Positions 1 to 64,000 of a stretch of DNA of 64,000 nt are shown here, one piece after another. Within the stretch, counting starts at the first letter, position 1; each line of letters starts with the position of its first letter. Position numbers and translations under genes: made by a program. Source of the DNA: Pectobacterium araliae (lineage in GTDB: Bacteria > Pseudomonadota > Gammaproteobacteria > Enterobacterales > Enterobacteriaceae); the NCBI RefSeq assembly GCF_037076465.1, contig NZ_AP028908.1:806001-870000 (forward strand), in the 5' to 3' direction. The notes under the pieces were generated by a model, which saw only the letters and a list, made by a program, of their open reading frames with translations, had not been told where the DNA came from and made no database searches.

Positions 1-3000
1 GGCAATGATGTGGCACCAGAGCCATATACCGAGCAGGCCCCCCCGGTAGCGGTTGCTCCCGGCGCCACGGTGTCTGACGCGCAGATGGATGCGTTTAACG
101 GTGGACGGGGCAACTACGATGGTGCGGTGATCACCGTGACGCTAGGGGAAGGCAAAAGCAGTGCCGACACGCTGGGCCTTGCGGCTGGTAATGACCTGAG
201 CCTGAAGGGCGCGACCCTGCTCAAAGGTGACAACGCTATCGGTACTGTCAGCAATGTCAACGGCGTCTTGACTTTCACCTTCAGCGATGCGGCAGGTTCT
301 ATCCCTACCACTGCGGATGTACAGAATGTGTTACGGCAGATTACCTATGCCAGCAGTAGCGATGTTCCCCCGGAAAGCGTGGCGGTGAGTATTACTTTAG
401 CCGACCAGCGCGGCCTGGCATCGGCGGCACTGGGCATTTCGATCATAATTAATGCCGTCAACGATGTGCCGACTGCCAGCGCCGACCCGGTATTATCACA
501 GGGCGATCTTGAGCATCTACAGGCGCTGGATTTGGCCGAATCAGGCCTGACTACACCAACGGCCAGTGTGGCATCTGCCGATGGTAAGTGGGTCTACATT
601 GCTGATGGGCATGGCGTCATCGCGTTATTCAGTCGGGATACCAGCAATGGCGAGCTGACCTTCCAGCACACGATATCCAGCGTAGCCAATATCACCCAAT
701 TGCAACTCACCAGCGATGGTGCAGGTCTGTATGCCCTGCAAACTGAAGGCAACAGCAACACTATCGTTTGGTTTGCCGTCGATGCGCAAGGGGGGCTGGA
801 ACAAAAAGGGACGCTCGGCGATCTTTGGGATCTTCAGGGGATGACCTTGTCGGAAGATGGTCGCAACCTCTATCTGATCGACCAGTTCACCGTGAAAATG
901 TACAGCCGCGATACTACCAGCGGAGCACTGAACCATATCGACGATCTTGCTAACGATATGTCTACCCCTCCCTATCTGTGGGCACCGACCAATATCGTCA
1001 GCCAGGGCGATCGGGTATTTGTTGTCACCGATGCTGGTAATGGCTCAACGCTGATCGTTTACCAGCGCGATGGCAGCGGCGGACTGACCGCGCTGGCTAA
1101 TATCCATTCAGGTAACATTGATGCAGCCGGCAATACCGTGAATCTGAGTGCGCTTCGGTATATTGCAGTTAGCGACGATGGCAGCACTATCTTTGTATCT
1201 AACAGCCGTAACACCTCGTTGAACGGCTGGACCGGCGAATTTGAGGTTACGGAAAACCCGCAGAAAATTGATGCTTTCCACCTCGATCCTCTGACAGGCG
1301 AACTGACGCACCTGAGTACCATTGATGGCGGATTGACGGTAGAAGATATCGCTCTCTCTGCCGATGCGCGGGTGTTGTATGTGACGCAAAGCGATGGTTC
1401 GCTCACGCGCTATGTGTTGAGCGATAACACGCTGATAAAGCTCGATACGCCGATAAATAACGGTGCAGGCTCCACTCATCTGTTGCCGGTTGACGGCGGC
1501 CTGATTACCGTTGGCAACGGCATAACCGTGTTGGATGAAGCCTCCAGCCTGCCGATTTACCACGTTGATGGTCCGGCGGTTATCGTCGCGCCAGCGATTG
1601 TCCTCAGTGATGCGGAACTGGATGCCCTGAACGGCGGGGCGGGGAATTATCAGGGGGCGTCGATTACGCTACAGCGCGGCGAAACGGCTTCAGCAGGCGA
1701 TCGTTTCGATTTTACCGCGGGCAATGGCTTCACCTTAGCGAATGGCGTGATTAGCAAAGAGGGACAGGCGGTTGCGACCTTCACGCAGGTGCATGGCAAG
1801 CTTACTGTTACCTTCACGGCTGCCCTTTCCCGTGCGGATACAACGGCGCTAGCACGCCAGATTAGCTGGGCGACGAGTGCAGCGTTGACGGGGAATACGA
1901 CATCGCTGACGCTGGTGCTCAATGACGGTGAAGCCGATTCGGCGGCGCAAACGTTAGGTATTACGTTATCGAGAGAAGTGAACCTGCCGCCGGTTGGTCA
2001 TGCTGAACTGTTCACTCCGCCTACAGCACAGGCTGGCACGAACTGGGTTTATGCCTTGCCCGCAGGTTTGTTTAGCGATCCTGAGAATGACACGCTAACG
2101 GTACGTCTTGACGCTGCACAACTGCCTAACGGGGTGATCTTTGATAGCGCAACCCGTACTCTCAGCGGCACCCCGTCAACGGCGGGAACATTCAACCTGA
2201 CTATTACCGCCACGGACAGCGCGGGCAACGCGACGGTGCTGTCCGTGGCGCTGACGGTTAATGCCGCTTCGACACCGGTTGATCCCGGTACACCGACCGA
2301 GCCCGTCAATCCTGATAATACCGCGGCTGTGGCACCCGTGATTTTGGTGCAGCAGAGCGTGAATCTGCCTATTGATGCGGGTGAAAGAGAACACGAACAG
2401 CCGTTGGGGGCGATTGTCGCCGATCTGTCTCGCTCAGAAACACAGCTGTCACCCGCTAACACCAACATCGAACCGATACGCCAGCGCGATGCCGATACGG
2501 CACGCCAGTCGGATGCGCCTTGGGTACTCGATCCTGTGATGTCACAACTGATGCCGACGTTGGATCAGGTCAACTTCTCGTCTCGCGATAACACCGCGGT
2601 GCGTGACAGTTCGGCAATTTCTCCGGCGGACTCCACCCTGTTCCTGAGCGTACGCGGTCAAACAACCTCACTGGAATCGGCGTTCAGCAGCGTGCAGGGC
2701 GCGTTACAACCGGATGCTTCTGGCGCACTCGCCTTTAGCCTGCCGCAGCGCATGTTCAGCGTGCGCGAAGGCAATGCCACGTTGACGCTGCAACTGGCGA
2801 ATGGGCGTCCGCTACCTGCGTGGGTGCAGTTTGATGCCCGCAGCGGCGTGGTACGGATTACCGATGCCAGTGCAGTGCAGGTGAATCAGATCCAACTGGT
2901 GCTGAAAGCGCAAGCCGCAGACGGCACCAGCCGGACGGTGCCGATCACGCTGCAAATCGGTCAGGGCGATGGTGCAGCAATGGCGACCGACCGTGGCGCG

Positions 3001-3153
3001 AGGCAACTGCCTTCACATGCTACTCAAAACGACGAGGTGGAGCGGTTAGCGCCGGCGGGGAAAACCGCCTTTACCGAACAGTTGCGTCAACATCAGCCGG
3101 AACAAGATGCGTTGCTGGCAGCGCTCAGTGAATTGAGCAGCCTGCGTGCATAG
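1..3153 (+). CDS. C-terminal part of a giant multi-domain surface/secreted protein (5' truncated by window edge)
   Basis: The reading frame is open to base 1, so the gene starts outside the window; about 1,050 C-terminal residues are visible. Counting from the first visible codon, residues about 15-150 and 530-670 are two copies of a cadherin-like module (shared core LNGGxGNYxGAxITL). Between them, at about 160-525, lies a seven-bladed-propeller-like stretch resembling lactonase/YVTN repeats (recurring SADGKWVYIAD and SEDGRNLYLID blocks). An Ig-like putative domain (about 680-770, with LSGTPSTAGTFNLTITATD) and a Pro-rich linker follow, then a second Ig-like domain near 910-990. No RTX nonapeptides are seen in the last 300 residues, unlike classical type I secretion substrates. 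The export genes that follow suggest this protein is their substrate; that is inference. Function could be adhesion. Confidence 0.85.
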   Translation, partial: GNDVAPEPYTEQAPPVAVAPGATVSDAQMDAFNGGRGNYDGAVITVTLGEGKSSADTLGLAAGNDLSLKGATLLKGDNAIGTVSNVNGVLTFTFSDAAGSIPTTADVQNVLRQITYASSSDVPPESVAVSITLADQRGLASAALGISIIINAVNDVPTASADPVLSQGDLEHLQALDLAESGLTTPTASVASADGKWVYIADGHGVIALFSRDTSNGELTFQHTISSVANITQLQLTSDGAGLYALQTEGNSNTIVWFAVDAQGGLEQKGTLGDLWDLQGMTLSEDGRNLYLIDQFTVKMYSRDTTSGALNHIDDLANDMSTPPYLWAPTNIVSQGDRVFVVTDAGNGSTLIVYQRDGSGGLTALANIHSGNIDAAGNTVNLSALRYIAVSDDGSTIFVSNSRNTSLNGWTGEFEVTENPQKIDAFHLDPLTGELTHLSTIDGGLTVEDIALSADARVLYVTQSDGSLTRYVLSDNTLIKLDTPINNGAGSTHLLPVDGGLITVGNGITVLDEASSLPIYHVDGPAVIVAPAIVLSDAELDALNGGAGNYQGASITLQRGETASAGDRFDFTAGNGFTLANGVISKEGQAVATFTQVHGKLTVTFTAALSRADTTALARQISWATSAALTGNTTSLTLVLNDGEADSAAQTLGITLSREVNLPPVGHAELFTPPTAQAGTNWVYALPAGLFSDPENDTLTVRLDAAQLPNGVIFDSATRTLSGTPSTAGTFNLTITATDSAGNATVLSVALTVNAASTPVDPGTPTEPVNPDNTAAVAPVILVQQSVNLPIDAGEREHEQPLGAIVADLSRSETQLSPANTNIEPIRQRDADTARQSDAPWVLDPVMSQLMPTLDQVNFSSRDNTAVRDSSAISPADSTLFLSVRGQTTSLESAFSSVQGALQPDASGALAFSLPQRMFSVREGNATLTLQLANGRPLPAWVQFDARSGVVRITDASAVQVNQIQLVLKAQAADGTSRTVPITLQIGQGDGAAMATDRGARQLPSHATQNDEVERLAPAGKTAFTEQLRQHQPEQDALLAALSELSSLRA

Positions 3154-3210
3154 CACACGCAGACTGAATATTGAGACGAGATTTTATTTACTTAACCATT
3201 AACCCAGGCG

Positions 3211-3243
3211 CTTGCAGGTGGTAATCAATCCACCGCCTGCAAG
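3211..3243 (+). other. Intergenic 12-bp hairpin ahead of the export operon
   Basis: Arms 3211-3222 and 3232-3243 pair over 12 positions with one G-U pair that works only in + strand RNA. No T-run follows. The hairpin ends just before a purine-rich stretch (aggaaggg). It may trim or attenuate read-through from the giant gene into the export genes. Confidence 0.5.
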
Positions 3244-3282
3244 AGGAAGGGAACAAACAAATAGAAGATGGGGAGAACCCGG

Positions 3283-5070
3283 GTGAATCAGCACATAGCG
3301 CATTTCTGGGATAGCCAGCAACACGACAGTCAGCAGCAGAACGTTCAACACGAGGCTATACCACGCACCGCAGGTTCCCGAGCGTTACGGATCGCAGTGA
3401 CCCTCGCCTGTCTGGGGTTGGCTGGCTGCGCCGTCAAACCAGAACCGGTTACGGTCGAGCAGCAGGTTGCACAGGCATTGAGTGACAGAACGCAGATGTT
3501 CGCTAATCAGGAGCCGGTACGCGGCACGATTACGCTGGATGAGGCGATTGCCCGTGCGCTGAAATATAACCTGCAACAGCGGGTTGCGCTGATGGAACAG
3601 GCAATGGAAGATGACCTGTTAGGCGTACAGAATCTGGATATGCTGTTACCGAAACTGACCGCCCGCGCCGGGTTGCAAACTCGCGATAATGTGGCAGGCT
3701 CTAGCAGCCAATCGGTCACCACAGGGCGACAATCTCTGGAAGCTTCCACCAGTCAGGATCAGACCCAGCGCACTGCCGATCTGACGATGAGCTGGAACGT
3801 GCTGGATTTCGGTATCAGCTATTTCAATGCCAAAGTACAGGCGAACAAATCGCTGGCAGCGGAAGAGCGTCGTCGTCGCGTGGTGGCGGATATTACCCGT
3901 CAGGTGCGGACCGCTTATTGGGAAGCGGCAACGGCACAGCGGTTGCAGCCGGAAGTAACGACTGCGCTGACGCAGGCGCGTCAGGCGCTGGAATATGCGC
4001 GTCAGACCGAACAACAGCGTCTGCTGGCACCGGTTGAGGCACTGCGTTTCCAGAAAAACATGCTGGAGATGGTGCGCCAGTTGGAAATCGTCGACAGCGA
4101 TCTGGTGGTGGCAAAATCTCGTTTGGCGGCGCTGATGAACCTGCCGCCGTCCAGCAAGTACGATGTCGTCGTGCCGAGCGAAAGCAGTCTGGTCGCACCG
4201 AAGATGGCTTACTCGCTCGACGATCTGGAAAACTTCTCGATGGTGAAACGCCCGGAAGTACGCGAAGAAAGCTATCTGGCACGTAATAGCGTACTGGAAA
4301 CCCGTAAATCACTGCTGCGTCTGTTGCCGGGCGTGTCGCTGTTTGCTGGTATCAATGGCGACAGCAACAGCTATCTGGTCAATCACCAGTGGGCGAATGC
4401 GGGCGTTCAGGTCAGCGGCAACCTGCTGAACGTGCTGTCATGGTCATCGGTGAAACGTGCCGGACAGGCGAATGAAGATCTGGCGGAAGTTCGTCGTCAG
4501 GCGCTGCGCATGGCGGTGTTGACTCAGGTGAATGTCGCGTGGCAGGAGTATCAACAGAGCACGCAGATGTTCGGTCGCTATCAGGAACTGGCGCGGATTC
4601 AGCGCGGCATCCTCAATCAGACTACGCTCAGCGTACAGCATCGTGCCGAAACGCAGATGGAACAGGTGCGCGTCAGCACGGAAACCATTCTGACTACCCG
4701 CGCACGCGATCGCAGCTTTGCCGATGTGCAGAACGCATTGGGCGCAGTGTATCAGGCCGCAGGTCTGGACGTGCTGCCGGATAACGTGAACGATGTCAGC
4801 CTGGCGGCGCTGAGTAACTCGATTGCCCGCACTACGGGGAGTCTTGAAAAAGGCGGCGTTGCGGTACCGCGTCTGTCCTTGGCAACACCTGCTACGCCTG
4901 CCACCACGACGGCTTCTACCGCGCCAACATCGTCAACCGCTGCACCAGTGACGAAACCTATCGTGCCCGCAGCCGTTACGCCTGCGGCTAACGCGGGCAA
5001 ACCTTACCGCGTGGTGAATACGGATATGTGGGATAACCTGCAATCTCTACAGGCGGGAGGCTCGCGTTAA
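3283..5070 (+). CDS. TolC-family outer-membrane efflux lipoprotein
   Basis: Outer-membrane channel of the TolC/OMF family. A hydrophobic signal ending in a lipobox (LAGC, lipidated Cys about residue 49) points to a lipid anchor. The body has the long helical repeats typical of OMF proteins (for example LEYARQTEQQRLLAPVEALRF). The last 80 residues are an Ala/Thr/Pro-rich low-complexity tail ending in a short conserved-looking segment, which is unusual for the family. I favour the GTG at 3283, which has GGGGAG about seven bases upstream. An ATG at 3268 is in frame but poorly spaced from a ribosome site; either way the stretch before the signal is long. The stop overlaps the next start (TAATG), so translation is coupled. 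Partner genes: adaptor proteins just downstream. Confidence 0.85.
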   Translation: MNQHIAHFWDSQQHDSQQQNVQHEAIPRTAGSRALRIAVTLACLGLAGCAVKPEPVTVEQQVAQALSDRTQMFANQEPVRGTITLDEAIARALKYNLQQRVALMEQAMEDDLLGVQNLDMLLPKLTARAGLQTRDNVAGSSSQSVTTGRQSLEASTSQDQTQRTADLTMSWNVLDFGISYFNAKVQANKSLAAEERRRRVVADITRQVRTAYWEAATAQRLQPEVTTALTQARQALEYARQTEQQRLLAPVEALRFQKNMLEMVRQLEIVDSDLVVAKSRLAALMNLPPSSKYDVVVPSESSLVAPKMAYSLDDLENFSMVKRPEVREESYLARNSVLETRKSLLRLLPGVSLFAGINGDSNSYLVNHQWANAGVQVSGNLLNVLSWSSVKRAGQANEDLAEVRRQALRMAVLTQVNVAWQEYQQSTQMFGRYQELARIQRGILNQTTLSVQHRAETQMEQVRVSTETILTTRARDRSFADVQNALGAVYQAAGLDVLPDNVNDVSLAALSNSIARTTGSLEKGGVAVPRLSLATPATPATTTASTAPTSSTAAPVTKPIVPAAVTPAANAGKPYRVVNTDMWDNLQSLQAGGSR

Positions 5071-5825
5071 TGGCTGTCGGCATCATGCGTCCGCTGTTGC
5101 TGGTCAGTGCGTTAAGTCTGCCCCTCTGGGGGCAGGCTGCGACGCAGGGCGATATTCGCGTGCAGCTTAGCGCACAGCGCTATACCGTGTTGTCCAGCGA
5201 AATTGCCGGGAAAGTGACGGATATTGCAGTAAAAGAAGGCGAACACTTCAAACAGGGTGACACGCTACTCACGTTTGACTGCACCGTGCTGCGCGAAAAA
5301 CTGAACTACTCAAACGCGGCAGAGAATGCTGCTCGTAAGAAACTGGCGATTGCCGATCGGTTGGATAAACTCAATTCGATCAGCCTGTCTGATGTCGATC
5401 AGGCACGATCGTCGGTGTCGATGGCGCAGGCCGAAAGCGGCGTCAATCGCGCCATGCTGCAACGCTGTGCTATTAAAGCGCCGTTCTCTGGCCGCGTAAC
5501 GGAAACCAAGGTGAAGCGTTGGGAATCGGTGCCGGAAGGCAAAGAACTGCTGGCGATCTATGATGACAGCGCATTCGAGCTGGAAATGATCGTGCCGTCG
5601 CGCTGGCTGGTGTGGTTAAAGCAGGGCAGCGCTTTTCAGGTCACGCTGGATGAAACTGGCCTGAGCTATCCGGCTGAAATCAGCCGTCTCTCGTCGGCTA
5701 TCGACCCGGTTAGTCAGTCGGTAAAAGTCTTTGGTCGGATTACCCAATCCACCGCCGGATTGCTGCCGGGGATGAGCGGTGTGGCGCAAATTGTGCCGCC
5801 TGATGCAGGCAGCGTGTCGCCATGA
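5070..5825 (+). CDS. Short HlyD/RND-type periplasmic adaptor (membrane fusion protein)
   Basis: At 251 residues this is short for a periplasmic adaptor. A signal peptide (about residues 1-23, ending GQAA) is followed by a split biotinyl-lipoyl domain: SSEIAGKVTDIAVKEGEHF at about 42-60 and APFSGRVTETKVKRWESV near 140. A coiled-coil hairpin lies between them, and a beta-barrel domain with the family motif LLPGMSGVAQI ends the protein. It would bridge an inner-membrane component and the TolC-like channel. It overlaps the upstream stop by one base and the downstream start by four (ATGA), so the operon is translationally coupled. No transmembrane pump of RND or ABC type is encoded nearby. Confidence 0.85.
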   Translation: MAVGIMRPLLLVSALSLPLWGQAATQGDIRVQLSAQRYTVLSSEIAGKVTDIAVKEGEHFKQGDTLLTFDCTVLREKLNYSNAAENAARKKLAIADRLDKLNSISLSDVDQARSSVSMAQAESGVNRAMLQRCAIKAPFSGRVTETKVKRWESVPEGKELLAIYDDSAFELEMIVPSRWLVWLKQGSAFQVTLDETGLSYPAEISRLSSAIDPVSQSVKVFGRITQSTAGLLPGMSGVAQIVPPDAGSVSP

Positions 5826-7180
5826 CCGCTCGAAACACCACGACAGCAGCGCAAACCGAACAGGATACCCGGCTGGTGCTGCTGGCTGAGTTGTTACAGT
5901 TGCAGAGCCGCGCCAGAGCGCGAGAAACGCTGGATGAACTGGCGTTTTTCATCGTCAATGAAACACACAATCTGGTGAAATATCGTCAGGCGCTGTTGTG
6001 GGATAGTGATAAACGGCGTTTGCAGGCGGCCTCTGGGCTGGCTTCGATCGATCATAACGCGCCGTTTTGCACCGAATTTAGTCGCCTGTGCCACCAGTGG
6101 CAGGAAGACGGTCGTCAAACGCAGGCGCTCAGTTTTCAGGATCTACCCACGGACGATCGTCAATTGTGGCAGGAGCATCTGCCGGAATTTTTACTCTGGC
6201 TACCGCTTCGTTTAGCGCAGGGCGATACGCCGCTGGTGCTGGTGTTAGCACGGGACAGCGCGTGGCTGCCTGCCGAGATTGTGCTGCTGGAAAAATTGGC
6301 GGAAGCGTATGCCCATGCGTGGGCGAGTTTGCAGAAACAACGTCGGCGGCAGACGAATACCAGCCCGAAGAAGCGTCGTTTGATTCTGGCCGGGATCGTG
6401 GCGCTGGCGCTGATCTTATTGATCCCGGTTCGACAGTCGGTGCTGGCTCCGGCGGAGATTGTCGCGCATCGTCCGGTGATGGTACGCGCCCCTGTAGCGG
6501 GTGTGGTGGATGATATTCTGGTTCGTCCCAATCAAGCCGTTAGCGCTAATCAACCGCTGGTGCGACTGGATGTGCGCGAACTGGAAAATCGGTTGGAATC
6601 CGCGCGACAGGCTTTTGCGACTGCCGATGCCCAGTACCGTCAGGCACAGCAACAGGCGTTGTTTGATGCCAACAGCAAGGCCAGTCTGGCCGTGCTGCAA
6701 AGCCGCCGCGAGCAGGCGCAGAGCGACATGGATTTTCTGCAACGTCAGCAGGAACGTATGCAGCTTGTTTCCCCGCGTGACGGTGTGGCGATCCTTGATG
6801 ATGCCAGTGACTGGATTGGGCGCTCGGTAGCGGTAGGCGAACGTATCATGATGATCGCCGATCCACATGATGTGGAGTTGGAAATCCAATTGCCTGCGAC
6901 AGATGCGATTGCGCTGGAAAATGGCGCGGATGTACGTCTGTTCCTCAATGTGGCACCGAACTCAGCACAGGAAGCGCGGCTTGAACAGATCGGTTATCGC
7001 GCTGCACCAATGCCGGATAATGTGATGGCCTATCGGCTGCGCGCGCGTTTTACGCAGGATGATCCACAGCAGCGCGTGGGTCTGAAAGGCACGGCCAAGC
7101 TATACGGAGAGCGCACCGTGCTGTTTGTTTACCTGCTGCGTAAACCGCTGGCCTCCCTGCGCGTCTGGCTGGGCGTGTAA
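5822..7180 (+). CDS. GAF-like domain fused to HlyD-type adaptor
   Basis: The 452-residue protein has two parts. Residues about 15-170 are a soluble GAF-like region starting with a helix rich in Arg/Glu (LLQLQSRARARETLDELAFF). A single membrane segment at about 186-204 (ILAGIVALALILLIPV) follows. After it comes an HlyD adaptor: biotinyl-lipoyl half motif VRAPVAGVVDDILVRPNQAV, a long coiled coil (about 250-320), a second half near LVSPRDGVAILDD, and a beta-barrel. The N-terminal part would face the cytoplasm and the adaptor the periplasm, so it could pass a cytoplasmic signal to export; that is inference. It overlaps the upstream gene by four bases and sits two bases before the next start. Confidence 0.8.
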   Translation: MTARNTTTAAQTEQDTRLVLLAELLQLQSRARARETLDELAFFIVNETHNLVKYRQALLWDSDKRRLQAASGLASIDHNAPFCTEFSRLCHQWQEDGRQTQALSFQDLPTDDRQLWQEHLPEFLLWLPLRLAQGDTPLVLVLARDSAWLPAEIVLLEKLAEAYAHAWASLQKQRRRQTNTSPKKRRLILAGIVALALILLIPVRQSVLAPAEIVAHRPVMVRAPVAGVVDDILVRPNQAVSANQPLVRLDVRELENRLESARQAFATADAQYRQAQQQALFDANSKASLAVLQSRREQAQSDMDFLQRQQERMQLVSPRDGVAILDDASDWIGRSVAVGERIMMIADPHDVELEIQLPATDAIALENGADVRLFLNVAPNSAQEARLEQIGYRAAPMPDNVMAYRLRARFTQDDPQQRVGLKGTAKLYGERTVLFVYLLRKPLASLRVWLGV

Positions 7181-7182
7181 CG

Positions 7183-9312
7183 ATGGCTGGAAGTCCTACA
7201 CCTGCCGCTGGGCTTAGTCCGTTGCGCGATGAACTGATTCTCCACGCCGGGCCAGCTAACCGCGACGGATCGCCCAGTTGGACGCTGGAAGATCCGCTGC
7301 GCGGCCTCTATTTTCGTATCGGCTGGGCAGAAATGGCGATGCTATCGCGCTGGTCGATGGAGAATGCCGCGCAGATCGTCGCCGAGGTTAACCAAACTTC
7401 TGCGTTGACGCTGGATGACAGCGATGTGCAGTATTTCAACCGCTTTTTGCAGGCTAACAGCCTGACGCGGGTTTCCGGCGATGAGGCGCTGGCGCAGTTT
7501 ACTCGTCAGGTGGAACAGTCGCGTGTCTCGATTTGGCGCAAGCTACTAAAGAACTATCTGTTTTTCCGCATTCCCTTATGGCATCCAGATCGCTTTCTGG
7601 GCGCGACGCTGCCGTGGATTAAGCCCTTTTTCAGTCCTATTTTTCTCAAATTGACGCTGCTGGTGGCCGTGTTGGGGCTCTTCCTCGCCGGACGCCAGTG
7701 GGAAACCTTCAAACATACTTTTCTGCATTTCTTCACGCTGGAAGGGGCGGCGCTGGCAGGTCTGACGCTGTGCTTTACTAAGATTTTGCATGAGTTCGGT
7801 CACGCCTACACCTGCAAGCGTTTTGGTGCGCGGGTCGCCACCATGGGCGTCGCGTTTCTGGTGATGATGCCAGTGCTGTACACCGATACGTCCGGTTCGT
7901 GGAAGCTCACCCGCCGCCGACAGCGGATGGCGATTGGTGCAGCGGGTATGATGACCGAACTGGCGTTGGCGGCATGGGCAACGCTGGCATGGAGCTTCTT
8001 GCCGGACGGCATGCTGCGCAGTGCTGCGTTTATGCTGGCGACGACAACCTGGATCATGACGCTGGCGATTAACCTCAGCCCGTTGATGCGCTTCGACGGC
8101 TATTTCCTGCTTTCTGATGGGCTACAGGTGCCAAATCTGCAAAATCGAGGCTTTGCTATCGGACGTTGGCAGATGCGGGAATGGCTGTTCGGTTTGGGCG
8201 ATGCGCCGCCGGAGCACTTTCCCCGTTGGCTACAACGCACGCTGGTGGGTTATGCCTTTGCGGTGTGGATATACCGTTTCTTTCTGTTTACCGGTATCGC
8301 GATTCTGGTTTACCACATGGCGTTCAAGTTATTAGGAATGCTGCTTTTCGCGATTGAAATCGGCTACTTCGTGGTGATGCCCGTGGTGAATGAAGTACGC
8401 GAATGGAGTAAACGCCGTAAGGATTACCGTATGAACCGTAACATGACGACAACGCTGGCCGTAAGCGCCGTGGTTCTGCTTTTGCTGATAATTCCCTGGC
8501 AGCGCAGTGTGTACGCACCGGCGCTGCTGCGGGCGGAACAGCAAAGCAGCCTGTATATGCCCGTACCTGCGATGATTCAGCGCATTGAGGTGGAGGTCGG
8601 TCAGCCTGTGCACGCCGGGCAGACGCTGTTTACGCTGTCGTCTGACGCATTGGTGCATGAACGGCAACAGCTTGAACGCCAGATTGCCACATTGAGCTGG
8701 CAAAGCACGTTTCAGGTATTCAACAAAGAAGCCGCGGGCGATCACCAACGGGTGAAGCAGGAGCACGACGCGGCGCTACAAAAGTTGCAGGTATTGCAGC
8801 GCCAGTCTGAACAACTGACGGTGCGTGCGCCGATAGACGGTGTAGTGGCCGATATGGCAACACCGCTGGATACGGGCGAATGGCTGGGGCAGGGCGAATG
8901 GCTGGCGGTGGTGACCAAACCAACCGGCGGACTGGTAGAAGCCTTTGTGTCGGAGAAAGACTGGCAGCGGCTCAGCACGGGCACAAAAGGCACGTTTTAT
9001 TTACAGGATGTCAGTCGTTCGTCGCTGCCGCTCACGATTGTGGAAATCGCCAGTACGGCGACCCGCGATCTGAATGCGGCACCAGAGCTTGCCTCGGTGT
9101 ATGGTGGTGATATTGCCACGCTGAGTGATTCACAGCGCAAGCTGCACCCTGAGCAGGCCGTGTATCGTGTATTGCTCAGCTTGCCTGCCGATTATCGTGC
9201 TCAGCCGCAAGTGCTGCGCGGCACGGTGGTGATGGATGGTGAGGCGCAAAGCTTGTTGATTCGCGGCTGGAAAGTGGTGTCTGCTGTGCTGATCCGCGAG
9301 CTGTCATTCTGA
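7183..9312 (+). CDS. M50 (site-2-protease-like) membrane metalloprotease fused to HlyD adaptor
   Basis: The 709-residue polytopic membrane protein has a full M50 zinc site: HEFGH at residues 203-207 and NLSPLMRFDG at 297-306, whose Asp is the usual third ligand. Several membrane helices surround these motifs (about 155-290 and 365-405). After a further membrane segment near 425-440 a periplasmic HlyD-like part follows, with YMPVPAMIQRIEVEVGQPV and VRAPIDGVVADMATPL as the lipoyl halves and a coiled coil between. Such M50-HlyD fusions are annotated as putative peptide zinc metalloproteases linked to export. Here it replaces the ABC or RND pump expected beside TolC and HlyD genes, so it may act as the inner-membrane gate or process the cargo. 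That role is inferred. Confidence 0.85.
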   Translation: MAGSPTPAAGLSPLRDELILHAGPANRDGSPSWTLEDPLRGLYFRIGWAEMAMLSRWSMENAAQIVAEVNQTSALTLDDSDVQYFNRFLQANSLTRVSGDEALAQFTRQVEQSRVSIWRKLLKNYLFFRIPLWHPDRFLGATLPWIKPFFSPIFLKLTLLVAVLGLFLAGRQWETFKHTFLHFFTLEGAALAGLTLCFTKILHEFGHAYTCKRFGARVATMGVAFLVMMPVLYTDTSGSWKLTRRRQRMAIGAAGMMTELALAAWATLAWSFLPDGMLRSAAFMLATTTWIMTLAINLSPLMRFDGYFLLSDGLQVPNLQNRGFAIGRWQMREWLFGLGDAPPEHFPRWLQRTLVGYAFAVWIYRFFLFTGIAILVYHMAFKLLGMLLFAIEIGYFVVMPVVNEVREWSKRRKDYRMNRNMTTTLAVSAVVLLLLIIPWQRSVYAPALLRAEQQSSLYMPVPAMIQRIEVEVGQPVHAGQTLFTLSSDALVHERQQLERQIATLSWQSTFQVFNKEAAGDHQRVKQEHDAALQKLQVLQRQSEQLTVRAPIDGVVADMATPLDTGEWLGQGEWLAVVTKPTGGLVEAFVSEKDWQRLSTGTKGTFYLQDVSRSSLPLTIVEIASTATRDLNAAPELASVYGGDIATLSDSQRKLHPEQAVYRVLLSLPADYRAQPQVLRGTVVMDGEAQSLLIRGWKVVSAVLIRELSF

Positions 9313-9508
9313 GTAGTTTTGATTTCTGCGATGTCGATCCTGACTTTCTTCCCGCTATTGCCAGATTCTTGTTGTTGCTGGCAGTGGCGTGAAGGAGGGC
9401 GCTTATCTCCTCGATTATGTTGTTCCTGATGTTTCTATCCTATCTATTTAAAATGGCAGGAATTTTTAGATATCTCAGGCTACACCCAATGCCAGATATT
9501 AGGGGAAA

Positions 9509-9547
9509 CACGGTGATGAGGTTCCCGCAGGGATGCCTCGCACCGTG
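9509..9547 (+). promoter_or_regulatory. Nested hairpin in the rhiE upstream region
   Basis: The 328-base gap 9313-9640 holds no gene. Within it, three nested stems pair: 9509-9515 with 9541-9547 (CACGGTG/CACCGTG), 9518-9521 with 9536-9539, and 9524-9526 with 9530-9532. It lies about 95 bases before the rhiE start and has no T-run. It could be a leader structure or an operator. I could not identify a convincing KdgR or CRP site in the gap. Confidence 0.35.
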
Positions 9548-9640
9548 GTAGCCCCGTGTATCTCGATATTGCAGCGGCTGTGGCCTGAACGGATGCGATA
9601 AACGTTTCTGTCTAACCAGTGGAACACAAGAGGGCTGACT

Positions 9641-11356
9641 GTGAAGCGATCTGTCTTGTTGTTGGTGGGAGCCATGCTGGCACCCTATGGCTATAGTGCG
9701 CAGGATAATGCCGTGTCGTTATCCGTTTCGGGTTTGAATACCGTGCTGGATAATGGCTTGCTGAAAGTCACATTCGGTGAGGATGGCAGTGCGGTGAGCA
9801 TGGTGACGGGGGGTAAAAATATTGTCACCAACCTGTCCGGTGCGGCGCGTGACCCGAGCAAAACCCGTAGTGCTTACCTCGACTATTACGTTAAAGGCGT
9901 CAAAGATTTTGTCCCCGAGCGCGTAGAGGTGCTGCGCAACGATCGTGAGATGGCGCATGTGGCCTATATTGACGATCGCGGCGGACTGCTAAAGCTCGAA
10001 TACCACTTGATTATGCGGCGCGGCGTGAGTGGGCTTTATAGCTATGTGGTGGCCGAAAATAGCGGAAGTCAGAATGTTAACGTCAGTGAACTGCGCAACG
10101 TTTATCGCTTCGATCCTGCGCGGTTAGACCACCTCTACAGCGGTGTTCGTCAGGGCAAACCGCTGCTTTATCGTCAGCTTGAGGCTTCGCCAAAGGTGCA
10201 GGATGAAACCTGGAGATTGCCGGATGGCAGCATCTATTCCAAATATGATTTCGCTGGCTACATGCGTGCCGCGCCTTTCTGGGGCGTTTTCGGTAACGGT
10301 GTCGGCGCGTGGCTGATTCACGGCAATCGGGAATATTTCTCCGGCGATGCGCTCAAGCAGGATTTACTGGTGCATCAGGATGCGATCATTCTGAACTATA
10401 TGACAGGTTCACACTTTGGCACGCCGGATATGAAAGCCCCGCCGGGCTGGAAAAAATTCTACGGGCCGTGGCTGCTGTACATTAACCAAGGCGATACCGA
10501 GCAAATGCTGGCGGATGCACAGCGTCAGGCGCTGACGGAAACGGTCAACTGGCCATACAAGTGGGTGGATGATGCTCGCTATGCGCTCAAGCGCACACAG
10601 GTGAGCGGACGCGTTGCCAGCCAGCAGCCCGTCACCGTCGTGCTTTCATCGTCATTGGATGAGCCGTTTGATGTGCAAACCCGTGGTTATTCGTATCAGG
10701 CAACGACAGACTCGCAGGGACATTTTACGATCCCATACGTCCGTCCGGGTAATTACCATCTGGCGGTATACGCTAATAGCGGTACGCAGCCGGGGATTTT
10801 GGCAGAGCAAACATTATCCGTTTCCGGTGATAAGCAAGCGCTGCCAGTGATAACGCTGCCTAAAGCTGAACCCATTGTCTGGGCGATTGGACAGGCAAAT
10901 CGGCAGGCGAGCGAATTCCGTTTTGGTCATGAGGCACGTAACACCCGCTGGCAGCATGAGGTTCCGGCAACTCTGACGTTTGATATTGGCCGCAGCGACT
11001 ATCAGCGTGACTGGTATTATGCGCAGACCAAACTGGGAAAATGGGATATCCGTTTTGTTTTACGGCCGGAGAAGAAAACCTATTTCCTCAACATCGCGCT
11101 GGCGGCGACCAGTAACAGCGGCATGAGTGAACCGACCACACCGCAACTGGCGGTAATAGTAAACGGCAGGACGTTGGAAACGCTGACTTACGAGAACGAT
11201 AAAGCCATCTATCGTGGCGCGCTACAGAGTGGTCGCTATCACGTTGCTCGTATCCCCGTATCATCCGGTTTCCTAAAAAACGGTAACAACACCATCACAC
11301 TGCAATTAAAAGGCGGCAGTGTGATGTATGACGTGGTGACGTTAAGCGAAGAATAA
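9641..11356 (+). CDS. rhiE: Rhamnogalacturonan lyase (polysaccharide lyase family 4), secreted
   Basis: The 571-residue length and overall sequence match the RhiE type of soft-rot bacteria. It cleaves the rhamnose-galacturonate backbone of pectin type I by beta-elimination. A signal peptide (residues 1-20, ending GYSA) shows export; in Dickeya the homologue leaves the cell through the Out type II system. The N-terminal beta-sandwich catalytic domain begins VLDNGLLKVTFGEDGSAVS. A fibronectin-like middle domain is near 315-410 (GHFTIPYVRPGNYHLAVYA) and a carbohydrate-binding-like C-terminal domain runs from about 415 (PIVWAIGQANRQASEFRFG). The start is GTG with a ribosome site (agagggc) upstream. 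It is transcribed alone, converging on the next gene. No other pectinase gene lies beside it. Confidence 0.9.
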   Translation: MKRSVLLLVGAMLAPYGYSAQDNAVSLSVSGLNTVLDNGLLKVTFGEDGSAVSMVTGGKNIVTNLSGAARDPSKTRSAYLDYYVKGVKDFVPERVEVLRNDREMAHVAYIDDRGGLLKLEYHLIMRRGVSGLYSYVVAENSGSQNVNVSELRNVYRFDPARLDHLYSGVRQGKPLLYRQLEASPKVQDETWRLPDGSIYSKYDFAGYMRAAPFWGVFGNGVGAWLIHGNREYFSGDALKQDLLVHQDAIILNYMTGSHFGTPDMKAPPGWKKFYGPWLLYINQGDTEQMLADAQRQALTETVNWPYKWVDDARYALKRTQVSGRVASQQPVTVVLSSSLDEPFDVQTRGYSYQATTDSQGHFTIPYVRPGNYHLAVYANSGTQPGILAEQTLSVSGDKQALPVITLPKAEPIVWAIGQANRQASEFRFGHEARNTRWQHEVPATLTFDIGRSDYQRDWYYAQTKLGKWDIRFVLRPEKKTYFLNIALAATSNSGMSEPTTPQLAVIVNGRTLETLTYENDKAIYRGALQSGRYHVARIPVSSGFLKNGNNTITLQLKGGSVMYDVVTLSEE

Positions 11357-11381
11357 ATTCAGTTTCAGTAACATGAAGAGA

Positions 11382-11400
11382 GTGGGCAGGGATAGCCCAC
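11382..11400. terminator. Possible bidirectional terminator hairpin
   Basis: Arms GTGGGC (11382-11387) and GCCCAC (11395-11400) lie between the convergent rhiE and the Rpn-family gene. The flanks are AT-rich but lack a clean T-run on either strand, so this is a weak call. Confidence 0.35.
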
Positions 11401-11409
11401 GATAAAAAA

Positions 11410-12318
11410 TTATTTCTGTTCGCTGTGGAGCAGTTGTGCCATTTCTTCATCGGATAGCTGGGTAACGCGCTGAACTAATTCCTGCTCCATCTCACTTTGC
11501 AGCAACTGGCGGGCGATGTTTAGTGCGCTGGCCTTCATCCCTTCTTGTTTTCCTTCCTGCATCCCCTGCTCAAATCCCCTTTGGTGTAATTGTTGTGCAA
11601 TGGTCATTGTGTCCTCCTTATGCGTTGACAGGGGCTCAGCCACTGAATCAATGAACCTGTCTATGTCAGATGTATTGCCCACTTTCGCAACGTACAGTAA
11701 TAACGCGTGCCGCAGTGGCAAAGACAGGTTCCAGTGTTCAAATAATAGCCCGATGTCGTGTGCCAATTCCAGCATATCCCGTGTTCTGATGTGTTTCTGC
11801 ACGAGCTCCAGCAGTGCGGCACGACGGTGCGTTTTGATCTCTTCATCTTGAATGACGGTCAGGTCTATCAGTGGAAAGGCATGGTGGTAAACCTGTTCCG
11901 CCAGCATTGGATCGGTGAAATGATCCAGCCACTGCATACTATACGGATAAGGGCTGCGTTTGCCGTGATAGAACAAGAGTGGAATAACCACGGGTAACGA
12001 CGGATGTCCTTGAGATAAATGCTGTTGCATCGCATCAAGGCAATAACGTAATAGCCGGAAAGCCATGAGCTTGTCGGGGCGGCTTTGATGCTCTATGACG
12101 CAATAGATATATCCAGAACCAGAGCGAGTTTGCAGTGAGTACAGCATGTCTGACAGACGAGAACGTAATGTGTTTTCGATAAACGATGCAGACTCCAACT
12201 GCAATGTACTGAAATCGCACTGCTGCTGAATAGCCGTTGGCAAATGGGCGGCAAGAAAATCTCTGGCGATATCAATATCGCTTAAGAACTGTTTGAAGAT
12301 GGCATCGTGAGGCTGCAT
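11410..12318 (-). CDS. Rpn-family recombination-promoting nuclease / PD-(D/E)XK transposase-like protein
   Basis: The start MQPHDAIFKQFLSDIDIARDFL and the CVIEHQSRPDKLMAFRLLRY core are typical of the Rpn (YhgA-like, formerly transposase_31) family of about 300 residues. Members are PD-(D/E)XK nucleases that in E. coli cut DNA and promote RecA-independent recombination. Acidic and basic core residues (D, ExQ) are present around residues 65-90. The C-terminal third has the family's Gln/Glu/Met-rich repeat (RGFEQGMQEGKQEGMKAS), a region known to vary in length by repeat slippage. It is a single-gene unit between rhiE and actP and has no visible terminal repeats, so it is not itself an insertion sequence. 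Its role in this genome is unknown. Confidence 0.85.
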   Translation of the reverse strand: MQPHDAIFKQFLSDIDIARDFLAAHLPTAIQQQCDFSTLQLESASFIENTLRSRLSDMLYSLQTRSGSGYIYCVIEHQSRPDKLMAFRLLRYCLDAMQQHLSQGHPSLPVVIPLLFYHGKRSPYPYSMQWLDHFTDPMLAEQVYHHAFPLIDLTVIQDEEIKTHRRAALLELVQKHIRTRDMLELAHDIGLLFEHWNLSLPLRHALLLYVAKVGNTSDIDRFIDSVAEPLSTHKEDTMTIAQQLHQRGFEQGMQEGKQEGMKASALNIARQLLQSEMEQELVQRVTQLSDEEMAQLLHSEQK

Positions 12319-12463
12319 CGCATCCTTCCCTGTGATGTGTATGCCGTTACCATAGCGAATCGCGCAGCGCTGGAAAGCGTACGGGTTACTATTGGGAATC
12401 CGCCCCGCAAAAAATCGCAGGAGCGATTTTCAACAACGCAAAGCGTTGGGTTCCAAATAAGAA

Positions 12464-12486
12464 CTGGCCCGTATTTCGCGGGCCAG
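12464..12486 (-). terminator. Hairpin after actP
   Basis: Arms CTGGCCCG (12464-12471) and CGGGCCAG (12479-12486) lie just past the actP stop and are followed on the minus strand by a T-containing stretch. A second small palindrome (AAAATCGC/GCGATTTT around 12408-12427) lies nearer the Rpn gene. Confidence 0.5.
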
Positions 12487-12498
12487 AGAGAAGGGAAA

Positions 12499-14157
12499 TT
12501 AGTGGGAACTGCCTTTTGATGCGCCGACGCCGGTTTGTGAGCGGACAAACTGTGCATGGAAGCGTGCGCGTTCCTGCTGTCCGGCTTCGGAACGATCGGT
12601 GATGGAGAAGAACCAGATACCGATAAATGCGACCAGCATGGAGAATAGCGCTGGATAGTCATAGGGATAAATTGGCGTGGCGTGGCCGAGGATTTTCACC
12701 CAGATCGTGGGTCCCAATATCATCAAAATGACGGCGGTCAACAGACCCGCCCAACCGCCAATCATCGCCCCGCGTGTGGTCAGCTTCGACCAGTACATGG
12801 AGATGATAATGATCGGGAAGTTACAGCTGGCAGCGATAGAGAACGCCAGCCCGACCATGAAGGCGATGTTCTGATTCTCAAACAGGATACCGAGCGAAAT
12901 CGCCACGACACCCAGCACCAGTACGGTGATTTTCGAGACTTTCAGCTCATCGCGTTCCGTCGCTTTCCCTTTCTTGATCACGTTAGAGTAGAGATCGTGG
13001 GACACGGCAGAGGCACCTGCCAGCGTCAGCCCAGCAACGACGGCCAGAATGGTGGCAAAGGCCACGGCGGAGATAAAGCCGAGGAAGAAGTTGCCGCCGA
13101 CGGCATCGGCTAAATGCACTGCCGCCATATTATTCCCGCCGATGAGCGCACCTGTCGCATCCTTAAACGCCGGATTGCCGCTGACCAACAGGATGGCTCC
13201 AAAGCCGATGATGAAGGTAAGGAAGTAGAAATAGCCCATGAACCCCGTGGCGTATAACACGCTTTTCCGTGCTTCCTTAGCATCGCTGACGGTGAAGAAG
13301 CGCATCAGAATATGCGGCAAACCAGCCGTACCGAACATCAGACCCAACCCAAGAGACAAGGCGGATATGGGGTCGGAAACCAGTCCACCGGGGCTCATGA
13401 TCGATGCCCCTTTCGGGTGAACGTCTATCGCCTGTTTGAACAGTTCGTTAAAGCTGAACCCTACGGATTTCATTACCATGACGGCCATGAAGGTAGCACC
13501 GAATAGCAGCAGGACGGCTTTAATAATTTGTACCCATGTGGTGGCGAGCATGCCGCCAAACATGACGTACATCACCATCAGAATGCCAACCAGCACCACG
13601 GCGACATGGTAGTTGAGGCCGAACAGCAGCTCTATAAGTTTCCCCGCACCGACCATCTGTGCGATGAGGTACAACGCCACAACCACCAGCGAACCGCAGG
13701 CGGAGAGGCTGCGGATCGGGCGCTGTTGCAAACGGTAGGACGCGACGTCCGCAAAGGTGTAGCGCCCGAGGTTGCGCAGCCGCTCTGCGATCAGGAACAG
13801 GATAATCGGCCAGCCGACCAAAAAGCCGAGGGAATAGATCAGACCGTCGTAACCGGAGGTATAGACCAGTGCGGAAATACCGAGAAAGGATGCCGCTGAC
13901 ATGTAGTCGCCCGCAATCGCTAGCCCGTTCTGGAAGCCCGTGATATTGCCGCCAGCCGTATAATAATCGCTACGTGAGCGGGTTTTCTTCGATGCCCAAT
14001 AGGTGATATACAGCGTGCCGCCGACGAATAGCAGAAACATCACGATGGCCTGAATATTCAACGGCTGGCGCTGGACATCTCCCGTGAGGGCATCTGCCGC
14101 CCACGCAAGCACTGGCAGCATCAACAGTCCGAACAGCATCATAAAGCGTATTTTCAT
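12499..14157 (-). CDS. actP: Cation/acetate symporter ActP
   Basis: The 552-residue member of the sodium:solute symporter family imports acetate and glycolate across the inner membrane. An N-terminal signal-like segment ([15 protein letters not shown]) is followed by about 13 hydrophobic helices, as in E. coli ActP (549 residues). The family signature region [17 protein letters not shown] is near residue 85. The start overlaps the stop of yjcH by four bases (ATGA), and the order acs-yjcH-actP on the minus strand is the same as in E. coli. The protein would supply acetate to Acs, so the three genes form the high-affinity acetate scavenging operon. Confidence 0.95.
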
Positions 14158-14465
14158 TGCTTTACCTCATCCAGTAACTGCTTGGTCAGACGATCAAATT
14201 CACCGTTAGCGCGATACACATAGACGCCAGTCAGAATGAAGGAAATCGCAATCAATCCCACACCAATCGGAATGCCGCGGGTAATGCTGGAGCCAGGGCT
14301 GATAGGTGTTCCCAGCCAGCCAGGGGCAAAGGCAATGAGCAGAATAAAGCCGACATAAAGCACCAGCATGATCAGCGAGAGAAAAGCAGCGAAACGCTGC
14401 CGCTTATTGACCAGTTCTCTGAATAAGGGGTTACTTTCAATCCGTTGATAAATGGCATCATTCAT
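14154..14465 (-). CDS. yjcH: DUF485 membrane protein YjcH
   Basis: The 103-residue inner-membrane protein of the DUF485 family has two hydrophobic helices ([18 protein letters not shown] and [20 protein letters not shown]). I place the start at the ATG at 14465 ([15 protein letters not shown]), which has GGAGA six bases upstream and gives the family's length. An upstream in-frame start at 14549 would add 28 residues that do not look like the family. It lies between acs and actP and overlaps actP by four bases. Function is not firmly known; its place in the operon suggests it assists acetate uptake. Confidence 0.9.
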
Positions 14466-14590
14466 CGTAAGTCTCCAGTAATCTGTAGGGTTGAGTGCTA
14501 CCGCGACGTCACCGCCTGATTTATCGCCAGCCGCATCCCCGCAAGCCACGTCATGGCTTACGGGAATGAAGAGAGCGGTGGGTCAGGTCG

Positions 14591-16552
14591 TTATTGAGAG
14601 GCGGTACTCATGGCCTGCTTTTCTTCGAGCAGTTTTTCGACGACGCCAGGATCGGCCAGCGTTGAGGTATCCCCCAGATTGCTGGTGTCACCGGCGGCGA
14701 TCTTACGCAAAATACGACGCATGATTTTGCCGGATCGCGTTTTGGGTAAGGAGTCTGTCCAATGTAGGATGTCCGGCGTGGCAATGGGGCCAATTTCTTT
14801 ACGCACCCAGTTGCGCACTTCCGTATACAGTTCACTGGACGGCTCTTCGCCGTGGTTTAGTGTGATGTAGGCATAAATGGCCTGCCCTTTCATATGATGT
14901 GGGATGCCGACTACGGCTGCTTCGGCAATCTTGGGGTGGGCAACGAGCGCCGATTCGATTTCCGCCGTCCCCAGACGGTGTCCAGAAACGTTCAGCACGT
15001 CGTCAACGCGGCCGGTGATCCAGTAATAGCCATCCTCGTCACGGCGTGCGCCGTCGCCGCTGAAGTACATGCCTTTAAAGGTGGAGAAGTAGGTTTGCTC
15101 GAAGCGATCGTGATCGCCAAACAGGGTTCGTGCCTGACCCGGCCACGAATCCACGATCACCAGATTACCTTCGGCAGTGCCTGCCTGTGGGTTGCCGAGG
15201 TTGTCGACGAGCGCAGGCTGGACACCGAAAAATGGGCGCGTTGCGGAGCCCGCTTTCGCCTCGATCGCACCGGGGATCGGGGTGATCATGAAACCGCCCG
15301 TTTCCGTTTGCCACCAGGTGTCGACGATAGGGCATTTTCCATTGCCAATTTTGTTGAAATACCACTCCCAGGCTTCTGGGTTGATCGGCTCGCCGACGGA
15401 ACCCATGATCCTGAGCGATTCACGCGATGTACCCTCGATCGCTTTATCACCTTCAGCCATCAGGGCGCGGATCGCGGTCGGTGCGGTATAGAGGATGTTG
15501 ACCTGATGTTTATCGACCACTTGGGCCATACGGCGGGCATCAGGCCAGGTTGGCACACCTTCAAACATCAGCGTAATCGCCCCGCATGCCAGCGGGCCAT
15601 AAAGCAGGTAGCTATGCCCCGTGACCCAACCGACGTCCGCCGTACACCAGTAGATGTCGCCGGGGTGGTAGTCGAAGACGTACTTGAAGGTCAGTGCAGC
15701 ATAAACCAGATAGCCGCCAGTGGTGTGCAGTACGCCTTTGGGTTTACCGGTCGAACCTGACGTATAAAGGATAAAGAGAGGATCTTCCGCATTCATCTCT
15801 TCTGGCGGGCAATGGTCGTCTGCTTTTTCAACCAGATCGTGCCACCACAGATCGCGCCCCTCTTTCCATTCACCGATCTTTCCTGTACGACGGAAAACGA
15901 TAACGTTGGAAATAGTGGTGACGTTGGGGTTCTTCAACGCCTCATCAATATTCTTCTTCAGCGGGATCACTCGTCCGGCGCGTATGCCTTCATCGGCAGT
16001 GATGACCAGCTTGGCGCTAGAATCGATGATACGCCCGGAAATTGCTTCGGGAGAGAAGCCTCCGAAGATTACCGAGTGAATCGCGCCGATTCTGGCACAG
16101 GCCAACATTGCCACAGCGGCTTCCGGCACCATCGGCATATAAATGGCAACGACATCACCTTTCTTGACGCCTTGTGACTTCAGTACATTGGCGAAGCGGC
16201 ACACAGATTGGTGCAGTTCTCGATAGGTGACCTTCTTACTTTCTGTTGCGTCATCGCCTTCCCAGATAATGGCAGTTTGATCGCCACGCTCGGCCAGATG
16301 ACGGTCCAGACAGTTTGCTGCCACATTAAGTGTCCCATCCTCAAACCAGCGAATACGGATGTGGCCAGGGTCGAATGAGGTGTTCTTAATCGTTTCATAG
16401 GGTTTGATCCAATCGACGATCTTTCCTTGTTCACCCCAAAAGGTGGCGGGATCGTCAACGGACAGCCGATACATATTTTCGTATTGCTGGGCATTTATCA
16501 GTGCATTTTTCACAATTGCAGCGGGAATGGCGTGTTTATTATGTTGTGTCAT
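14591..16552 (-). CDS. acs: Acetyl-CoA synthetase
   Basis: The AMP-forming enzyme makes acetyl-CoA from acetate, ATP and CoA in the cytoplasm. Its 653 residues nearly match the E. coli enzyme (652). The adenylate-forming signature [19 protein letters not shown] is near residue 265. The catalytic lysine motif [16 protein letters not shown] is near 605; in homologues this Lys is acetylated to switch the enzyme off. It is first in the acs-yjcH-actP operon, 125 bases before yjcH. A CRP-like site about 185 bases upstream fits the known cAMP-CRP activation of acs. Confidence 0.97.
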
Positions 16553-17451
16553 AGCGCTTCTCCTTAAACATGTTAATGCTATGTCAAATAATGGTTAATT
16601 GTAGTTAACCTGTTATCTTTGTTTCTTTTTTGCGCGATTGATCACGCAATGCAGGAAAAGCAATGAAATGTTACTTAAAAGATAGTCTTTTGGTTCAGAA
16701 AACAGGTTGCTTTTTTTCGGTAGCAAAAATGTGATAAGTGATGTGTGTCACAATATGAAAGTCAGTAGAATTATCCAGGTTGTTATAATGTCATTAACGA
16801 TCAATTCATTGTTTTCAATAGATTATGTCTATCGTTATCAGGTTTTTGATCGCCCTTTACGATCAAATGGTATAAAGATCCTGCTTATTCAGCCGATAGT
16901 AAAAATCCTGTTCAGAGTATATTTCTACCTGAGTCTGCCAGTAGCGCGCTCAACGCTGTTCCATATGTTGATATTTTGTTTCATTTGTTAATTATATGTA
17001 GACTATTAATGAAATAGATTTATCTGATTATCAACGGGCAGATAAGTGTGAATAATCTACACTCTAGGAAGTTGCATAGGACAAATGCAGACCTCCTTAA
17101 AAAGAGTAAAGATGCCGCTCAGCAAGTTGCTGACAACAAAAAAAGCGAAATGTTATTTTTGTGCCTTATTCAGAAATATCCTGTTTCCAAAAATAAATAA
17201 CAGATATATACCCAATATCACTGACGCTGAGTAAGGCGGCAGATGTTTGAGCCTTGGTAGCCTAAGAACATGTAAAGGGTTCTGGTTAGTGAATTCGCTT
17301 TCTTCATTAAGTGATTTCCTGGGGTAGGGAAGAACACGATTAATCCGGAAATTTTTTGTATTCCGGTAGGTTGATTGCTTATCAATGGTGCACCGTGAGG
17401 TCATGGTGTGCTGTGAGATATCTTTTTACATAGCATGATGCAGAGGAAACA
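16553..17451. other. Long AT-rich intergenic region upstream of acs
   Basis: This stretch of about 900 bases contains no ORF with convincing codon use. Two open frames (16707-16991 plus; 17153-17404 minus) encode low-complexity peptides with no recognisable start signals. The acs side carries CRP-like sites. Around 17210-17260 a segment (tatacccaatatcactgac, then gtaaggcggcag) resembles a worn copy of a dispersed enterobacterial repeat; this is recollection, not a search result. Confidence 0.4.
16737..16752. promoter_or_regulatory. Candidate CRP site for acs
   Basis: The sequence aGTGA-N6-TCACA matches the CRP consensus except at the first base. It lies about 185 bases before the acs start. 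A weaker half-matching site (TGCGC-N6-TCACG, 16631-16646) is nearer. Two CRP sites upstream of acs are known in E. coli. Confidence 0.55.
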
Positions 17452-17844
17452 ATGAGTCTGATATTTGGCCGGAATGAGATTTTAGGCATGCTTTCTCAAC
17501 CAGTTCAGAATGATCGGCGTGCTGTGGCAGTGATTGACGAGAAATGTAAAGTCGTCTGCGCAAATTCTGCCTTCAACGCCCATTTTGGATTGCGTGCTGA
17601 AATGAATACGCCCGTCTCAATTGATGATGTGCTACCTATCAATGTAAAGTTTGCTTATCACGATTTTATGACGAATGCGAATGTGTTGAGTACACGCGTG
17701 GTGTCGGATCTGTTGTCTGATGGCTTTACTAAAAAGCAACTGAGTACGCTGTCTTTTTCTAAGCTGAACGTTGAAAACCGGGTGCTTTCTTTGCTAATCC
17801 TGAACCAGGATACGGCTGAACCCTCAACAAATTTGGCTTCATAA
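17452..17844 (+). CDS. Small PAS-like protein of unknown function
   Basis: The 130-residue predicted cytoplasmic protein starts at an ATG with a fair ribosome site (cagaggaaaca). Residues about 22-50 (RRAVAVIDEKCKVVCANSAF, then NAHFGL) read like the first strands and helix of a PAS domain, where VIDxxxxVxxANxAF is typical. No output domain (kinase, GGDEF, HTH) follows, and the C-terminal part is not recognised. It stands alone between two AT-rich non-coding regions. It could be a stand-alone sensor or adaptor, or a remnant of a longer receptor. The gene call is moderately safe; the PAS assignment rests on pattern only. Confidence 0.55.
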   Translation: MSLIFGRNEILGMLSQPVQNDRRAVAVIDEKCKVVCANSAFNAHFGLRAEMNTPVSIDDVLPINVKFAYHDFMTNANVLSTRVVSDLLSDGFTKKQLSTLSFSKLNVENRVLSLLILNQDTAEPSTNLAS

Positions 17845-18562
17845 GTTTGAAGAGTCGTAGATTATCTGGCTGGAAGAATAGACTCGCGTATTTTCCAGTG
17901 GGAAATAATAGCAAAAGAAAAACTGTTGTTATTAATAACGCCATTATTACGAATATAGGTGAATTTTATCAATAGCAAACGATTGCTTCCCTGCACGCGT
18001 TTACGGCCAGTAAAGCGATAAAACAGCAGCTATTTTCCTCGAATGGAGAATAAAGGCCTGCTTCATTAGTCAAAGTAATGTGAAAAACCAAGTTAAAATA
18101 AAGGGTTAACTATTTCATAGTATGTAGCATGCCTTTTTAAAATAAGCAGCGAAACGTTTCGATTTCATCCTGTTTTCCTCTCTATTCCCTTGAGCTTGTT
18201 CATGAATTATTCCTTTAAGCATCACTGTTTATTAAATACGAATCATAGGTTCTTAAAAACTTCTTCATTTTTAGCGTGTTGAACCCGAAATGGCGGTAAG
18301 TGACATAAGTAGACTCTCGTCTACTTGTTGATGTAATTAAGCTTATATAACCTTTCCGACCATGCAGTACATGTTGATGAGAATGACGTTATTTTTTTGC
18401 TAGCACAGGTATGGTTGACCAATATTGACAACGCGTTTCCGGTAATAATTTTATTCATAATCTATCATTTCAATTATTTTTCGATTTTTAGTTCCCTTTC
18501 TTGCCCGCTCAAGTGGCATAGCTTCTGAAAACAAGTGTTTCTTATGCGATAGGGGATAAATA
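17845..18562. other. AT-rich intergenic region before the TonB receptor
   Basis: These 718 bases have no credible ORF. An 8-bp hairpin (AAGTAGAC-tctc-GTCTACTT, 18307-18326) and a near-direct repeat (ttgaccaatattgaca, about 18415-18430) are visible. The last 20 bases hold the receptor's ribosome site (aggggataaat). I see no clean Fur box here, though AT-rich stretches near 18440-18480 are partly palindromic. Confidence 0.4.
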
Positions 18563-20932
18563 ATGGTCAAATTTCGTACCCACCTGTTGGCGCGTACTTT
18601 ACGTGCCGGGGTACTTGGGGCATCGTTTGCCTCAGTGCTGCCAGTGGCAGCGGTCTATGCGGCATCTGCGGCATCTGTCCAACCATACGCGGTGTCATCT
18701 GGTCCGCTTAATCAGGTACTCAATCAATTTGCGCAACAGGCTGGGGTATTACTGTCTTACGATCCGGCATTAGTCGCGGGTAAACGTGGCGCGGGGTTAC
18801 GGGGGGACTACAGCGTTGAGCAAGGTTTCCAGCAGATTCTTGGCAGCAGTGGCCTAAGTGCACAGTACAGCACCGATGGCAGTGTGACGTTAGTACAGCG
18901 TACGGCGAGTGAACCCGTGCCAGTTTCAGCGCCCATTACTGCTAAAAACGATCGGATCGTTGTCACCGCGCCACCAAATACTGCGATGAAGCTGGATGTG
19001 CCGATTTCAGAGACCCCCCGTGCGGTTTCGGTCGTAACAGAGCAGCAGATCGAAGAACGCGGTGCGCAAAAGATCGATCAGGCGTTGCGCTATAGCAGCG
19101 GTATTCTGGCAACGACATACGGGCCGGATAATAAAGCTGAATGGGTGACCATTCGTGGATTTAGCGATCAGTCCCGGTTCCAGAATGGCCTGGCTACGCT
19201 GAATGAAGATGGGTTCTATGGTCAGCAGATTGAGCCATTTGGCGTCGAGCGTATCGAAGTGCTGAAAGGCCCAGCTTCTGTTCTGTATGGGCAAAATCCA
19301 CCGGGTGGCCTGGTTAACGTCATTACTAAACGACCTACGCGTTTGCCGCAGGGAAAAGTGGAGCTGGAATACGGCTCTAACGACTATCGCCATTTGGCCG
19401 TCGACAGTGCGGGTCCGTTAAACGATGACGGCTCAGTGCTGTACCGCGTTGTCGCGCTGGCGCGTGATACCTCGGGCGAGATGGATTTCTCGAAGAGCAA
19501 ACGTTTCTATTTAGCGCCAAGCGTCACGTTCCTTGGAGAAAACACGGAGCTGACCGTGTTAGCCAGCTACATGGATACAAAGTCTGACACGACCAACGGC
19601 TTTAAGCTGCCGTACGGTACATTACATGGCACGCCGTTTGGCAAAGTGGGCTATAAAACGTCGCTGGGCGAGCCGGGTATCAATCGCCACGATACCCGAC
19701 AGTTCAACCTGGGCTATGAGTTTACGCATCATCTGAACGATACCTGGACGTTCCATCAGAACCTGAATTACACCTATCTGAATTTGGATTTACGCAATGC
19801 TTATGCAATCGGTATGGTGGATGAACGCCGCGCCAGCCGCGGGCTGACCTACCGCGATGGCTTTGCGCAAAACTGGGCTACGGATAACCGTTTAGTGGGC
19901 GAATGGCAGTGGGAAAATATTGAAAATACCCTGTTGCTCGGTTTCGACTATCGCCGAGCCAATGCACAAAGCCGCGATGCGAACCTCTCCTCTTTTGGCC
20001 AACCTATTGACATCTTCAATCCGGTTTACGGCAACTATACGTCGCCTGACAGCCAACTGTTCGCTCACCGCTCTGGCCGTCATCAGACGGGTTACTATAT
20101 TCAGAATCAGATCAAATATGATGAACGTTTGATCTTTTTATTGGGCGGACGTTACGACGTGGCGAAGTCTCGTGACCGTAATTTTTCATCAGGCGCGGAT
20201 ACTCGCACCGACGATACCAAATTTACCAAGACTGCTGGGGTAATGTACCTGTTTGATAACGGTATTTCTCCTTACATCAGTTACTCCGAATCCTTCCTGC
20301 CGGTATCGGGTCGTGATGGTTACCAGCGTCCTTATGTACCGGAAGAAGGCCAGCAGACGGAACTTGGTGTGAAATATACGCCGGAAGGTTTTAACGGCTA
20401 TGCTTCTGCTGCCCTATTTAATCTGGAACAGAAAAACGTTAAAACGACAGATCCTAAAAACCCGAATTTGACTATTCAGGCGGGTGAAGCGCGTTCACGC
20501 GGCCTCGAACTGGAACTGAGCGGTGAGGTTTATCGCGGTCTGACGCTGACAGCAAACTACACATACAACGAAGTGGAGACGACCAAATCCGGTTCAGTGG
20601 GTGAGGTGGGAAAACGCCTACTGGGCCTGCCTGAACATATTGTGTCTGGTTGGGCAACTTATGCCTTTAATGGCACGCTGGAAGGGTTAAGTATTGGAAG
20701 CGGTGTGCGCTATGTGGGCAGCGCTTACGGTGATATTGCTAATACAGAGGATATGAAGGTTCCGGCCTATACGCTGTGGGATGCGATGATTGCCTATGAT
20801 TTCAGTAAAGACTGGCGGTTGCAGGTTAATGCCACCAACCTGACAAACCGTGAGTATGTCAGCGCCTGTAACTATTGGTGCTACTACGGCGAAGGCCGTA
20901 ACATCAATGCAAATATCAGCTATCGCTGGTAA
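18563..20932 (+). CDS. TonB-dependent siderophore receptor with N-terminal signalling (STN) domain
   Basis: The 789-residue outer-membrane receptor imports a ferric siderophore using TonB energy. A signal peptide (about 1-34, ending AVYA) is followed by an STN domain at about 40-110 (GPLNQVLNQFAQQAGVLLSY), which marks receptors that also signal to an anti-sigma factor. A plug domain (about 140-250, with IRGFSDQSRFQNGLATLNE and VLKGPASVLYGQNPPGGLVN) and a 22-strand barrel ending in YRW complete it. The Cys pair in ACNYWCYYGEGRN near the C-terminus recalls FhuA/FoxA-type hydroxamate receptors, but the ligand cannot be fixed from sequence. The fecI-fecR pair directly downstream should be its partner and its own activator. 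Confidence 0.92.
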   Translation: MVKFRTHLLARTLRAGVLGASFASVLPVAAVYAASAASVQPYAVSSGPLNQVLNQFAQQAGVLLSYDPALVAGKRGAGLRGDYSVEQGFQQILGSSGLSAQYSTDGSVTLVQRTASEPVPVSAPITAKNDRIVVTAPPNTAMKLDVPISETPRAVSVVTEQQIEERGAQKIDQALRYSSGILATTYGPDNKAEWVTIRGFSDQSRFQNGLATLNEDGFYGQQIEPFGVERIEVLKGPASVLYGQNPPGGLVNVITKRPTRLPQGKVELEYGSNDYRHLAVDSAGPLNDDGSVLYRVVALARDTSGEMDFSKSKRFYLAPSVTFLGENTELTVLASYMDTKSDTTNGFKLPYGTLHGTPFGKVGYKTSLGEPGINRHDTRQFNLGYEFTHHLNDTWTFHQNLNYTYLNLDLRNAYAIGMVDERRASRGLTYRDGFAQNWATDNRLVGEWQWENIENTLLLGFDYRRANAQSRDANLSSFGQPIDIFNPVYGNYTSPDSQLFAHRSGRHQTGYYIQNQIKYDERLIFLLGGRYDVAKSRDRNFSSGADTRTDDTKFTKTAGVMYLFDNGISPYISYSESFLPVSGRDGYQRPYVPEEGQQTELGVKYTPEGFNGYASAALFNLEQKNVKTTDPKNPNLTIQAGEARSRGLELELSGEVYRGLTLTANYTYNEVETTKSGSVGEVGKRLLGLPEHIVSGWATYAFNGTLEGLSIGSGVRYVGSAYGDIANTEDMKVPAYTLWDAMIAYDFSKDWRLQVNATNLTNREYVSACNYWCYYGEGRNINANISYRW

Positions 20933-20953
20933 TCTTCCTTCTCGACTCTCACT

Positions 20954-20980
20954 GAAAGAAGCCCTCGGGCTTCTTTCTTG
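20954..20980 (+). terminator. Intrinsic terminator after the receptor
   Basis: An 11-bp perfect stem (GAAAGAAGCCC, 20954-20964, with 20967-20977) has a two-base gap and a pyrimidine-rich tail. It lies 21 bases past the receptor stop, separating it from the sigma-factor gene. Confidence 0.8.
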
Positions 20981-21061
20981 TTGCATGTACGCCATGCAGC
21001 GCCCTCCTTTTTACCGTAATCGGCACGATTGGCGTGAATAGTCGTTGACTTTGCTGTTAAT

Positions 21062-21080
21062 GATAATGAAAATCATTTCA
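21062..21080. promoter_or_regulatory. Fur box upstream of the FecI-like sigma gene
   Basis: The sequence gataatgaaaatcatttca matches the 19-base Fur consensus GATAATGATAATCATTATC at most positions. It lies 25 bases before the GTG start of the sigma gene, so iron-loaded Fur would repress the sigma/anti-sigma pair and, through it, the receptor. Confidence 0.8.
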
Positions 21081-21104
21081 TTGCTGTCACATTGAGCGAA
21101 TACC

Positions 21105-21629
21105 GTGAAGAGTCCCGCTGCTGTTTGCCCCAATCAGCCTGAAACCTTAAGCGTTCAGCAAATTTACCATGACCACAATGCCTGGTTGCAGGCATGGTTA
21201 CGTCGGCGTTTGGGGTGTTCACAGCAGGCGGCGGATTTGGCACAGGATACGTTTCTACGTTTGATCTATCAGCATCAGACCGATCGCATCCGTGAACCGC
21301 GCGCCTGGCTGACGACCGTAGCCCACGGGCTGATGGTGAACCACTGGCGACGCAAAGATATTGAGCATGCCTACCTTCAGGTGCTGGCAGAGCAGGAATT
21401 TACCTTTTCGCCCTCGTTGGAGCAGCAGGCTATGGTCGTTGATGCGTTGCTGGCTATAGAACAGATGCTGTCGACGTTGCCGGGTAAAGTGCGTCAGGCA
21501 TTCTTGCTGGTGCATCTTGACGGCTTGACTTATCGACAGGTGGCTGAACAATTAGCCGTTTCCGAGCGGATGGTGAAAAAATATATGGCACAGGCAATGC
21601 TGAATTGTCTATTGTGTCAGGACTTATGA
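21105..21629 (+). CDS. FecI-type ECF sigma factor
   Basis: The 174-residue extracytoplasmic-function sigma factor has only regions 2 and 4. Region 2 reads DLAQDTFLRLIYQHQ and EPRAWLTTVAHGLMVNHWRR (about 45-85), with the helix that melts the promoter. Region 4 reads LPGKVRQAFLLVHLDGLTYR then QVAEQLAVSERMVKKYMAQA (about 125-170), with the -35 binding helix-turn-helix. The start is GTG at 21105, placed by the Fur box just upstream. It overlaps the downstream fecR-like gene by four bases. When the receptor's STN domain signals, the anti-sigma protein should free or activate this factor to transcribe the receptor gene. Confidence 0.92.
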   Translation: MKSPAAVCPNQPETLSVQQIYHDHNAWLQAWLRRRLGCSQQAADLAQDTFLRLIYQHQTDRIREPRAWLTTVAHGLMVNHWRRKDIEHAYLQVLAEQEFTFSPSLEQQAMVVDALLAIEQMLSTLPGKVRQAFLLVHLDGLTYRQVAEQLAVSERMVKKYMAQAMLNCLLCQDL

Positions 21630-22561
21630 TTTCCTCTATCCCGAAAGACGTTCTGTATGCCGCCGCTGAGTGGTATGCCACGCTGTATGACGAAAACTGT
21701 TCCGAACACGATCGTCATACATGGCAGCATTGGTTACATCAAGATGAATCCCATCGTCTTGCCTGGCAGCAGGTTGAACAGATTCATGCCCGCTTCCATA
21801 CGGTAGATAGCCAACTAGCCTCCTCGGTGCTGAGTAAGCGCGGCGAAGAACGTCGGCGTATGCTCAAATTATTGGTGATTACCAGTATCACTGGTGGCAT
21901 TGGCTTTAGTCTGCCGTGGGAAAGCTATGCGGCGGATTACCGAACTGGGACGGGAGAAACTCGTGAACTTAGCATCGAAAAGGGGATGACCCTCTGGCTC
22001 AATACAGACTCGGCATTGAATCAACAGGGCAATCCTGCGTTGTCTCAGCCGCTGACGTTTCAATTGATCAAAGGTGAGTTGATGTTGGATAACCAAACGC
22101 CCCATGCTGTCAGGTTGACCACGCCGCATGGCGATCTCGCTGCTGCGGCGCACTCCTGCCAATTGGCACTACGCTATACGTCCGCCCACTGCGTTCTTTC
22201 CGTTTTTCGCGGTGAGGTTTTGCTACAAACATCAGTACCCGCCGCGCCGCGCGTGACGGCAGGGCAGCAGGTTATCTTTACCCGTGACAAGTGCAGTGAG
22301 CCTGCGCCCGTTGAGAATTTCCGCCAGAGCTGGCGCAAAGGACAACTGGTGGCGGACAGTATGCCGCTAGGGCAATTCATCAATGAAATTTCCCGTTATC
22401 ACAGTGGGTATTTTCATGTTGATTCTGCTGTGGTGAATCTACGGATTTCGGGTGTTTTTCCGCTACAAGAAACCGATCGCTTGCTTGATGCAGTGACACG
22501 GACGCTACCCGTGAAGGTGACAAGGCGTTTTTCCTGGTGGATTGATATCCGTCCGAGCTAA
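21626..22561 (+). CDS. FecR-type anti-sigma / signal transducer
   Basis: The inner-membrane regulator relays siderophore occupancy from the receptor to the sigma factor. I use the ATG at 21626 (MISSIPKDVLYAAAEWYATL), which overlaps the sigma stop as ATGA and has an AGGA site upstream; a TTG seven codons earlier is less likely. The order of parts fits the family: cytoplasmic DUF4880-like N-terminus (DRHTWQHWLHQDESHRLAWQ), one hydrophobic segment (LLVITSITGGIGFSLPW, about 82-98), the FecR domain (TGTGETRELSIEKGMTLWLN), and a C-terminal STN-like fold (HSGYFHVDSAVVNLRISGVF). Length is 311 residues, normal for FecR. Confidence 0.9.
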   Translation: MISSIPKDVLYAAAEWYATLYDENCSEHDRHTWQHWLHQDESHRLAWQQVEQIHARFHTVDSQLASSVLSKRGEERRRMLKLLVITSITGGIGFSLPWESYAADYRTGTGETRELSIEKGMTLWLNTDSALNQQGNPALSQPLTFQLIKGELMLDNQTPHAVRLTTPHGDLAAAAHSCQLALRYTSAHCVLSVFRGEVLLQTSVPAAPRVTAGQQVIFTRDKCSEPAPVENFRQSWRKGQLVADSMPLGQFINEISRYHSGYFHVDSAVVNLRISGVFPLQETDRLLDAVTRTLPVKVTRRFSWWIDIRPS

Positions 22562-22743
22562 AACACCGCTGGCATTTCGCTGATAAAACACCAAAAATAT
22601 CCCTCGTTTGTTATCTGGTTGGTTATCGCTCGCAGAATAGACATAAATCTAGCGCATATATATCAATCTGTTGATGCTGAAAAAGGCGTAGCATACTCCA
22701 CAAAGGGTATTCTCGGCGTTGCCTCTTCATACAGGATGTCATC

Positions 22744-23754
22744 ATGCAGTTACTGAATCTGAAACAAGCTCGCCTGCTGAGCTTTTTCTTTATCATGGGT
22801 GGCCTGTTTATATTGCTGCCTTTACGCTTGCTAGCCTGTTTTATTGCTGGCTTTTTGGTGTATGAAATTGTCAATTTGCTGACCCCCTATTTTCAACGGG
22901 TCATCAGCGGCAAACGCGCCCGCTGGATTGTGGTCGCAGTAATCAGCACGCTGGTTGTCAGTTTGCTGAGCCTATTGTTCGGCAGTTTGGTCGGGTTGTT
23001 GATGCAGGAAATGAAGGATACCGCTGCGTTCAACGTGCGTATTGGTTATATCCTCAATGATATCCAGCAGCAGATAGTCCACTACTTACCGGGATATTTG
23101 CCAGTCAGTATCGAAGAGCTTCAGCATGAGTTGCTGCAATGGGTTCAGGCGCACATTGTGATGTTGCAGAACATGGGGAAAAGCTTCCTGCATGGGTTTG
23201 TGACAATGCTCATCGGTATGGTACTTGGGGCGATTGTCTCGCTTTATAACGTCGATCAGGATACGGAAAAACCACTACTAAAAGCGGAGTTGATGCGCCG
23301 GGTTTCACTGTTGTCGGCATCGTTTCGCAACATTGTTTTTGCTCAGGTAAAAATCTCTGTGGTTAACACGACCCTGTCTGCCATTTTTATTCTTGGCGCT
23401 CTGCCGCTATGCGGTATCCATCTGCCGTTTGCCAAAACGCTGGTAGTGCTCACCTTTGTGTTTGGCCTGCTGCCGGTGATTGGCAACTTGATCTCTAATT
23501 CGATCGTTTTTCTGTCTGGCTTATCCCTTTCGTTGCCGATCGCGTTGGTTGCGCTGGTGTATTTGATGCTGATTCACAAGCTAGAGTATTTCCTGAATGC
23601 ACAAATTGTCGGGACGAGGATCAAAGCACACGCGTGGGAAATTCTACTGGCGATGCTGGTATTTGAAGCGGCATTTGGTTTGTCCGGTGTGATTGCAGCC
23701 CCGATATACTACGCTTACCTGAAAAGCGAATTGAAAGAAGCCTCGTTGATTTGA
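22744..23754 (+). CDS. AI-2E / PerM family inner-membrane permease
   Basis: The 336-residue membrane protein has about eight hydrophobic helices, including SFFFIMGGLFILLPLRLLAC near the start. The C-terminal core reads LVVLTFVFGLLPVIGNLISN then SIVFLSGLSLSLPIALVALV, which is characteristic of the DUF20/AI-2E family. Members include TqsA and YdiK, and substrates differ or are unknown, so I give no symbol. The gene stands alone, with its own ATG after an AGGA site and a strong terminator 80 bases downstream. It is unlikely to belong to the iron operon upstream, which ends 180 bases before. Confidence 0.85.
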   Translation: MQLLNLKQARLLSFFFIMGGLFILLPLRLLACFIAGFLVYEIVNLLTPYFQRVISGKRARWIVVAVISTLVVSLLSLLFGSLVGLLMQEMKDTAAFNVRIGYILNDIQQQIVHYLPGYLPVSIEELQHELLQWVQAHIVMLQNMGKSFLHGFVTMLIGMVLGAIVSLYNVDQDTEKPLLKAELMRRVSLLSASFRNIVFAQVKISVVNTTLSAIFILGALPLCGIHLPFAKTLVVLTFVFGLLPVIGNLISNSIVFLSGLSLSLPIALVALVYLMLIHKLEYFLNAQIVGTRIKAHAWEILLAMLVFEAAFGLSGVIAAPIYYAYLKSELKEASLI

Positions 23755-23835
23755 TCCTGCATTTTGGCAGGCGATTGATGCGATCGTCTGCCATATCCTG
23801 TCTGCTCTGTTAATCAAAATACGAAGCTCTAAATA

Positions 23836-23870
23836 AATCAGCCCAATACGAGATTGGGCTGATTGTTTTT
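23836..23870 (+). terminator. Intrinsic terminator
   Basis: A perfect 12-bp stem (23836-23847 with 23853-23864) has a 5-base loop and is followed by gttttt. It ends the PerM-type gene transcript. A short direct repeat (tttagttgatg) follows it. Confidence 0.88.
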
Positions 23871-23940
23871 AGTTGATGATAACTTTTAGTTGATGCCAGT
23901 TTTCAATCGATGCTTGTTTTCAATAAACGATCGTCTTCGA

Positions 23941-25467
23941 TTAATGCTGTGCCGTTGCAACCTGAGGTTTCGTTTCTTCTGACTGAACACCTAACGGGTT
24001 GTTGCCCCAGCACTTCTCATATTCCCAACCTGTCAGTTCTTCTGCGACTGCACGAGCATGAGCGGGGATATCGGCAATGGCGCCGCCCGCTTTGATGCGT
24101 GCAATTTCTTCCAGCAGAATGGCGTGGTTCTTACGATCCAGTTTCATCTGCGTCGTGTAGTAAATCGCAACCAGTGCAAGAGCGATAACGCCTAGTGAGA
24201 ACACGCCAACAATCGCCTGTACGGCAGATTCCGGCTGTACTGACTGCCCGGAGACAAAGCCGAATTGGCTCAGCGTCCAACCCATAGCGAAGACAATGAC
24301 GGAACGCACCATTTTGCCAGCAAAGGTCATTGCACCTGCGTAAATACCTTCACGACGACGTCCAGTCAGTACTTCATCCACATCGGCCAGGAAGGTATAA
24401 ACCGTCCACGGAATGTAGTAGATACCGCCCGTGCTCAGACCAAATACAGCAGTAATGGCAAACAGGACGAAGATGGTCATGTCTTCTGACCAGTTTGCAA
24501 AATAGAGTGCGGCATAGGCCAATACGCTGACAATCACCACCATCAGTGCCAGACGGAACGGCCGTGCAAAGCCCATTTTCACGCAAATAGCGATAAAGGC
24601 GGCGGTAGAAATAAGCTGCATAACGGAGCTGAAACTGTTGAGGTGTGACACGAGCGCCGTGTTTTGTTTCAGGCCAAAGACGATGAAGTAGGTAAACGCG
24701 GAAGCGAAAAGCCATTCAGCGCCGAAGCCAAACAGGTACATCCCCAGATGCTTGCGGAAAATACGCAGGCGGAAGGTGGAGGCCATATCCACGCTTAGCT
24801 TTTTCATGGCCTGCCACAGGCTGGATGTGCTTTCACGTACGATTTCGTTTACCGGACGCTCCCAAGAGGTCATATACAGTGCGATCATCGCCGTACACAT
24901 AATGGCGCCGTAGACCAGCCCGGTATAGAAGAATGGCGTTGCAGAGTCTTTACCGTAGATGGCAATAAACTGTCCTGGAATGAACGCGGCCAGGAAGTTG
25001 GCGATTTTACCGAAAATGGCTTTAGAACCTGTCAGCTTAGAGCGCAGTTTGAAATCGGAAGTCATTTCGGTAGCCAGCGTCTCATACGGCACCATGATCG
25101 AGGTATAAATCAGCTCGAACAGCACGTATGTTGCCAGATAGTACCAGAAGCCAAAGCCTTCAACCCACAGCATGGGGTAGACCAGTACCAGTGGTGCACC
25201 CAGCAAGATAAAGAAGCGGCGGCGACCAAATCGGCGACCAATACGGGTGTTGTAGAAGTTATCGCTGATGTAACCCATGATAGGGTTACTGATAGCATCA
25301 ATGATGCTGGCGACGGAGAAAATAGCAGCAGCCTGAACCAATGTTAACCCACAAAATGTGGTGTAAAAGTACATCAGCCATGCGCCGCTGATAGCGAGCG
25401 CGCCACTGCCAAGCAGGTTTGCGCTGCCGTAGCAGAAGGTGTGTTTAAAAGAGATTAGTTTATTCAT
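23941..25467 (-). CDS. GPH-family (glycoside-pentoside-hexuronide) sugar:cation symporter
   Basis: The 508-residue, 12-helix transporter of the major facilitator superfamily belongs to the GPH branch. The diagnostic N-terminal pattern is clear: YGSANLLGSGALAISGAWLM, then DAISNPIMGYISDNF followed by RRFGRRRFFILLGAPLVL. Members carry melibiose, glucuronides, xylosides or, in soft-rot species, rhamnogalacturonides (RhiT) with sodium or protons. The substrate here is not decided by sequence. The nearest catabolic gene is a fructuronate reductase (26219-27706, same strand), which hints at a uronide, but a plus-strand gene sits between. The C-terminal tail of about 60 residues is charged and cytoplasmic. 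Confidence 0.88.
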   Translation of the reverse strand: MNKLISFKHTFCYGSANLLGSGALAISGAWLMYFYTTFCGLTLVQAAAIFSVASIIDAISNPIMGYISDNFYNTRIGRRFGRRRFFILLGAPLVLVYPMLWVEGFGFWYYLATYVLFELIYTSIMVPYETLATEMTSDFKLRSKLTGSKAIFGKIANFLAAFIPGQFIAIYGKDSATPFFYTGLVYGAIMCTAMIALYMTSWERPVNEIVRESTSSLWQAMKKLSVDMASTFRLRIFRKHLGMYLFGFGAEWLFASAFTYFIVFGLKQNTALVSHLNSFSSVMQLISTAAFIAICVKMGFARPFRLALMVVIVSVLAYAALYFANWSEDMTIFVLFAITAVFGLSTGGIYYIPWTVYTFLADVDEVLTGRRREGIYAGAMTFAGKMVRSVIVFAMGWTLSQFGFVSGQSVQPESAVQAIVGVFSLGVIALALVAIYYTTQMKLDRKNHAILLEEIARIKAGGAIADIPAHARAVAEELTGWEYEKCWGNNPLGVQSEETKPQVATAQH

Positions 25468-25851
25468 GATCAGCCTAATTACAAAAATGAAACAATATTT
25501 CAGTTCGAATGAACTGTCATTTCTTTATAATTTGCTCTATTGAAAAGAAAGTAAACTGACGATCACGCTTTTGAGCGCTTTTAATGACGATCTGTCAGGT
25601 TGATCATGAAATTAGATATTTTAATTTGCTTTTTATTATTTTTTGATTTCTCGTTTGTGTTCTTAATTTACAAAATGTGTAGATTTATTACGCTGAGGGG
25701 CATTGGCGTGCAAACGGGTGACGAGGCAATATTGAGCGCTGCCCCACAAATCGATAACGTGGTGTGCAATAACGCATTGACCTTATAGAGGAAATGTCGT
25801 CATCATCCCGAGCCGTGTGCTTTATCGAATTCCCTCATCAGGAGCTGTAGC
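25468..25851. other. Intergenic region
   Basis: These 384 AT-rich bases lie between the divergent GPH transporter and a small membrane-protein gene and must hold both promoters. A 62-codon open frame (25600-25788) encodes a hydrophobic, low-complexity start and no recognisable product, so I do not call it. No operator is clear. Confidence 0.4.
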
Positions 25852-26226
25852 GTGAGTCATTTGCTGGTCTATGCCATTATTTATGTAATTTTTATTGCCG
25901 TGGTTGGGTTGTTTGCTTTTCAGGCGTGGTTACCTGCATCCGCACCGCGTGGGTTGAGAGATCGTGCGGGTATTTTGGTCGGGGTATTACGCTGCGTTAC
26001 ATTTTTCCTTGTGGTTTCTGCGTTGCAAATTCTGTTTCCCAATTCGCTGCTGGATAAGCTTGTCTGGCTGATTGCCGTTGCGATGTTGGTCATTGCGGTT
26101 ATCGGTGGGGGAATGAGCTGGTCAGCGCTGCCGTGGCTGGATGACACAAAAGGTAAAAGCCGCACTCTGGCATTGGGTGCCCAAAGTGCGGTATATCTTG
26201 CGCTGCTGGGGCTTATCGTTATTTAA
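25852..26226 (+). CDS. Small four-helix inner-membrane protein, unknown function
   Basis: The 124-residue protein is almost wholly hydrophobic, with four helices (about 4-24, 42-64, 70-90 and 105-123). The start is GTG at 25852, chosen because AGGAG lies seven to eight bases upstream and no ATG gives better spacing. Its stop falls inside the last codons of the opposing fructuronate reductase gene (overlap about eight bases, tail to tail). I do not recognise a named family. Such small helical-bundle proteins are common enterobacterial orphans. Confidence 0.7.
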   Translation: MSHLLVYAIIYVIFIAVVGLFAFQAWLPASAPRGLRDRAGILVGVLRCVTFFLVVSALQILFPNSLLDKLVWLIAVAMLVIAVIGGGMSWSALPWLDDTKGKSRTLALGAQSAVYLALLGLIVI

Positions 26227-27706
26227 CGTCTTGTATCAGCGCAGCTACGGTGTTCTTGGCACCGTGATCGCGTAGTTTCAGATAAGCCTGTGCGATAGCG
26301 TTAAATACATCGTGGTTTGCTGGCAGATCTTCGCCGAAAATAGGGCGAAGATTGAGAAACGCACTGACCCGTTCGGCGCTATCTGAGGTTTCCGCAACGA
26401 GGTGCTTGAGCTTGTCAGCCAGCGGATCGCGAATTTCGATCGGGTTGCCCGCATCATCTTTTCCGCTGACGTAGCGCATCCAACCTGCGATCCCCAATGC
26501 CAATGCACGATAGTCTCCTCCATTGCGCACATGCCAACGTAGTGATTCCAACATACGTTGAGGCAACTTCTGTGAACCGTCCATCGCGATCTGCCAGGTA
26601 CGATGCTTGAGTGCCGGATTGGAAAAACGGGTAAGTAATTGCACGGCGTAGTCTTTCAGATCGATATCCACCACGCTGAGCGTCGGTGCTTGCTCCAGCA
26701 GCATCAGGTGGGACACGACCCGGCGATAGTTCTCGTTATTCATACAATCGCTGACGTGATCATACCCAGCAAGATAGCCAAGATAGGCTAAAAATGAGTG
26801 GCTGCCGTTCAACATGCGCAGCTTCATTTCCTCAAATGGCAGGACATCGTGCACCAACTGTACGCCTGCCTTTTCCCACTCTGGTCGTCCGGCAGTGAAG
26901 TGATCTTCAATCACCCATTGGATAAAGGGTTCACAGGCTACCGCACAGGGATCGGCGACGCCAAGGTGATCGGCAATTTCCTGCAACGCTTCAGGCGTCG
27001 CAGCAGGGACGATGCGATCCACCATTGTGTTGGGGAAAGAGACATTCGTGTTGATCCAATCGATCAGGCTCTGATCGTTGATCCCCGCGGATTCCAGCAC
27101 GGCGGCTTTGGCCGTTTTACCATTTTTTGGCACGTTATCGCAGGAGAGTACGGTGAACGGCGCAATCCCACGTTCGTGGCGCAAGCGCAGCGCTTCCGCC
27201 AGTAACCCCGGTACGGAGGCAGGATGGCGCGGATCGACAAGATCCTGTTGAATCAGTTTATTGGTACGATCCAGCTTGCCGCTCGTACCGTCCATGCAAT
27301 AGCCTTTTTCGGTAATCGTCAGGGAGACGATGGCCGTTTCTGGCGCAGCAAGTTTCTCAATAATGGCGTCAATGCCTTCTATTTTGGCATGTAACGATTC
27401 GCACACGGCACCGACGACAATCGCTTGATTGCCCGTTGCGGCTTTTTCCAGCACGGTAAATAGATGGTCCTGCTGACGAAGTGCATTGATCATGGTGTCG
27501 TCGCTGAATAGCACGACTTCACAAATCCCCCAGTCTCCTCCCCCCATATTCAACACGCGATCGGTGAGCAGCGCCTGATGAGCGCGATGAAAAGCGCCAA
27601 AACCAATATGGACGATACGCGGCTTCAACACCTTACGATCGTAGTAGGGGAATTGGACGCTGGCAGGCAATTCGCAGGCAGCGATATTTTTTATTTTATC
27701 AGTCAT
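26219..27706 (-). CDS. uxuB: Fructuronate reductase (mannonate dehydrogenase family)
   Basis: The enzyme reduces D-fructuronate to D-mannonate with NADH in the hexuronate pathway, an important route for pectin- and glucuronate-derived sugars. Its 495 residues align closely with E. coli UxuB (486): RIVHIGFGAFHRAHQALLTD, VSLTITEKGYCMDGTSGKLD, FPNTMVDRIVPAATPEALQE and LRMLNGSHSFLAYLGYLAGY are near-identical blocks. The last contains the catalytic Lys/Asn/His region of long-chain mannitol dehydrogenases. Paralogues YdfI and YeiQ are similar, so the exact orthologue is not certain. No uxuA is adjacent; a GPH transporter on the same strand may feed the path. Confidence 0.8.
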   Translation of the reverse strand: MTDKIKNIAACELPASVQFPYYDRKVLKPRIVHIGFGAFHRAHQALLTDRVLNMGGGDWGICEVVLFSDDTMINALRQQDHLFTVLEKAATGNQAIVVGAVCESLHAKIEGIDAIIEKLAAPETAIVSLTITEKGYCMDGTSGKLDRTNKLIQQDLVDPRHPASVPGLLAEALRLRHERGIAPFTVLSCDNVPKNGKTAKAAVLESAGINDQSLIDWINTNVSFPNTMVDRIVPAATPEALQEIADHLGVADPCAVACEPFIQWVIEDHFTAGRPEWEKAGVQLVHDVLPFEEMKLRMLNGSHSFLAYLGYLAGYDHVSDCMNNENYRRVVSHLMLLEQAPTLSVVDIDLKDYAVQLLTRFSNPALKHRTWQIAMDGSQKLPQRMLESLRWHVRNGGDYRALALGIAGWMRYVSGKDDAGNPIEIRDPLADKLKHLVAETSDSAERVSAFLNLRPIFGEDLPANHDVFNAIAQAYLKLRDHGAKNTVAALIQDVK

Positions 27707-28039
27707 TTATTGCGCTTTCGGGTGGGGAGAACCATGACGTTAAAAGTAGCTGTGATTTGCAAGCGGTGCAATACGCGACGCACAGATAGGTTATGGTGCG
27801 CACGTTTTTTTCTGAACAAATTTTAGTGTTTTTTCAGATTCGGTTCAGCGGCAGCACGCGGTTGTGTGAATTTATCGGGGAATCCGGCGGGAAATGAATC
27901 AGCACCCTCTGGTGACGTGAGTGAACTATGGCGCATTGCCGGATAGCCATACAAAGCGAACTGCGACAAAATTACTTCAGGTAAGGCCGAGATTATCAGC
28001 TTTGGCATTAAAGGTGGGAAAGCGTCGGGCGTTTGAGAA

Positions 28040-28073
28040 ACGCGTTGGAAATCTGAATCGGTTTCCAACGCGT
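28040..28073 (-). terminator. Hairpin terminator after ldtB
   Basis: A perfect 12-bp inverted repeat (ACGCGTTGGAAA, 28040-28051, with 28062-28073) begins nine bases past the ldtB stop. Only a short TTCTC follows on the minus strand. The rest of the gap 27707-28081 holds the uxuB promoter region, with no operator I can name. Confidence 0.7.
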
Positions 28074-28081
28074 CACCGCGA

Positions 28082-29158
28082 TTACGAACGGTTGGCGTTG
28101 GCCTCTGCCGTCGTCGTTTGTGACTCAACTGGTGCGGCATTTTGATCCGCATTAAGGCTATCTTGCTGCTGTGCTTCTGGAGCGATTGGCGCAGCAACCG
28201 ATTCAATGGGAATCGCAGGCGTGGCTTGTTCGATCAAACCATTGATTTTGGTTGGCATACCAGAACGTCTCTGGATTGCCTGATCCACTTCGCTGGTGTT
28301 CACGCTAGCATCAGCCAGAACTTTGCTCACTTTTGGCGTCATGCTGATTGGTGCCGGAGAAGCAGAATGGAATTCTTCTACCGTGCGGGACAGTGGGTTG
28401 TGAACTTCGACATAACGTGAACCATCAGGCTCAACGGTGGCTTTCACGGGTTCATTGATGAACTGAACGCGTGTACCCACTGGAACGGTGTTGAACAGAT
28501 ATTTAATATCGTCTGCACGCAGACGAACACAGCCGTGGCTGACGCGCAGGCCAATACCGAAATTGGCGTTGGTGCCGTGGATGGCGTACAGGTTGCCGAT
28601 GTACAGCGCATACAGTCCCATTGGGTTATCTGGGCCTGCGGGGAAGACTTTTTGCAGTGTTTCACCGCGTGCCGCATATTCTGCGTGCATCTTGGCGGTT
28701 GGCGTCCAGGTCGGGCCTGCTTTCTTGCGCTGAACGGAGGTTGTCCAGTTAATCGGCGTATCTTTACCTAACTCGCCAATACCGATTGGCAGCACGACCA
28801 CAGTCTTAGAGCCTTTCGGGTAGTAGTACAGACGCATTTCCGCGCTGTTGATGACAATGCCTTCACGCGGTGCATCTGGCAGAATTAACTGATGAGGAAT
28901 CACCATTTTGCTGCCAGGAACAGGCAGGTAGACGTCCGCATCTGGGTTAGCTTCCATCACGTTACTCAGCCCCATTTGGAACTGTGATGCAAAATGCTCC
29001 AACGGCTGCGTGCTATCTTCCGGTACGGTGATTTCGATATTCTCGCCTATCAATCGGCTGTTAGCCGCAGGCAGAGGATAAACAACGGCAAAAGCGGCCT
29101 GGCTAAATGCGGCAGCTGCAAGAACTAAAGTAAAGATCGCGCGAATACTCATTTTCAT
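28082..29158 (-). CDS. ldtB: L,D-transpeptidase LdtB (YbiS type)
   Basis: The periplasmic enzyme attaches Braun lipoprotein to the diaminopimelate of peptidoglycan. A signal peptide (1-24, ending AAFA) is followed by a short LysM-like region ([20 protein letters not shown]). The YkuD catalytic domain has [10 protein letters not shown] and the Cys motif SHGCVRL at about 215-225. The body is nearly identical to E. coli YbiS ([20 protein letters not shown]), which separates it from ErfK and YcfS. The C-terminal 50 residues are a Gln/Ala/Pro-rich extension missing from the 306-residue E. coli protein, making this one 358. Start and RBS are ordinary. Confidence 0.92.
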
Positions 29159-29332
29159 TTCTTTATTTGAGTGATAAATGCGCCTCCGAACAGGGAGGCC
29201 GGGCTGCTAGGGTCGATAAAGACCGGATGCGCATTATATGTGCAGAATGGTCTTCTAGGGAAACAACATGTGTAACTAATCACACTTTTTGACGCGTCAT
29301 GAGAGATCCAGCTTATCCAGTATATCGCTGAC

Positions 29333-30130
29333 TCAGTTTTCTCCTTCCAGCATGGGTTTTTGAAAGCGTCGATTAGCGAGTACCGGAAGAACCTGACGGG
29401 CGTGTGCCAGCCGTTCTGGCTGAATATTGGCATAGATGAGTGCGGGGGTTTCCGGTGCCTGAACCACAACAACGCCTAAAGGATCGACGACCATACTGTT
29501 GCCGATATTCTTGACGCCGCATTCGCCAACGGCAACGAGATATGTGGTATTTTCCAGTGCTCTTGCGCGCACCAGTAGCTCCCAATGCGCTTCTTTCAAC
29601 GGCCCCTTAATCCAGGCGGAAGGGAGAACAAGTACATCTGCGCCGTCCAGTACCAGGCGGCGTGCAAACTCAGGGAAGCGAATGTCATAGCAGGTCATTA
29701 GCCCGACGTTCAGTCCGGCGATGGTCAACAGCGGTGGAACTTCTTCGCCGGGCAGAACGTTTTCCGACTCTTGTACGGAAAAGGCATCGTACAGATGCAG
29801 CTTCCGGTATTGCGCAATAATCTCACCGCTACGCAGTGCTAGCAGCGTATTCCAAACTTTCCCTTCGCCATTTGGAATATGCACACACAGCATGGTTGTC
29901 ATGTCATTGCCTTTGCTGGCCTCCAGCAGGTACGACACAAACGGGCCATCAAGCGGTTGAGCGGCGGTGAGCACCATATTGGGATTGGTGATATCGCGCG
30001 CCAGCACACCCTCAGGCAGCACCAGCAGATCGGCACCGTTTTGCTGTGCTGCCGACATAAACTCAGCGATTGTTGCGGCATTCTTCTGCCACTCGCGGTC
30101 AACGGCGAATTGTCCCAGCGCGACTTTCAT
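29333..30130 (-). CDS. ybeM: Nitrilase-family amidase, YbeM / deaminated glutathione amidase type
   Basis: The 265-residue cytoplasmic C-N hydrolase carries the full nitrilase triad: Glu in VLPEGV (about 42), Lys in QYRKLHLYD (about 111) and Cys in LMTCYDIRFPE (about 145). Similarity to the YbeM/Nit1 group suggests repair of deaminated glutathione, a by-product of transaminases. It starts 21 bases after the cytochrome b561 gene stop, so the two are probably co-transcribed. The assignment within the nitrilase family is by resemblance. Confidence 0.82.
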   Translation of the reverse strand: MKVALGQFAVDREWQKNAATIAEFMSAAQQNGADLLVLPEGVLARDITNPNMVLTAAQPLDGPFVSYLLEASKGNDMTTMLCVHIPNGEGKVWNTLLALRSGEIIAQYRKLHLYDAFSVQESENVLPGEEVPPLLTIAGLNVGLMTCYDIRFPEFARRLVLDGADVLVLPSAWIKGPLKEAHWELLVRARALENTTYLVAVGECGVKNIGNSMVVDPLGVVVVQAPETPALIYANIQPERLAHARQVLPVLANRRFQKPMLEGEN

Positions 30131-30151
30131 TTTTGCTCCTTGGCTGCCTGA

Positions 30152-30688
30152 TTAATCACGCTTGGCTGGCATCATACGCAGTAGCGTGTTGTCTTTCATA
30201 ACATAGTGGTGGAACAAGGCGGCTGCGGTATGCAGTGCAATGAGCCAGTACCCTAGCGGTGCCAGCGTTTCATGCCAGCCAATCAGCGTTTCGGCCAGTT
30301 CGAAATTCGGCGTACTTGACGTTGGCATACCGAGACCAAAAAGCATCCAGTCCCGGCCATTATAGTAGCGTGAAGCAACGCCTAAAATCGGCAGCGTGAT
30401 AAACAGGAGATAGATGATAGCGTGGGTGAGTGAACCCAGCGCACTCTGCAAACGGGATGGCGGTGGCGTAATCGCGGGGGCAGTGTGCTGATGGCGTAAC
30501 AACAGGCGAGCCAGCATCAGAACTAATATAGCTACACCACAGCTAAAATGCGTAACAATCATTACGGTGCGTAGCAACGAACCACGTTCAGCAAATCCAC
30601 GTAGCTCTATCGTAGCGTAAGTGATAGCAAGCAACATAAAAACCAGCCAGTGCAGTGCAATCTGTGAGGGGGCGAACTTTCCTTTCAT
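30152..30688 (-). CDS. cybB: Cytochrome b561 (CybB family)
   Basis: The 178-residue, four-helix inner-membrane dihaem protein oxidises quinol and passes electrons, for example to superoxide. Helices carry the haem-ligand histidines (IALHWLVFM near 10; VTHFSCGVAILVLML near 50; TLIGWHETLAPLGYWLIALH and AALFHHYVMKD near 135-165). I use the ATG at 30688 (MKGKFAPSQIALHW), with AGGAA seven bases upstream, because it gives the length of E. coli CybB (176). An in-frame ATG at 30724 would add 12 Arg-rich residues. It precedes ybeM by 21 bases. Confidence 0.88.
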   Translation of the reverse strand: MKGKFAPSQIALHWLVFMLLAITYATIELRGFAERGSLLRTVMIVTHFSCGVAILVLMLARLLLRHQHTAPAITPPPSRLQSALGSLTHAIIYLLFITLPILGVASRYYNGRDWMLFGLGMPTSSTPNFELAETLIGWHETLAPLGYWLIALHTAAALFHHYVMKDNTLLRMMPAKRD

Positions 30689-30895
30689 GTTTCTTCCTCT
30701 GCGTCTTTGAAGGTGTTTTGACACCGTAATGAGCGAATAATCTTATAAAATATAAGGTAACTCGTTTCTTGTCAGCCCCTCTTTATCCTGCCTGACAAAC
30801 TGGTTATCAGCGTTGGGTTCTTCGGTATTAACCCTTGTTGGATAGGGGGAACCCGAAACGGCCCGTAAGGGGGGCGGCCAGGAGTAGCACGCCAT

Positions 30896-30919
30896 AAAAA
30901 AACCGGCCGAAGCCGGTTT
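30896..30919 (-). terminator. Intrinsic terminator of nifJ
   Basis: Stem 30900-30907 with 30912-30919 (AAACCGGC/GCCGGTTT), loop of four bases, followed on the minus strand by a run of T (A-run 30896-30902 on the plus strand). It is placed 12 bases past the nifJ stop. Confidence 0.92.
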
Positions 30920-30930
30920 GGAGGGACAGG

Positions 30931-33900
30931 TTATTCCTGTGGGCTTTTATCTGCCTTGCCTGCCATCATGGTCAGGAAGTCAAAGCGGCGGCGCAGATCC
31001 AGTTCAGCCTCTTCATAGAGCTGTGCGGTTTCTTCCGGCATCATGCTATTCAAGCGGCGGAAGCGTTGCTCTTTCAACAGCGTTTCACTCAGGCTGCTGG
31101 ATGGCGGACGAGAATCTGTCACCAACGCGGCTTTACCTTCTTCGGCGCGGCGCGGATCGAAGCGATAGAGCGGCCAGAAGCCGGTTGCCGTCAACTGGCG
31201 CATCTGATCGTGGCTGAATGCCAGATCGTAGCCGTGTTCTTCACATGGGCTGTACGCGATAATCAGTGATGGACCCGGCCAGGCTTCGGCTTCCTGAATC
31301 GCTTTCACCGTTTGGTTCAACTGAGCACCCAGTGAGATCTGCGCAACGTATACGTGGCCGTACATCATGACGTTGATGCCCAGATCTTTACGCGCTTTAC
31401 GTTTCCCTTTCTCACCAAATTTAGTCACTGCGCCTAGCGGGGTGGCTTTGGACTGCTGGCCGCCAGTATTGGAGTAACACTGCGTATCCAGTACCAGCAC
31501 GTTGACGTTTTCACTCAGGCTCATCACGTGATCCAATCCGCCGTAGCCGATGTCATACGCCCAGCCGTCGCCCCCGATGAGCCAGATGGATTTATCGACA
31601 AAGTGGTCGGCTTCGCTCGCCAGCACGTTGGCATCGGTATCATTGATGGCTGCCAGTAACCCACGTAGCTGCGCAATTTGCTGACGGCGCAGATCGGGCG
31701 CGATAGACGCTTCCTGCAACGCGTTCACCAGATCCGGCGGCAGTTGCGGTGCCAGTTTATTGAGCAAGCGCACCGCACGCTGGCGATGTTGATCGACGCT
31801 CAAGCGGAAGCCCAGACCGAATTCGGCGTTATCCTCGAACAGCGAGTTAGCCCAGGCCGGGCCACGACCATTGGCATCGGTCGTCCACGGAGTGGTGGGG
31901 AGATTACCGCCATAAATAGACGAACAACCTGTGGCATTCGCCACCAGTAGACGATCGCCATAGAGCTGCGTCAGCAGCTTGATGTACGGTGTTTCACCAC
32001 AGCCGGAACAGGCACCAGAGTACTCGAATAGCGGTGAAATCAACTGAGAGGTACGAATATCGATACGTTCCAGTGTGGACTTGTCGATCTCCGGCAATTG
32101 CAGGAAGAAATCAAAGTTCTCTTTTTCTGCCGTCAGATTATCAAGACGGGATTCCATATTGATGGCTTTGATTTCTGGGTTCTGACGGTCTTTGGCCGGA
32201 CAGACTTCTACACACAGATTACAACCGGTGCAGTCTTCTGGAGCGACCTGCAACACGTATTTCTGGCCGCGCATGTCGCGTGCTTTTACATCCAGCGATT
32301 GCAGTGAGGCTGGTGCATTTTCCATTGCGTCTGGCTGAACGACTTTGGCGCGGATAGCCGAGTGCGGGCAGGCGGCAACACAATGGTTACACTGCGTACA
32401 AAGCTGCGGCTGCCATAGCGGAATCTCTTCCGCGATATTGCGTTTTTCCCACTTGGTGGTGCCCGTCGGCCACGTGCCATCGGGTGGCAGGGCAGAAACG
32501 GGTAGCGTATCGCCTAGCCCAGCTAGCATCGCGGCTGTGACGGTCTTGACGAAATCGGGTGCGGCGTCGGACACCACTGGTGGGCGTTGCGGGCTGTCTG
32601 GGTTGACGGCTTCTCGCGGAACGTCTGCCAGTGCTTCCAGCGTGGCGCTTAGCGCCTGCCAGTTACGCTCAACCAACTCCTGACCTTTACTGCCGTAGCT
32701 CTTGGCGATGGCGGTGCGCAGTTTTTCTACCGCGACATCCGCTGGCAAAATCTGTGACAGGTGGAAGAACGCCATCTGCATAACGGTGTTAATACGCGCG
32801 CCCAGATGGCATTCGCGGGCAATCTTGGCTGCGTTGATGCAGTACACGCGGGCATTGCGCTGGTTAAGCCCCGCCTGCACTTCCTGTGGCAATCGGTGCC
32901 ACAGGTCGTCGCTGGTATACGGCGAGTTAATCAGGAAAATACCGCCGGGCTTCAGCCGTTCGACCATACTGTACTTGTCGATAAACTGCCACTGATGGCA
33001 GGCGACAAAATCGGCCTGATCGATCAGATAAGCTGAATTGATCGGATGCGGGCCAACACGCATGTGGGAAACGGTCAGGCTACCGGCTTTCTTCGAGTCA
33101 TAGACAAAGTAGCCCTGTACAAACATCGGCGTAGTTTCACCGACAATTTTGATTGCGTTCTTGGTCGCAGAAACGGTGCCGTCACTCCCCAAGCCGTAGA
33201 ACAGGGCTTCGAGTGACGCACTGCTTGGAAAGTGCTGTTCCGGCAGCGGCAGAGACAGGTTGGTGACATCGTCATAAATCCCGACAGTGAAGCGCGGTCG
33301 TGGGTTAGCAAGCGCTAACTCATTAAAGATGGCCTGTATGCACTGCGGGGTAAATTCTTTGGAAGACAGCCCGTAACGCCCGCCAATCACCCGTGGCATA
33401 AGTGAACGCTCACCAGCGGAGAACGCCTCGGCCAGCGCAGTCATCACATCGAGATATAGCGGTTCAGCCAGCGCACCCGGTTCTTTAGTACGGTCCAGCA
33501 CCGCGATGCTCTTCGCCGTTTGCGGAATGACGGCCAGCAGATGCTTGGCAGAGAACGGACGATACAGGCGGATTTTCACCACGCCGACTTTCTCGCCGCG
33601 CGTCAGCAGCGTATCGATCACTTCTTCGCAGGTGCCGACGCCGGAACCCATCAGGACGACGATTTTGGTCGCTTCCGGGTGGCCGTAGTATTCAAACGGC
33701 TGGTACTGGCGTCCTGTGGCTGCGGCGAAATCGTTCATCGCCTGCTCAACGTGCTCATAAGCTGCGTCATACCAGCGGTTGGTTGCTTCACGCGCCTGGA
33801 AGAAAGTATCTGGGTTAGATGCCGTACCACGAATCACCGGGCGTTCTGGTGTGAGTGCTCGCTCACGGTGTGCATCAATAGCCTGCTGTGGTAGAAGCTG

Positions 33901-34464
33901 GTGGATAACCTCATCACTCAGTGGCTCAATTTTATTAATTTCGTGTGAGGTACGGAAACCGTCGAAGAAATGGATAAACGGTAGGCGACTGTTCAAGCTG
34001 GCAATCTGTGAAATCAGCGCGAAATCCTGCGCTTCCTGCACATTGCTGGCGCACAGCATGGCGCAGCCCGTCTGGCGTACAGCCATGACGTCCGAATGAT
34101 CGCAAAAGATGGAAAGTGCATGCGTCGCGACCGTACGGGCAGCGACGTGCAGGACGAACGGCGTTAACTCACCAGCCAGCTTATACAGCGTGGGGATCAT
34201 CAGCAGCAGACCCTGCGATGAGGTAAACGTGGTAGCGAGTGTGCCCGTCTGCAATGCGCCGTGGACGGTAGCGATCGCACCGCCTTCCGATTGCATTTCA
34301 ACAACGCGGGGCGTGTCTCCCCATATGTTCAGCCCTCCGTCGCTCGACCAGGCGGCCGCGTGTTCAGCCATGCTGGAGCTGGGAGTGATGGGGTAGATGG
34401 CGATGACTTCATTGCTTCGCCACGCCACAGAGGCGACTGCGTTATTACCGTCGGTGGTGATCAT
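30931..34464 (-). CDS. nifJ: Pyruvate:flavodoxin/ferredoxin oxidoreductase
   Basis: The 1,177-residue cytoplasmic enzyme oxidises pyruvate to acetyl-CoA and CO2 and reduces flavodoxin or ferredoxin. Domains follow in the single-chain order. An N-terminal pyrimidine-binding domain (YPITPSSSMAEHAAAW) comes first. The gamma domain near 430-630 (TMFVQGYFVYDSKKAGSLTV) follows. The two-cluster ferredoxin domain is at about 690-770 (CTQCNHCVAACPHS and CTGCNLCVEVCPAKD). The thiamine-diphosphate domain (GDGWAYDIGYGGLDHV, DTQCYSNTGGQ) is last. A further cluster Cys set starts at CSGCGETPY. Length matches E. coli YdbK. It is monocistronic, and no nif genes lie nearby, so a role in flavodoxin reduction or stress is likelier than nitrogen fixation. 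Confidence 0.95.
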   Translation of the reverse strand: MITTDGNNAVASVAWRSNEVIAIYPITPSSSMAEHAAAWSSDGGLNIWGDTPRVVEMQSEGGAIATVHGALQTGTLATTFTSSQGLLLMIPTLYKLAGELTPFVLHVAARTVATHALSIFCDHSDVMAVRQTGCAMLCASNVQEAQDFALISQIASLNSRLPFIHFFDGFRTSHEINKIEPLSDEVIHQLLPQQAIDAHRERALTPERPVIRGTASNPDTFFQAREATNRWYDAAYEHVEQAMNDFAAATGRQYQPFEYYGHPEATKIVVLMGSGVGTCEEVIDTLLTRGEKVGVVKIRLYRPFSAKHLLAVIPQTAKSIAVLDRTKEPGALAEPLYLDVMTALAEAFSAGERSLMPRVIGGRYGLSSKEFTPQCIQAIFNELALANPRPRFTVGIYDDVTNLSLPLPEQHFPSSASLEALFYGLGSDGTVSATKNAIKIVGETTPMFVQGYFVYDSKKAGSLTVSHMRVGPHPINSAYLIDQADFVACHQWQFIDKYSMVERLKPGGIFLINSPYTSDDLWHRLPQEVQAGLNQRNARVYCINAAKIARECHLGARINTVMQMAFFHLSQILPADVAVEKLRTAIAKSYGSKGQELVERNWQALSATLEALADVPREAVNPDSPQRPPVVSDAAPDFVKTVTAAMLAGLGDTLPVSALPPDGTWPTGTTKWEKRNIAEEIPLWQPQLCTQCNHCVAACPHSAIRAKVVQPDAMENAPASLQSLDVKARDMRGQKYVLQVAPEDCTGCNLCVEVCPAKDRQNPEIKAINMESRLDNLTAEKENFDFFLQLPEIDKSTLERIDIRTSQLISPLFEYSGACSGCGETPYIKLLTQLYGDRLLVANATGCSSIYGGNLPTTPWTTDANGRGPAWANSLFEDNAEFGLGFRLSVDQHRQRAVRLLNKLAPQLPPDLVNALQEASIAPDLRRQQIAQLRGLLAAINDTDANVLASEADHFVDKSIWLIGGDGWAYDIGYGGLDHVMSLSENVNVLVLDTQCYSNTGGQQSKATPLGAVTKFGEKGKRKARKDLGINVMMYGHVYVAQISLGAQLNQTVKAIQEAEAWPGPSLIIAYSPCEEHGYDLAFSHDQMRQLTATGFWPLYRFDPRRAEEGKAALVTDSRPPSSSLSETLLKEQRFRRLNSMMPEETAQLYEEAELDLRRRFDFLTMMAGKADKSPQE

Positions 34465-34858
34465 GACTTATAGCCTTTTTGCTCACTAAACCCTTTATTT
34501 TACATGGTCTTTTCAGGCGATGAAAATGACTGGGCATAAAAGAAAATACGATTTTTATCGGCGGATTATCGCATTTCAGGAAAAAAGAGGGTGGAACGAT
34601 GTGTGCGGAGTTGTATCAAACTGTGTTTTATCCCCGTCATACTTCAAGCGATCTTTCTACGTGTGGCTTTCGTATGAGGGAGAGCCTGCGTTTCCTAAAA
34701 TTGGGCATATTATACACCGCTGAGCGGGTTGATGTCTTTTTGTACCTATTGAAGGGGGAACCGCCGTATGATTTTGTTTGCTCATTACTGCCATGACAGG
34801 TAGCGTTCTTATACTAAAATAACATCTGGAATCAATGAATGTATGAAGGAACCGAACG
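34465..34858. other. Intergenic region between nifJ and an orphan gene
   Basis: No gene is visible in 394 bases. Short frames here (34520-34723, 34599-34796) have no recognisable product. A segment near 34631-34650 (ccccgtcatacttcaagc) resembles one end of a dispersed palindromic repeat I recall from related genomes. The nifJ promoter must lie at the left side. Confidence 0.35.
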
Positions 34859-35284
34859 ATGGCAAATGATGAAATAAAAAATAAACTGGTTTCCGTACTG
34901 GCTTCACAACAGGCGCAGGGAAAAACGCCAGAACAGGCCGTCGAACACATCCTTAAGGCATTGGGGGGAAGAGCGGGTGATGTGTCCCGTATTTCGGTTT
35001 TGACGTCGACATTAATTGCCGATGTGCTTTATACCGTGTATCAGGAGGCGACCACACATCAGCAGATTGCGGTAATTTTACGCAAGTTGTGTTACGCCGC
35101 TCGCGACATTGCCGTGGCATCACACGGCATCTATCCGCAGCTAACCGTTCAGGAAATTGGCCAGCTTTTGCAGAGCCCAGAGATTTATCCGACGATCGAT
35201 CGCACCGCATTGCTTGATGCGCTGACCTACGCGAACTTTTCCAAAGTGGAAAGTGAGCAGGCTGCGGATAATCTCGGTGTTTAA
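34859..35284 (+). CDS. Conserved-looking hypothetical protein, unknown function
   Basis: The 141-residue soluble protein starts at an ATG after a good ribosome site (gaaggaaccgaacg). It looks all-helical: the N-terminal half is Gln/Ala-rich (VSVLASQQAQGKTPEQAVEH), followed by hydrophobic helices (SVLTSTLIADVLYTVYQEAT). I do not recognise a family. Codon use resembles that of neighbouring core genes, so it is probably real. It is monocistronic, and a partly paired hairpin (35319-35350) follows the stop. Confidence 0.65.
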   Translation: MANDEIKNKLVSVLASQQAQGKTPEQAVEHILKALGGRAGDVSRISVLTSTLIADVLYTVYQEATTHQQIAVILRKLCYAARDIAVASHGIYPQLTVQEIGQLLQSPEIYPTIDRTALLDALTYANFSKVESEQAADNLGV

Positions 35285-35499
35285 AAGAAAAAAACAGCCA
35301 GATTGATAACCTTCCTATCGCCACTCTCGTGCTATTGAGTGAGAGCGGCGAGCTTGACATTCTCAACCTAACGTATTTCCTCCTTCTCTCTATGACTGAA
35401 GTCGTCATGTCGTTGTGTAACTGATTTTAAATCCGGTAGCATGGCAAGCTTTGGTTATTGTTGGCATTGGAAAAATTAGCACAGGAGAAGAGAGCCCTT

Positions 35500-35997
35500 A
35501 TGAATACTGCTTCTATAAATATTGTCATCCGCCCCGCCCAGAAATCAGATGCGAGCGTGATTCTGGATTTAATTATTGAACTGGCCGTGTACGAGAAGGC
35601 ACGCCACGAAGTATTAGCCTCGCTTGAGGATATTGAGAACTCGTTATTTGGTGAGGGGGCGACGGCTGAAACGCTGATCGGTGAGATTGATGGCAAGCCC
35701 GTCGGCTATGCGATTTTCTTCATGAGCTATTCAACCTGGCTGGGGAAATATGGCATCTATCTGGAAGATCTCTACATCGCGCAGGCGTATCGTAATGCAG
35801 GCGCGGGCAAAGCGCTGCTGAAACAGGTTGCATATCTCGCGCAGGAAAGGCAGTGCGGACGGCTGGAATGGAGTGTGCTGGACTGGAACCAACCCGCGAT
35901 CGATTTCTATAAAAGCATTGGCGCGAAGCCGCAGGATGAGTGGGTTCGCTATCGGCTGGATGAGAAGGGTATTGCCGATTTTGTCACGGCATCGTAA
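35500..35997 (+). CDS. GNAT-family N-acetyltransferase (polyamine/thialysine acetyltransferase-like)
   Basis: The 165-residue acetyl-CoA-dependent transferase carries the GNAT core. Motif A is LEDLYIAQAYRNAGAGKALL (about 86-105, with the R/Q-x-x-G-x-G/A pyrophosphate loop), and motif B is WSVLDWNQPAIDFYKSIGAK. The N-terminal RPAQKSDASVILDLIIELAV, then YEKARHEV, resembles spermidine/spermine acetyltransferase and thialysine acetyltransferase proteins, so a diamine or amino-acid side chain is a plausible substrate. I start at the ATG at 35500 (MNTASINIVIRP), since the upstream alternative at 35458 adds 14 residues outside the fold. It is monocistronic and converges on the LysE-type gene. Confidence 0.85.
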   Translation: MNTASINIVIRPAQKSDASVILDLIIELAVYEKARHEVLASLEDIENSLFGEGATAETLIGEIDGKPVGYAIFFMSYSTWLGKYGIYLEDLYIAQAYRNAGAGKALLKQVAYLAQERQCGRLEWSVLDWNQPAIDFYKSIGAKPQDEWVRYRLDEKGIADFVTAS

Positions 35998-36042
35998 AAA
36001 CCGTTGCTCCTGTTGGCCTGAAGGCGGCAGGAGCCATGTTTC

Positions 36043-36669
36043 TTAACGCGTCGACGCTGCCAGTGTGGTGCCTGCCAGAATAAAGATCCCACCCGTTGAG
36101 CGGTTGAACAGCTTGATGCGGCGTTGATTGGAAAACAGGCCTGATAAACGGCGGCCAGTGCAGGCATAGATAAACATGATGCTGAAATCGAAGAAAGCCC
36201 AGGTCACCGCCAGAATGATGAGCTGTAAGGCGTGCGGGGCGCCAGTATCGATAAAATTTGGGAACAGAGCAGCGAAAAACAGCAGATCTTTAGGATTGCT
36301 GATCCCAACCAGAAAGCCCTTTCGGTATAGCGAAAACCAGCCTGGAGCCCCTGTTTCCTGCACATCCTGCTCCGCGGTGGTCATATCTTTGGAACGCCAT
36401 GATGCGATACCTAACCAGATGAGATAAACCGCACCAATAATTTTTAATACGATAAATGCGGCAGTTGACGCGGCGAGGATGGCACCTAGCCCCAATGCTG
36501 AACAGGACATTAATATCATTGCCGCGCTGACGCCGCCGAGCACGGTGGCCGTTGCGCGTGAAGCGCCGTAGCGTAAACCGTGGGACATGCTTATGAGGGC
36601 AGAGGGGCCCGGAATGGCAATCAGGGCGATGATGATACCTGTATAAGCCAGCCAGAGGTGAAGGCTCAT
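36043..36669 (-). CDS. LysE/RhtB-family amino-acid exporter
   Basis: The 208-residue inner-membrane exporter has six hydrophobic helices and the family signature near its start: IAIPGPSALISMSHGLRYGA (about 18-37). Members expel lysine, threonine, homoserine, homoserine lactone or similar compounds; the substrate cannot be read here. Normal length for RhtB proteins. The internal loop (WRSKDMTTAEQDVQETGAPG then WFSLYRKGF) is typical. It converges on the GNAT gene 45 bases away, and the start has an ordinary ribosome site (ggagaaatc). Confidence 0.88.
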   Translation of the reverse strand: MSLHLWLAYTGIIIALIAIPGPSALISMSHGLRYGASRATATVLGGVSAAMILMSCSALGLGAILAASTAAFIVLKIIGAVYLIWLGIASWRSKDMTTAEQDVQETGAPGWFSLYRKGFLVGISNPKDLLFFAALFPNFIDTGAPHALQLIILAVTWAFFDFSIMFIYACTGRRLSGLFSNQRRIKLFNRSTGGIFILAGTTLAASTR

Positions 36670-36871
36670 GATTTCTCCTGCGTGTCGTTCGTTGTGAAAG
36701 CGTGCTTGAGAGCGGCGATGTGATGCGAGATATATTCACATACATACCGCTATTTTCCAACGCGCGATAGTAACAGAAAAGGGGACTGACGGCGCCCCCC
36801 TTCTTATCAACATTCTGTTGCTAACGCAGGTGTGAGTGGAATATCACTCACTGCCAGGCTATGAGGAAACA

Positions 36872-37360
36872 TTAGTTCTTAAACACGACCTTTTGTTCAT
36901 AACCGTTTTCTTCGATCACACAGTACGTGGTTTCCGGTGGGGTCGCTATGATCGTATTCACTTTTGTCAGCGCACAACTTTCTTCATAGCTGACTTGATA
37001 TTGCAGTTGGTCAAAGAAATGTCGCAGCAGTGGCCTGATTTTCCCAATGACGAATGGATCAGTGCTTTTTATGTAAAAGGGGGCGATATCTAATTGCTCC
37101 GTCATTCCAACATGGAAATCGACAATGAAATAGGTGTCGGGGAGCGAAGCAGAACGGTACACCCAAATGTCACCCTGACCACAGACGACATCATCAAAAT
37201 AGTAATCGCACAGCGAGCACAGGTTCACATCAATATCTAACAAGGTTAGAACGTCCTGCATGATTGGGTTGGGAACAGCAATATCATCATTGTTTGGATA
37301 AATGACGAGAGCGCCAATACAAGTGCTAATTGAAAAAACGATTACGGGTATCGTCTGCAT
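36872..37360 (-). CDS. Hypothetical exported protein
   Basis: The 162-residue protein has an N-terminal hydrophobic segment (IPVIVFSISTCIGALVIYP) that could be a signal or anchor, then an acidic, Cys-containing body (LCSLCDYYFDDVVCGQGDIW). No family is recognised. The ribosome site (aggtaagaaa) is fair. Base composition is more AT-rich than that of the LysE-type gene before it, which may mark the start of acquired DNA. It diverges from the DUF1493-like gene 74 bases away. Confidence 0.6.
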   Translation of the reverse strand: MQTIPVIVFSISTCIGALVIYPNNDDIAVPNPIMQDVLTLLDIDVNLCSLCDYYFDDVVCGQGDIWVYRSASLPDTYFIVDFHVGMTEQLDIAPFYIKSTDPFVIGKIRPLLRHFFDQLQYQVSYEESCALTKVNTIIATPPETTYCVIEENGYEQKVVFKN

Positions 37361-37434
37361 TTTCTTACCTGATTAACGTGCTGGCGTATAATTAAAGACA
37401 AGCGATTTTCATCCTACAGTACATTCAAAATGAC

Positions 37435-37764
37435 ATGAGCGAAAAAAATACTGAAAGTGAGGTTATTCAATATCTCATGGAGCATTACCTTATTAGGACT
37501 CATTGGTTTAAATCTGGTATTCGGCAAGTCACTAAAGACTGGACATTGCAGGACGATTATCAGTTTCTGCCGGAAGATGCGCACGATTTTCTGCTTGATG
37601 TATTCGGACACTTTACTATCGATTATTCAAATTTTGAGGGAAGAAATTATTTTGCATACGAGTACCCAATCTGGCAAAAAAAACCACTACCGGAAGCGTT
37701 AAAACCGCTCACTGTAGGGATGATTATTGAGTCAGCTAAAGCAGGGAAGTGGTTATACGATTAG
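37435..37764 (+). CDS. DUF1493-like acyl-carrier-family-associated small protein
   Basis: The 109-residue acidic cytoplasmic protein reads like DUF1493: the pattern SLxxDFxFxxxDAxDFLLDVFxHF, then FDxxRYFxxE and a closing LTVGMIIESAKAGKWLYD are typical features, seen here as DDYQFLPEDAHDFLLDVFGH and the same ending. Members are often found in pairs or next to prophage-like DNA in Enterobacterales, and their function is not known. It diverges from the exported-protein gene and is the last gene before the mobile island. Confidence 0.65.
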   Translation: MSEKNTESEVIQYLMEHYLIRTHWFKSGIRQVTKDWTLQDDYQFLPEDAHDFLLDVFGHFTIDYSNFEGRNYFAYEYPIWQKKPLPEALKPLTVGMIIESAKAGKWLYD

Positions 37765-38343
37765 AGGCATCCAATCATTGACGTCGTATTGCTGTGTTAG
37801 TTTGACGCGAGCTCACACTTTGGCAGCCTGTCGGCATCTGATTCGTCTTTCAGCTCAACGCTAGTTTGTATACTTTGTTTACGACTAATCGTCACTGAAT
37901 CTAGCCGGACTATTTCGGACAATCACAGACACAAAAAAGCCCGCGCTGGGGGAAGTTGAATTTATTGCCTATAATTTTGATTAGATGGTTTATTCCTGAT
38001 TCAATTTTTGTTTTATGGGCCTAAGTGTGGGCCTAAATATTTTTTGCTGGATTAAAGTGGAAACTGTGGGACTCATTTGTGACATGAGTGGCAAAAAGAT
38101 TTTCAACCGAGGAATCGAATTATGTGTTTTATAGCCATATTGATGTGCTCTCCATAGATTAACACAATACCTGCTTCTCGTACTCAGTTGCCAGCAAAAG
38201 TTCCATCTGGCGGCTATGAGCGAGGGGGGGGATTAGTATTAATCAGCCACCTAAAAAATGACTATCTTAGCTGTGGCAATTCAACTGACTGGAAAAAACC
38301 CTCTGCTGAAGAGGGCTATTTTTGATATAGGCTTGTTATTATC
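37765..38343. other. Intergenic region holding a possible island boundary
   Basis: In 579 bases I see no gene. The notable item is a 17-base stretch at 37928-37944 that recurs in the ssrA terminator. A tandem repeat of gggcctaa (about 38017-38035) follows. Composition turns AT-rich from here rightwards. Confidence 0.45.
37928..37944. repeat. 17-base direct repeat, left copy (candidate att site)
   Basis: The sequence gacacaaaaaagcccgc is identical to 44338-44354, where it forms one arm and the T-run of the ssrA terminator. Here the partner arm is missing, so this copy is not a working terminator. This fits either a recombination scar or chance reuse of a common terminator motif. Confidence 0.45.
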
Positions 38344-38580
38344 TCACTTAATTCCAAGTGAATCGAGCTGGCTTTTCAAGCCTTCTAACTTAATCAAGCT
38401 TTGAATCAGCATATCTCTAGCACAAGAAATACAGTAGTAAGATTCACCTTGCGTTGGGTTCTTTACACTCAACCTGAATTCACCTTTGGTAATTACGTGC
38501 TTTTTGTCGTGTTTACAGGCAGTTTTTCTAGAAGCAACCTCAAACTTAGCACCAACAATAAGAGACTTGAATTTAGCCAT
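38344..38580 (-). CDS. Small zinc-finger-like protein paired with a helicase
   Basis: The 78-residue basic protein has a Cys/His arrangement that could hold one zinc ion: CKHDKKH at residues 22-28 and CISCARDM near 50-57. The spacing recalls PARP-type or treble-clef fingers, but I cannot assign a family. Its ATG overlaps the last codons of the helicase gene by eight bases, so the two are translated together and probably work together. Low GC content sets both apart from the chromosome. A nucleic-acid sensing or helicase-loading role is inference only. Confidence 0.65.
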   Translation of the reverse strand: MAKFKSLIVGAKFEVASRKTACKHDKKHVITKGEFRLSVKNPTQGESYYCISCARDMLIQSLIKLEGLKSQLDSLGIK

Positions 38581-40351
38581 TAGACCATTCCTGCCTTATG
38601 TCTTCAGCTAAGTTGGGAATTGCCGATTTAGCTTCTTCAACCTGTTCTAAACTTAAATTTTCTCTATCACCGCTATTACAACCTATGTGCTCATTAACGA
38701 GATTATGGAGTTCTCTTACAGCCCAAGCATAGTTATCTTGAGACTTATTAAAATTTCTACCTTTTGTCTTAAATCCAAGCTGGTTAATGAGTAACCCCGC
38801 ATGATGATTAACAAGATCGTTAATAGCCTGTCTTCCTGCTCTTCTCTGGTCTTGCTTACTCAACCTAGATTTGCGTAAAATCTCTATGGCTTCATTCGTT
38901 GTCATACCTAAAGCTGCAAGTTCATTTTTGAGCTCCTGAAAATCCCCAATTGGATCTAATTCGGAAGCTATTACACCATCAGTGCTAGTAATCTCTACAG
39001 GAATAAGCCTGTTGTATCCTCCAGTTTCATCAGGATCTCTGTCACTTGTTCCATCAGAACCAAAAGATACATCTTCAACTTCTGGTAGCAAGTCAGCGAA
39101 GAAATCCTGGTCAGCTTGGCTGAAATTCCTAAAGTCACTCCACCTATTGGCAATATTTGCACCAACATGAAAAACAACCACACCTCTATTAACTGAATCT
39201 CCAGGGGCGTTCTGTTTTACGACACGCATAACTCGACCAACAAACTGAACAAATGGACTTAGATTAGAAAAAATGCTACCGACCATAGCCACGGATAAGA
39301 ATCTATGGTCGAAACCTTCACCAAGCATTTTGGATTGAATTATTACATCCAATTCATGATTTTCTAATTTAGAGAAAACCTTATCATTAACCGAACCATC
39401 TTCATTAGAGTGTACGTAATCAGCACGTAAATTTCTGGCAAGGAATGCTTCTTTTATCTGGATGCAATGTCCATAATTAATAGCGGATGCAATTATTTTT
39501 AATCGTTTCTCTCCAGACTCTTGTCGCAGTCTGTTTAGCTCCTTGATAGAAAGATCAACCAATGTACTAAGAGTCTCATCAGACATGAGAACACCACGTC
39601 TGAATGATGCTTCTTCTTCACCTAAACGCTTAATTTCATCAGGGCTTGCTAAGGTTATTTCAGTACCATCGCTATTAACATAAACTAATTTTGATGGACT
39701 AATCATTTTTGCATGAAGTCTTTTTATATAACCCTCCCTGATTGCTTCAACAACAGGAAAACTATATATAATCTCTCCACTCATCAATTGACCGTCACTC
39801 CTCATAGGCGTAGCACTGTAGTTTACTACTTTAGCCCTTGGGAATTTTTCCTTAACCTTAATCCATGTGTTTTCTTTATTATGATGGGCTTCATCAACAA
39901 TAATAAAATCAAAGAAATCGGCATCTAATTGCTCTAACCACTTATTATCATCACCAGCTATTTGTTGAATATTTGAAACGACAATATCACTAGATCTTAT
40001 GTCATGGATATTAGTCTTGCCGCCAGATTCAATTATACAGACCTCTGGGTAATCATCCACCGAATCAAAAAAATCACATTTATTGTAAAAGTTATCAGGT
40101 TCACTAAATTTCATATCTTTAGCCAACTGATCTCTTATCTTTTTGCCAGGGGCAATTATAAGAACTCGACTAGATTCTGTTGCATATGGAGTGATTGATA
40201 TCAAACCAGACTTTCCGCAACCAACAGGAAGTATTATCCCAATCTCATTCAAACTTTTATTTTCGTAGTGTTCTCTTATCTTACCGAAAGCCTCAATCTG
40301 TGGCCTTCTTAATTTACTTTTTGCTGTAATATCTTTTTTTTTAAATGGCAC
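38573..40351 (-). CDS. DEAD/DEAH-box superfamily 2 helicase, possible defence protein
   Basis: The 592-residue protein has the SF2 motifs in order: Q-like RPQIEAF (16-22), Walker A GCGKS (44-48), DEAH (153-156), SAT (179-181) and motif VI QFVGRVMR (369-376). This core resembles type III restriction Res subunits and SSL2/RAD25-type helicases. The last 170 residues (from about 425) have a helical, charged domain (ILRKSRLSKQDQRRAGRQAI) that I do not recognise, and no nuclease motif is seen. It is the upstream gene of a two-gene unit with the small zinc-finger-like gene, in an AT-rich island. Such island helicases are often anti-phage; that is inference. Confidence 0.88.
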   Translation of the reverse strand: MPFKKKDITAKSKLRRPQIEAFGKIREHYENKSLNEIGIILPVGCGKSGLISITPYATESSRVLIIAPGKKIRDQLAKDMKFSEPDNFYNKCDFFDSVDDYPEVCIIESGGKTNIHDIRSSDIVVSNIQQIAGDDNKWLEQLDADFFDFIIVDEAHHNKENTWIKVKEKFPRAKVVNYSATPMRSDGQLMSGEIIYSFPVVEAIREGYIKRLHAKMISPSKLVYVNSDGTEITLASPDEIKRLGEEEASFRRGVLMSDETLSTLVDLSIKELNRLRQESGEKRLKIIASAINYGHCIQIKEAFLARNLRADYVHSNEDGSVNDKVFSKLENHELDVIIQSKMLGEGFDHRFLSVAMVGSIFSNLSPFVQFVGRVMRVVKQNAPGDSVNRGVVVFHVGANIANRWSDFRNFSQADQDFFADLLPEVEDVSFGSDGTSDRDPDETGGYNRLIPVEITSTDGVIASELDPIGDFQELKNELAALGMTTNEAIEILRKSRLSKQDQRRAGRQAINDLVNHHAGLLINQLGFKTKGRNFNKSQDNYAWAVRELHNLVNEHIGCNSGDRENLSLEQVEEAKSAIPNLAEDIRQEWSNG

Positions 40352-41096
40352 TTTAATTTTCCTTTTTTATTGGTAGATCGACTATTACCCATGTCTAACC
40401 ATGGCTCCTGAATTCAATAGTTTTAATCATCTACATATCTTCTGCTACCTTACTCTTTCTCCCAATTCGATCTCTAACTGATTAGATGTAAGATGATCGA
40501 ATTGTCTAACAATATGAAAAAAGACGATTTTTACAAATTTTTATTAGTCCACTTAGCAATAATTTTAGCCAGACCACTCACTTCATTTCATCCAGAAGTG
40601 TGGAGAAGTACATGTTGTAGACGCTGACACACTCGTAGCAAGCTTACAGTCACGGATCACACAAACGGTGGCCCTGACGGATGACATGCTACGACTACTT
40701 GCGTGTTTTATCGAACAGAGTGCATTCTCACGCGATCCTATCCGCTTCTGGCACATAGCCGCCTGCTGGATTAGATTGCGCTCAGATCAGCAAAAGAGCC
40801 AGATCGAGCATGGGTCAGTGCACGCCGATTTATTCAACGACGCTCTACAGCGCTTTCCCATAAACCCGCTCCACATACCGTCCATCACCATGTCCTAAAT
40901 TCATCGACACCGGAGTACTCGCTTCCTGATTTTTGGAATTCTGTCACCAGTAACAACGCATCGGATACTGCGACCAAACATAATGCAGTATATGTGGTGA
41001 GTATTGCCCCTTTAGCTGCCCAGTGTCGTTTGTGAATATCTGCGATTTAGCGTGTTTTTCTGATAATACTAACAACTATAGATTGTTTTCCTACCT
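40352..41096. other. Non-coding stretch with decayed genes
   Basis: Apart from the integrase remnant (40845-40943, minus), I see only a 76-codon plus-strand frame starting at a GTG (40668-40898; MALTDDMLRLLACFIEQSAF) with no known family and partly antisense to that remnant. It could extend upstream without a start codon, so it may be a fragment. The helicase promoter lies at the left edge. A possible extended -10 (tgataatac, 41061-41069) lies near the right edge. Confidence 0.4.
40845..40943 (-). pseudogene. C-terminal remnant of a tyrosine recombinase
   Basis: A 33-codon minus-strand frame ends STPVSMNLGHGDGRYVERVY and then GKAL before a TAG stop. The LGH motif and the Tyr a dozen residues later match the end of the catalytic domain of phage-type integrases. 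A stop codon (40944-40946) closes the frame upstream, so only the tail remains. It is unrelated to the intact integrase of this island and points to an earlier, decayed element. Confidence 0.5.
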
Positions 41097-41532
41097 CTCG
41101 CCTCATCACGTCGCCCCATGTTCTCGTCCCATGGTATAGGGCGAACGGATGAGGCGAGAACATGGGGCGAAAGAGCGTGGTCGTTTTACGACCATGAGCC
41201 GGAAAGTATACTTTCCGGCACGAACGACATGAGCCAGTTCATGCGGGCTGAACGCCCTAATTGCCTGGCTCATGGGGGTAATGTCGCGGCTGGACGCCAC
41301 GCCAAAACCCCCAAGGTCAACGGCGGCACACCGTCACGCGCGACCAACCCCTTTAAGACGCGCGTTTTAGCCTGTTATTTCGCTTCCTCGCAGGCTCGGT
41401 GCGGAATAACGGGAAACGCAGCTTTAAATGGGTTGGTCGCGCCACGCTACCGGCTTATGGCCGGAGACTTAGCGGCGACGGTGTGCGGGGCTAACGCCCC
41501 CCAAATAAACCGACGCGTGGGCGCGTCTTTTT
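41097..41532 (+). ncRNA. Large structured RNA candidate with terminator
   Basis: About 435 bases consist almost wholly of stems. These are: two competing 5' hairpins (41097-41107/41148-41158 and 41111-41126/41155-41170); 41178-41183/41189-41194; a 22-base palindrome at 41198-41219; 41228-41237/41265-41274; 41273-41279/41307-41313; a junction closed by 41326-41335/41477-41486; and 41487-41491/41496-41500. Inside the junction a long arm pairs 41338-41350 with 41430-41442, 41352-41356 with 41424-41428, 41362-41367 with 41414-41419 and 41371-41383 with 41401-41413. A second arm pairs 41450-41454 with 41460-41464. The last 13-bp stem needs two G-U pairs valid only in plus-strand RNA, and the array ends in a plus-strand terminator. 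No known RNA family is recognised. Confidence 0.7.
41512..41532 (+). terminator. Intrinsic terminator of the structured RNA
   Basis: Stem GACGCG (41512-41517) with CGCGTC (41522-41527), loop of four bases, then TTTTT (41528-41532). It sets the direction and the 3' end of the RNA candidate. Confidence 0.8.
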
Positions 41533-41864
41533 GCTCGCTGGGGCGGCAAAATTTATTCGGCTCCCCCCGACCAGCTCGGTTCACTTGGGGTGAACGCTCG
41601 CCAGTGGGCTCGGGCGACGCAAATTAACAATTTCTGCGAAATTGAATTTACTCGCCTTACGCCACTTTTTAATCCATGCCGGATGCATGAATTAAAAAGC
41701 CTAAAGTCGTTACGTTCTGTGCGAGCCTACCCAGATACTACTCAACTTTTTCGTGTGGGATGATTGTATTTACTATGCGGTGAGTTCTTTTATTACATAC
41801 AACAAAGAGCCTGCCGTTATATGCAGCAGAACGGCAGGGTAATCTTCGCGATTGCTATCATCCT
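41533..41864. other. Further hairpins downstream of the structured RNA
   Basis: No gene is seen in these 332 bases. Hairpins continue: GTTCAC/GTGAAC (41579-41584/41590-41595), CAATTTC/GAAATTG (41628-41634/41638-41644) and a 9-bp stem CTTTTTAAT (41665-41673/41691-41699) enclosing CATGC/GCATG (41675-41679/41685-41689). The A/T-rich ends of the last one make it a possible two-way terminator. Confidence 0.5.
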
Positions 41865-42110
41865 CTAATCTGAAATTCCATTTCTGTATTTCCTGTGCTG
41901 CCCATCGTTATACCGCGAAGGCCAGATCTCTTCAGGACGTCTATGCAAGGCTTCGGCAATTAAACGTTCTCCTTTAGGCCAATGTCGTGTTAGTGCGTTT
42001 GCCAGTGTGGATGATGCGAGTCCCGCCTCTCTGGAAACCGCTGCCAGCGTTGTACCTCTTTTTCTTAAACCAGCGATGATATCTGCTGGATGCCAGTCTT
42101 GTTCAATCAT
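41865..42110 (-). CDS. Ner/Nlp-family phage-type DNA-binding regulator
   Basis: The 81-residue protein begins MIEQDWHPADIIAGLRKRGT and continues TLAAVSREAGLASSTLANAL and TRHWPKGERLIAEALHRRPE, followed by EIWPSRY. This is the classic Ner domain of phage Mu and the bacterial Nlp/SfsB proteins, with a lambda-repressor-like helix-turn-helix at about residues 22-42. Ner proteins repress early phage or transposon genes. It is divergent from the first HTH gene, with 154 bases between that contain CTAAAG operator-like repeats, so it may take part in a small switch with the two HTH proteins. Confidence 0.85.
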   Translation of the reverse strand: MIEQDWHPADIIAGLRKRGTTLAAVSREAGLASSTLANALTRHWPKGERLIAEALHRRPEEIWPSRYNDGQHRKYRNGISD

Positions 42111-42187
42111 CGGAAGTTACCCACGGTTATAGCTTATAGATAGAGCCAGAGAAGAATTCTCTTCTGGTCTGCCTGTGCTTGCTTCTT

Positions 42188-42230
42188 CTTTAGTAACTCT
42201 AAAGATAATGAATCTTAAGGAATGCTAAAG
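42188..42230. promoter_or_regulatory. Operator array upstream of the first HTH gene
   Basis: CTTTAG (42188-42193) and CTAAAG (42199-42204) form an inverted repeat with a five-base spacer. Another CTAAAG lies at 42225-42230, 35 bases before the start. The same array with the same spacings recurs before the second HTH gene, which marks it as a functional site, probably for autoregulation. Confidence 0.7.
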
Positions 42231-42264
42231 ATGCTGTCAACTTAGTCATCAGTGGCAGATCCTT

Positions 42265-42546
42265 ATGATCCCTGAACGTCTTAAAAATGCGAGGCTACGG
42301 GCTAATCTGACGCAAGAGCAGCTTGGCGTATTAGCTGGCATTGGAGAAGAGACGGCCTATTCTCGTCTCTCACAGTATGAGAGTGGAACGCATACGCCCT
42401 CGTTTAAAACGGTTTGTGCTTTTGCGCACGCATTGAACGTGCCGGAGAGCTATTTCTACACGGTGGACGATGACTTTGCCGAGGCGCTTCTGAAGTTGTA
42501 TGCCGGTGATACCGTTCAGTGGCAACGCACACCAAATGGCAGATAA
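42265..42546 (+). CDS. XRE-family HTH regulator, copy 1
   Basis: The 93-residue protein is little more than a lambda-repressor-like helix-turn-helix domain: RLKNARLRANLTQEQLGVLA then YSRLSQYESGTHTPSFKTVC (about 5-55). The second part holds the recognition helix. A short acidic tail follows (DDDFAEALLKLYAG). It is about 70 percent identical by eye to the protein encoded 107 bases downstream (42654-42920), so the two arose by tandem duplication. It resembles controller proteins of phages and restriction systems, but no modification enzyme gene is nearby. Own operator array upstream. Confidence 0.85.
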   Translation: MIPERLKNARLRANLTQEQLGVLAGIGEETAYSRLSQYESGTHTPSFKTVCAFAHALNVPESYFYTVDDDFAEALLKLYAGDTVQWQRTPNGR

Positions 42547-42575
42547 AGGGTAAACGGCACGAAGTTCGCAATCAT

Positions 42576-42618
42576 CTTTATAAACTCTAAAGAAAATTCA
42601 TATTGAGGAATGCTAAAG
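42576..42618. promoter_or_regulatory. Operator array upstream of the second HTH gene
   Basis: CTTTAT (42576-42581), CTAAAG (42587-42592) and CTAAAG (42613-42618) repeat the positions of the first array exactly (offsets 0, 11 and 37), ending 35 bases before the start. One base of the first half-site differs (T for G). Confidence 0.7.
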
Positions 42619-42653
42619 ATTACCGCAATACATCAACTGCCGGTAATAACTGA

Positions 42654-42920
42654 ATGATTCCTAAGCGTTTGAAGGCAGCCAGATTAAGAGCGAATCTCAC
42701 GCAGGAGAAGCTTGGTGTACTGGCTGGTATCGAAGAGGCGACCGCCTATTCACGGCTGTCTCATTATGAAAATGGCACGCATAAACCCACGTTTGAACTC
42801 GTCTGCGAATTTGCCCGTGTGCTCAATGTACCGGAGTGCTACTTTTACATTGTTGACGATGAGTTTGCGGAAGATGTGCTGAATTTGTACCTTGATCGAG
42901 TTCGTCGCAAAGAAAAATAA
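42654..42920 (+). CDS. XRE-family HTH regulator, copy 2
   Basis: The 88-residue paralogue of the upstream regulator shares MIPxRLKxARLRANLTQEKL and LGVLAGIEEATAYSRLSHYE. Differences concentrate in the last third, where the tail turns basic (YLDRVRRKEK) instead of acidic-neutral. The recognition-helix region differs by a few residues (SHYENGTHKPTFELV against SQYESGTHTPSFKTV), so both may bind the same operators with different strength. It converges on the integrase gene, separated by an 18-bp inverted repeat. Confidence 0.85.
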   Translation: MIPKRLKAARLRANLTQEKLGVLAGIEEATAYSRLSHYENGTHKPTFELVCEFARVLNVPECYFYIVDDEFAEDVLNLYLDRVRRKEK

Positions 42921-42924
42921 CACG

Positions 42925-42969
42925 TCTCCGATTTCACACCATCACTTGCTTATGGTGTGAAATCGGAGA
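42925..42969. terminator. 18-bp inverted repeat between convergent HTH and integrase genes
   Basis: Arms 42925-42942 and 42952-42969 are perfect complements with a nine-base loop. The position between two gene ends suggests a two-way terminator, although no T-run follows on the plus strand and only a short one on the minus strand. Confidence 0.65.
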
Positions 42970-42988
42970 GAAACACGGCTTCATATTA

Positions 42989-44230
42989 TCACCCAATCGC
43001 CTTCAGTCCTCGGATTCCGCCTTCCAGCACACTGCCATTATCCGCCGCTTTCACAAAGTCAGCCCACCATTGCATCATGGGGCGGCGTTGTTCAAGGTAG
43101 TCGCTGCGATTATAGGCTCGGCGTACTTCATTCTTATCCACATGGGCGAGGGCGGCTTCGATAACATCGGGCGGAAAGCCTTGCTCATTGAGAGCAGTGC
43201 TGGCGATTGAGCGCATTCCGTGTGATACCAGAATGCCGCCCAAGCCAGCACGTTTTAGTGCGGCATTGACTGTCTGACTATTCATTGGCTGTAACGGCTT
43301 AATACGGCTGGGAAACACATATTCCCGATGGCTGCTTAAAGGCCGCATAAGTTCCAGAATAGCTAATGCCTGTTCTGAAAGTGGAACGATATGTATCCGC
43401 TTCATTTTCATGCGTTCTGCTGGAATACGCCATTCTCTAGCGTCCAGATCGATCTCTTGCCAGCGTGTATCGGACGCTTCAGCAGGACGGGTAAGGGGGA
43501 GGAGTTGCCACATGAACAGACAGCGGGTTGGTAACTCGATATTTGCCAGCCGCATCGTTTGCATCAGTTGCGGTAGTTGATCCGGTCGGATGCTGGGCAT
43601 GTGTTTTTTCTGCGGTTTCTCGAATGCTTTGCTGATGTTGACGCTGGGAGCTGCATCGATCAAACCAACGTTCATGGCATAGATCATCACCTCATTAATC
43701 CGCTGACATAAGCGCCTTACTGTTTCCAGTGCGCCTCTGGCTTGTACAGGTTGGATAGCATGCACCAAGGTACGTGCTTTAATGTCTGTAATACTCATTT
43801 CACCGATGGCAGGAAAGATATCCTTTTCGAGTGAGCGCCAAATATCTGAGGCATAGTCAGCGGTGATGCTGCTCTTTTTTAACTGTAGCCATTGTTCAGC
43901 AACGATCTTAAAGGTGTTAGATTTGGCTTCTAGTGCTTGCTTACGCAGGGAATGTTGGTGTTCGTAAGGATCGATATCTTTTGTCAGAAGGGTTCGAGCT
44001 TCGCGGCGACGTTGCCGGGCATCGGCTAAGGTGACTTCGGGATAAGGGCCAAACGTAAGTTTGGCTCGTTTTTGGGTGAAAGGGCGAAAATAGCGGTATT
44101 GCCAGACTTTCTTACCGTTGGTTTTGATCAGCAGTTGCAGGCCATCACCATCATGTAGCGTGTAATCTACTTCTTTAGGCTTGGCGGTTTTTATCTCTGT
44201 ATCCGTGAGCGGTTTTGTCAGACGAGCCAT
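42989..44230 (-). CDS. Tyrosine-type integrase of the ssrA island (CP4-57/SlpA type)
   Basis: The 413-residue site-specific recombinase has three parts. An N-terminal DUF4102 arm-binding domain (LTDTEIKTAKPKEVDYTLHD, GDGLQLLIKTNGKKVWQYRY) comes first. A core-binding domain (about 105-190) follows. The catalytic domain has Arg in LTRPAEASDTRWQEIDL, the HxxR box SHGMRSIASTAL, and His plus Tyr in ALAHVDKNEVRRAYNRSDYL. It is intact. It starts 181 bases from the 3' end of tmRNA and reads away from it, as in CP4-57. It should integrate and excise the island at ssrA. Five GGTACC sites lie just upstream of its start. Confidence 0.93.
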   Translation of the reverse strand: MARLTKPLTDTEIKTAKPKEVDYTLHDGDGLQLLIKTNGKKVWQYRYFRPFTQKRAKLTFGPYPEVTLADARQRRREARTLLTKDIDPYEHQHSLRKQALEAKSNTFKIVAEQWLQLKKSSITADYASDIWRSLEKDIFPAIGEMSITDIKARTLVHAIQPVQARGALETVRRLCQRINEVMIYAMNVGLIDAAPSVNISKAFEKPQKKHMPSIRPDQLPQLMQTMRLANIELPTRCLFMWQLLPLTRPAEASDTRWQEIDLDAREWRIPAERMKMKRIHIVPLSEQALAILELMRPLSSHREYVFPSRIKPLQPMNSQTVNAALKRAGLGGILVSHGMRSIASTALNEQGFPPDVIEAALAHVDKNEVRRAYNRSDYLEQRRPMMQWWADFVKAADNGSVLEGGIRGLKAIG

Positions 44231-44231
44231 A

Positions 44232-44296
44232 GGTACCTCTACGATTTAGGTACCCGATAGTTAGGTACCTAGCTGCTGGGTACCTAACAAGGTACC
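44232..44296. repeat. Array of five GGTACC palindromes upstream of the integrase
   Basis: GGTACC occurs at 44232, 44249, 44264, 44279 and 44291, spaced 17, 15, 15 and 12 bases, mostly as tAGGTACC or GGTACCTA. The spacing is near one and a half helical turns. It lies between the attachment region and the integrase start, where arm-type sites for the integrase or excisionase, or an autoregulatory operator, would be expected. Confidence 0.6.
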
Positions 44297-44337
44297 TAAA
44301 GGCACCGGAAGTCACAAGACATTCGAAGATGTCTAAG

Positions 44338-44377
44338 GACACAAAAAAGCCCGCAGGGCTTGTGCCGTGCGGGCTTT
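44338..44377 (-). terminator. ssrA transcription terminator, overlapping right copy of the 17-base repeat
   Basis: Stem 44346-44355 with 44368-44377 (AAAGCCCGCA/TGCGGGCTTT) followed on the minus strand by a T-run. It lies 34 bases past the tmRNA 3' end. Bases 44338-44354 equal 37928-37944. Confidence 0.85.
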
Positions 44378-44410
44378 CTGGATTTCACCGGACGTATCCG
44401 GATCATAATG

Positions 44411-44773
44411 TGGTGGAGCTGGGGGGATTTGAACCCCCGTCCGGAACCACTCTACCGTCGGTACTACATGCTTAGTCTATCTTTACATTCGCTTGCCAGC
44501 TGCGAATAGACACGCCACTAACAAACTAGCCTGATTAGATTTAGTGCTTCAACCCCAGGCAAGGCATCCACACGATCTCTTTTGGGTTTGACCTCTCTTG
44601 ATCCCCGTCCTAAGAGCGGAGGCTAGGGAGAGAGGGCTATAAGCAGGTTATTAAGCTGCTAAAGCGTAGTTTTCGTCGTTTGCGACTATTTTTTTGCGGC
44701 TTTTTACGAGGCAAACCGCCCCTCGGCATGCACCTTGGGCTTTGCAAATCCCGTCGAATCCAGAATCAGCCCC
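44411..44773 (-). ncRNA. ssrA: Transfer-messenger RNA
   Basis: The 363-base RNA begins GGGGCTGATTCTGG (complement of 44760-44773) and ends in an encoded CCA at 44411, with the T-arm and acceptor GGTTCAAATCCCCCCAGCTC before it. The tag frame (44654-44683) starts with GCA and encodes ANDENYALAA, followed by two TAA stops (44648-44653), identical to the E. coli tag. It rescues stalled ribosomes with SmpB, whose gene lies just upstream on the same strand. The 3' end is a common integration target and is used here. Confidence 0.98.
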
Positions 44774-44823
44774 CAAGAAACTGTCATTAGTATATCAGAA
44801 CTTACTATTGTTAAGCCAGTAGC

Positions 44824-45306
44824 TTAACGATTGGCGTTCTTCATGATACGGGCTTTATCTAACTTCCATTCACGTTCTTTAATGTCATCACGCTTGTCGT
44901 GATCTTTTTTACCTTTCGCCACGCCGATTTTGACTTTGCTCCAGGCATTTTTCCAATACATGGACAGCGCGACGACCGTGTAGCCATCGCGACTGACTCG
45001 ACCAAACAGCGAATCCAGTTCGCGTTTGTTGAGTAAGAGTTTACGCGTGCGGGTAGGATCGCAAACGACGTGTGATGAAGCCACATTCAGCGGCGTGATG
45101 GTTGCGCCAAATAAGTAAGCCTCACCGTTCATGAAGGTGACATAGCTGTCGCTGAGGTTTGCTTTGCCTGCGCGCAGTGATTTGACTTCCCATCCTTGCA
45201 GTGCAAGACCAGCCTCAAATTCTTCCTCAATGAAGTATTCGTGACGGGCGCGCTTGTTCTGCGCAATGGTGGCGGAACCGGGTTTGTATGCTTTTTTCTT
45301 TGTCAT
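44824..45306 (-). CDS. smpB: SsrA-binding protein SmpB
   Basis: The 160-residue protein binds tmRNA and mimics the missing codon-anticodon pair in trans-translation. Conserved blocks are [40 protein letters not shown] and GLALxGxxVK-type [20 protein letters not shown]; the basic C-terminal tail ([20 protein letters not shown]) that enters the decoding site is present. It is 50 bases upstream of tmRNA on the same strand. Length equals that of the E. coli protein. Confidence 0.97.
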
Positions 45307-45461
45307 AGTACCGTCATTATACTGGATGTCATCGGGAATGAAATCCCCGCCGTGCGTCCGTGTCGTGGTTAATGATATCGTGCGATCTGCTTCGCAGAAT
45401 TTTTGTCTGTTGGCCTATCAGTGCTATTATTTTGCGCGTTTTATGAATCTCGGAAAATAGT

Positions 45462-45908
45462 ATGCCAAAGATAAGTCGTTCAGCACTGGTGCCATTCAGT
45501 GCTGAACAGATGTACAAGCTGGTGAATGATGTCGCTTCCTATCCCGCGTTTTTACCGGGCTGTACGGGGAGTCGCGTGCTCTCCTCGTCAGAAAGGGAGA
45601 TGACTGCCGCAGTCGACGTTTCCAAAGCCGGTATCAGCAAGACATTTACTACACGTAATTCGCTGACGCACAACCAGAATATCAATATGCAATTGGTCGA
45701 TGGCCCATTCCGTCAGTTAGGGGGCGACTGGCATTTTACGCCGTTGAGCGCTGATGCCTGCAAAGTCGAGCTGCACCTGGAATTTGAATTCACCAATGCC
45801 TTGATTGAACTCGCTTTTGGCAAAGTATTCAAGGAACTGGCAGGAAATATGGTGCAAGCTTTCACGCAGCGAGCAAAAGAGGTCTACCGTGTCCGCAGTG
45901 CAGGTTGA
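45462..45908 (+). CDS. ratA: START-domain protein RatA (PasT), ubiquinone-binding type
   Basis: The 148-residue START/Bet v 1-fold protein is related to Coq10. Key segments: [60 protein letters not shown] and [20 protein letters not shown]. In E. coli it was described as a toxin that blocks 70S ribosome assembly, with other reports favouring a role in respiration and persistence. Its 3' end overlaps rnfH by about 20 bases. It is divergent from smpB, 155 bases away, as in E. coli. Confidence 0.92.
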
Positions 45909-46179
45909 TGTGGTGTACGCCTTGCCAGAACGTCAGTACCTACGCACGGTGAAACTGGAAGAGGGCAGTACGGTTGAGCAGGCTATCATCGCATCGGGCC
46001 TGCTCGAACTGCGCCATGATATCGATTTGCAGGTGAATAAAGTTGGGATTTACAGCCGTGCAGCGAAACTGGCTGATGTGGTGCAGGATGGTGACCGCGT
46101 AGAGATTTACCGTCCTCTCATTGCCGATCCGAAAGAGCTACGCCGCCAGCGGGCGGAGCGTTCTAAGAGCAAATCCTGA
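45889..46179 (+). CDS. rnfH: RnfH-family ubiquitin-fold protein (PasI)
   Basis: The 96-residue protein of the RnfH family (UPF0125) has a beta-grasp fold: [40 protein letters not shown] and [21 protein letters not shown] start at the GTG at 45889 (AGAGG six bases upstream, overlapping ratA by 20 bases) because it gives the E. coli length. A longer frame from 45805 only reads ratA out of frame. In E. coli it was proposed as antitoxin partner of RatA; the evidence is limited. The last residues are basic ([12 protein letters not shown]). Confidence 0.9.
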
Positions 46180-46239
46180 GTTATGTCATTAAACGACATA
46201 GGGTGTTTCCACCGATTGCCTTAGCCGATATGTCCTTAC

Positions 46240-46280
46240 AAAAAAACACAGGCAAACCTGAACGTTTCAGATTTGCCTGC
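46240..46280. terminator. Hairpin between convergent rnfH and bamE
   Basis: Stem CAGGCAAA (46249-46256) with TTTGCCTG (46272-46279), with an inner CTGAA/TTCAG stem. A run of A just left of it (46240-46246) is a T-run on the minus strand, so it probably ends the bamE transcript and may also serve rnfH. Confidence 0.7.
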
Positions 46281-46416
46281 TGTTATTCCTGCCATACATC
46301 AAACGGTGTATGCGCCGATTTCCCTAAGAACGCTGCCCCATTGTGGGCTTCGTCTTAACGCGTTAGCTGGCTGCCAGGATTGCTCATCTTGATTCAATTG
46401 AGCTGCGTGGAGCGTA

Positions 46417-46752
46417 CTAATTCAGCGCAGGCTTGTTGTTTATGTTGGTCAGAACACCACTGCCGCCGAAGGTGAGCGTCAGCGTCTGCTGTTTTACTGA
46501 TTCATGACCAGGCTGCTGGCGGAAAACGTAAAACCAGGTGTCGCTGCCAAACGGGTCCTGCATCATAGGTGTACCCAGCGTATAAGCGACCTGTTGTTTG
46601 GTCATGCCGGTGTGAATTTTTGCAACGTCAGCCGGTGCCAGATAGTTTCCCTGATTGATGTCCGGCCGATAGACCACCTTTTCCAGTGTGGAACAACCGG
46701 CAGTCAGCATAACAACCACCGCGGCGACGACAGTCAGCGTTTTACAGCGCAT
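46417..46752 (-). CDS. bamE: Outer-membrane assembly lipoprotein BamE
   Basis: The 111-residue lipoprotein of the BAM complex helps fold outer-membrane barrels. A signal peptide ends in the lipobox LTAGC (Cys 20), followed by [20 protein letters not shown] and [20 protein letters not shown], then [16 protein letters not shown]: the SmpA/OmlA domain. I start at the ATG at 46752 ([12 protein letters not shown]), identical to the E. coli start; an ATG at 46776 would add eight residues before the signal. It is convergent with rnfH and lies downstream of recN in the same direction. Confidence 0.95.
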
Positions 46753-46842
46753 AGTGATTACATTCCTTAAGGGCATAGGTTGCCGATGATAATAGACCTT
46801 GCAGGACTTGGAAACCTACAAGGCGATTGTATGACCTCAGGA

Positions 46843-46869
46843 AGGTAAAAAAGTTGAGCTTTTTTACCT
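46843..46869 (-). terminator. Intrinsic terminator after recN
   Basis: An 11-bp stem (46843-46853 with 46859-46869; AGGTAAAAAAG/CTTTTTTACCT) with a five-base loop, 36 bases past the recN stop. The A/T-rich half of the stem makes it symmetrical, so it could work in both directions. Confidence 0.75.
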
Positions 46870-46905
46870 GTGATGCGTCTTTCTCGTCGTTGTTGGCGGT
46901 GAATT

Positions 46906-48567
46906 TTAGGCCGCCAGCAATTCTTTGGCGTTCGCCAACGTATTTTTGGTCACGGCACTGCCGCCCAGAAGACGGGCCAGTTCCTGTAACCGTGCGCGTT
47001 TATCCAATGACTGCATCAGGGTTTCCGTTTCTGCGCCATCTGTTTGCTTACTCACGAAGAAGTGCTGATGACCGCAACCTGCGACCTGCGGCAGGTGCGT
47101 CACACACATAACCTGCGTGGATTCGCCGAGCTGACGCAGCATCCTGCCGACGATGGCGGCAGTTGGCCCGCTGATTCCCACATCGACCTCATCGAAGATC
47201 ATGGCAGGGGTATCCATTTTCTGCGCGGTGATGACCTGAATAATCAGCGCGATACGCGACAGTTCGCCGCCTGATGCCACCTTCGCCAGCGTCTGGTGTG
47301 GTTGACCGGGGTTGGTGGTGACGCGGAATTCGATACTGTCGGCACCGGTGGCCGTCAGGTTGTCCGGCGTAAACTTCACATCAATGGTGAAGTGACCGTG
47401 CGGCATTGCCAGCTCGCGCATATTCGTGGTGATGAGCTGCGCCAGCTCGCTCGCATGGTGCTGACGACGCACGTGAACCTGTTGTGCCAGATGCAGTGCC
47501 TGCTGGTGATATTCGCCGACGGAGGCGCTGAGCGCGTCATGGTCGCTTTCCTGCTGTTCCAACTGTTGCTGTTCTTCCAGTAGCTGCTGATGGAACGCTG
47601 GAAGCGCCTCTGGAGCTACATGGTGTTTGCGTGCCAGCGTAAGCTGGCGCGACAAGCGTTGTTCTAACTCATATAGCCTAATCGGGTCGAGATCCATCTG
47701 TTCGCTGTAGTGACGCAGTTCATCGCTGGCTTCGCTAAGCTGAATGCCCGCTTCTTCGATCATGGACAGCACGCCGGACAGTTTGTCATCCATATTGATG
47801 AGTTCGCCAAGTTGGTGTTTTACGCTATGCAGCATGCTGATGATGTTCTGCTCGTCGTCTTCGCTCAGCAGTTGCATAGCTTGTTGGCTCATCGTCAGTA
47901 GCTGACCGCTATTTGCCAGACGCTTGTATTCAACGTCAATCTGCTCGTATTCACCGGGCTGTGGGGATAATTCATTCAGCTCTTTTAATTGGTATTGCAG
48001 TAGTTCCCGGCGGGCTTCTCGCTCAATAGCCGCCTGTTGCAGCTGCGCCAGTGCGCGGCAACTTTGGTGCCACTGATGCCAAACCTGCTGCATGGCAACG
48101 AGCAGTTTCGGTTCATCGGCATAGGCATCTAGCAGGTGTTTTTGATGATCGGGACGCAGCAAGCGCTGATGAGCATGCTGACCATGCACTTGAATCAGGT
48201 GCTGGCCAAGTTCACGTAATTGAGACAGCGGCACGGCGGTGCCGTTAATAAAACCCCGTGAACGACCATCGGCGCTAATGACGCGGCGTAGCAGGCACTC
48301 GTTGCTGTCATCCAACTGGTTTTCTTCCAGCCACTGACGTGCCGTCGGGGTATCCGCCAGCGCAAAGCGGGCACAAATGTCGGCTCGGGCAGCGCCCGGC
48401 CTGACCATGCTGGCGTCAGAGCGATTTCCCAGACATAAGCCGAGGGCATCGATCGCAATCGATTTCCCCGCACCGGTTTCCCCGGTGATAACGCTCATCC
48501 CTGACTGAAAATCGATCTCTAATTCGCGCACGATGGCGAAGTTACTTATAGTGAGTTGCGCCAGCAT
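46906..48567 (-). CDS. recN: DNA repair protein RecN
   Basis: The 553-residue SMC-like ATPase acts early in double-strand break repair. Walker A is [20 protein letters not shown] (about 29-48). Central coiled coils cover about 150-350 ([20 protein letters not shown]). The ABC-type signature [16 protein letters not shown] and Walker [21 protein letters not shown] follow near 430-470. It is preceded by two SOS boxes, as in E. coli, where it is among the most strongly induced SOS genes. Length equals that of E. coli RecN. Confidence 0.96.
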
Positions 48568-48588
48568 GATGGTTTTCCTGTATGAGAA

Positions 48589-48626
48589 CTGTGTTTACAT
48601 ACAGTATAAACTGGTTTTATATACAG
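48589..48626. promoter_or_regulatory. Two LexA boxes upstream of recN
   Basis: Box 1 (48589-48604) is CTGT-N8-ACAG, a perfect match. Box 2 (48611-48626) is CTGG-N8-ACAG, one base off. Box 1 begins 21 bases before the recN start, so LexA would block its promoter until DNA damage. Confidence 0.92.
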
Positions 48627-48646
48627 TAAAGTAGATTAATAGAATC

Positions 48647-49543
48647 TTAGAATAATTTTTTTGACCAGCCGAGTTTTGAACTTAGTGTATTGAAATAACT
48701 GTAATTTTCTGGATGAATCAAATTCAGATGATGTTCGCTGCGGCGAATCAGGACTTCTTCGCCCTCTTGCACTGGTAGCGCAATCTGGCTGTCGCAACTG
48801 ATTTCCAGATCGTTAGTGATGCAAGAAAATTTCAACCGAATGGTGCTGCTACTGTTGATGACCAGCGGGCGGGCAGACAATGTGTGTGGGAACATGGGTA
48901 CCAGCGAAATGGCTTCCAAAGATGGCGTTAAGATAGGGCCACCAGCGGAAAGCGAATAGGCGGTTGAGCCTGTTGGCGTGGCGATAATCAGGCCGTCTGA
49001 ACGCTGGGAGAAGGCGAATTTGTCGTCAATATAGACTTCAAATTCAATCATGTGTGCGACTTTTCCGGGGTGAAGCACCACCTCGTTAATGGCGGTACTG
49101 ATGCTATCGGGCTGGTTTGCGCGGCAAACGTGCGCTTCCAGCATGAAACGCTGTTCGCTCAGGTAATGGCCGTCGAGCACGTCAGAAAGCTGCTGCTGGG
49201 CATGATCGGGATCGAGATCGGTTAAAAAGCCGAGATTACCCCGGTTTACGCCGATTACTTTGATGTCATAGCGCGATAGCACGCGTGCTGCGCCCAGCAT
49301 GTTGCCATCACCGCCGACCACCACGGCCAGATCCGCCTGCTGACCGATGCCGGCAAGGCTCGCTGTCGGTGCGTCTTTCAGGTTAAGTTCCCGCGCAATC
49401 TGTTGTTCGATCAGAACGGAGTAACCTTTTTCGGTGAGCCAATGATAGAGCATCTCATGCGTTGCCAACGCCGTTGGGTGGCGCGGGTGGCCGACAATGC
49501 CAATACAATTAAACGGCCTGTTCATTGTAAGCGGTGTGTTCAT
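48647..49543 (-). CDS. nadK: NAD kinase
   Basis: The cytoplasmic enzyme makes NADP from NAD and ATP. Signature motifs: [20 protein letters not shown] (GGDG, about 75), [16 protein letters not shown] and [20 protein letters not shown] with the NE/D-binding TPTGSTAY loop. I use the ATG at 49543 ([15 protein letters not shown]; 298 residues), preceded by GAGGA; the ATG at 49525 would give the 292-residue E. coli length but lacks a ribosome site. The frame also extends upstream to 49639, which is unlikely. It diverges from grpE. Confidence 0.95.
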
Positions 49544-49604
49544 TGCTGTTTTGTCCTCAGCGTGGTGTATCGGCAGCGGTGGGAACCAATATATGACAGG
49601 TTCC

Positions 49605-49630
49605 CTTGAATCCCCGATTTTGATCCCCAT
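49605..49630 (+). promoter_or_regulatory. Sigma-32 heat-shock promoter of grpE
   Basis: The -35 element CTTGAA (49605-49610) and -10 element CCCCAT (49625-49630) with a 14-base spacer match the sigma-32 consensus, 43 bases before the grpE start. Confidence 0.88.
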
Positions 49631-49673
49631 AATAAGCAACTAGCGAGATTAATGCTAAACCGCGGAGAATTTC

Positions 49674-50261
49674 ATGAGTAGTAAAGAACAGAAAACGCCT
49701 GACGAGCAAGTCCTGGATCAAAAGGAAGCAGCAAAAGGGCAGCAAGCGGATGCCACGCCAGAGACGGCAGACGTAGCTGACCCGCGTGATGCGCGCATCG
49801 CCGAACTGGAAACCCAGTTGAGCGAATTGCAACAGCGTGAACGTGACAATATGCTTCGCGTCCGTGCTGAAGCCGATAACGTTCGCCGCCGTGCGGAAAT
49901 GGATATCGAAAAAGCGCATAAGTTTGCGGTAGAGAAATTTGCCAGTGAAATGCTACCAGTTATCGACAATCTGGAACGTGCGCTGGATATGGCGGACAAA
50001 GCCAATGAATCACTGGCTGCGATGATTGAAGGTGTCGAACTGACGCTGAAATCGTTGCTGGATGCCGTGCGTAAGTTTGGCATCGACGTTGTGGGTGATG
50101 TGGGTGTGCCGTTTAACCCAGAAGTGCATCAGGCGATGACGATGTTACCTTCGGCCGATCATCAGCCGAACCATGTCATGATGGTAATGCAAAAAGGCTA
50201 TACGCTGAACGGCCGTTTGCTGCGTCCGGCGATGGTTGCCGTATCAAAAGCACAAGACTGA
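49674..50261 (+). CDS. grpE: Nucleotide exchange factor GrpE
   Basis: The 195-residue co-chaperone releases ADP from DnaK. An acidic disordered N-terminus ([20 protein letters not shown]) leads to the long coiled coil ([40 protein letters not shown]) and the C-terminal beta domain with [20 protein letters not shown]. Start ATG with GGAGA five bases upstream. It has its own heat-shock promoter and intrinsic terminator, so it is monocistronic as in E. coli. Confidence 0.97.
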
Positions 50262-50292
50262 TACACGTACTTTACAACGTATCTTTATTCCG

Positions 50293-50321
50293 AACCCCAT
50301 GCCCACCACATGGGGTTTTTT
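50293..50321 (+). terminator. Intrinsic terminator of grpE
   Basis: A nine-bp stem (AACCCCATG, 50293-50301, with 50309-50317) and T-run to 50321. Confidence 0.93.
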
Positions 50322-50430
50322 GTTTATATCTTGTTAAGATTTGTTTGATAAAAAAGATGTTTTTTAAGTTTTGAATGACTCATCATCTTTAACTATCAAA
50401 AGAATTGGTATCACCACTCTAAATGCACTT

Positions 50431-50443
50431 GATAATCATTATC
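50431..50443. promoter_or_regulatory. Fur box (core palindrome) upstream of mntH
   Basis: GATAATCATTATC is a perfect 13-base match to the right two-thirds of the Fur consensus, 45 bases before mntH. E. coli mntH is likewise controlled by Fur (and MntR). I see no clear MntR site. Confidence 0.75.
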
Positions 50444-50488
50444 GTTTTTGTGAGAGTAATAAAACAACAGTGTTAGAAGGGTCATACT

Positions 50489-51727
50489 ATGCCGGGTAGC
50501 CGTGTTATTGAGTCAACAAGCCGTACATCAAGGAAGGTCAAACTTTCTTTGATGGGCCCGGCGTTTATCGCGGCGATTGGTTATATTGATCCGGGTAACT
50601 TTGCCACGAACATCCAGTCTGGCGCAGCCTATGGCTATACGTTGTTGTGGGTGGTGGTGTGGGCGAACCTGATGGCGATGCTGATCCAGCTGTTGTCTGC
50701 CAAATTGGGGATCGCAACCAGTAAGAACCTGGCTGAGCATATCCGCGATCGCTTCCCGCGCCCGGCCGTTTGGGCATATTGGGTGCAGGCCGAAATTATT
50801 GCGATGGCGACCGATTTGGCCGAGTTTATCGGTGCGGCAATTGGTTTCAAACTGCTATTGGGCGTGTCGTTACTGGAAGGCGCGATTCTCACCGCTATCG
50901 CTACTTTCCTGATTCTCATGCTGCAACAGCGTGGGCAGAAGCCGTTAGAAATGGTCATCGGCGGGCTGTTACTGTTTGTGGCAGCAGCGTATATTGTCGA
51001 ACTGGTATTCTCTCAGCCTGAGCTGTCCGCGTTAGCCAAAGGCATGGCAATCCCAAGTCTGCCTACCTCCGATGCCGTGTTGCTGGCCGCCGGTGTGTTG
51101 GGGGCGACCATTATGCCGCATGTGATTTACCTGCACTCTTCCCTGACGCAGCATGAGGGCAACCACACCCGTGCCGAGCGTTATTCGGCAACGAAAGTCG
51201 ATGTCGCGATTGCGATGACCATCGCCGGATTCGTCAATCTGGCGATGATGGCAACGGCTGCGGCGGCGTTCCATTTCAGCGGCAATCAGGATATTGCCGA
51301 TCTGGATAAAGCCTACCTAACGCTGGAGCCGCTGCTGGGTAAAGCGGCTGCGGTCATTTTTGGTCTGAGTCTGGTGGCGGCGGGTCTGTCTTCTACCGTC
51401 GTCGGTACGCTGGCGGGGCAGGTGGTGATGCAAGGGTTTGTGCATTTCCATATTCCACTCTGGGTACGTCGCACAGTGACTATGTTGCCATCGTTTATCG
51501 TGATTCTGTCCGGTATGGATCCGACGCGAGTGCTGGTGCTGAGCCAGGTGGTGCTGAGTTTCGGGATTGCGCTAGCGCTGGTTCCTTTGCTGTCCTTCAC
51601 CGGTAACCGTGAATTAATGGGGACGATGGTGAACGGAAAATGGGTACAGCGCATTGGGCAACTTATTGTTGTACTGGTGGTTTCCCTGAATATGTATCTG
51701 CTGATGGATACGATGTTGGGGATATAA
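50489..51727 (+). CDS. mntH: Nramp-type manganese (divalent metal) importer MntH
   Basis: The 412-residue, 11-helix proton-coupled Mn(II)/Fe(II) importer has the Nramp metal-binding motifs: [20 protein letters not shown] in helix 1 (about 33-52) and [15 protein letters not shown] in helix 6 (about 205-219). Length equals that of E. coli MntH. The ATG has AGAAGGG upstream. A Fur box at the promoter ties it to iron status and oxidative stress. A hairpin follows its stop (51732-51751). Confidence 0.96.
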
Positions 51728-51731
51728 AACG

Positions 51732-51751
51732 GGTGCCACTCAGGTGGCACC
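51732..51751. terminator. Hairpin between convergent mntH and tautomerase genes
   Basis: An eight-bp stem GGTGCCAC/GTGGCACC (51732-51739 with 51744-51751), four-base loop, with a short T-containing tail on the plus strand. Likely a shared terminator. Confidence 0.65.
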
Positions 51752-51757
51752 ATTTCA

Positions 51758-51961
51758 CTATTTACTGGCTTTTCTCAGCTCCGTCACTGGCACGCCGCCG
51801 ATCCCCCAGTTGTCCGTTTCAACTTCATCAATCACGACCACGGTGGTTTTTGGGTTTTTGTTTAGCACATCAACCAGTAACTGAGTGACGCCTTCAATCA
51901 ACTGACGCTTTTGTTCAGCGGTGACGCCTTCATTGGTGATTTTGATGTTTACGTATGGCAT
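51758..51961 (-). CDS. 4-oxalocrotonate tautomerase-family protein
   Basis: The 67-residue protein has the catalytic Pro directly after the initiator Met (MPYVNIKITNEGVTAEQKRQ), and VVVIDEVETDNWGIGGVPVT with the usual Trp-Gly-Xaa-Gly-Gly region. It would form the family's small hexamers that tautomerise enol-keto acids. The substrate is not known. It follows the MFS gene by 13 bases, so both are likely co-transcribed; whether the exporter and tautomerase handle the same compound is open. Confidence 0.85.
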   Translation of the reverse strand: MPYVNIKITNEGVTAEQKRQLIEGVTQLLVDVLNKNPKTTVVVIDEVETDNWGIGGVPVTELRKASK

Positions 51962-51974
51962 AGATTCTCCGGTA

Positions 51975-53141
51975 TTAGGGTAGTGGTCGACGGTAGGGGA
52001 AGCAAAGCCCTGCCGCGATGAAAAGAGCTGCTGCGCTACACAGGATCGCTGGCGCGACAGCGTTGGTATTCGTCAGGGCGCTGGTGAGCAGTGGGCCAAG
52101 AATCTGACCTATGCCATAAGTGAGCGTCACCAGCCCAAGCAGGTTGATACCGTGTGGTGCATGTAGCCGTTTGGCTAAAGGCATCACCAGCGAGGTGGTT
52201 CCCATAAAAGTAGCACCAAAGCCGAGGCAGCTGAATATCAATGCCACGGGGGAGTGGTTGAATAGCGTTAACAGGACGCAGCCTCCCTGAATCAGCAGGT
52301 TTGCCGTCAAGCAGGGCAAGGTTCCCCAGCGGCTGGCGGCCCATAGCCAGAAAAAACAGCCGGGAATAACCGCCAGCCCAACCAGCGACCATAAATGCAG
52401 AGATAAATGCGGTATGCCGAGCGACGTCACCATCAGCGGCAGATAGGTAGCGATGATGATATATCCAAAGCCTGCGAGACCGTACAGCAGCGAGAGCCGT
52501 CGCCAACCAAGGTGCGGCGGTTCATCGACATTGACCATGTGTTGCTGCACTACGGTTGATTTATGCGGTGAAAGGATGAGTAAGACGAGTAGCAGTAGCA
52601 CGGCGATCAGCGCCGCACCCCACCACAATAGCTCGGCGGTGAGGGCGTAATGTTGTCCGATGATGATGTATTCATTGCCTAATACGATTCCTACGCCAAC
52701 CCCGGCATAGAGCGAAGCGATAACGCGAACATGCCTTGTGTGGTGCAAAATAGTCAAAGAACCGAAAATCATCACCGCCGCGCTGGCTATCCCTGCAATG
52801 AAACGAATGATCATGACCAGCGTAGTATGGGTGGTCAGTGCCATCGCGAAGAGCAAAACGCCCGTTGCGGCTGCGGCGATAAACAGCAGGAACACGGGTT
52901 GATTGGTTGAGGTGCGACGGCTGAAAGAGAAAAACAGACTGCCGAACAGGTAACCTGCGTAGTTTGCGCTGGCAATATAGGAAAGCTGACCGAAAGTGAA
53001 GTGACCTTCCTCCAGCATCACGGGTAGCATCGGCGTATACAAAAAACGCCCCAGTCCCATTCCTAATGCCAGCACGATCGTCCCGAAAAGGGCAAGCATT
53101 AGCGTATCAGATAGCGCGATAAAGCGAGGGTGTTTCGTCAT
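51975..53141 (-). CDS. YbfB/YjiJ-family MFS transporter
   Basis: The 388-residue, 12-helix membrane protein has a start typical of the YbfB/YjiJ group (GLGRFLYTPMLPVMLEEGHF then TFGQLSYIASANYAGYLFGS). Members are predicted sugar or drug exporters without a settled substrate. The loop SRRTSTNQ between helices 2 and 3 holds the remnant MFS motif A. It is the first gene of a two-gene unit with the tautomerase gene. A 200-base gap separates it from gldA. Confidence 0.85.
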   Translation of the reverse strand: MTKHPRFIALSDTLMLALFGTIVLALGMGLGRFLYTPMLPVMLEEGHFTFGQLSYIASANYAGYLFGSLFFSFSRRTSTNQPVFLLFIAAAATGVLLFAMALTTHTTLVMIIRFIAGIASAAVMIFGSLTILHHTRHVRVIASLYAGVGVGIVLGNEYIIIGQHYALTAELLWWGAALIAVLLLLVLLILSPHKSTVVQQHMVNVDEPPHLGWRRLSLLYGLAGFGYIIIATYLPLMVTSLGIPHLSLHLWSLVGLAVIPGCFFWLWAASRWGTLPCLTANLLIQGGCVLLTLFNHSPVALIFSCLGFGATFMGTTSLVMPLAKRLHAPHGINLLGLVTLTYGIGQILGPLLTSALTNTNAVAPAILCSAAALFIAAGLCFPYRRPLP

Positions 53142-53284
53142 TCGATGGCTCAGGGTTGAGAGAGTATGCCGCTATCCTGCCCGTTTTCTCATCAAATGAA
53201 AGTGAATAGTAATGAGTAGGTTGATGACGCAGAGAGAACGTTTTCTGGCAGGAATACGGTAGGGATAGGTGTGCTTGTTACATC

Positions 53285-53325
53285 AAGCCCGACTCCATTG
53301 CGCAGATCTCGCTGGAGTCAGGCTT
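53285..53325. terminator. Hairpin after gldA
   Basis: Arms 53285-53297 and 53313-53325 pair over 12 of 13 positions (AAGCCcGACTCCA). The odd pair is G-U in minus-strand RNA but C-A in the plus direction, favouring use by gldA on the minus strand; the T-run, however, is on the plus side. Confidence 0.55.
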
Positions 53326-53341
53326 TTTACCGCGGCTGCGA

Positions 53342-54439
53342 TTAACTAATCGTTTTGCTGAATGCATCGACGGCGACAATGGCGTGGGCGACATCTTCTG
53401 CCGTTAAACTGCTATCCAAATTTTTCAAGGTATCGGCATCACTGCATGCCAGTTCACCCACTTTGACCAGATTGTCAAACGACTCATTTTCCAGATGCAG
53501 ATCTTTTAGCAACGTTGGCATGTTAATCGCGCGGTAGAAACGAATGTAGCGTGCGATTTCCTCATCAGGACGTTGCTCCAACACCATATGTGTCAGCGTG
53601 CCGTAGGCGACTTTTTCCCCGTGTGTGAGGTGGTGAATATCGCCCTTGATCGCGGTAAATCCGTTGTGAATAGCGTGAGCACCCGCCAGTCCGCCATTCT
53701 CGAAGCCCAAGCCGGAAAGCAGCGTGTTGGCTTCCACCACGGATTCTACCGCTGGCGTTACCGCACCTTTTTCTACTGCTTTGTAAGCACTGTAACCGTA
53801 GGTTAGCAGCGTTTTCTCGCAGGTTTCGGCAATCGCCATGCCCGCCAGCGTAGGTTTACCGCCCAGCATGGAAAGTGCGTGAGAGCGCAGAACCGCCTGC
53901 GCTTCTACAAAGGTTGCCAGGCCATCGGCAATGCCGGAGGCGAACAGGCGTGCGGGGGCTTGCGCGCACACGGCGGTATCGACTAGCACCAGATCGGGGT
54001 TCTTATCGTAAAAGCGGTAGGACTCAAACACGCCTTCGTCGGTGTAGATGACGGACAGCGCGCTGCATGGTGCATCCGTTGACGCCACCGTTGGGACGAT
54101 AGCGACATTGTGTTTCAGCTCATCGGCGACAGCTTTCGCCGTATCCAGCGTTTTACCACCGCCTAACCCGACGACAATGTTTGTGCCCGCGTCGCGCGCC
54201 AGCTTGGCAAGGCGGGTGATTTCGTTGCTGGATGCCTCACCGTTAAAACGTTCGTAATGGTGGCCGATGCTTGCCTGTTTGAGGGACGCATCAACGCGCT
54301 GGCCGATAATGTCCCAAACAATGCCGTCCGCCATCAGAAATGCTTTCGTTCCCAGCGGCTTGAGTTGTTCACCCAGTTCATCCAGCACGCCGCGACCCTG
54401 AACATATTTTCTAGGTGAAGAGAAAATGAAATGGCTCAT
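53342..54439 (-). CDS. gldA: Glycerol dehydrogenase
   Basis: The 365-residue zinc- and NAD-dependent enzyme oxidises glycerol to dihydroxyacetone and belongs to the iron-containing alcohol dehydrogenase fold. NAD-binding GLGGGKTLDTAKAVAD is near residue 95, and TVASTDAPCSALSVIYTDEG near 118. Metal-ligand residues lie in FASGIADGLATFVEA, AHAIHNGF and THGEKVAYG. I start at the ATG at 54439 (MSHFIFSSPRKYV), with GAGGT upstream. The frame could extend 20 codons to 54499, but E. coli GldA (367 residues) supports the shorter form. It appears monocistronic. Confidence 0.93.
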   Translation of the reverse strand: MSHFIFSSPRKYVQGRGVLDELGEQLKPLGTKAFLMADGIVWDIIGQRVDASLKQASIGHHYERFNGEASSNEITRLAKLARDAGTNIVVGLGGGKTLDTAKAVADELKHNVAIVPTVASTDAPCSALSVIYTDEGVFESYRFYDKNPDLVLVDTAVCAQAPARLFASGIADGLATFVEAQAVLRSHALSMLGGKPTLAGMAIAETCEKTLLTYGYSAYKAVEKGAVTPAVESVVEANTLLSGLGFENGGLAGAHAIHNGFTAIKGDIHHLTHGEKVAYGTLTHMVLEQRPDEEIARYIRFYRAINMPTLLKDLHLENESFDNLVKVGELACSDADTLKNLDSSLTAEDVAHAIVAVDAFSKTIS

Positions 54440-54811
54440 GTTATCTACCTCGATGATGTGGTTTGAGAAGTGATGCGGTATTGAATTCGAGTGAATCATG
54501 GAAGGCGGTTGCGGTAGCGCGTCATGAGAATTGACAGTGGTGATGGGAAAAACGAAAGCGCTGCGCGACTTCCTGAAACGTGACTGATTTAAGGTATAGC
54601 ATAGTCGATAAACGAAAGATGGACGAAAAGAGCGGAATGGTATAAATGATGTTATTTTATATAAATCATGTGGTTAATATATTTTTTCGCCATGGATTTC
54701 GTTTAATACATGCTTCCTTATCCGTTTATGCCGCGGTTAAAAGGGGATATGATAAATTCACGTTTGTATAAACGAGCCTTCCCTCTAGCCATCGATCACC
54801 GAGGTGTTTGC
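54440..54811. other. Intergenic region between divergent gldA and nudK
   Basis: These 372 bases hold both promoters. An AT-rich stretch at 54630-54715 fits a promoter for nudK. The frame leading into nudK from 54710 is open but has no ribosome site. I see no clear operator. Confidence 0.35.
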
Positions 54812-55387
54812 ATGTCGTCTCCCATTGATATCGTCGAAAAGAAGCTGCTATCCGATAACTGGTACATTCTGAATAAATATACTTTTGATTTAAAAAGAAA
54901 TAATGGCGGCATCGTTCGCCAGGTGCGTGAAGTTTACGACCGCGGTGATGGCGCGACAATTTTGCTGTACAACCGGGCGAAAGGCACGGTGATTCTGACA
55001 CGGCAATTCCGTATTCCCACCTACGTTAACGGCAATGAAAGCGGCATGTTGCTGGAAGCCTGCGCCGGTTTGCTGGACGATCATTCGCCTGAAGAATGTA
55101 TCCGCAACGAAGCAATCGAAGAAACCGGCTATGCGGTCGGCAACGTGGAAAAGCTGTTTTATGCCTACATGTCGCCGGGTAGCGTGACGGAGCGCGTGCA
55201 CTTTTTCGCTGCGGAATACGATGAGTCGCTGCGAGATAATCCGGGCGGCGGCGTGGAAGATGAAGATATCGAGGTACTGGAGCTGCCATTTAGCGAAGCC
55301 GTTGCAATGATGAACGATGGCCGGATTAAAGACGGTAAGACCATCATGCTATTACAGCATGCGATCATTCGCGGCTGGTTTGCCTAG
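54812..55387 (+). CDS. nudK: GDP-mannose pyrophosphatase NudK
   Basis: The 191-residue Nudix hydrolase splits GDP-mannose to GMP and mannose 1-phosphate. The Nudix box is [20 protein letters not shown] then GY (about 85-107), and the family pattern [20 protein letters not shown] follows, here read as [21 protein letters not shown] start at ATG 54812 ([13 protein letters not shown]) with GAGGT upstream, giving the exact E. coli length; an open frame from 54710 adds 34 residues. Closing [12 protein letters not shown]. Monocistronic. Confidence 0.92.
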
Positions 55388-55787
55388 GTGGCAGTGTATT
55401 TTATGGCACACAGGCATCTACGTGTGCCGCTTGATTTGTCGTGGTAACGTTTTTATTTCTGGGTAATACCGTGATGGTGGTGTGATGATGGCTACGACTA
55501 TTTGAGTAAACTTTTTATTTATTTTCTTATGATTGGTTTTTTATTTTTATTTCAATGCTATGAATTTATTTTAGGTTGTTTTTTAGTCTATTTTATCGAT
55601 CAGATAGGGGTTTTTTCTGAGGAAATTTTTCCTAAATTTTTTGTATTGAGATCGAATATTTAGTTATTTCTCTCCTTGTTGTGTGACCCGTATCACTGGA
55701 TAACAGAATGTAAGCGGTGTAACTCGTTGCTTCATTATGCAGTAACTCACATTCTCTCTTTACAAAAAGTAAAGAAGGGCTGCTCTG
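55388..55787. other. Intergenic region with CRP-like site
   Basis: In 400 AT-rich bases (long T-runs at 55510-55650) the only clear item is the CRP-like site at 55682-55697, followed by the promoter region of the broken solute-binding-protein gene. Confidence 0.4.
55682..55697. promoter_or_regulatory. Candidate CRP site
   Basis: TGTGA-N6-TCACT, one base off the consensus, 91 bases before the start of the truncated solute-binding-protein gene. It suggests the lost gene was a catabolite-controlled sugar transporter. Confidence 0.65.
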
Positions 55788-56036
55788 ATGAAGATCAAGA
55801 ATAAAGTATCTACCCTATTTGCAGTTTCATTCCTCACGCTGGGTCTATCGAGTCAAAGCCTGGCTGCTGAAGTCACCGTATGGGTCTGGGATCCTAACTT
55901 CAATGTTGCGGCAATGCATGAAGCTTCTTCGATATATACAAAAGCCGATCCAAGTTTTAGTCTGAAAGTGATCGACTCAGGTAAAGAAGATATTGAGCAG
56001 AAACTCAATACGATGTTGGCTTCGGGTGTTAAATGC
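55788..56036 (+). pseudogene. Truncated sugar ABC transporter solute-binding protein
   Basis: The first 80 or so codons encode a signal peptide (1-27, ending SLAA) and the start of a family-1 extracellular solute-binding protein (AEVTVWVWDPNFNVAAMHEA, then DIEQKLNTMLASGV). In intact relatives the next residues lead into LPDIVLIED; here the sequence departs at about 56030, and the frame runs on to 56153 through unrelated DNA antisense to the bglG-type gene. The promoter, CRP site and ribosome site (gaagggctgctctg) look intact, so a useless stub may still be made. The rest of the ABC transporter operon is absent from this place, consistent with a deletion. Confidence 0.85.
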
Positions 56037-56071
56037 ACGTTACCACTGGTTCAGTGGGGACGGGCGCTGTT

Positions 56072-56920
56072 TTACTCTGGAGTGATGCGGACGATATGGA
56101 TAATCAGGTACAGCATTTCATCGTTAGAAATGTCGATATTGAGCAGGTTATGAATATAGTCTTTGATCAGTCGACTGCACTTATAGGCATCGGGATATTC
56201 TTTGGTGACTTGCTCAAAAATAAAGTCATCATTTGAATGAATCAGGCTATTTTCCAACAGACGCTGAATAAAGAATTGCATGTGCGTTAGGAAGCGGGAG
56301 TAGTTAATCGACTCTTTATCAATGACGATATGGAAGTTGTACTGGATGATATTAAAGATATCTTTCAGCATCTTGACCGACTGGAGCGTGTTTTCCATAT
56401 TCTGGACGTCGGTTTGAGCGTTGACTAAATGAAAGGCGATATTGCCCGCTTCCTCTTCGGGCAATTCCAGCATCATCTGCTGGTTAATGTCGTTGAGCGC
56501 CCGCGAGGCAATCGCGAATTCCTGCGGATAAAACCGCTTTACCTCATAAAGCAGACGATTTTGTATGCTGATGCCTTTGCGATAGCGCTCAATCGCAAAG
56601 CTGATATGGTCGATCAGCGTAAAAAAGACCTGCTCGCTCAAGCGACCATGAAGCTGCCGGTTCGCATCATCAATAATCTTATTCACGATGTGAACATATT
56701 CTTCCCCAACGTGTTCAATCAGACGGGCAAATTCGCGTGGCGATGTGCCATCCTTGAGAATAAAAGTCTTCTCAATTTTAGCCGGATCGAGAATATCTCC
56801 GGTCTTGCTGTTAAAGCCGATTCCTTTCCCCATAACAATGATTTCGTTGTTATCTGCATCGGAAGATAACACCAGGCTATTGTTCAGTATTTTTATTGCT
56901 TTTATCGGTTCAGCCATCAT
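56072..56920 (-). CDS. bglG: BglG-family transcriptional antiterminator
   Basis: The 282-residue RNA-binding regulator prevents termination in the bgl leader when beta-glucosides are present. Residues 1-60 form the CAT RNA-binding domain (IKILNNSLVLSSDADNNEII, then VMGKGIGF). Two PRD domains follow (about 70-170 and 175-280), with phosphorylatable histidines in LIEHVGEEYVHIVNK, TLIDHISFAIER, FHLVNAQ and IIHIVRI. Here it is the last gene of the operon (bglF-bglB-bglG), not the first as in E. coli bgl. Its 3' end abuts the broken solute-binding-protein gene within about 40 bases. A matching RAT site is found upstream of bglF. Confidence 0.9.
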   Translation of the reverse strand: MMAEPIKAIKILNNSLVLSSDADNNEIIVMGKGIGFNSKTGDILDPAKIEKTFILKDGTSPREFARLIEHVGEEYVHIVNKIIDDANRQLHGRLSEQVFFTLIDHISFAIERYRKGISIQNRLLYEVKRFYPQEFAIASRALNDINQQMMLELPEEEAGNIAFHLVNAQTDVQNMENTLQSVKMLKDIFNIIQYNFHIVIDKESINYSRFLTHMQFFIQRLLENSLIHSNDDFIFEQVTKEYPDAYKCSRLIKDYIHNLLNIDISNDEMLYLIIHIVRITPE

Positions 56921-56976
56921 GCGTTTCTTGAGAGAGTCAGTGGGAAAATCAGTGAGATAAACTCGCCCTATGATTT

Positions 56977-57012
56977 ATCACGTTGCGGGATAGAGGCGTC
57001 CTGCAACGTGAT
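56977..57012. other. Intergenic hairpin between bglB and bglG
   Basis: Arms 56977-56990 and 56999-57012 pair over 13 of 14 positions (ATCACGTTGC core). It lies between bglB stop and bglG start and lacks a T-run, so it may lower bglG expression or mark an mRNA processing site. Confidence 0.5.
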
Positions 57013-57068
57013 ATATCCGGCGTCGTGCTCATCCCTGTTTTAACAACGTGTCGTACTGGGTATCGGTA

Positions 57069-58496
57069 TCACGGGACGCTGGAAAATAAGCGTGCTCCAT
57101 TTGATTCTATGACACCTTGATACCAGTAAAAACTTTTCTTTTTGATGCGGCGTAGATCTTTCAGATCGAATTCGTCGCGGTTCACGTAAATAAACCCGTA
57201 GCGCTTACCGTAGCCCTGATGAGTGCTCACTACATCGATCGCCGACCACGGACAATAGCCAATAAGATCAACCCCATCGCTGATGGCGAGCTGCATCTGT
57301 TCAATATGACGGGCAATAAAATCGATGCGATATTGATCGTCGATTGTACCGTCTGCCTCGAGCTTATCCGGCGCGCCCATGCCGTTTTCCGTAATCAGGA
57401 TCGGCAGATGATAGCGCTCGTAAGTTTTCCGCAGCGTTAAGCGCAAGCCAATAGGATCGATCACCCAGCCATAAGGCGTTTTATCAACGTGTGGGTTTTC
57501 CGCTGCACGATAAACACCGGGTTCGCCCAGCATGATTTGCTGATCGCCCGCGCGGGCGCTGACATCCGACGCATCGCCTTTGCTGGCAGCAATGGTGGCG
57601 GTGGAGTAGTAGTTGATCGCCACGTAGTCGGGCTTGCCTGACTGTAGGATATCGTCATCGCCGGGTAATGTTTCCGGAGTCAGACCGCGATCTTCCAGAT
57701 AACGCCAGGCCAGCGCGTTGTAGCGGCCGTGCACGGCAACATCCAGAAAACTCCAGCAGCGCAGCGTTTCCCAGTTGTGTGCGGCGATAGCATCTTCCGG
57801 TTTGCTGGTGGCCTGATACATAGACGTGGTGTTGATCGCCGGACCAATCAGGCCGTTGGGCGCGAGTTCGTGACACAAGGCCATGACCTGAGCCTGCGCC
57901 AACATCATGTGGTAGTTTTGCTGATACAGCACTTTTTTAGACGGTAAAACGCCACCTTCCGGCAGGCCAATCGCGCCGGGATGCAGAATCATGGTGTTCT
58001 GCTCATTGATTGTCAGCCAATATTTTACCTTGTCGCCGAAATGCGTAAACAGCGTGCGGGCGTAGTGAACAAAGGCATCAATCGTGGCGCGATTTTGCCA
58101 GCCGCCTTGTGCCTCAAGGCAATAAGGCAAATCGAAATGGTAGAGCGTGACGACGGGCTCGATATTGTGCGCGTTCAACTCATCAATCAGATTGTTGTAA
58201 AACGCGATACCCAGCGGATTGATGGCACCAGTGCCATCGGGAAGAATACGTGTCCAGGCGATAGAGAAGCGATAGGCTTTCAACCCCAGTTCAGCGAAAA
58301 GCTGCACATCTTCTTTAAACCGATGGTAGTGATCGCTAGCCACGGTGAAGTCAGCTGTGCTGTCCGGGTGCTGGCATTGATCAATGATCGACGGGCTTTT
58401 CCCATCGGCCAGCCAGCCGCCTTCTACCTGATAAGCCGACGTCGACGCTCCCCACAGAAAACCTGCCGGGAAGTGTTTTTGCTGTTGATAGTGCAT
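57069..58496 (-). CDS. bglB: 6-phospho-beta-glucosidase (glycoside hydrolase family 1)
   Basis: The 475-residue cytoplasmic enzyme hydrolyses phosphorylated aryl-beta-glucosides and cellobiose brought in by BglF. GH1 marks: HFPAGFLWGASTSAYQVEGG at the N-terminus, the acid/base Glu in WLTINEQNTM (about 172) and the nucleophile in ILITENGMGAPD (about 375). I start at the ATG at 58496 (MHYQQQKHFPAG); the longer frame to 58529 adds 11 residues with no homology. It is the middle gene of the bgl operon, 64 bases after bglF. Confidence 0.9.
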   Translation of the reverse strand: MHYQQQKHFPAGFLWGASTSAYQVEGGWLADGKSPSIIDQCQHPDSTADFTVASDHYHRFKEDVQLFAELGLKAYRFSIAWTRILPDGTGAINPLGIAFYNNLIDELNAHNIEPVVTLYHFDLPYCLEAQGGWQNRATIDAFVHYARTLFTHFGDKVKYWLTINEQNTMILHPGAIGLPEGGVLPSKKVLYQQNYHMMLAQAQVMALCHELAPNGLIGPAINTTSMYQATSKPEDAIAAHNWETLRCWSFLDVAVHGRYNALAWRYLEDRGLTPETLPGDDDILQSGKPDYVAINYYSTATIAASKGDASDVSARAGDQQIMLGEPGVYRAAENPHVDKTPYGWVIDPIGLRLTLRKTYERYHLPILITENGMGAPDKLEADGTIDDQYRIDFIARHIEQMQLAISDGVDLIGYCPWSAIDVVSTHQGYGKRYGFIYVNRDEFDLKDLRRIKKKSFYWYQGVIESNGARLFSSVP

Positions 58497-58521
58497 ATTT
58501 TTCTCACATACAGGGAGACTG

Positions 58522-58552
58522 AAAAGCATTGGGCAGGGTGCCCAATGCTTTT
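58522..58552 (-). terminator. Strong hairpin between bglF and bglB
   Basis: A perfect 14-bp inverted repeat (58522-58535 with 58539-58552; AAAAGCATTGGGCA/TGCCCAATGCTTTT) with a three-base loop lies directly after the bglF stop. It ends in TTTT on the minus strand and could lower expression of the downstream genes. No second RAT sequence overlaps it. Confidence 0.7.
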
Positions 58553-58560
58553 ATGGATCG

Positions 58561-60492
58561 TCAGGCGTTCACTTTAATGATGGTATCCATCGGGGCGATC
58601 GGCTGCGGTGCGGTGCAGACGATGCTGGCGTACTCATCGCTATTGATAATCACGACTGGCGTAACCGGGTCATAACCCAGACGCGTGATTTCATGCAGAT
58701 CGAAGCTAATTAGCCTGTCGCCAGCGGTGACACGGTCGCCCGGTTTGATATAGCCGGTAAAGTGCTTGCCGTTGAGGTTCACCGTGTCCAGACCGACGTG
58801 AATCAGCAATTCCAAACCGTTGTCAGCCCGGATGCCGATGGCGTGTTTAGATTCAAGGAACGTGATGATTTCGCCACTGACGGGCGCGACCACTTCACCG
58901 TTGTCAGGAATAATCGCCACGCCTTGTCCCAGTAATCCCTGAGAGAATACGTCATCGTTGATGTCACTCAGCGCGACCAATTTGCCGGACAGCGGGCTGA
59001 GGATAGTTTGTGGTTCCGCGCGGTTTTCTGCTGTCTGCGATTTTTGCGCGGTATAGGCTACTGGTGACACTTGGCGTTGATCTGCCTGAGCCGAATCGGT
59101 TTGGGCACTGTCAGTGTCATCCACCGGATCGTCGAATCCCATGATCCAGGTGAGGGAAAACGTGACGACAATCGCAATGGTGCAGGTGATCAGCGCATGG
59201 ACGATATTCATCGGGTTTTCACCAATAAAGGCAGGCAACGCGGCCAGCCCCGGTGAGACGAAGGCGTAGCGAACCAGCCCGGTCAGTCCGGCATAGATGC
59301 CCGCACAACCTCCGCCAATCATGGCGGCAATCAGCGGTTTCTTCAGTTTCAGCGTCACCCCATACAGGGAAGGTTCGGTGATACCTAACAGCGCGGTGAA
59401 GCCCGCCGAAGAAGCCAGCTGTTTCAGATTCTTGTTCTTGGTTTTAAACGCGACGCACAGTGTGGCGGCGCCCTGAGCAATGTTGGAAGCCAGCATGCCG
59501 GGTCCGTTGATCATCTCGAAGCCGTTACGGGTAAGTTGCGAGGTGGCAATCGGCGTCATCGCCCAGGCCGTACCGGTGATCACCAGGAACGGTTGCAGGC
59601 CACCCATCAGCATCGGGATTAACCAGCTTGCCTTGCCGTCAATGATCGCCGCGCCGCTGGCGACCAGATCGTTGAGGAAAATACCGAAAGGCCCAATCAC
59701 CACTAATGCCAATGGCGCGGTAAACAGCAGCACGATCATCGGTTTGGTGAAGAAGGTGATCATCGATGGCGAGACTTTTTCAGCGAATCTCTCGATGTAG
59801 GACATGATCCACACGGTGAGAATGATCGGTAACACCGATCCGGCATAGTCCGCCAGCCGTACCGGAATGCCAATAAAGCTGATGGGGCCGCCTGATGCTA
59901 ACAGCTGAGCCAGATTTGGGTGCAGCAATGCGCCAGCGATCGTCATCGCCAGAATCGGGTTACAGGCGAACTTGATGGAGGCTCCGTAAGCCAGCAGCAC
60001 AGGTAGGAAGAAAAAGGCTGCATCGGAGATGGTATCCAGCAAGCGATAGGTCGTGCTGTCGGCAGAAATTAAGCCAGTCAGCTTGAGGATTGCCAGCAGT
60101 GCTTTAATCATCCCTGCGCCAGTAATTGCCGGAATGACGGGGGTGAAGGTGGTGGAAATCACGCTGATGATTTGCGTAAAAATACCGCCTTTTTTCTGCT
60201 GCTTGTTGCCAGCACTGCGCTGGCTGTTCATCTCGCCAATCTCATTCAAAATTGCCCGGTAGGTGACTTGAACGTCGTTGCCGATCACCACCTGAAACTG
60301 GCCGCCGCGATCGACCACGCTGATGACGCCGGGAAGTTTAGCAATTGCCTCTGCCTGTACGGCACGGCTGTCGTTGAACTCGAAACGTAAGCGAGTGGCG
60401 CAGTGGGTCAGTTTGCTGACGTTCTGCTTGCCGCCGCTCAACCCGAGGATGTCGACTCCAAGTTTTTGATAATTCGTTTTTTGATAATCCAT
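58561..60492 (-). CDS. bglF: Beta-glucoside PTS permease, EIIBCA
   Basis: The 643-residue phosphotransferase permease takes up and phosphorylates aryl-beta-glucosides, and also modifies the antiterminator. Order of parts: EIIB with active Cys 31 (KLTHCATRLRF); EIIC with about ten helices (about 105-455), including TGAGMIKALLAILKLTGLIS and GITEPSLYGVTLKLKKPLIA; EIIA with the active His in ELLIHVGLDTVNLNGKHF near 565. I start at the ATG at 60492 (MDYQKTNYQKLGVD); a longer frame from 60516 adds eight residues. First gene of bglF-bglB-bglG, with a RAT/terminator leader. Confidence 0.94.
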   Translation of the reverse strand: MDYQKTNYQKLGVDILGLSGGKQNVSKLTHCATRLRFEFNDSRAVQAEAIAKLPGVISVVDRGGQFQVVIGNDVQVTYRAILNEIGEMNSQRSAGNKQQKKGGIFTQIISVISTTFTPVIPAITGAGMIKALLAILKLTGLISADSTTYRLLDTISDAAFFFLPVLLAYGASIKFACNPILAMTIAGALLHPNLAQLLASGGPISFIGIPVRLADYAGSVLPIILTVWIMSYIERFAEKVSPSMITFFTKPMIVLLFTAPLALVVIGPFGIFLNDLVASGAAIIDGKASWLIPMLMGGLQPFLVITGTAWAMTPIATSQLTRNGFEMINGPGMLASNIAQGAATLCVAFKTKNKNLKQLASSAGFTALLGITEPSLYGVTLKLKKPLIAAMIGGGCAGIYAGLTGLVRYAFVSPGLAALPAFIGENPMNIVHALITCTIAIVVTFSLTWIMGFDDPVDDTDSAQTDSAQADQRQVSPVAYTAQKSQTAENRAEPQTILSPLSGKLVALSDINDDVFSQGLLGQGVAIIPDNGEVVAPVSGEIITFLESKHAIGIRADNGLELLIHVGLDTVNLNGKHFTGYIKPGDRVTAGDRLISFDLHEITRLGYDPVTPVVIINSDEYASIVCTAPQPIAPMDTIIKVNA

Positions 60493-60523
60493 AGTTTTAC
60501 CCTGTGTTGACGCCAATTAAACC

Positions 60524-60588
60524 AAAAAAAAAGACCAAAATAAAAATGCACCTCTTAAAAAGAGGAAATGCATTTTTATTTTGGTCTT
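60524..60588 (-). terminator. Antitermination-controlled terminator in the bgl leader
   Basis: A perfect 20-bp inverted repeat (60531-60550 with 60569-60588) encloses a second 6-bp hairpin (60551-60556 with 60560-60565). On the minus strand it is followed by nine T (A-run 60524-60532). It lies 32 bases before bglF, and its first bases are shared with the RAT, so both cannot form at once. Confidence 0.93.
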
Positions 60589-60610
60589 GCCTGCCGAAGC
60601 AGTAGCACGC
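60583..60610 (-). promoter_or_regulatory. Ribonucleic antiterminator (RAT) target of BglG
   Basis: On the minus strand this reads ...TACTGCTTCGGCAGGC then AAGACC, matching the RAT consensus (TTACTGC...GCAGGCAAAACC) and overlapping the left arm of the terminator by six bases. Binding of dimeric, active BglG would hold this hairpin and allow read-through into bglF. Confidence 0.9.
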
Positions 60611-60708
60611 CGCGATAAAAATAGGCTGATGCAACGTGTGGTGTTGCGCCGTAATATCAGCATGCGGCGCTGGAGTGATGCAATGGACTCAGGTGAATTA
60701 ATTGATCT

Positions 60709-60730
60709 GGATCACAAACAATAGCGCTGT
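60709..60730. promoter_or_regulatory. Candidate CRP site between bglF and maeB
   Basis: On the minus strand the core reads TGTGA-TCCAGA-TCAAT; the first half is perfect and the second partial. The position fits catabolite control of the bgl promoter, which must lie upstream of the RAT. Confidence 0.6.
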
Positions 60731-60927
60731 TTGCGATCCTTTTGCGCACGATATCTCCCTATTGTTCACCTGAGTGCTGAACAAAAAACCGTCAAATAAA
60801 ATAACTATATTAACCAGCATTCCCCCACAGTTTTTGCCATCCTCGGTAGTTTAGCCATTGGCAAACACTATACTGGGTACTCTCGCCCCTACAGACACAA
60901 CACAACAAAACCGAAAAGGTACATAAA

Positions 60928-63207
60928 ATGGATGAACAGCTAAAGCAAAGCGCCCTTGATTTCCATCAGTATCCGATCCCCGGCAAAATTCAGGTTTCCC
61001 CAACGAAGCCGCTAGCGACGCAGCGCGATCTGGCACTGGCGTATTCTCCCGGTGTCGCTGCACCCTGCCTGGAAATAGCCGCAGATCCGCTGGCTGCCTA
61101 CAAATACACCGCACGTGGTAATCTGGTTGCGGTGATCTCTAACGGGACAGCCGTTCTGGGACTCGGCAATATCGGCGCGCTAGCCGGTAAACCGGTGATG
61201 GAAGGCAAAGGCGTTCTGTTCAAAAAATTCTCCGGTATTGATGTTTTCGATATCGAAGTCGACGAATTAGACCCAGACAAGCTGATCGATGTGATCGCTG
61301 CGCTGGAGCCGACATTCGGCGGCATCAATCTGGAAGACATCAAAGCGCCAGAGTGCTTCTACATTGAGAAGAAACTGCGTGAGCGCATGAAGATTCCGGT
61401 CTTCCACGATGATCAGCACGGCACGGCGATCATCTGTACTGCCGCCGTTCTGAACGGTCTGCGCGTCGTAGAAAAGAAAATTTCCGATGTGCGTCTGGTG
61501 GTGTCCGGTGCGGGCGCGGCCTCTATCGCCTGTCTGAACCTGCTGGTGGCGCTGGGCCTTCAGAAGCACAACATTGTGGTATGCGATTCGCGCGGCGTGA
61601 TTTTCCAGGGCCGTGACGAAAATATGGAAGAAACTAAAGCGGCTTACGCGATTGAAGATAACGGTGCTCGCAAGCTGGCTGATGTGATCCCTGATGCCGA
61701 TATCTTCCTTGGCTGTTCCGGCCCTGGCGTGCTGACGCCAGACATGGTGAAAACCATGGCGCCACACCCGCTGATCCTGGCGCTGGCAAACCCGGAACCG
61801 GAGATTCTGCCGCCGCTGGCGAAAGAAGTGCGCCCGGATGCGATAATCTGTACTGGCCGTTCAGATTATCCGAATCAGGTGAACAACGTACTGTGCTTCC
61901 CGTTCATCTTCCGCGGTGCATTGGATGTCGGCGCGACCACGATTAACGAAGAAATGAAGCTGGCCTGCGTGCATGCGATTGCCGATCTGGCGCTGGCGGA
62001 GCAGAGTGAAGTGGTCGCGTCTGCCTATGGCGATCAGGAGCTATCATTTGGCCCGGATTATCTGATTCCGAAACCGTTCGATCCGCGGCTGATCATCAAG
62101 ATTGCACCGGCAGTGGCGAAAGCGGCAATGGATTCCGGCGTGGCAACGCGCCCGATCGCAGACTTCGATGCCTATATCGAAAAACTGACCCAGTTCGTCT
62201 ACAAAACCAACCTGTTCATGAAGCCGATCTTTGCACAGGCGCGTCAGCAGCCGAAGCGCGTGGTATTTGCCGAAGGTGAAGATGCGCGCGTGCTGCACGC
62301 CACGCAGGAATTAGTCACGCTAGGGTTGGCGTTCCCGATTCTGATTGGTCGCCCAAGCGTCATTGAAATGCGCCTGCAAAAGCTGGGGCTGCAACTGACC
62401 ATCGGTAAAGATTTCGAAGTGGTCAATAACGAATCCGATCCGCGCTTCAAAGAATATTGGAACGAGTATTTTGAACTGATGAAGCGTCGCGGCGTGTCGC
62501 AGGAAAAAGCGCAGCGTGCGGTGATCGGTAACCCGACGCTGATTGGTTCGATTATGGTTCACCGTGGCGAAGCGGATGCGCTGATTTGTGGCACGATTGG
62601 CACCTATGAAGAGCACTTCGATGTGGTTGAGAAAGTGTTCGGCTACCGCGAGGGTGTGCACGCCGCGGGCGCGATGAACGCGCTGATGCTGCCGAGCGGC
62701 AACACCTTCATCGCTGATACCTACGTCAATGCCGACCCGACGCCGGAACAACTGGCGGAAATTACTCTGATGGCGGCTGAAAGCGTGCGTCGTTTCGGTA
62801 TCGAACCGAAAGTCGCGCTGCTGTCGCACTCTAGCTTCGGCACCTCGGATTCCCCGACGGCACAGAAGATGCGGGCAACGCTGGCGTTGGTGAACAAGCT
62901 GGCACCGGAATTGGAGATCGACGGCGAGATGCACGGCGATGCCGCGTTGGTGGAAACGATCCGCCGCGAACAGATGCCAGACAGTCCGCTGAAAGGCTCG
63001 GCTAACATTCTGATTATGCCGAACATGGAATCGGCACGTATCAGCTATAACCTGCTGCGTGTGTCGTCTTCTGAAGGTGTGACGGTTGGGCCAGTATTGA
63101 TGGGGATCGCGAAACCGGTACACATCCTGACGCCGATTGCTTCGGTACGCCGGATTGTGAATATGGTGGCGCTGGCGGTGGTGGAAGCACAAACCAAGCC
63201 GCTGTAA
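60928..63207 (+). CDS. maeB: NADP-dependent malic enzyme with phosphotransacetylase-like C-terminal domain
   Basis: The 759-residue cytoplasmic enzyme decarboxylates malate to pyruvate and makes NADPH. Malic-enzyme part (1-425): [32 protein letters not shown] [20 protein letters not shown] with metal ligands, and [20 protein letters not shown] as the dinucleotide loop. From about 430 the phosphotransacetylase-like domain follows ([39 protein letters not shown]). This domain is regulatory in MaeB, responding to acetyl-CoA. Length equals that of the E. coli enzyme (759). It is monocistronic with its own terminator. Confidence 0.97.
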
Positions 63208-63227
63208 AGAGTTCCATTAATACAGAC

Positions 63228-63257
63228 AAACCCAGTCGATTGTTGGCTGGGTTTTTT
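63228..63257 (+). terminator. Intrinsic terminator of maeB
   Basis: Stem AAACCCAG (63228-63235) with CTGGGTTT (63247-63254), then more T to 63257. It overlaps the last codon of the convergent small gene. Confidence 0.88.
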
Positions 63258-63444
63258 ATTTACGCAGTTTATCGACCAGATGATGGCCTAGCCAATATGA
63301 ACCGATGAGGCCAAAAACCCCGGCGGGGAACAACAGACTATCGGGGAATATAGCGACGACAATAACAGTAGAAAAAATACAGAGAATAAATGTCAGTATC
63401 ATGGAAAGAATATCGAGTAAAACTGATTTCGCTGCCTTCAGCAT
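63256..63444 (-). CDS. Small membrane protein, unknown function
   Basis: The 62-residue protein has two hydrophobic helices (LLDILSMILTFILCIFSTVI, then VVAIF; and LFPAGVFGLIGSYWLGHHLV) and basic ends (MLKAAKS, DKLRK), a credible small inner-membrane protein. The ATG has a moderate ribosome site (aggatgatg). No family recognised. It converges on maeB, sharing its terminator. Confidence 0.55.
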   Translation of the reverse strand: MLKAAKSVLLDILSMILTFILCIFSTVIVVAIFPDSLLFPAGVFGLIGSYWLGHHLVDKLRK

Positions 63445-63640
63445 AACGTCATCATCCTAAAATTGCTTTTCCCTTAATCGCGTACAACATAACACACCAT
63501 TTTCAGCCAAACAGGGATTTTCTATACCGTGGCATAAGTTAAATCAATGGAATAATTTTGGTTTTATGCCATGATTCCGCCTCGTCTATAGGGGGGCTTT
63601 TTCCTCAGATTCGATAAAAACTAACGAGCGAATATCGGTT

Positions 63641-64000
63641 ATGGCAACACGCGCAGTGAAAGAAAATACTGTAGAAAAAAACGGTACAGAAAAGCGTCTT
63701 CCTTCGCTATTTGGCGGATCGATGATTATTGCAGGGACGATTATCGGTGCGGGGATGTTTTCCCTGCCAGTGGTGATGTCGGGTGCCTGGTTTTTTTGGT
63801 CATTTGCCGTGTTAGTGTTTACCTGGTTTTGTATGTATCACTCAGGGTTAATGATACTGGAAGCGAACCTGAATTATCAGAGCGGTGCCAGCTTTGATAC
63901 ATTGACCAAAGATCTGCTGGGTAAGCGCTGGAATATCGTTAACGGCATATCCATTGCCTTTGTCCTTTATATCCTGACCTACGCCTATATCTCGGCGAGT
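63641..64000 (+). CDS. mtr: Tryptophan permease Mtr (3' end outside window)
   Basis: The first 120 codons of an aromatic amino-acid permease of the HAAAP family are visible and run off the window. After a 20-residue charged start, blocks [40 protein letters not shown] and [20 protein letters not shown], then [20 protein letters not shown], are nearly those of E. coli Mtr, closer than TnaB or TyrP. It imports tryptophan with protons. The start ATG 63641 follows a weak ribosome site. No Trp-repressor or TyrR box could be named with confidence in the 196-base gap before it. Confidence 0.88.

Follow-up and report, generated by a model that had tools for sequence, protein, structure and literature searches.

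The island at ssrA

The window, a stretch of 64,000 nucleotides of Pectobacterium araliae DNA, carries at ssrA an island of 6.5 kb between two att copies. It comprises an integrase gene, three regulator genes, a helicase gene with a small neighbouring ORF and a structured element of about 600 bp, to which the present analysis is devoted. The features are listed below with their coordinates in the window.

37945-37960, plus strand: displaced att core at the left island end, a repeat of the right att
38344-38580, minus strand: ORF of 78 aa without family match in the protein-family scan
38573-40351, minus strand: ResIII-type helicase (Pfam scan), cargo
41097-41705, plus strand: whole oriT-like element of about 600 bp (68 aligned homologues; opposite to mobC at 63 of 63 loci)
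41097-41223: left hairpin zone, letters variable and pairing retained in the alignment
41224-41568: conserved core, containing most of the 177 near-invariant columns
41326-41337: 5′ arm of the outer stem, pairing with 41475-41486
41334-41349, minus strand: nic-like motif with 2 mismatches in 16 to CloDF13 (motif match)
41338-41442: inner inverted repeat hairpin with arms 41338-41356 and 41424-41442, candidate nic region
41430-41442, plus strand: second nic-like motif, on the other arm of the inner repeat (motif match)
41475-41486: 3′ arm of the outer stem, pairing with 41326-41337
41512-41532, plus strand: terminator-like hairpin and T run, conserved and covarying
41566-41705: right hairpin zone, letters variable and pairing retained in the alignment
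41865-42110, minus strand: Ner-like HTH_35 regulator (Pfam PF13693, E 1.7e-33)
42265-42546, plus strand: controller-protein-like HTH regulator 1 (family match)
42654-42920, plus strand: controller-protein-like HTH regulator 2 (family match)
42989-44230, minus strand: tyrosine integrase (family match)
44418-44433, plus strand: att core within the 3′ end of ssrA, right island end, a repeat of the left att

The two att copies are imperfect repeats (14 of 16 positions alike). Both are also present at two related loci (L028 and L031), and the left copy at a third (L180). Operator-like boxes are repeated upstream of both controller-like genes (42187-42232 and about 42585-42630), and the two controller-like products look like the result of a duplication. 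Neither mobB nor mobC was matched by tblastn in the 64-kb window at E 1e-5, and the eight island ORFs scanned gave no Pfam match to relaxase, coupling or mating-pair families. Genes for a relaxase, a coupling protein or secretion were thus not detected in the island, and we predict that it belongs to the mobilizable islands that have only an oriT (iOriT).

Fold and anatomy of the structured element

A sequence-only reading of the window had proposed a large folded RNA at 41097-41532. All stems it described are indeed present. The outer stem 41326-41335/41477-41486 is complementary at all of its 10 nt, the arms of the inner repeat (41338-41356/41424-41442) are complementary at 95% of 19 nt, and two overlapping arm pairs lie inside 41096-41170. 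Compared to dinucleotide shuffles, the region 41097-41532 reached z-scores of −11.2 on the plus strand and −9.6 on the minus strand when folded as RNA, and of −11.9 and −11.8, respectively, when folded as DNA. The proposed extent was right in that this region is structured and too short in that the conserved structured element continues to about 41705.

For the alignment, BLASTN matches below 150 bits were ignored, seven pieces shorter than 400 bases were dropped and 22 loci were excluded as duplicates, whereby the copies of G013, G014 and L087 are wholly absent. Eighty-nine copies were aligned, 68 of which were kept (at least 380 bases, less than 96% identity), and columns missing from the window were removed. 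Columns are termed near-invariant if they are at least 97% identical among the 61 homologues that do not belong to the orphan class described below. Across the 68 homologues the most constant parts include the outer stem (41326-41337/41475-41486) and the arms of the inner repeat.

The terminator-like stem-loop was also found as described, with a hairpin at 41512-41527 followed by a T run, and it is conserved among the homologues. A plain oriT role leaves this covarying plus strand hairpin unexplained. The inner, nic-like hairpin is deleted near-precisely in three genomes (L184:8741-8990, G023:C1:2904211-2904480 and G368:C11:4009-4232), the deletions spanning 41345-41444, 41345-41474 and about 41340-41435 in window coordinates. 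Such deletions are compatible with DNA hairpins.

Tests for a gene or a known RNA family

The open reading frame 41118-41627 had been regarded as a by-product of the stems and not as a gene. In agreement with this, the frame is open in only one of the 68 homologues, namely the window itself, and changes are evenly spread over codon positions 1, 2 and 3 (652, 689 and 667). A protein-coding gene at this position was rejected on both grounds. The absence of a known RNA family was likewise borne out by Rfam, which gave no match in the region at gathering scores; its sole match in the 64-kb window at these scores is the neighbouring tmRNA (44411-44773). With E up to 5, nine matches in or near the region were obtained, all under gathering scores. 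GOLLD, ROOL and other known RNA families were therefore rejected, as nothing credible appeared in the region at either gathering or permissive thresholds.

Distribution of homologues and position relative to mobB and mobC

The BLASTN search suggested by the sequence-only reading revealed plentiful homologues in enterobacterial chromosomes and plasmids. The element was detected in 313 of 5426 E. coli genomes, in 22 of the 25 genomes of its own genus and in 277 of 72,556 plasmids, 188 of which are typed as conjugative. No match was obtained among 50,697 phage records, and a phage origin was rejected for this reason.

Five annotated loci were opened, one on an E. coli chromosome and four on plasmids, and at all of them the element lies directly upstream of mobB, which is followed by mobC. 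VirB-type genes are located on its other side at four of these loci, and the stretch of the fifth (L022) stops at a topoisomerase gene. The relaxase type is MOBC for three of the four annotated plasmids. GTDB genomes were scanned for MobC by means of an alignment of 11 MobC proteins, and 68 loci were obtained. The element is present at 63 of them (55 with and 8 without mobB), including L066, where 60 bases of it at the end of a contig were accepted, and it is oriented opposite to mobC throughout.

In the E. coli locus L023, virB11 begins at 9764, the element occupies 8001-8560 and mobB extends up to 7979. The element thus falls, as judged by position only, in the 1.8-kb virB11-mobB gap, the interval used as oriT by others. 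The virB11 gene of L091 is 100% identical to that of L023, and the window element shows 76.9% identity over 58% of the query to the element of L023 with its virB11-oriT-mobB layout. The original experiments are reportedly those of Lin 2008, Schubert 2004 and Nunez and de la Cruz 2001. According to the part of the source available to us, a virB11-mobB fragment of ICEKp1 of 1760 bp worked as oriT on a marker plasmid (PMC6761156). The proven transfer origin of ICEKp1 lies in a region of 300-500 bp that also occurs in islands of K. pneumoniae, one group of which is described, in the portion of the paper accessible here, as lacking any conjugation gene (PMC4891358).

Compensatory changes and wobble pairs

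Covariation of the stems had been proposed as a check, and strong compensatory change was found across the 68 homologues. For pairs derived from the alignment, 176 double changes kept Watson-Crick pairing, compared to 12.6 ± 3.7 in simulations preserving the changes of each column. In the left zone 39 such changes were counted vs. 4.2 expected, and in the right zone 58 vs. 3.4. Both partners changed on the same branch in 241 cases, while partners slid by 1-6 columns gave 74-130. Since this main set of pairs was predicted from the same alignment on which it was tested, which favours that set, the tests were repeated with pairs from a fold of the window alone. Again, double changes (136 vs. 11.5 ± 3.5) and same-branch changes (219 vs. 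84-128 for slid partners) were clearly in excess. A phylogeny-aware covariation scan of all pairs with the same null gave one significant pair, 41513/41526 (E 0.037 at a cut-off of 0.05). Perhaps recombination between oriT copies inflated the tail of the null and caused this weak outcome; the structure-specific tests were used alongside the scan.

A working plus strand RNA is expected to tolerate G-T changes in its pairs and not A-C changes. Both kinds were counted relative to the null for the element and, as a control, for tmRNA. The control comprised 30 sequences, i.e. the 30 loci returned from 59 genomes searched, with the own locus counted once. The ratios are given below, G-T before A-C.

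Element core, alignment-derived pairs: 0.70 and 0.74
Element core, window-only pairs: 0.71 and 0.87
Left zone: 0.99 and 1.02
Right zone: 0.77 and 0.85
Whole element, window-only fold: 0.91 and 0.98
tmRNA, Rfam structure: 0.94 and 0.47
tmRNA, alignment-derived structure: 0.93 and 0.54
tmRNA, strand-common pairs of the alignment-derived structure: 0.99 and 0.55
tmRNA, antisense-strand fold: 0.89 and 0.66
tmRNA, window-only fold, strand-common pairs: 1.21 and 1.20
tmRNA, window-only fold, all sense pairs: 1.17 and 1.05

The window-only fold of tmRNA lacked the expected asymmetry, so that the control was redone with the Rfam structure; according to this, the wobble test depends on good structures. 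The tolerance of G-U on the transcribed strand that is seen in tmRNA was not found in the element. Mismatches are depleted as well, to 0.65-0.84 of the null depending on the zone. As the core disfavours both wobbles while tmRNA tolerates G-U but not A-C, the constraint looks like one at the DNA level. On balance it sits on DNA, which would either be read on both strands or act through hairpins formed by one or the other strand. Some of the double changes could additionally stem from template switching in palindromes. Two G-U pairs in one stem had been taken to require transcription of the plus strand. This argument fails because the minus strand folds about equally well and the homologues show no preference of G-U over A-C.

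nic-like motifs in the inner repeat

The inner repeat bears on each strand a motif resembling a stretch of CloDF13, which we take to be the CloDF13 nic site and which sits upstream of the MobB match of CloDF13. The motif is weak on its own, with two matches in the window vs. 0.49 expected, a number reached in 11 of 100 shuffles. The MobC query gave no tblastn match in CloDF13, where only MobB was matched, and by blastn no DNA similarity between CloDF13 and the element was seen outside the short motif. Two nic sites within inverted repeat 2 are reported for pMET1 in the section of the paper at hand (PMC2262945). By analogy, this layout would agree with putative nic motifs on both arms of the inner repeat.

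Orphan copies and candidate helpers

Copies of the element fall into three tiers: those with mobB and mobC (A), those with mobC only (B) and those standing alone (C, orphans), such as the one in the window. A tree was built from the 64 copies longer than 540 bases. In this tree the 7 orphans form one supported clade and the 9 B copies another, both nested among A copies. The constraint on orphans was determined from 11 sequences, i.e. the 7 contained in the 68 and 4 more. They show 0.085 changes per column at near-invariant columns vs. 0.555 elsewhere, compared to 0.077 vs. 0.618 for 11 A copies and 0.073 vs. 0.393 for the 9 B copies. Thus, orphan oriTs are as constrained as helper oriTs.

An orphan copy is present in at least 9 of the 25 Pectobacterium genomes; six of these nine have a full-length or near-full-length match to MobC and three are without full-length MobC. 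Orphans were also found in four genomes of three other genera. Between the window and L180, a locus of another genus, the oriT is 96.9% identical and four compared island genes are 86-91% identical, while four chromosomal neighbours are 74-79% identical. As island and oriT are far more alike than the neighbouring chromosomal genes, the island has passed from one genus to another.

The genome to which the window belongs contains a candidate helper, L027, with oriT-mobB-mobC together with virB5, 6, 8, 9, 10 and 11; with the cut query used for VirB3/4 no match was obtained at this locus. A second locus (L026) has the arrangement oriT-mobC. Identity between the window oriT and the L027 oriT is about 79%, so that L027 is no more than a putative match for the island. 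In the tree L080 is closest to the orphan clade, and judging from the sequences the orphan chassis may have descended from an L080-like ICE.

Further arrangements were observed at single loci. At L031:6319-7927 (genome G010) an orphan oriT is split by an insert of about 1.6 kb, which contains two ORFs that look transposase-like by eye, and the oriT pieces overlap by 4 bases. At L034/L038 a distance of 8-9 kb separates a copy of the oriT-only kind from one with mobC, an arrangement that resembles a tandem stack of islands.

Cargo and regulators of the orphan islands

The flanks were readable at 14 orphan loci, and a selection of the ORFs at these loci was compared to PADLOC; a fifteenth locus, L032, stops before the cargo. 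Phage-defence matches above 100 bits were obtained near the orphan oriT at 11 of the 14 loci, which is a tally without control islands and no measure of enrichment, island ends being fixed for the ssrA islands only. The systems comprise retrons (L028, L031), Gabija (L029), IetAS (L030), PDC-S19 (L033, L181), type I restriction-modification (L182, L183), HEC-03B (L184), ThsB of Thoeris together with SoFic (L185) and SoFic (L038). No match above 100 bits was found in the chosen ORFs of the remaining three loci, namely the window, L034 and L180.

The only cargo seen in the window island is the ResIII helicase with the small ORF downstream of it (38344-40351), and these two genes are a candidate for an unrecognised defence system. 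Beside a sister oriT, at L038:10014-11300, lies the gene of a distantly similar helicase (30% identity). At L180:9573-11393 a cargo protein of 606 aa is encoded, for which neither Pfam nor PADLOC gave a match at E 0.001.

The regulators are more uniform than the cargo. An HTH_35 gene is located beside the oriT at all 14 orphan loci and the controller pair is present at 11 of them, the exceptions being L034, L182 and L183. All 11 controller-bearing islands have repeated boxes upstream of both controller genes. Among the 68 MobC loci, matches to these island regulators were found at five. At the Symbiopectobacterium locus L080, which has oriT-mobB-mobC, pieces of this HTH_35 gene lie beside the oriT (L080:2286-2511 and 8590-9310). 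The idea that the island regulators have an operator in common with the helper found no support: a pattern built from the boxes preceding the controller genes was absent from L026, L027, L186 and L187. Since most sister islands lack it too, the pattern is too narrow for a decision.

Discussion

The sequence-only reading was correct in recognizing a conserved, covarying, non-coding structure within a mobile island. Its assignment of this structure to RNA was not supported, as in MOBC-type conjugative elements the homologues are found where the oriT lies, and the pair changes are nearly strand-symmetric. We conclude from the sequence comparisons, with a probability of roughly 0.88, that the element is an oriT of the MOBC type and that the island is an oriT-only mobilizable island, predicted to be moved in trans by a MOBC helper.

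In such a model, the arrival or activation of a helper would lead the integrase to excise the island as a circle. On this circle the MobC relaxase of the helper, together with the coupling protein MobB, would then bind the array of hairpins and set a nick within the inner inverted repeat (41338-41442) or close to it. One of the strands would leave through the VirB channel of the helper and be recircularised, and the integrase of the island would re-integrate the transferred copy at ssrA in the recipient. The hairpins would act as DNA, in an extruded or single-stranded oriT, and position the relaxosome, while the controller-like and Ner-like regulators may time excision. A wider idea can be offered only tentatively and is rather doubtful as a whole: MOBC relaxosomes may recognise oriT as a folded DNA object, a hairpin array of about 600 bp in which, across the diversity of enterobacteria, pairing is retained more than letters in the flanks and a central hairpin can be nicked in two ways. 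A lineage of tiny islands with a controller circuit of its own might have captured this object as a chassis that ferries exchangeable phage-defence cassettes between genera on helper ICEs.

Four other explanations have to be weighed. Promoter or priming sites for the single-stranded stage are known from other plasmids as ssi sites and Frpo. The hairpins might likewise be of use mainly once the DNA has been transferred and is single-stranded, be it as a single-strand promoter or in priming of the second strand, beside or instead of a nic function. The large structured flank zones, which retain pairing despite varying letters, would suit such a role, but both strands are constrained to about the same degree, and we regard this explanation as unlikely. 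About as unlikely is a purely mutational origin, in which template switching in DNA palindromes maintains the pairing without selection on structure. Many double changes indeed lack a visible wobble step and three genomes have lost the inner hairpin, yet the depletion of mismatches (0.65-0.84 of the null) and the conservation of the letters of the core speak against it.

The two remaining explanations appear highly improbable. A decaying relic, i.e. a piece of an ICE left after the loss of transfer genes and without a present role, would be expected to occur as scattered losses, but the orphans are a single clade, retain helper-like constraint and include the same island in another genus with an oriT 96.9% identical. 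What speaks for a relic are the broken copies (interrupted in L031, without inner hairpin in L184) and the three orphan-bearing genomes without full-length MobC. A structured plus strand RNA of about 430 nt ending in a terminator, with a function of its own or as an aid to mobilisation like the sgm-sRNA of SGI1, is at odds with the G-T changes, which are disfavoured in the core (0.70-0.71 of the null) but tolerated in tmRNA (0.94); moreover, the minus strand folds about equally and Rfam has no family at gathering scores. The strong plus strand fold and the conserved terminator-like hairpin would agree with such an RNA, as would the requirement of SGI1 for a self-encoded sRNA near its oriT, as described in the part of the source available (PMC9299015).

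An oriT used in trans has to be compared to known systems. As judged from descriptions, the closest are the oriTs of ICEKp1, ICEEc1 (the HPI of ECOR31) and pMET1, which are of the MOBC type with a CloDF13-like mobB-mobC layout and share with the window element the virB11-mobB position, the inverted repeats and candidate nic-like motifs in the inner repeat. Unlike these, the window copy has no adjoining mobB, mobC or virB and belongs to a separate orphan clade. GIE492 and other asn-tDNA islands of K. pneumoniae are, so far as the consulted portions describe them, likewise oriT-only islands with a tyrosine integrase and without transfer genes. By description they differ in size (23 kb for GIE492 vs. 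6.5 kb) and in their site (asn-tDNA vs. ssrA), and in the window island no microcin cluster is seen but Ner-like and controller-like regulators and variable cargo. In the available part of a review of IMEs, GIE492 is listed as a relaxase-less IME with ICEKp1 as the proposed helper (PMC5704250). The iOriT mode of transfer is set out in a review of hitchers, of which a part was at hand (PMC11389934), and by analogy the proposed transfer of the window island would follow this mode.

The MGIVflInd1 family, known for its mimicry of the SXT oriT, also consists of relaxase-less islands with an oriT related to that of a helper ICE and works alike, as far as its accessible description goes. It differs by its SXT/R391 helper, the MobH relaxase and the site yicC, so that the window island is likened to it by mode and not by membership of the family. 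SGI1 is likewise a mobilizable island with a special region near its oriT, but has MpsA/MpsB, IncA/IncC helpers and an sRNA according to the part of PMC9299015 used here, while the window element shows no RNA-like pair changes. GOLLD, ROOL and other large RNAs are similar in size, elaborate fold and mobile-element setting. The window element differs from them by the lack of an Rfam match at gathering scores, by nearly strand-symmetric changes and by the oriT position of its relatives. Further comparison was made with the available portions of papers on EARL islands (PMC6035254), ICEs of plant pathogens (PMC9373382), GIE492 in a later study (PMC11020217) and MobB of CloDF13 (PMC7431656). In the open literature searched, a scope that leaves out subscription papers, no description was found of the ssrA lineage, of its regulators or of a DNA-versus-RNA test of this oriT. 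The kind of island is already known from GIE492 and ICEKp1, and the window island is a new lineage of it.

The analysis removes a candidate for a new RNA family and puts a testable model of transfer in its place. It also provides a simple test that separates structured DNA sites from structured RNAs, in which the G-T changes of covarying stems are weighed against their A-C changes and tmRNA serves as the control. The alignment points to the oriT hairpins that should be mutated first, so that what the two possible nic sites do can be tested directly. Relaxase-less oriT islands, hitherto proposed in K. pneumoniae, are extended to one lineage in Pectobacterium and three other sampled genera, and this lineage often adjoins phage-defence genes.
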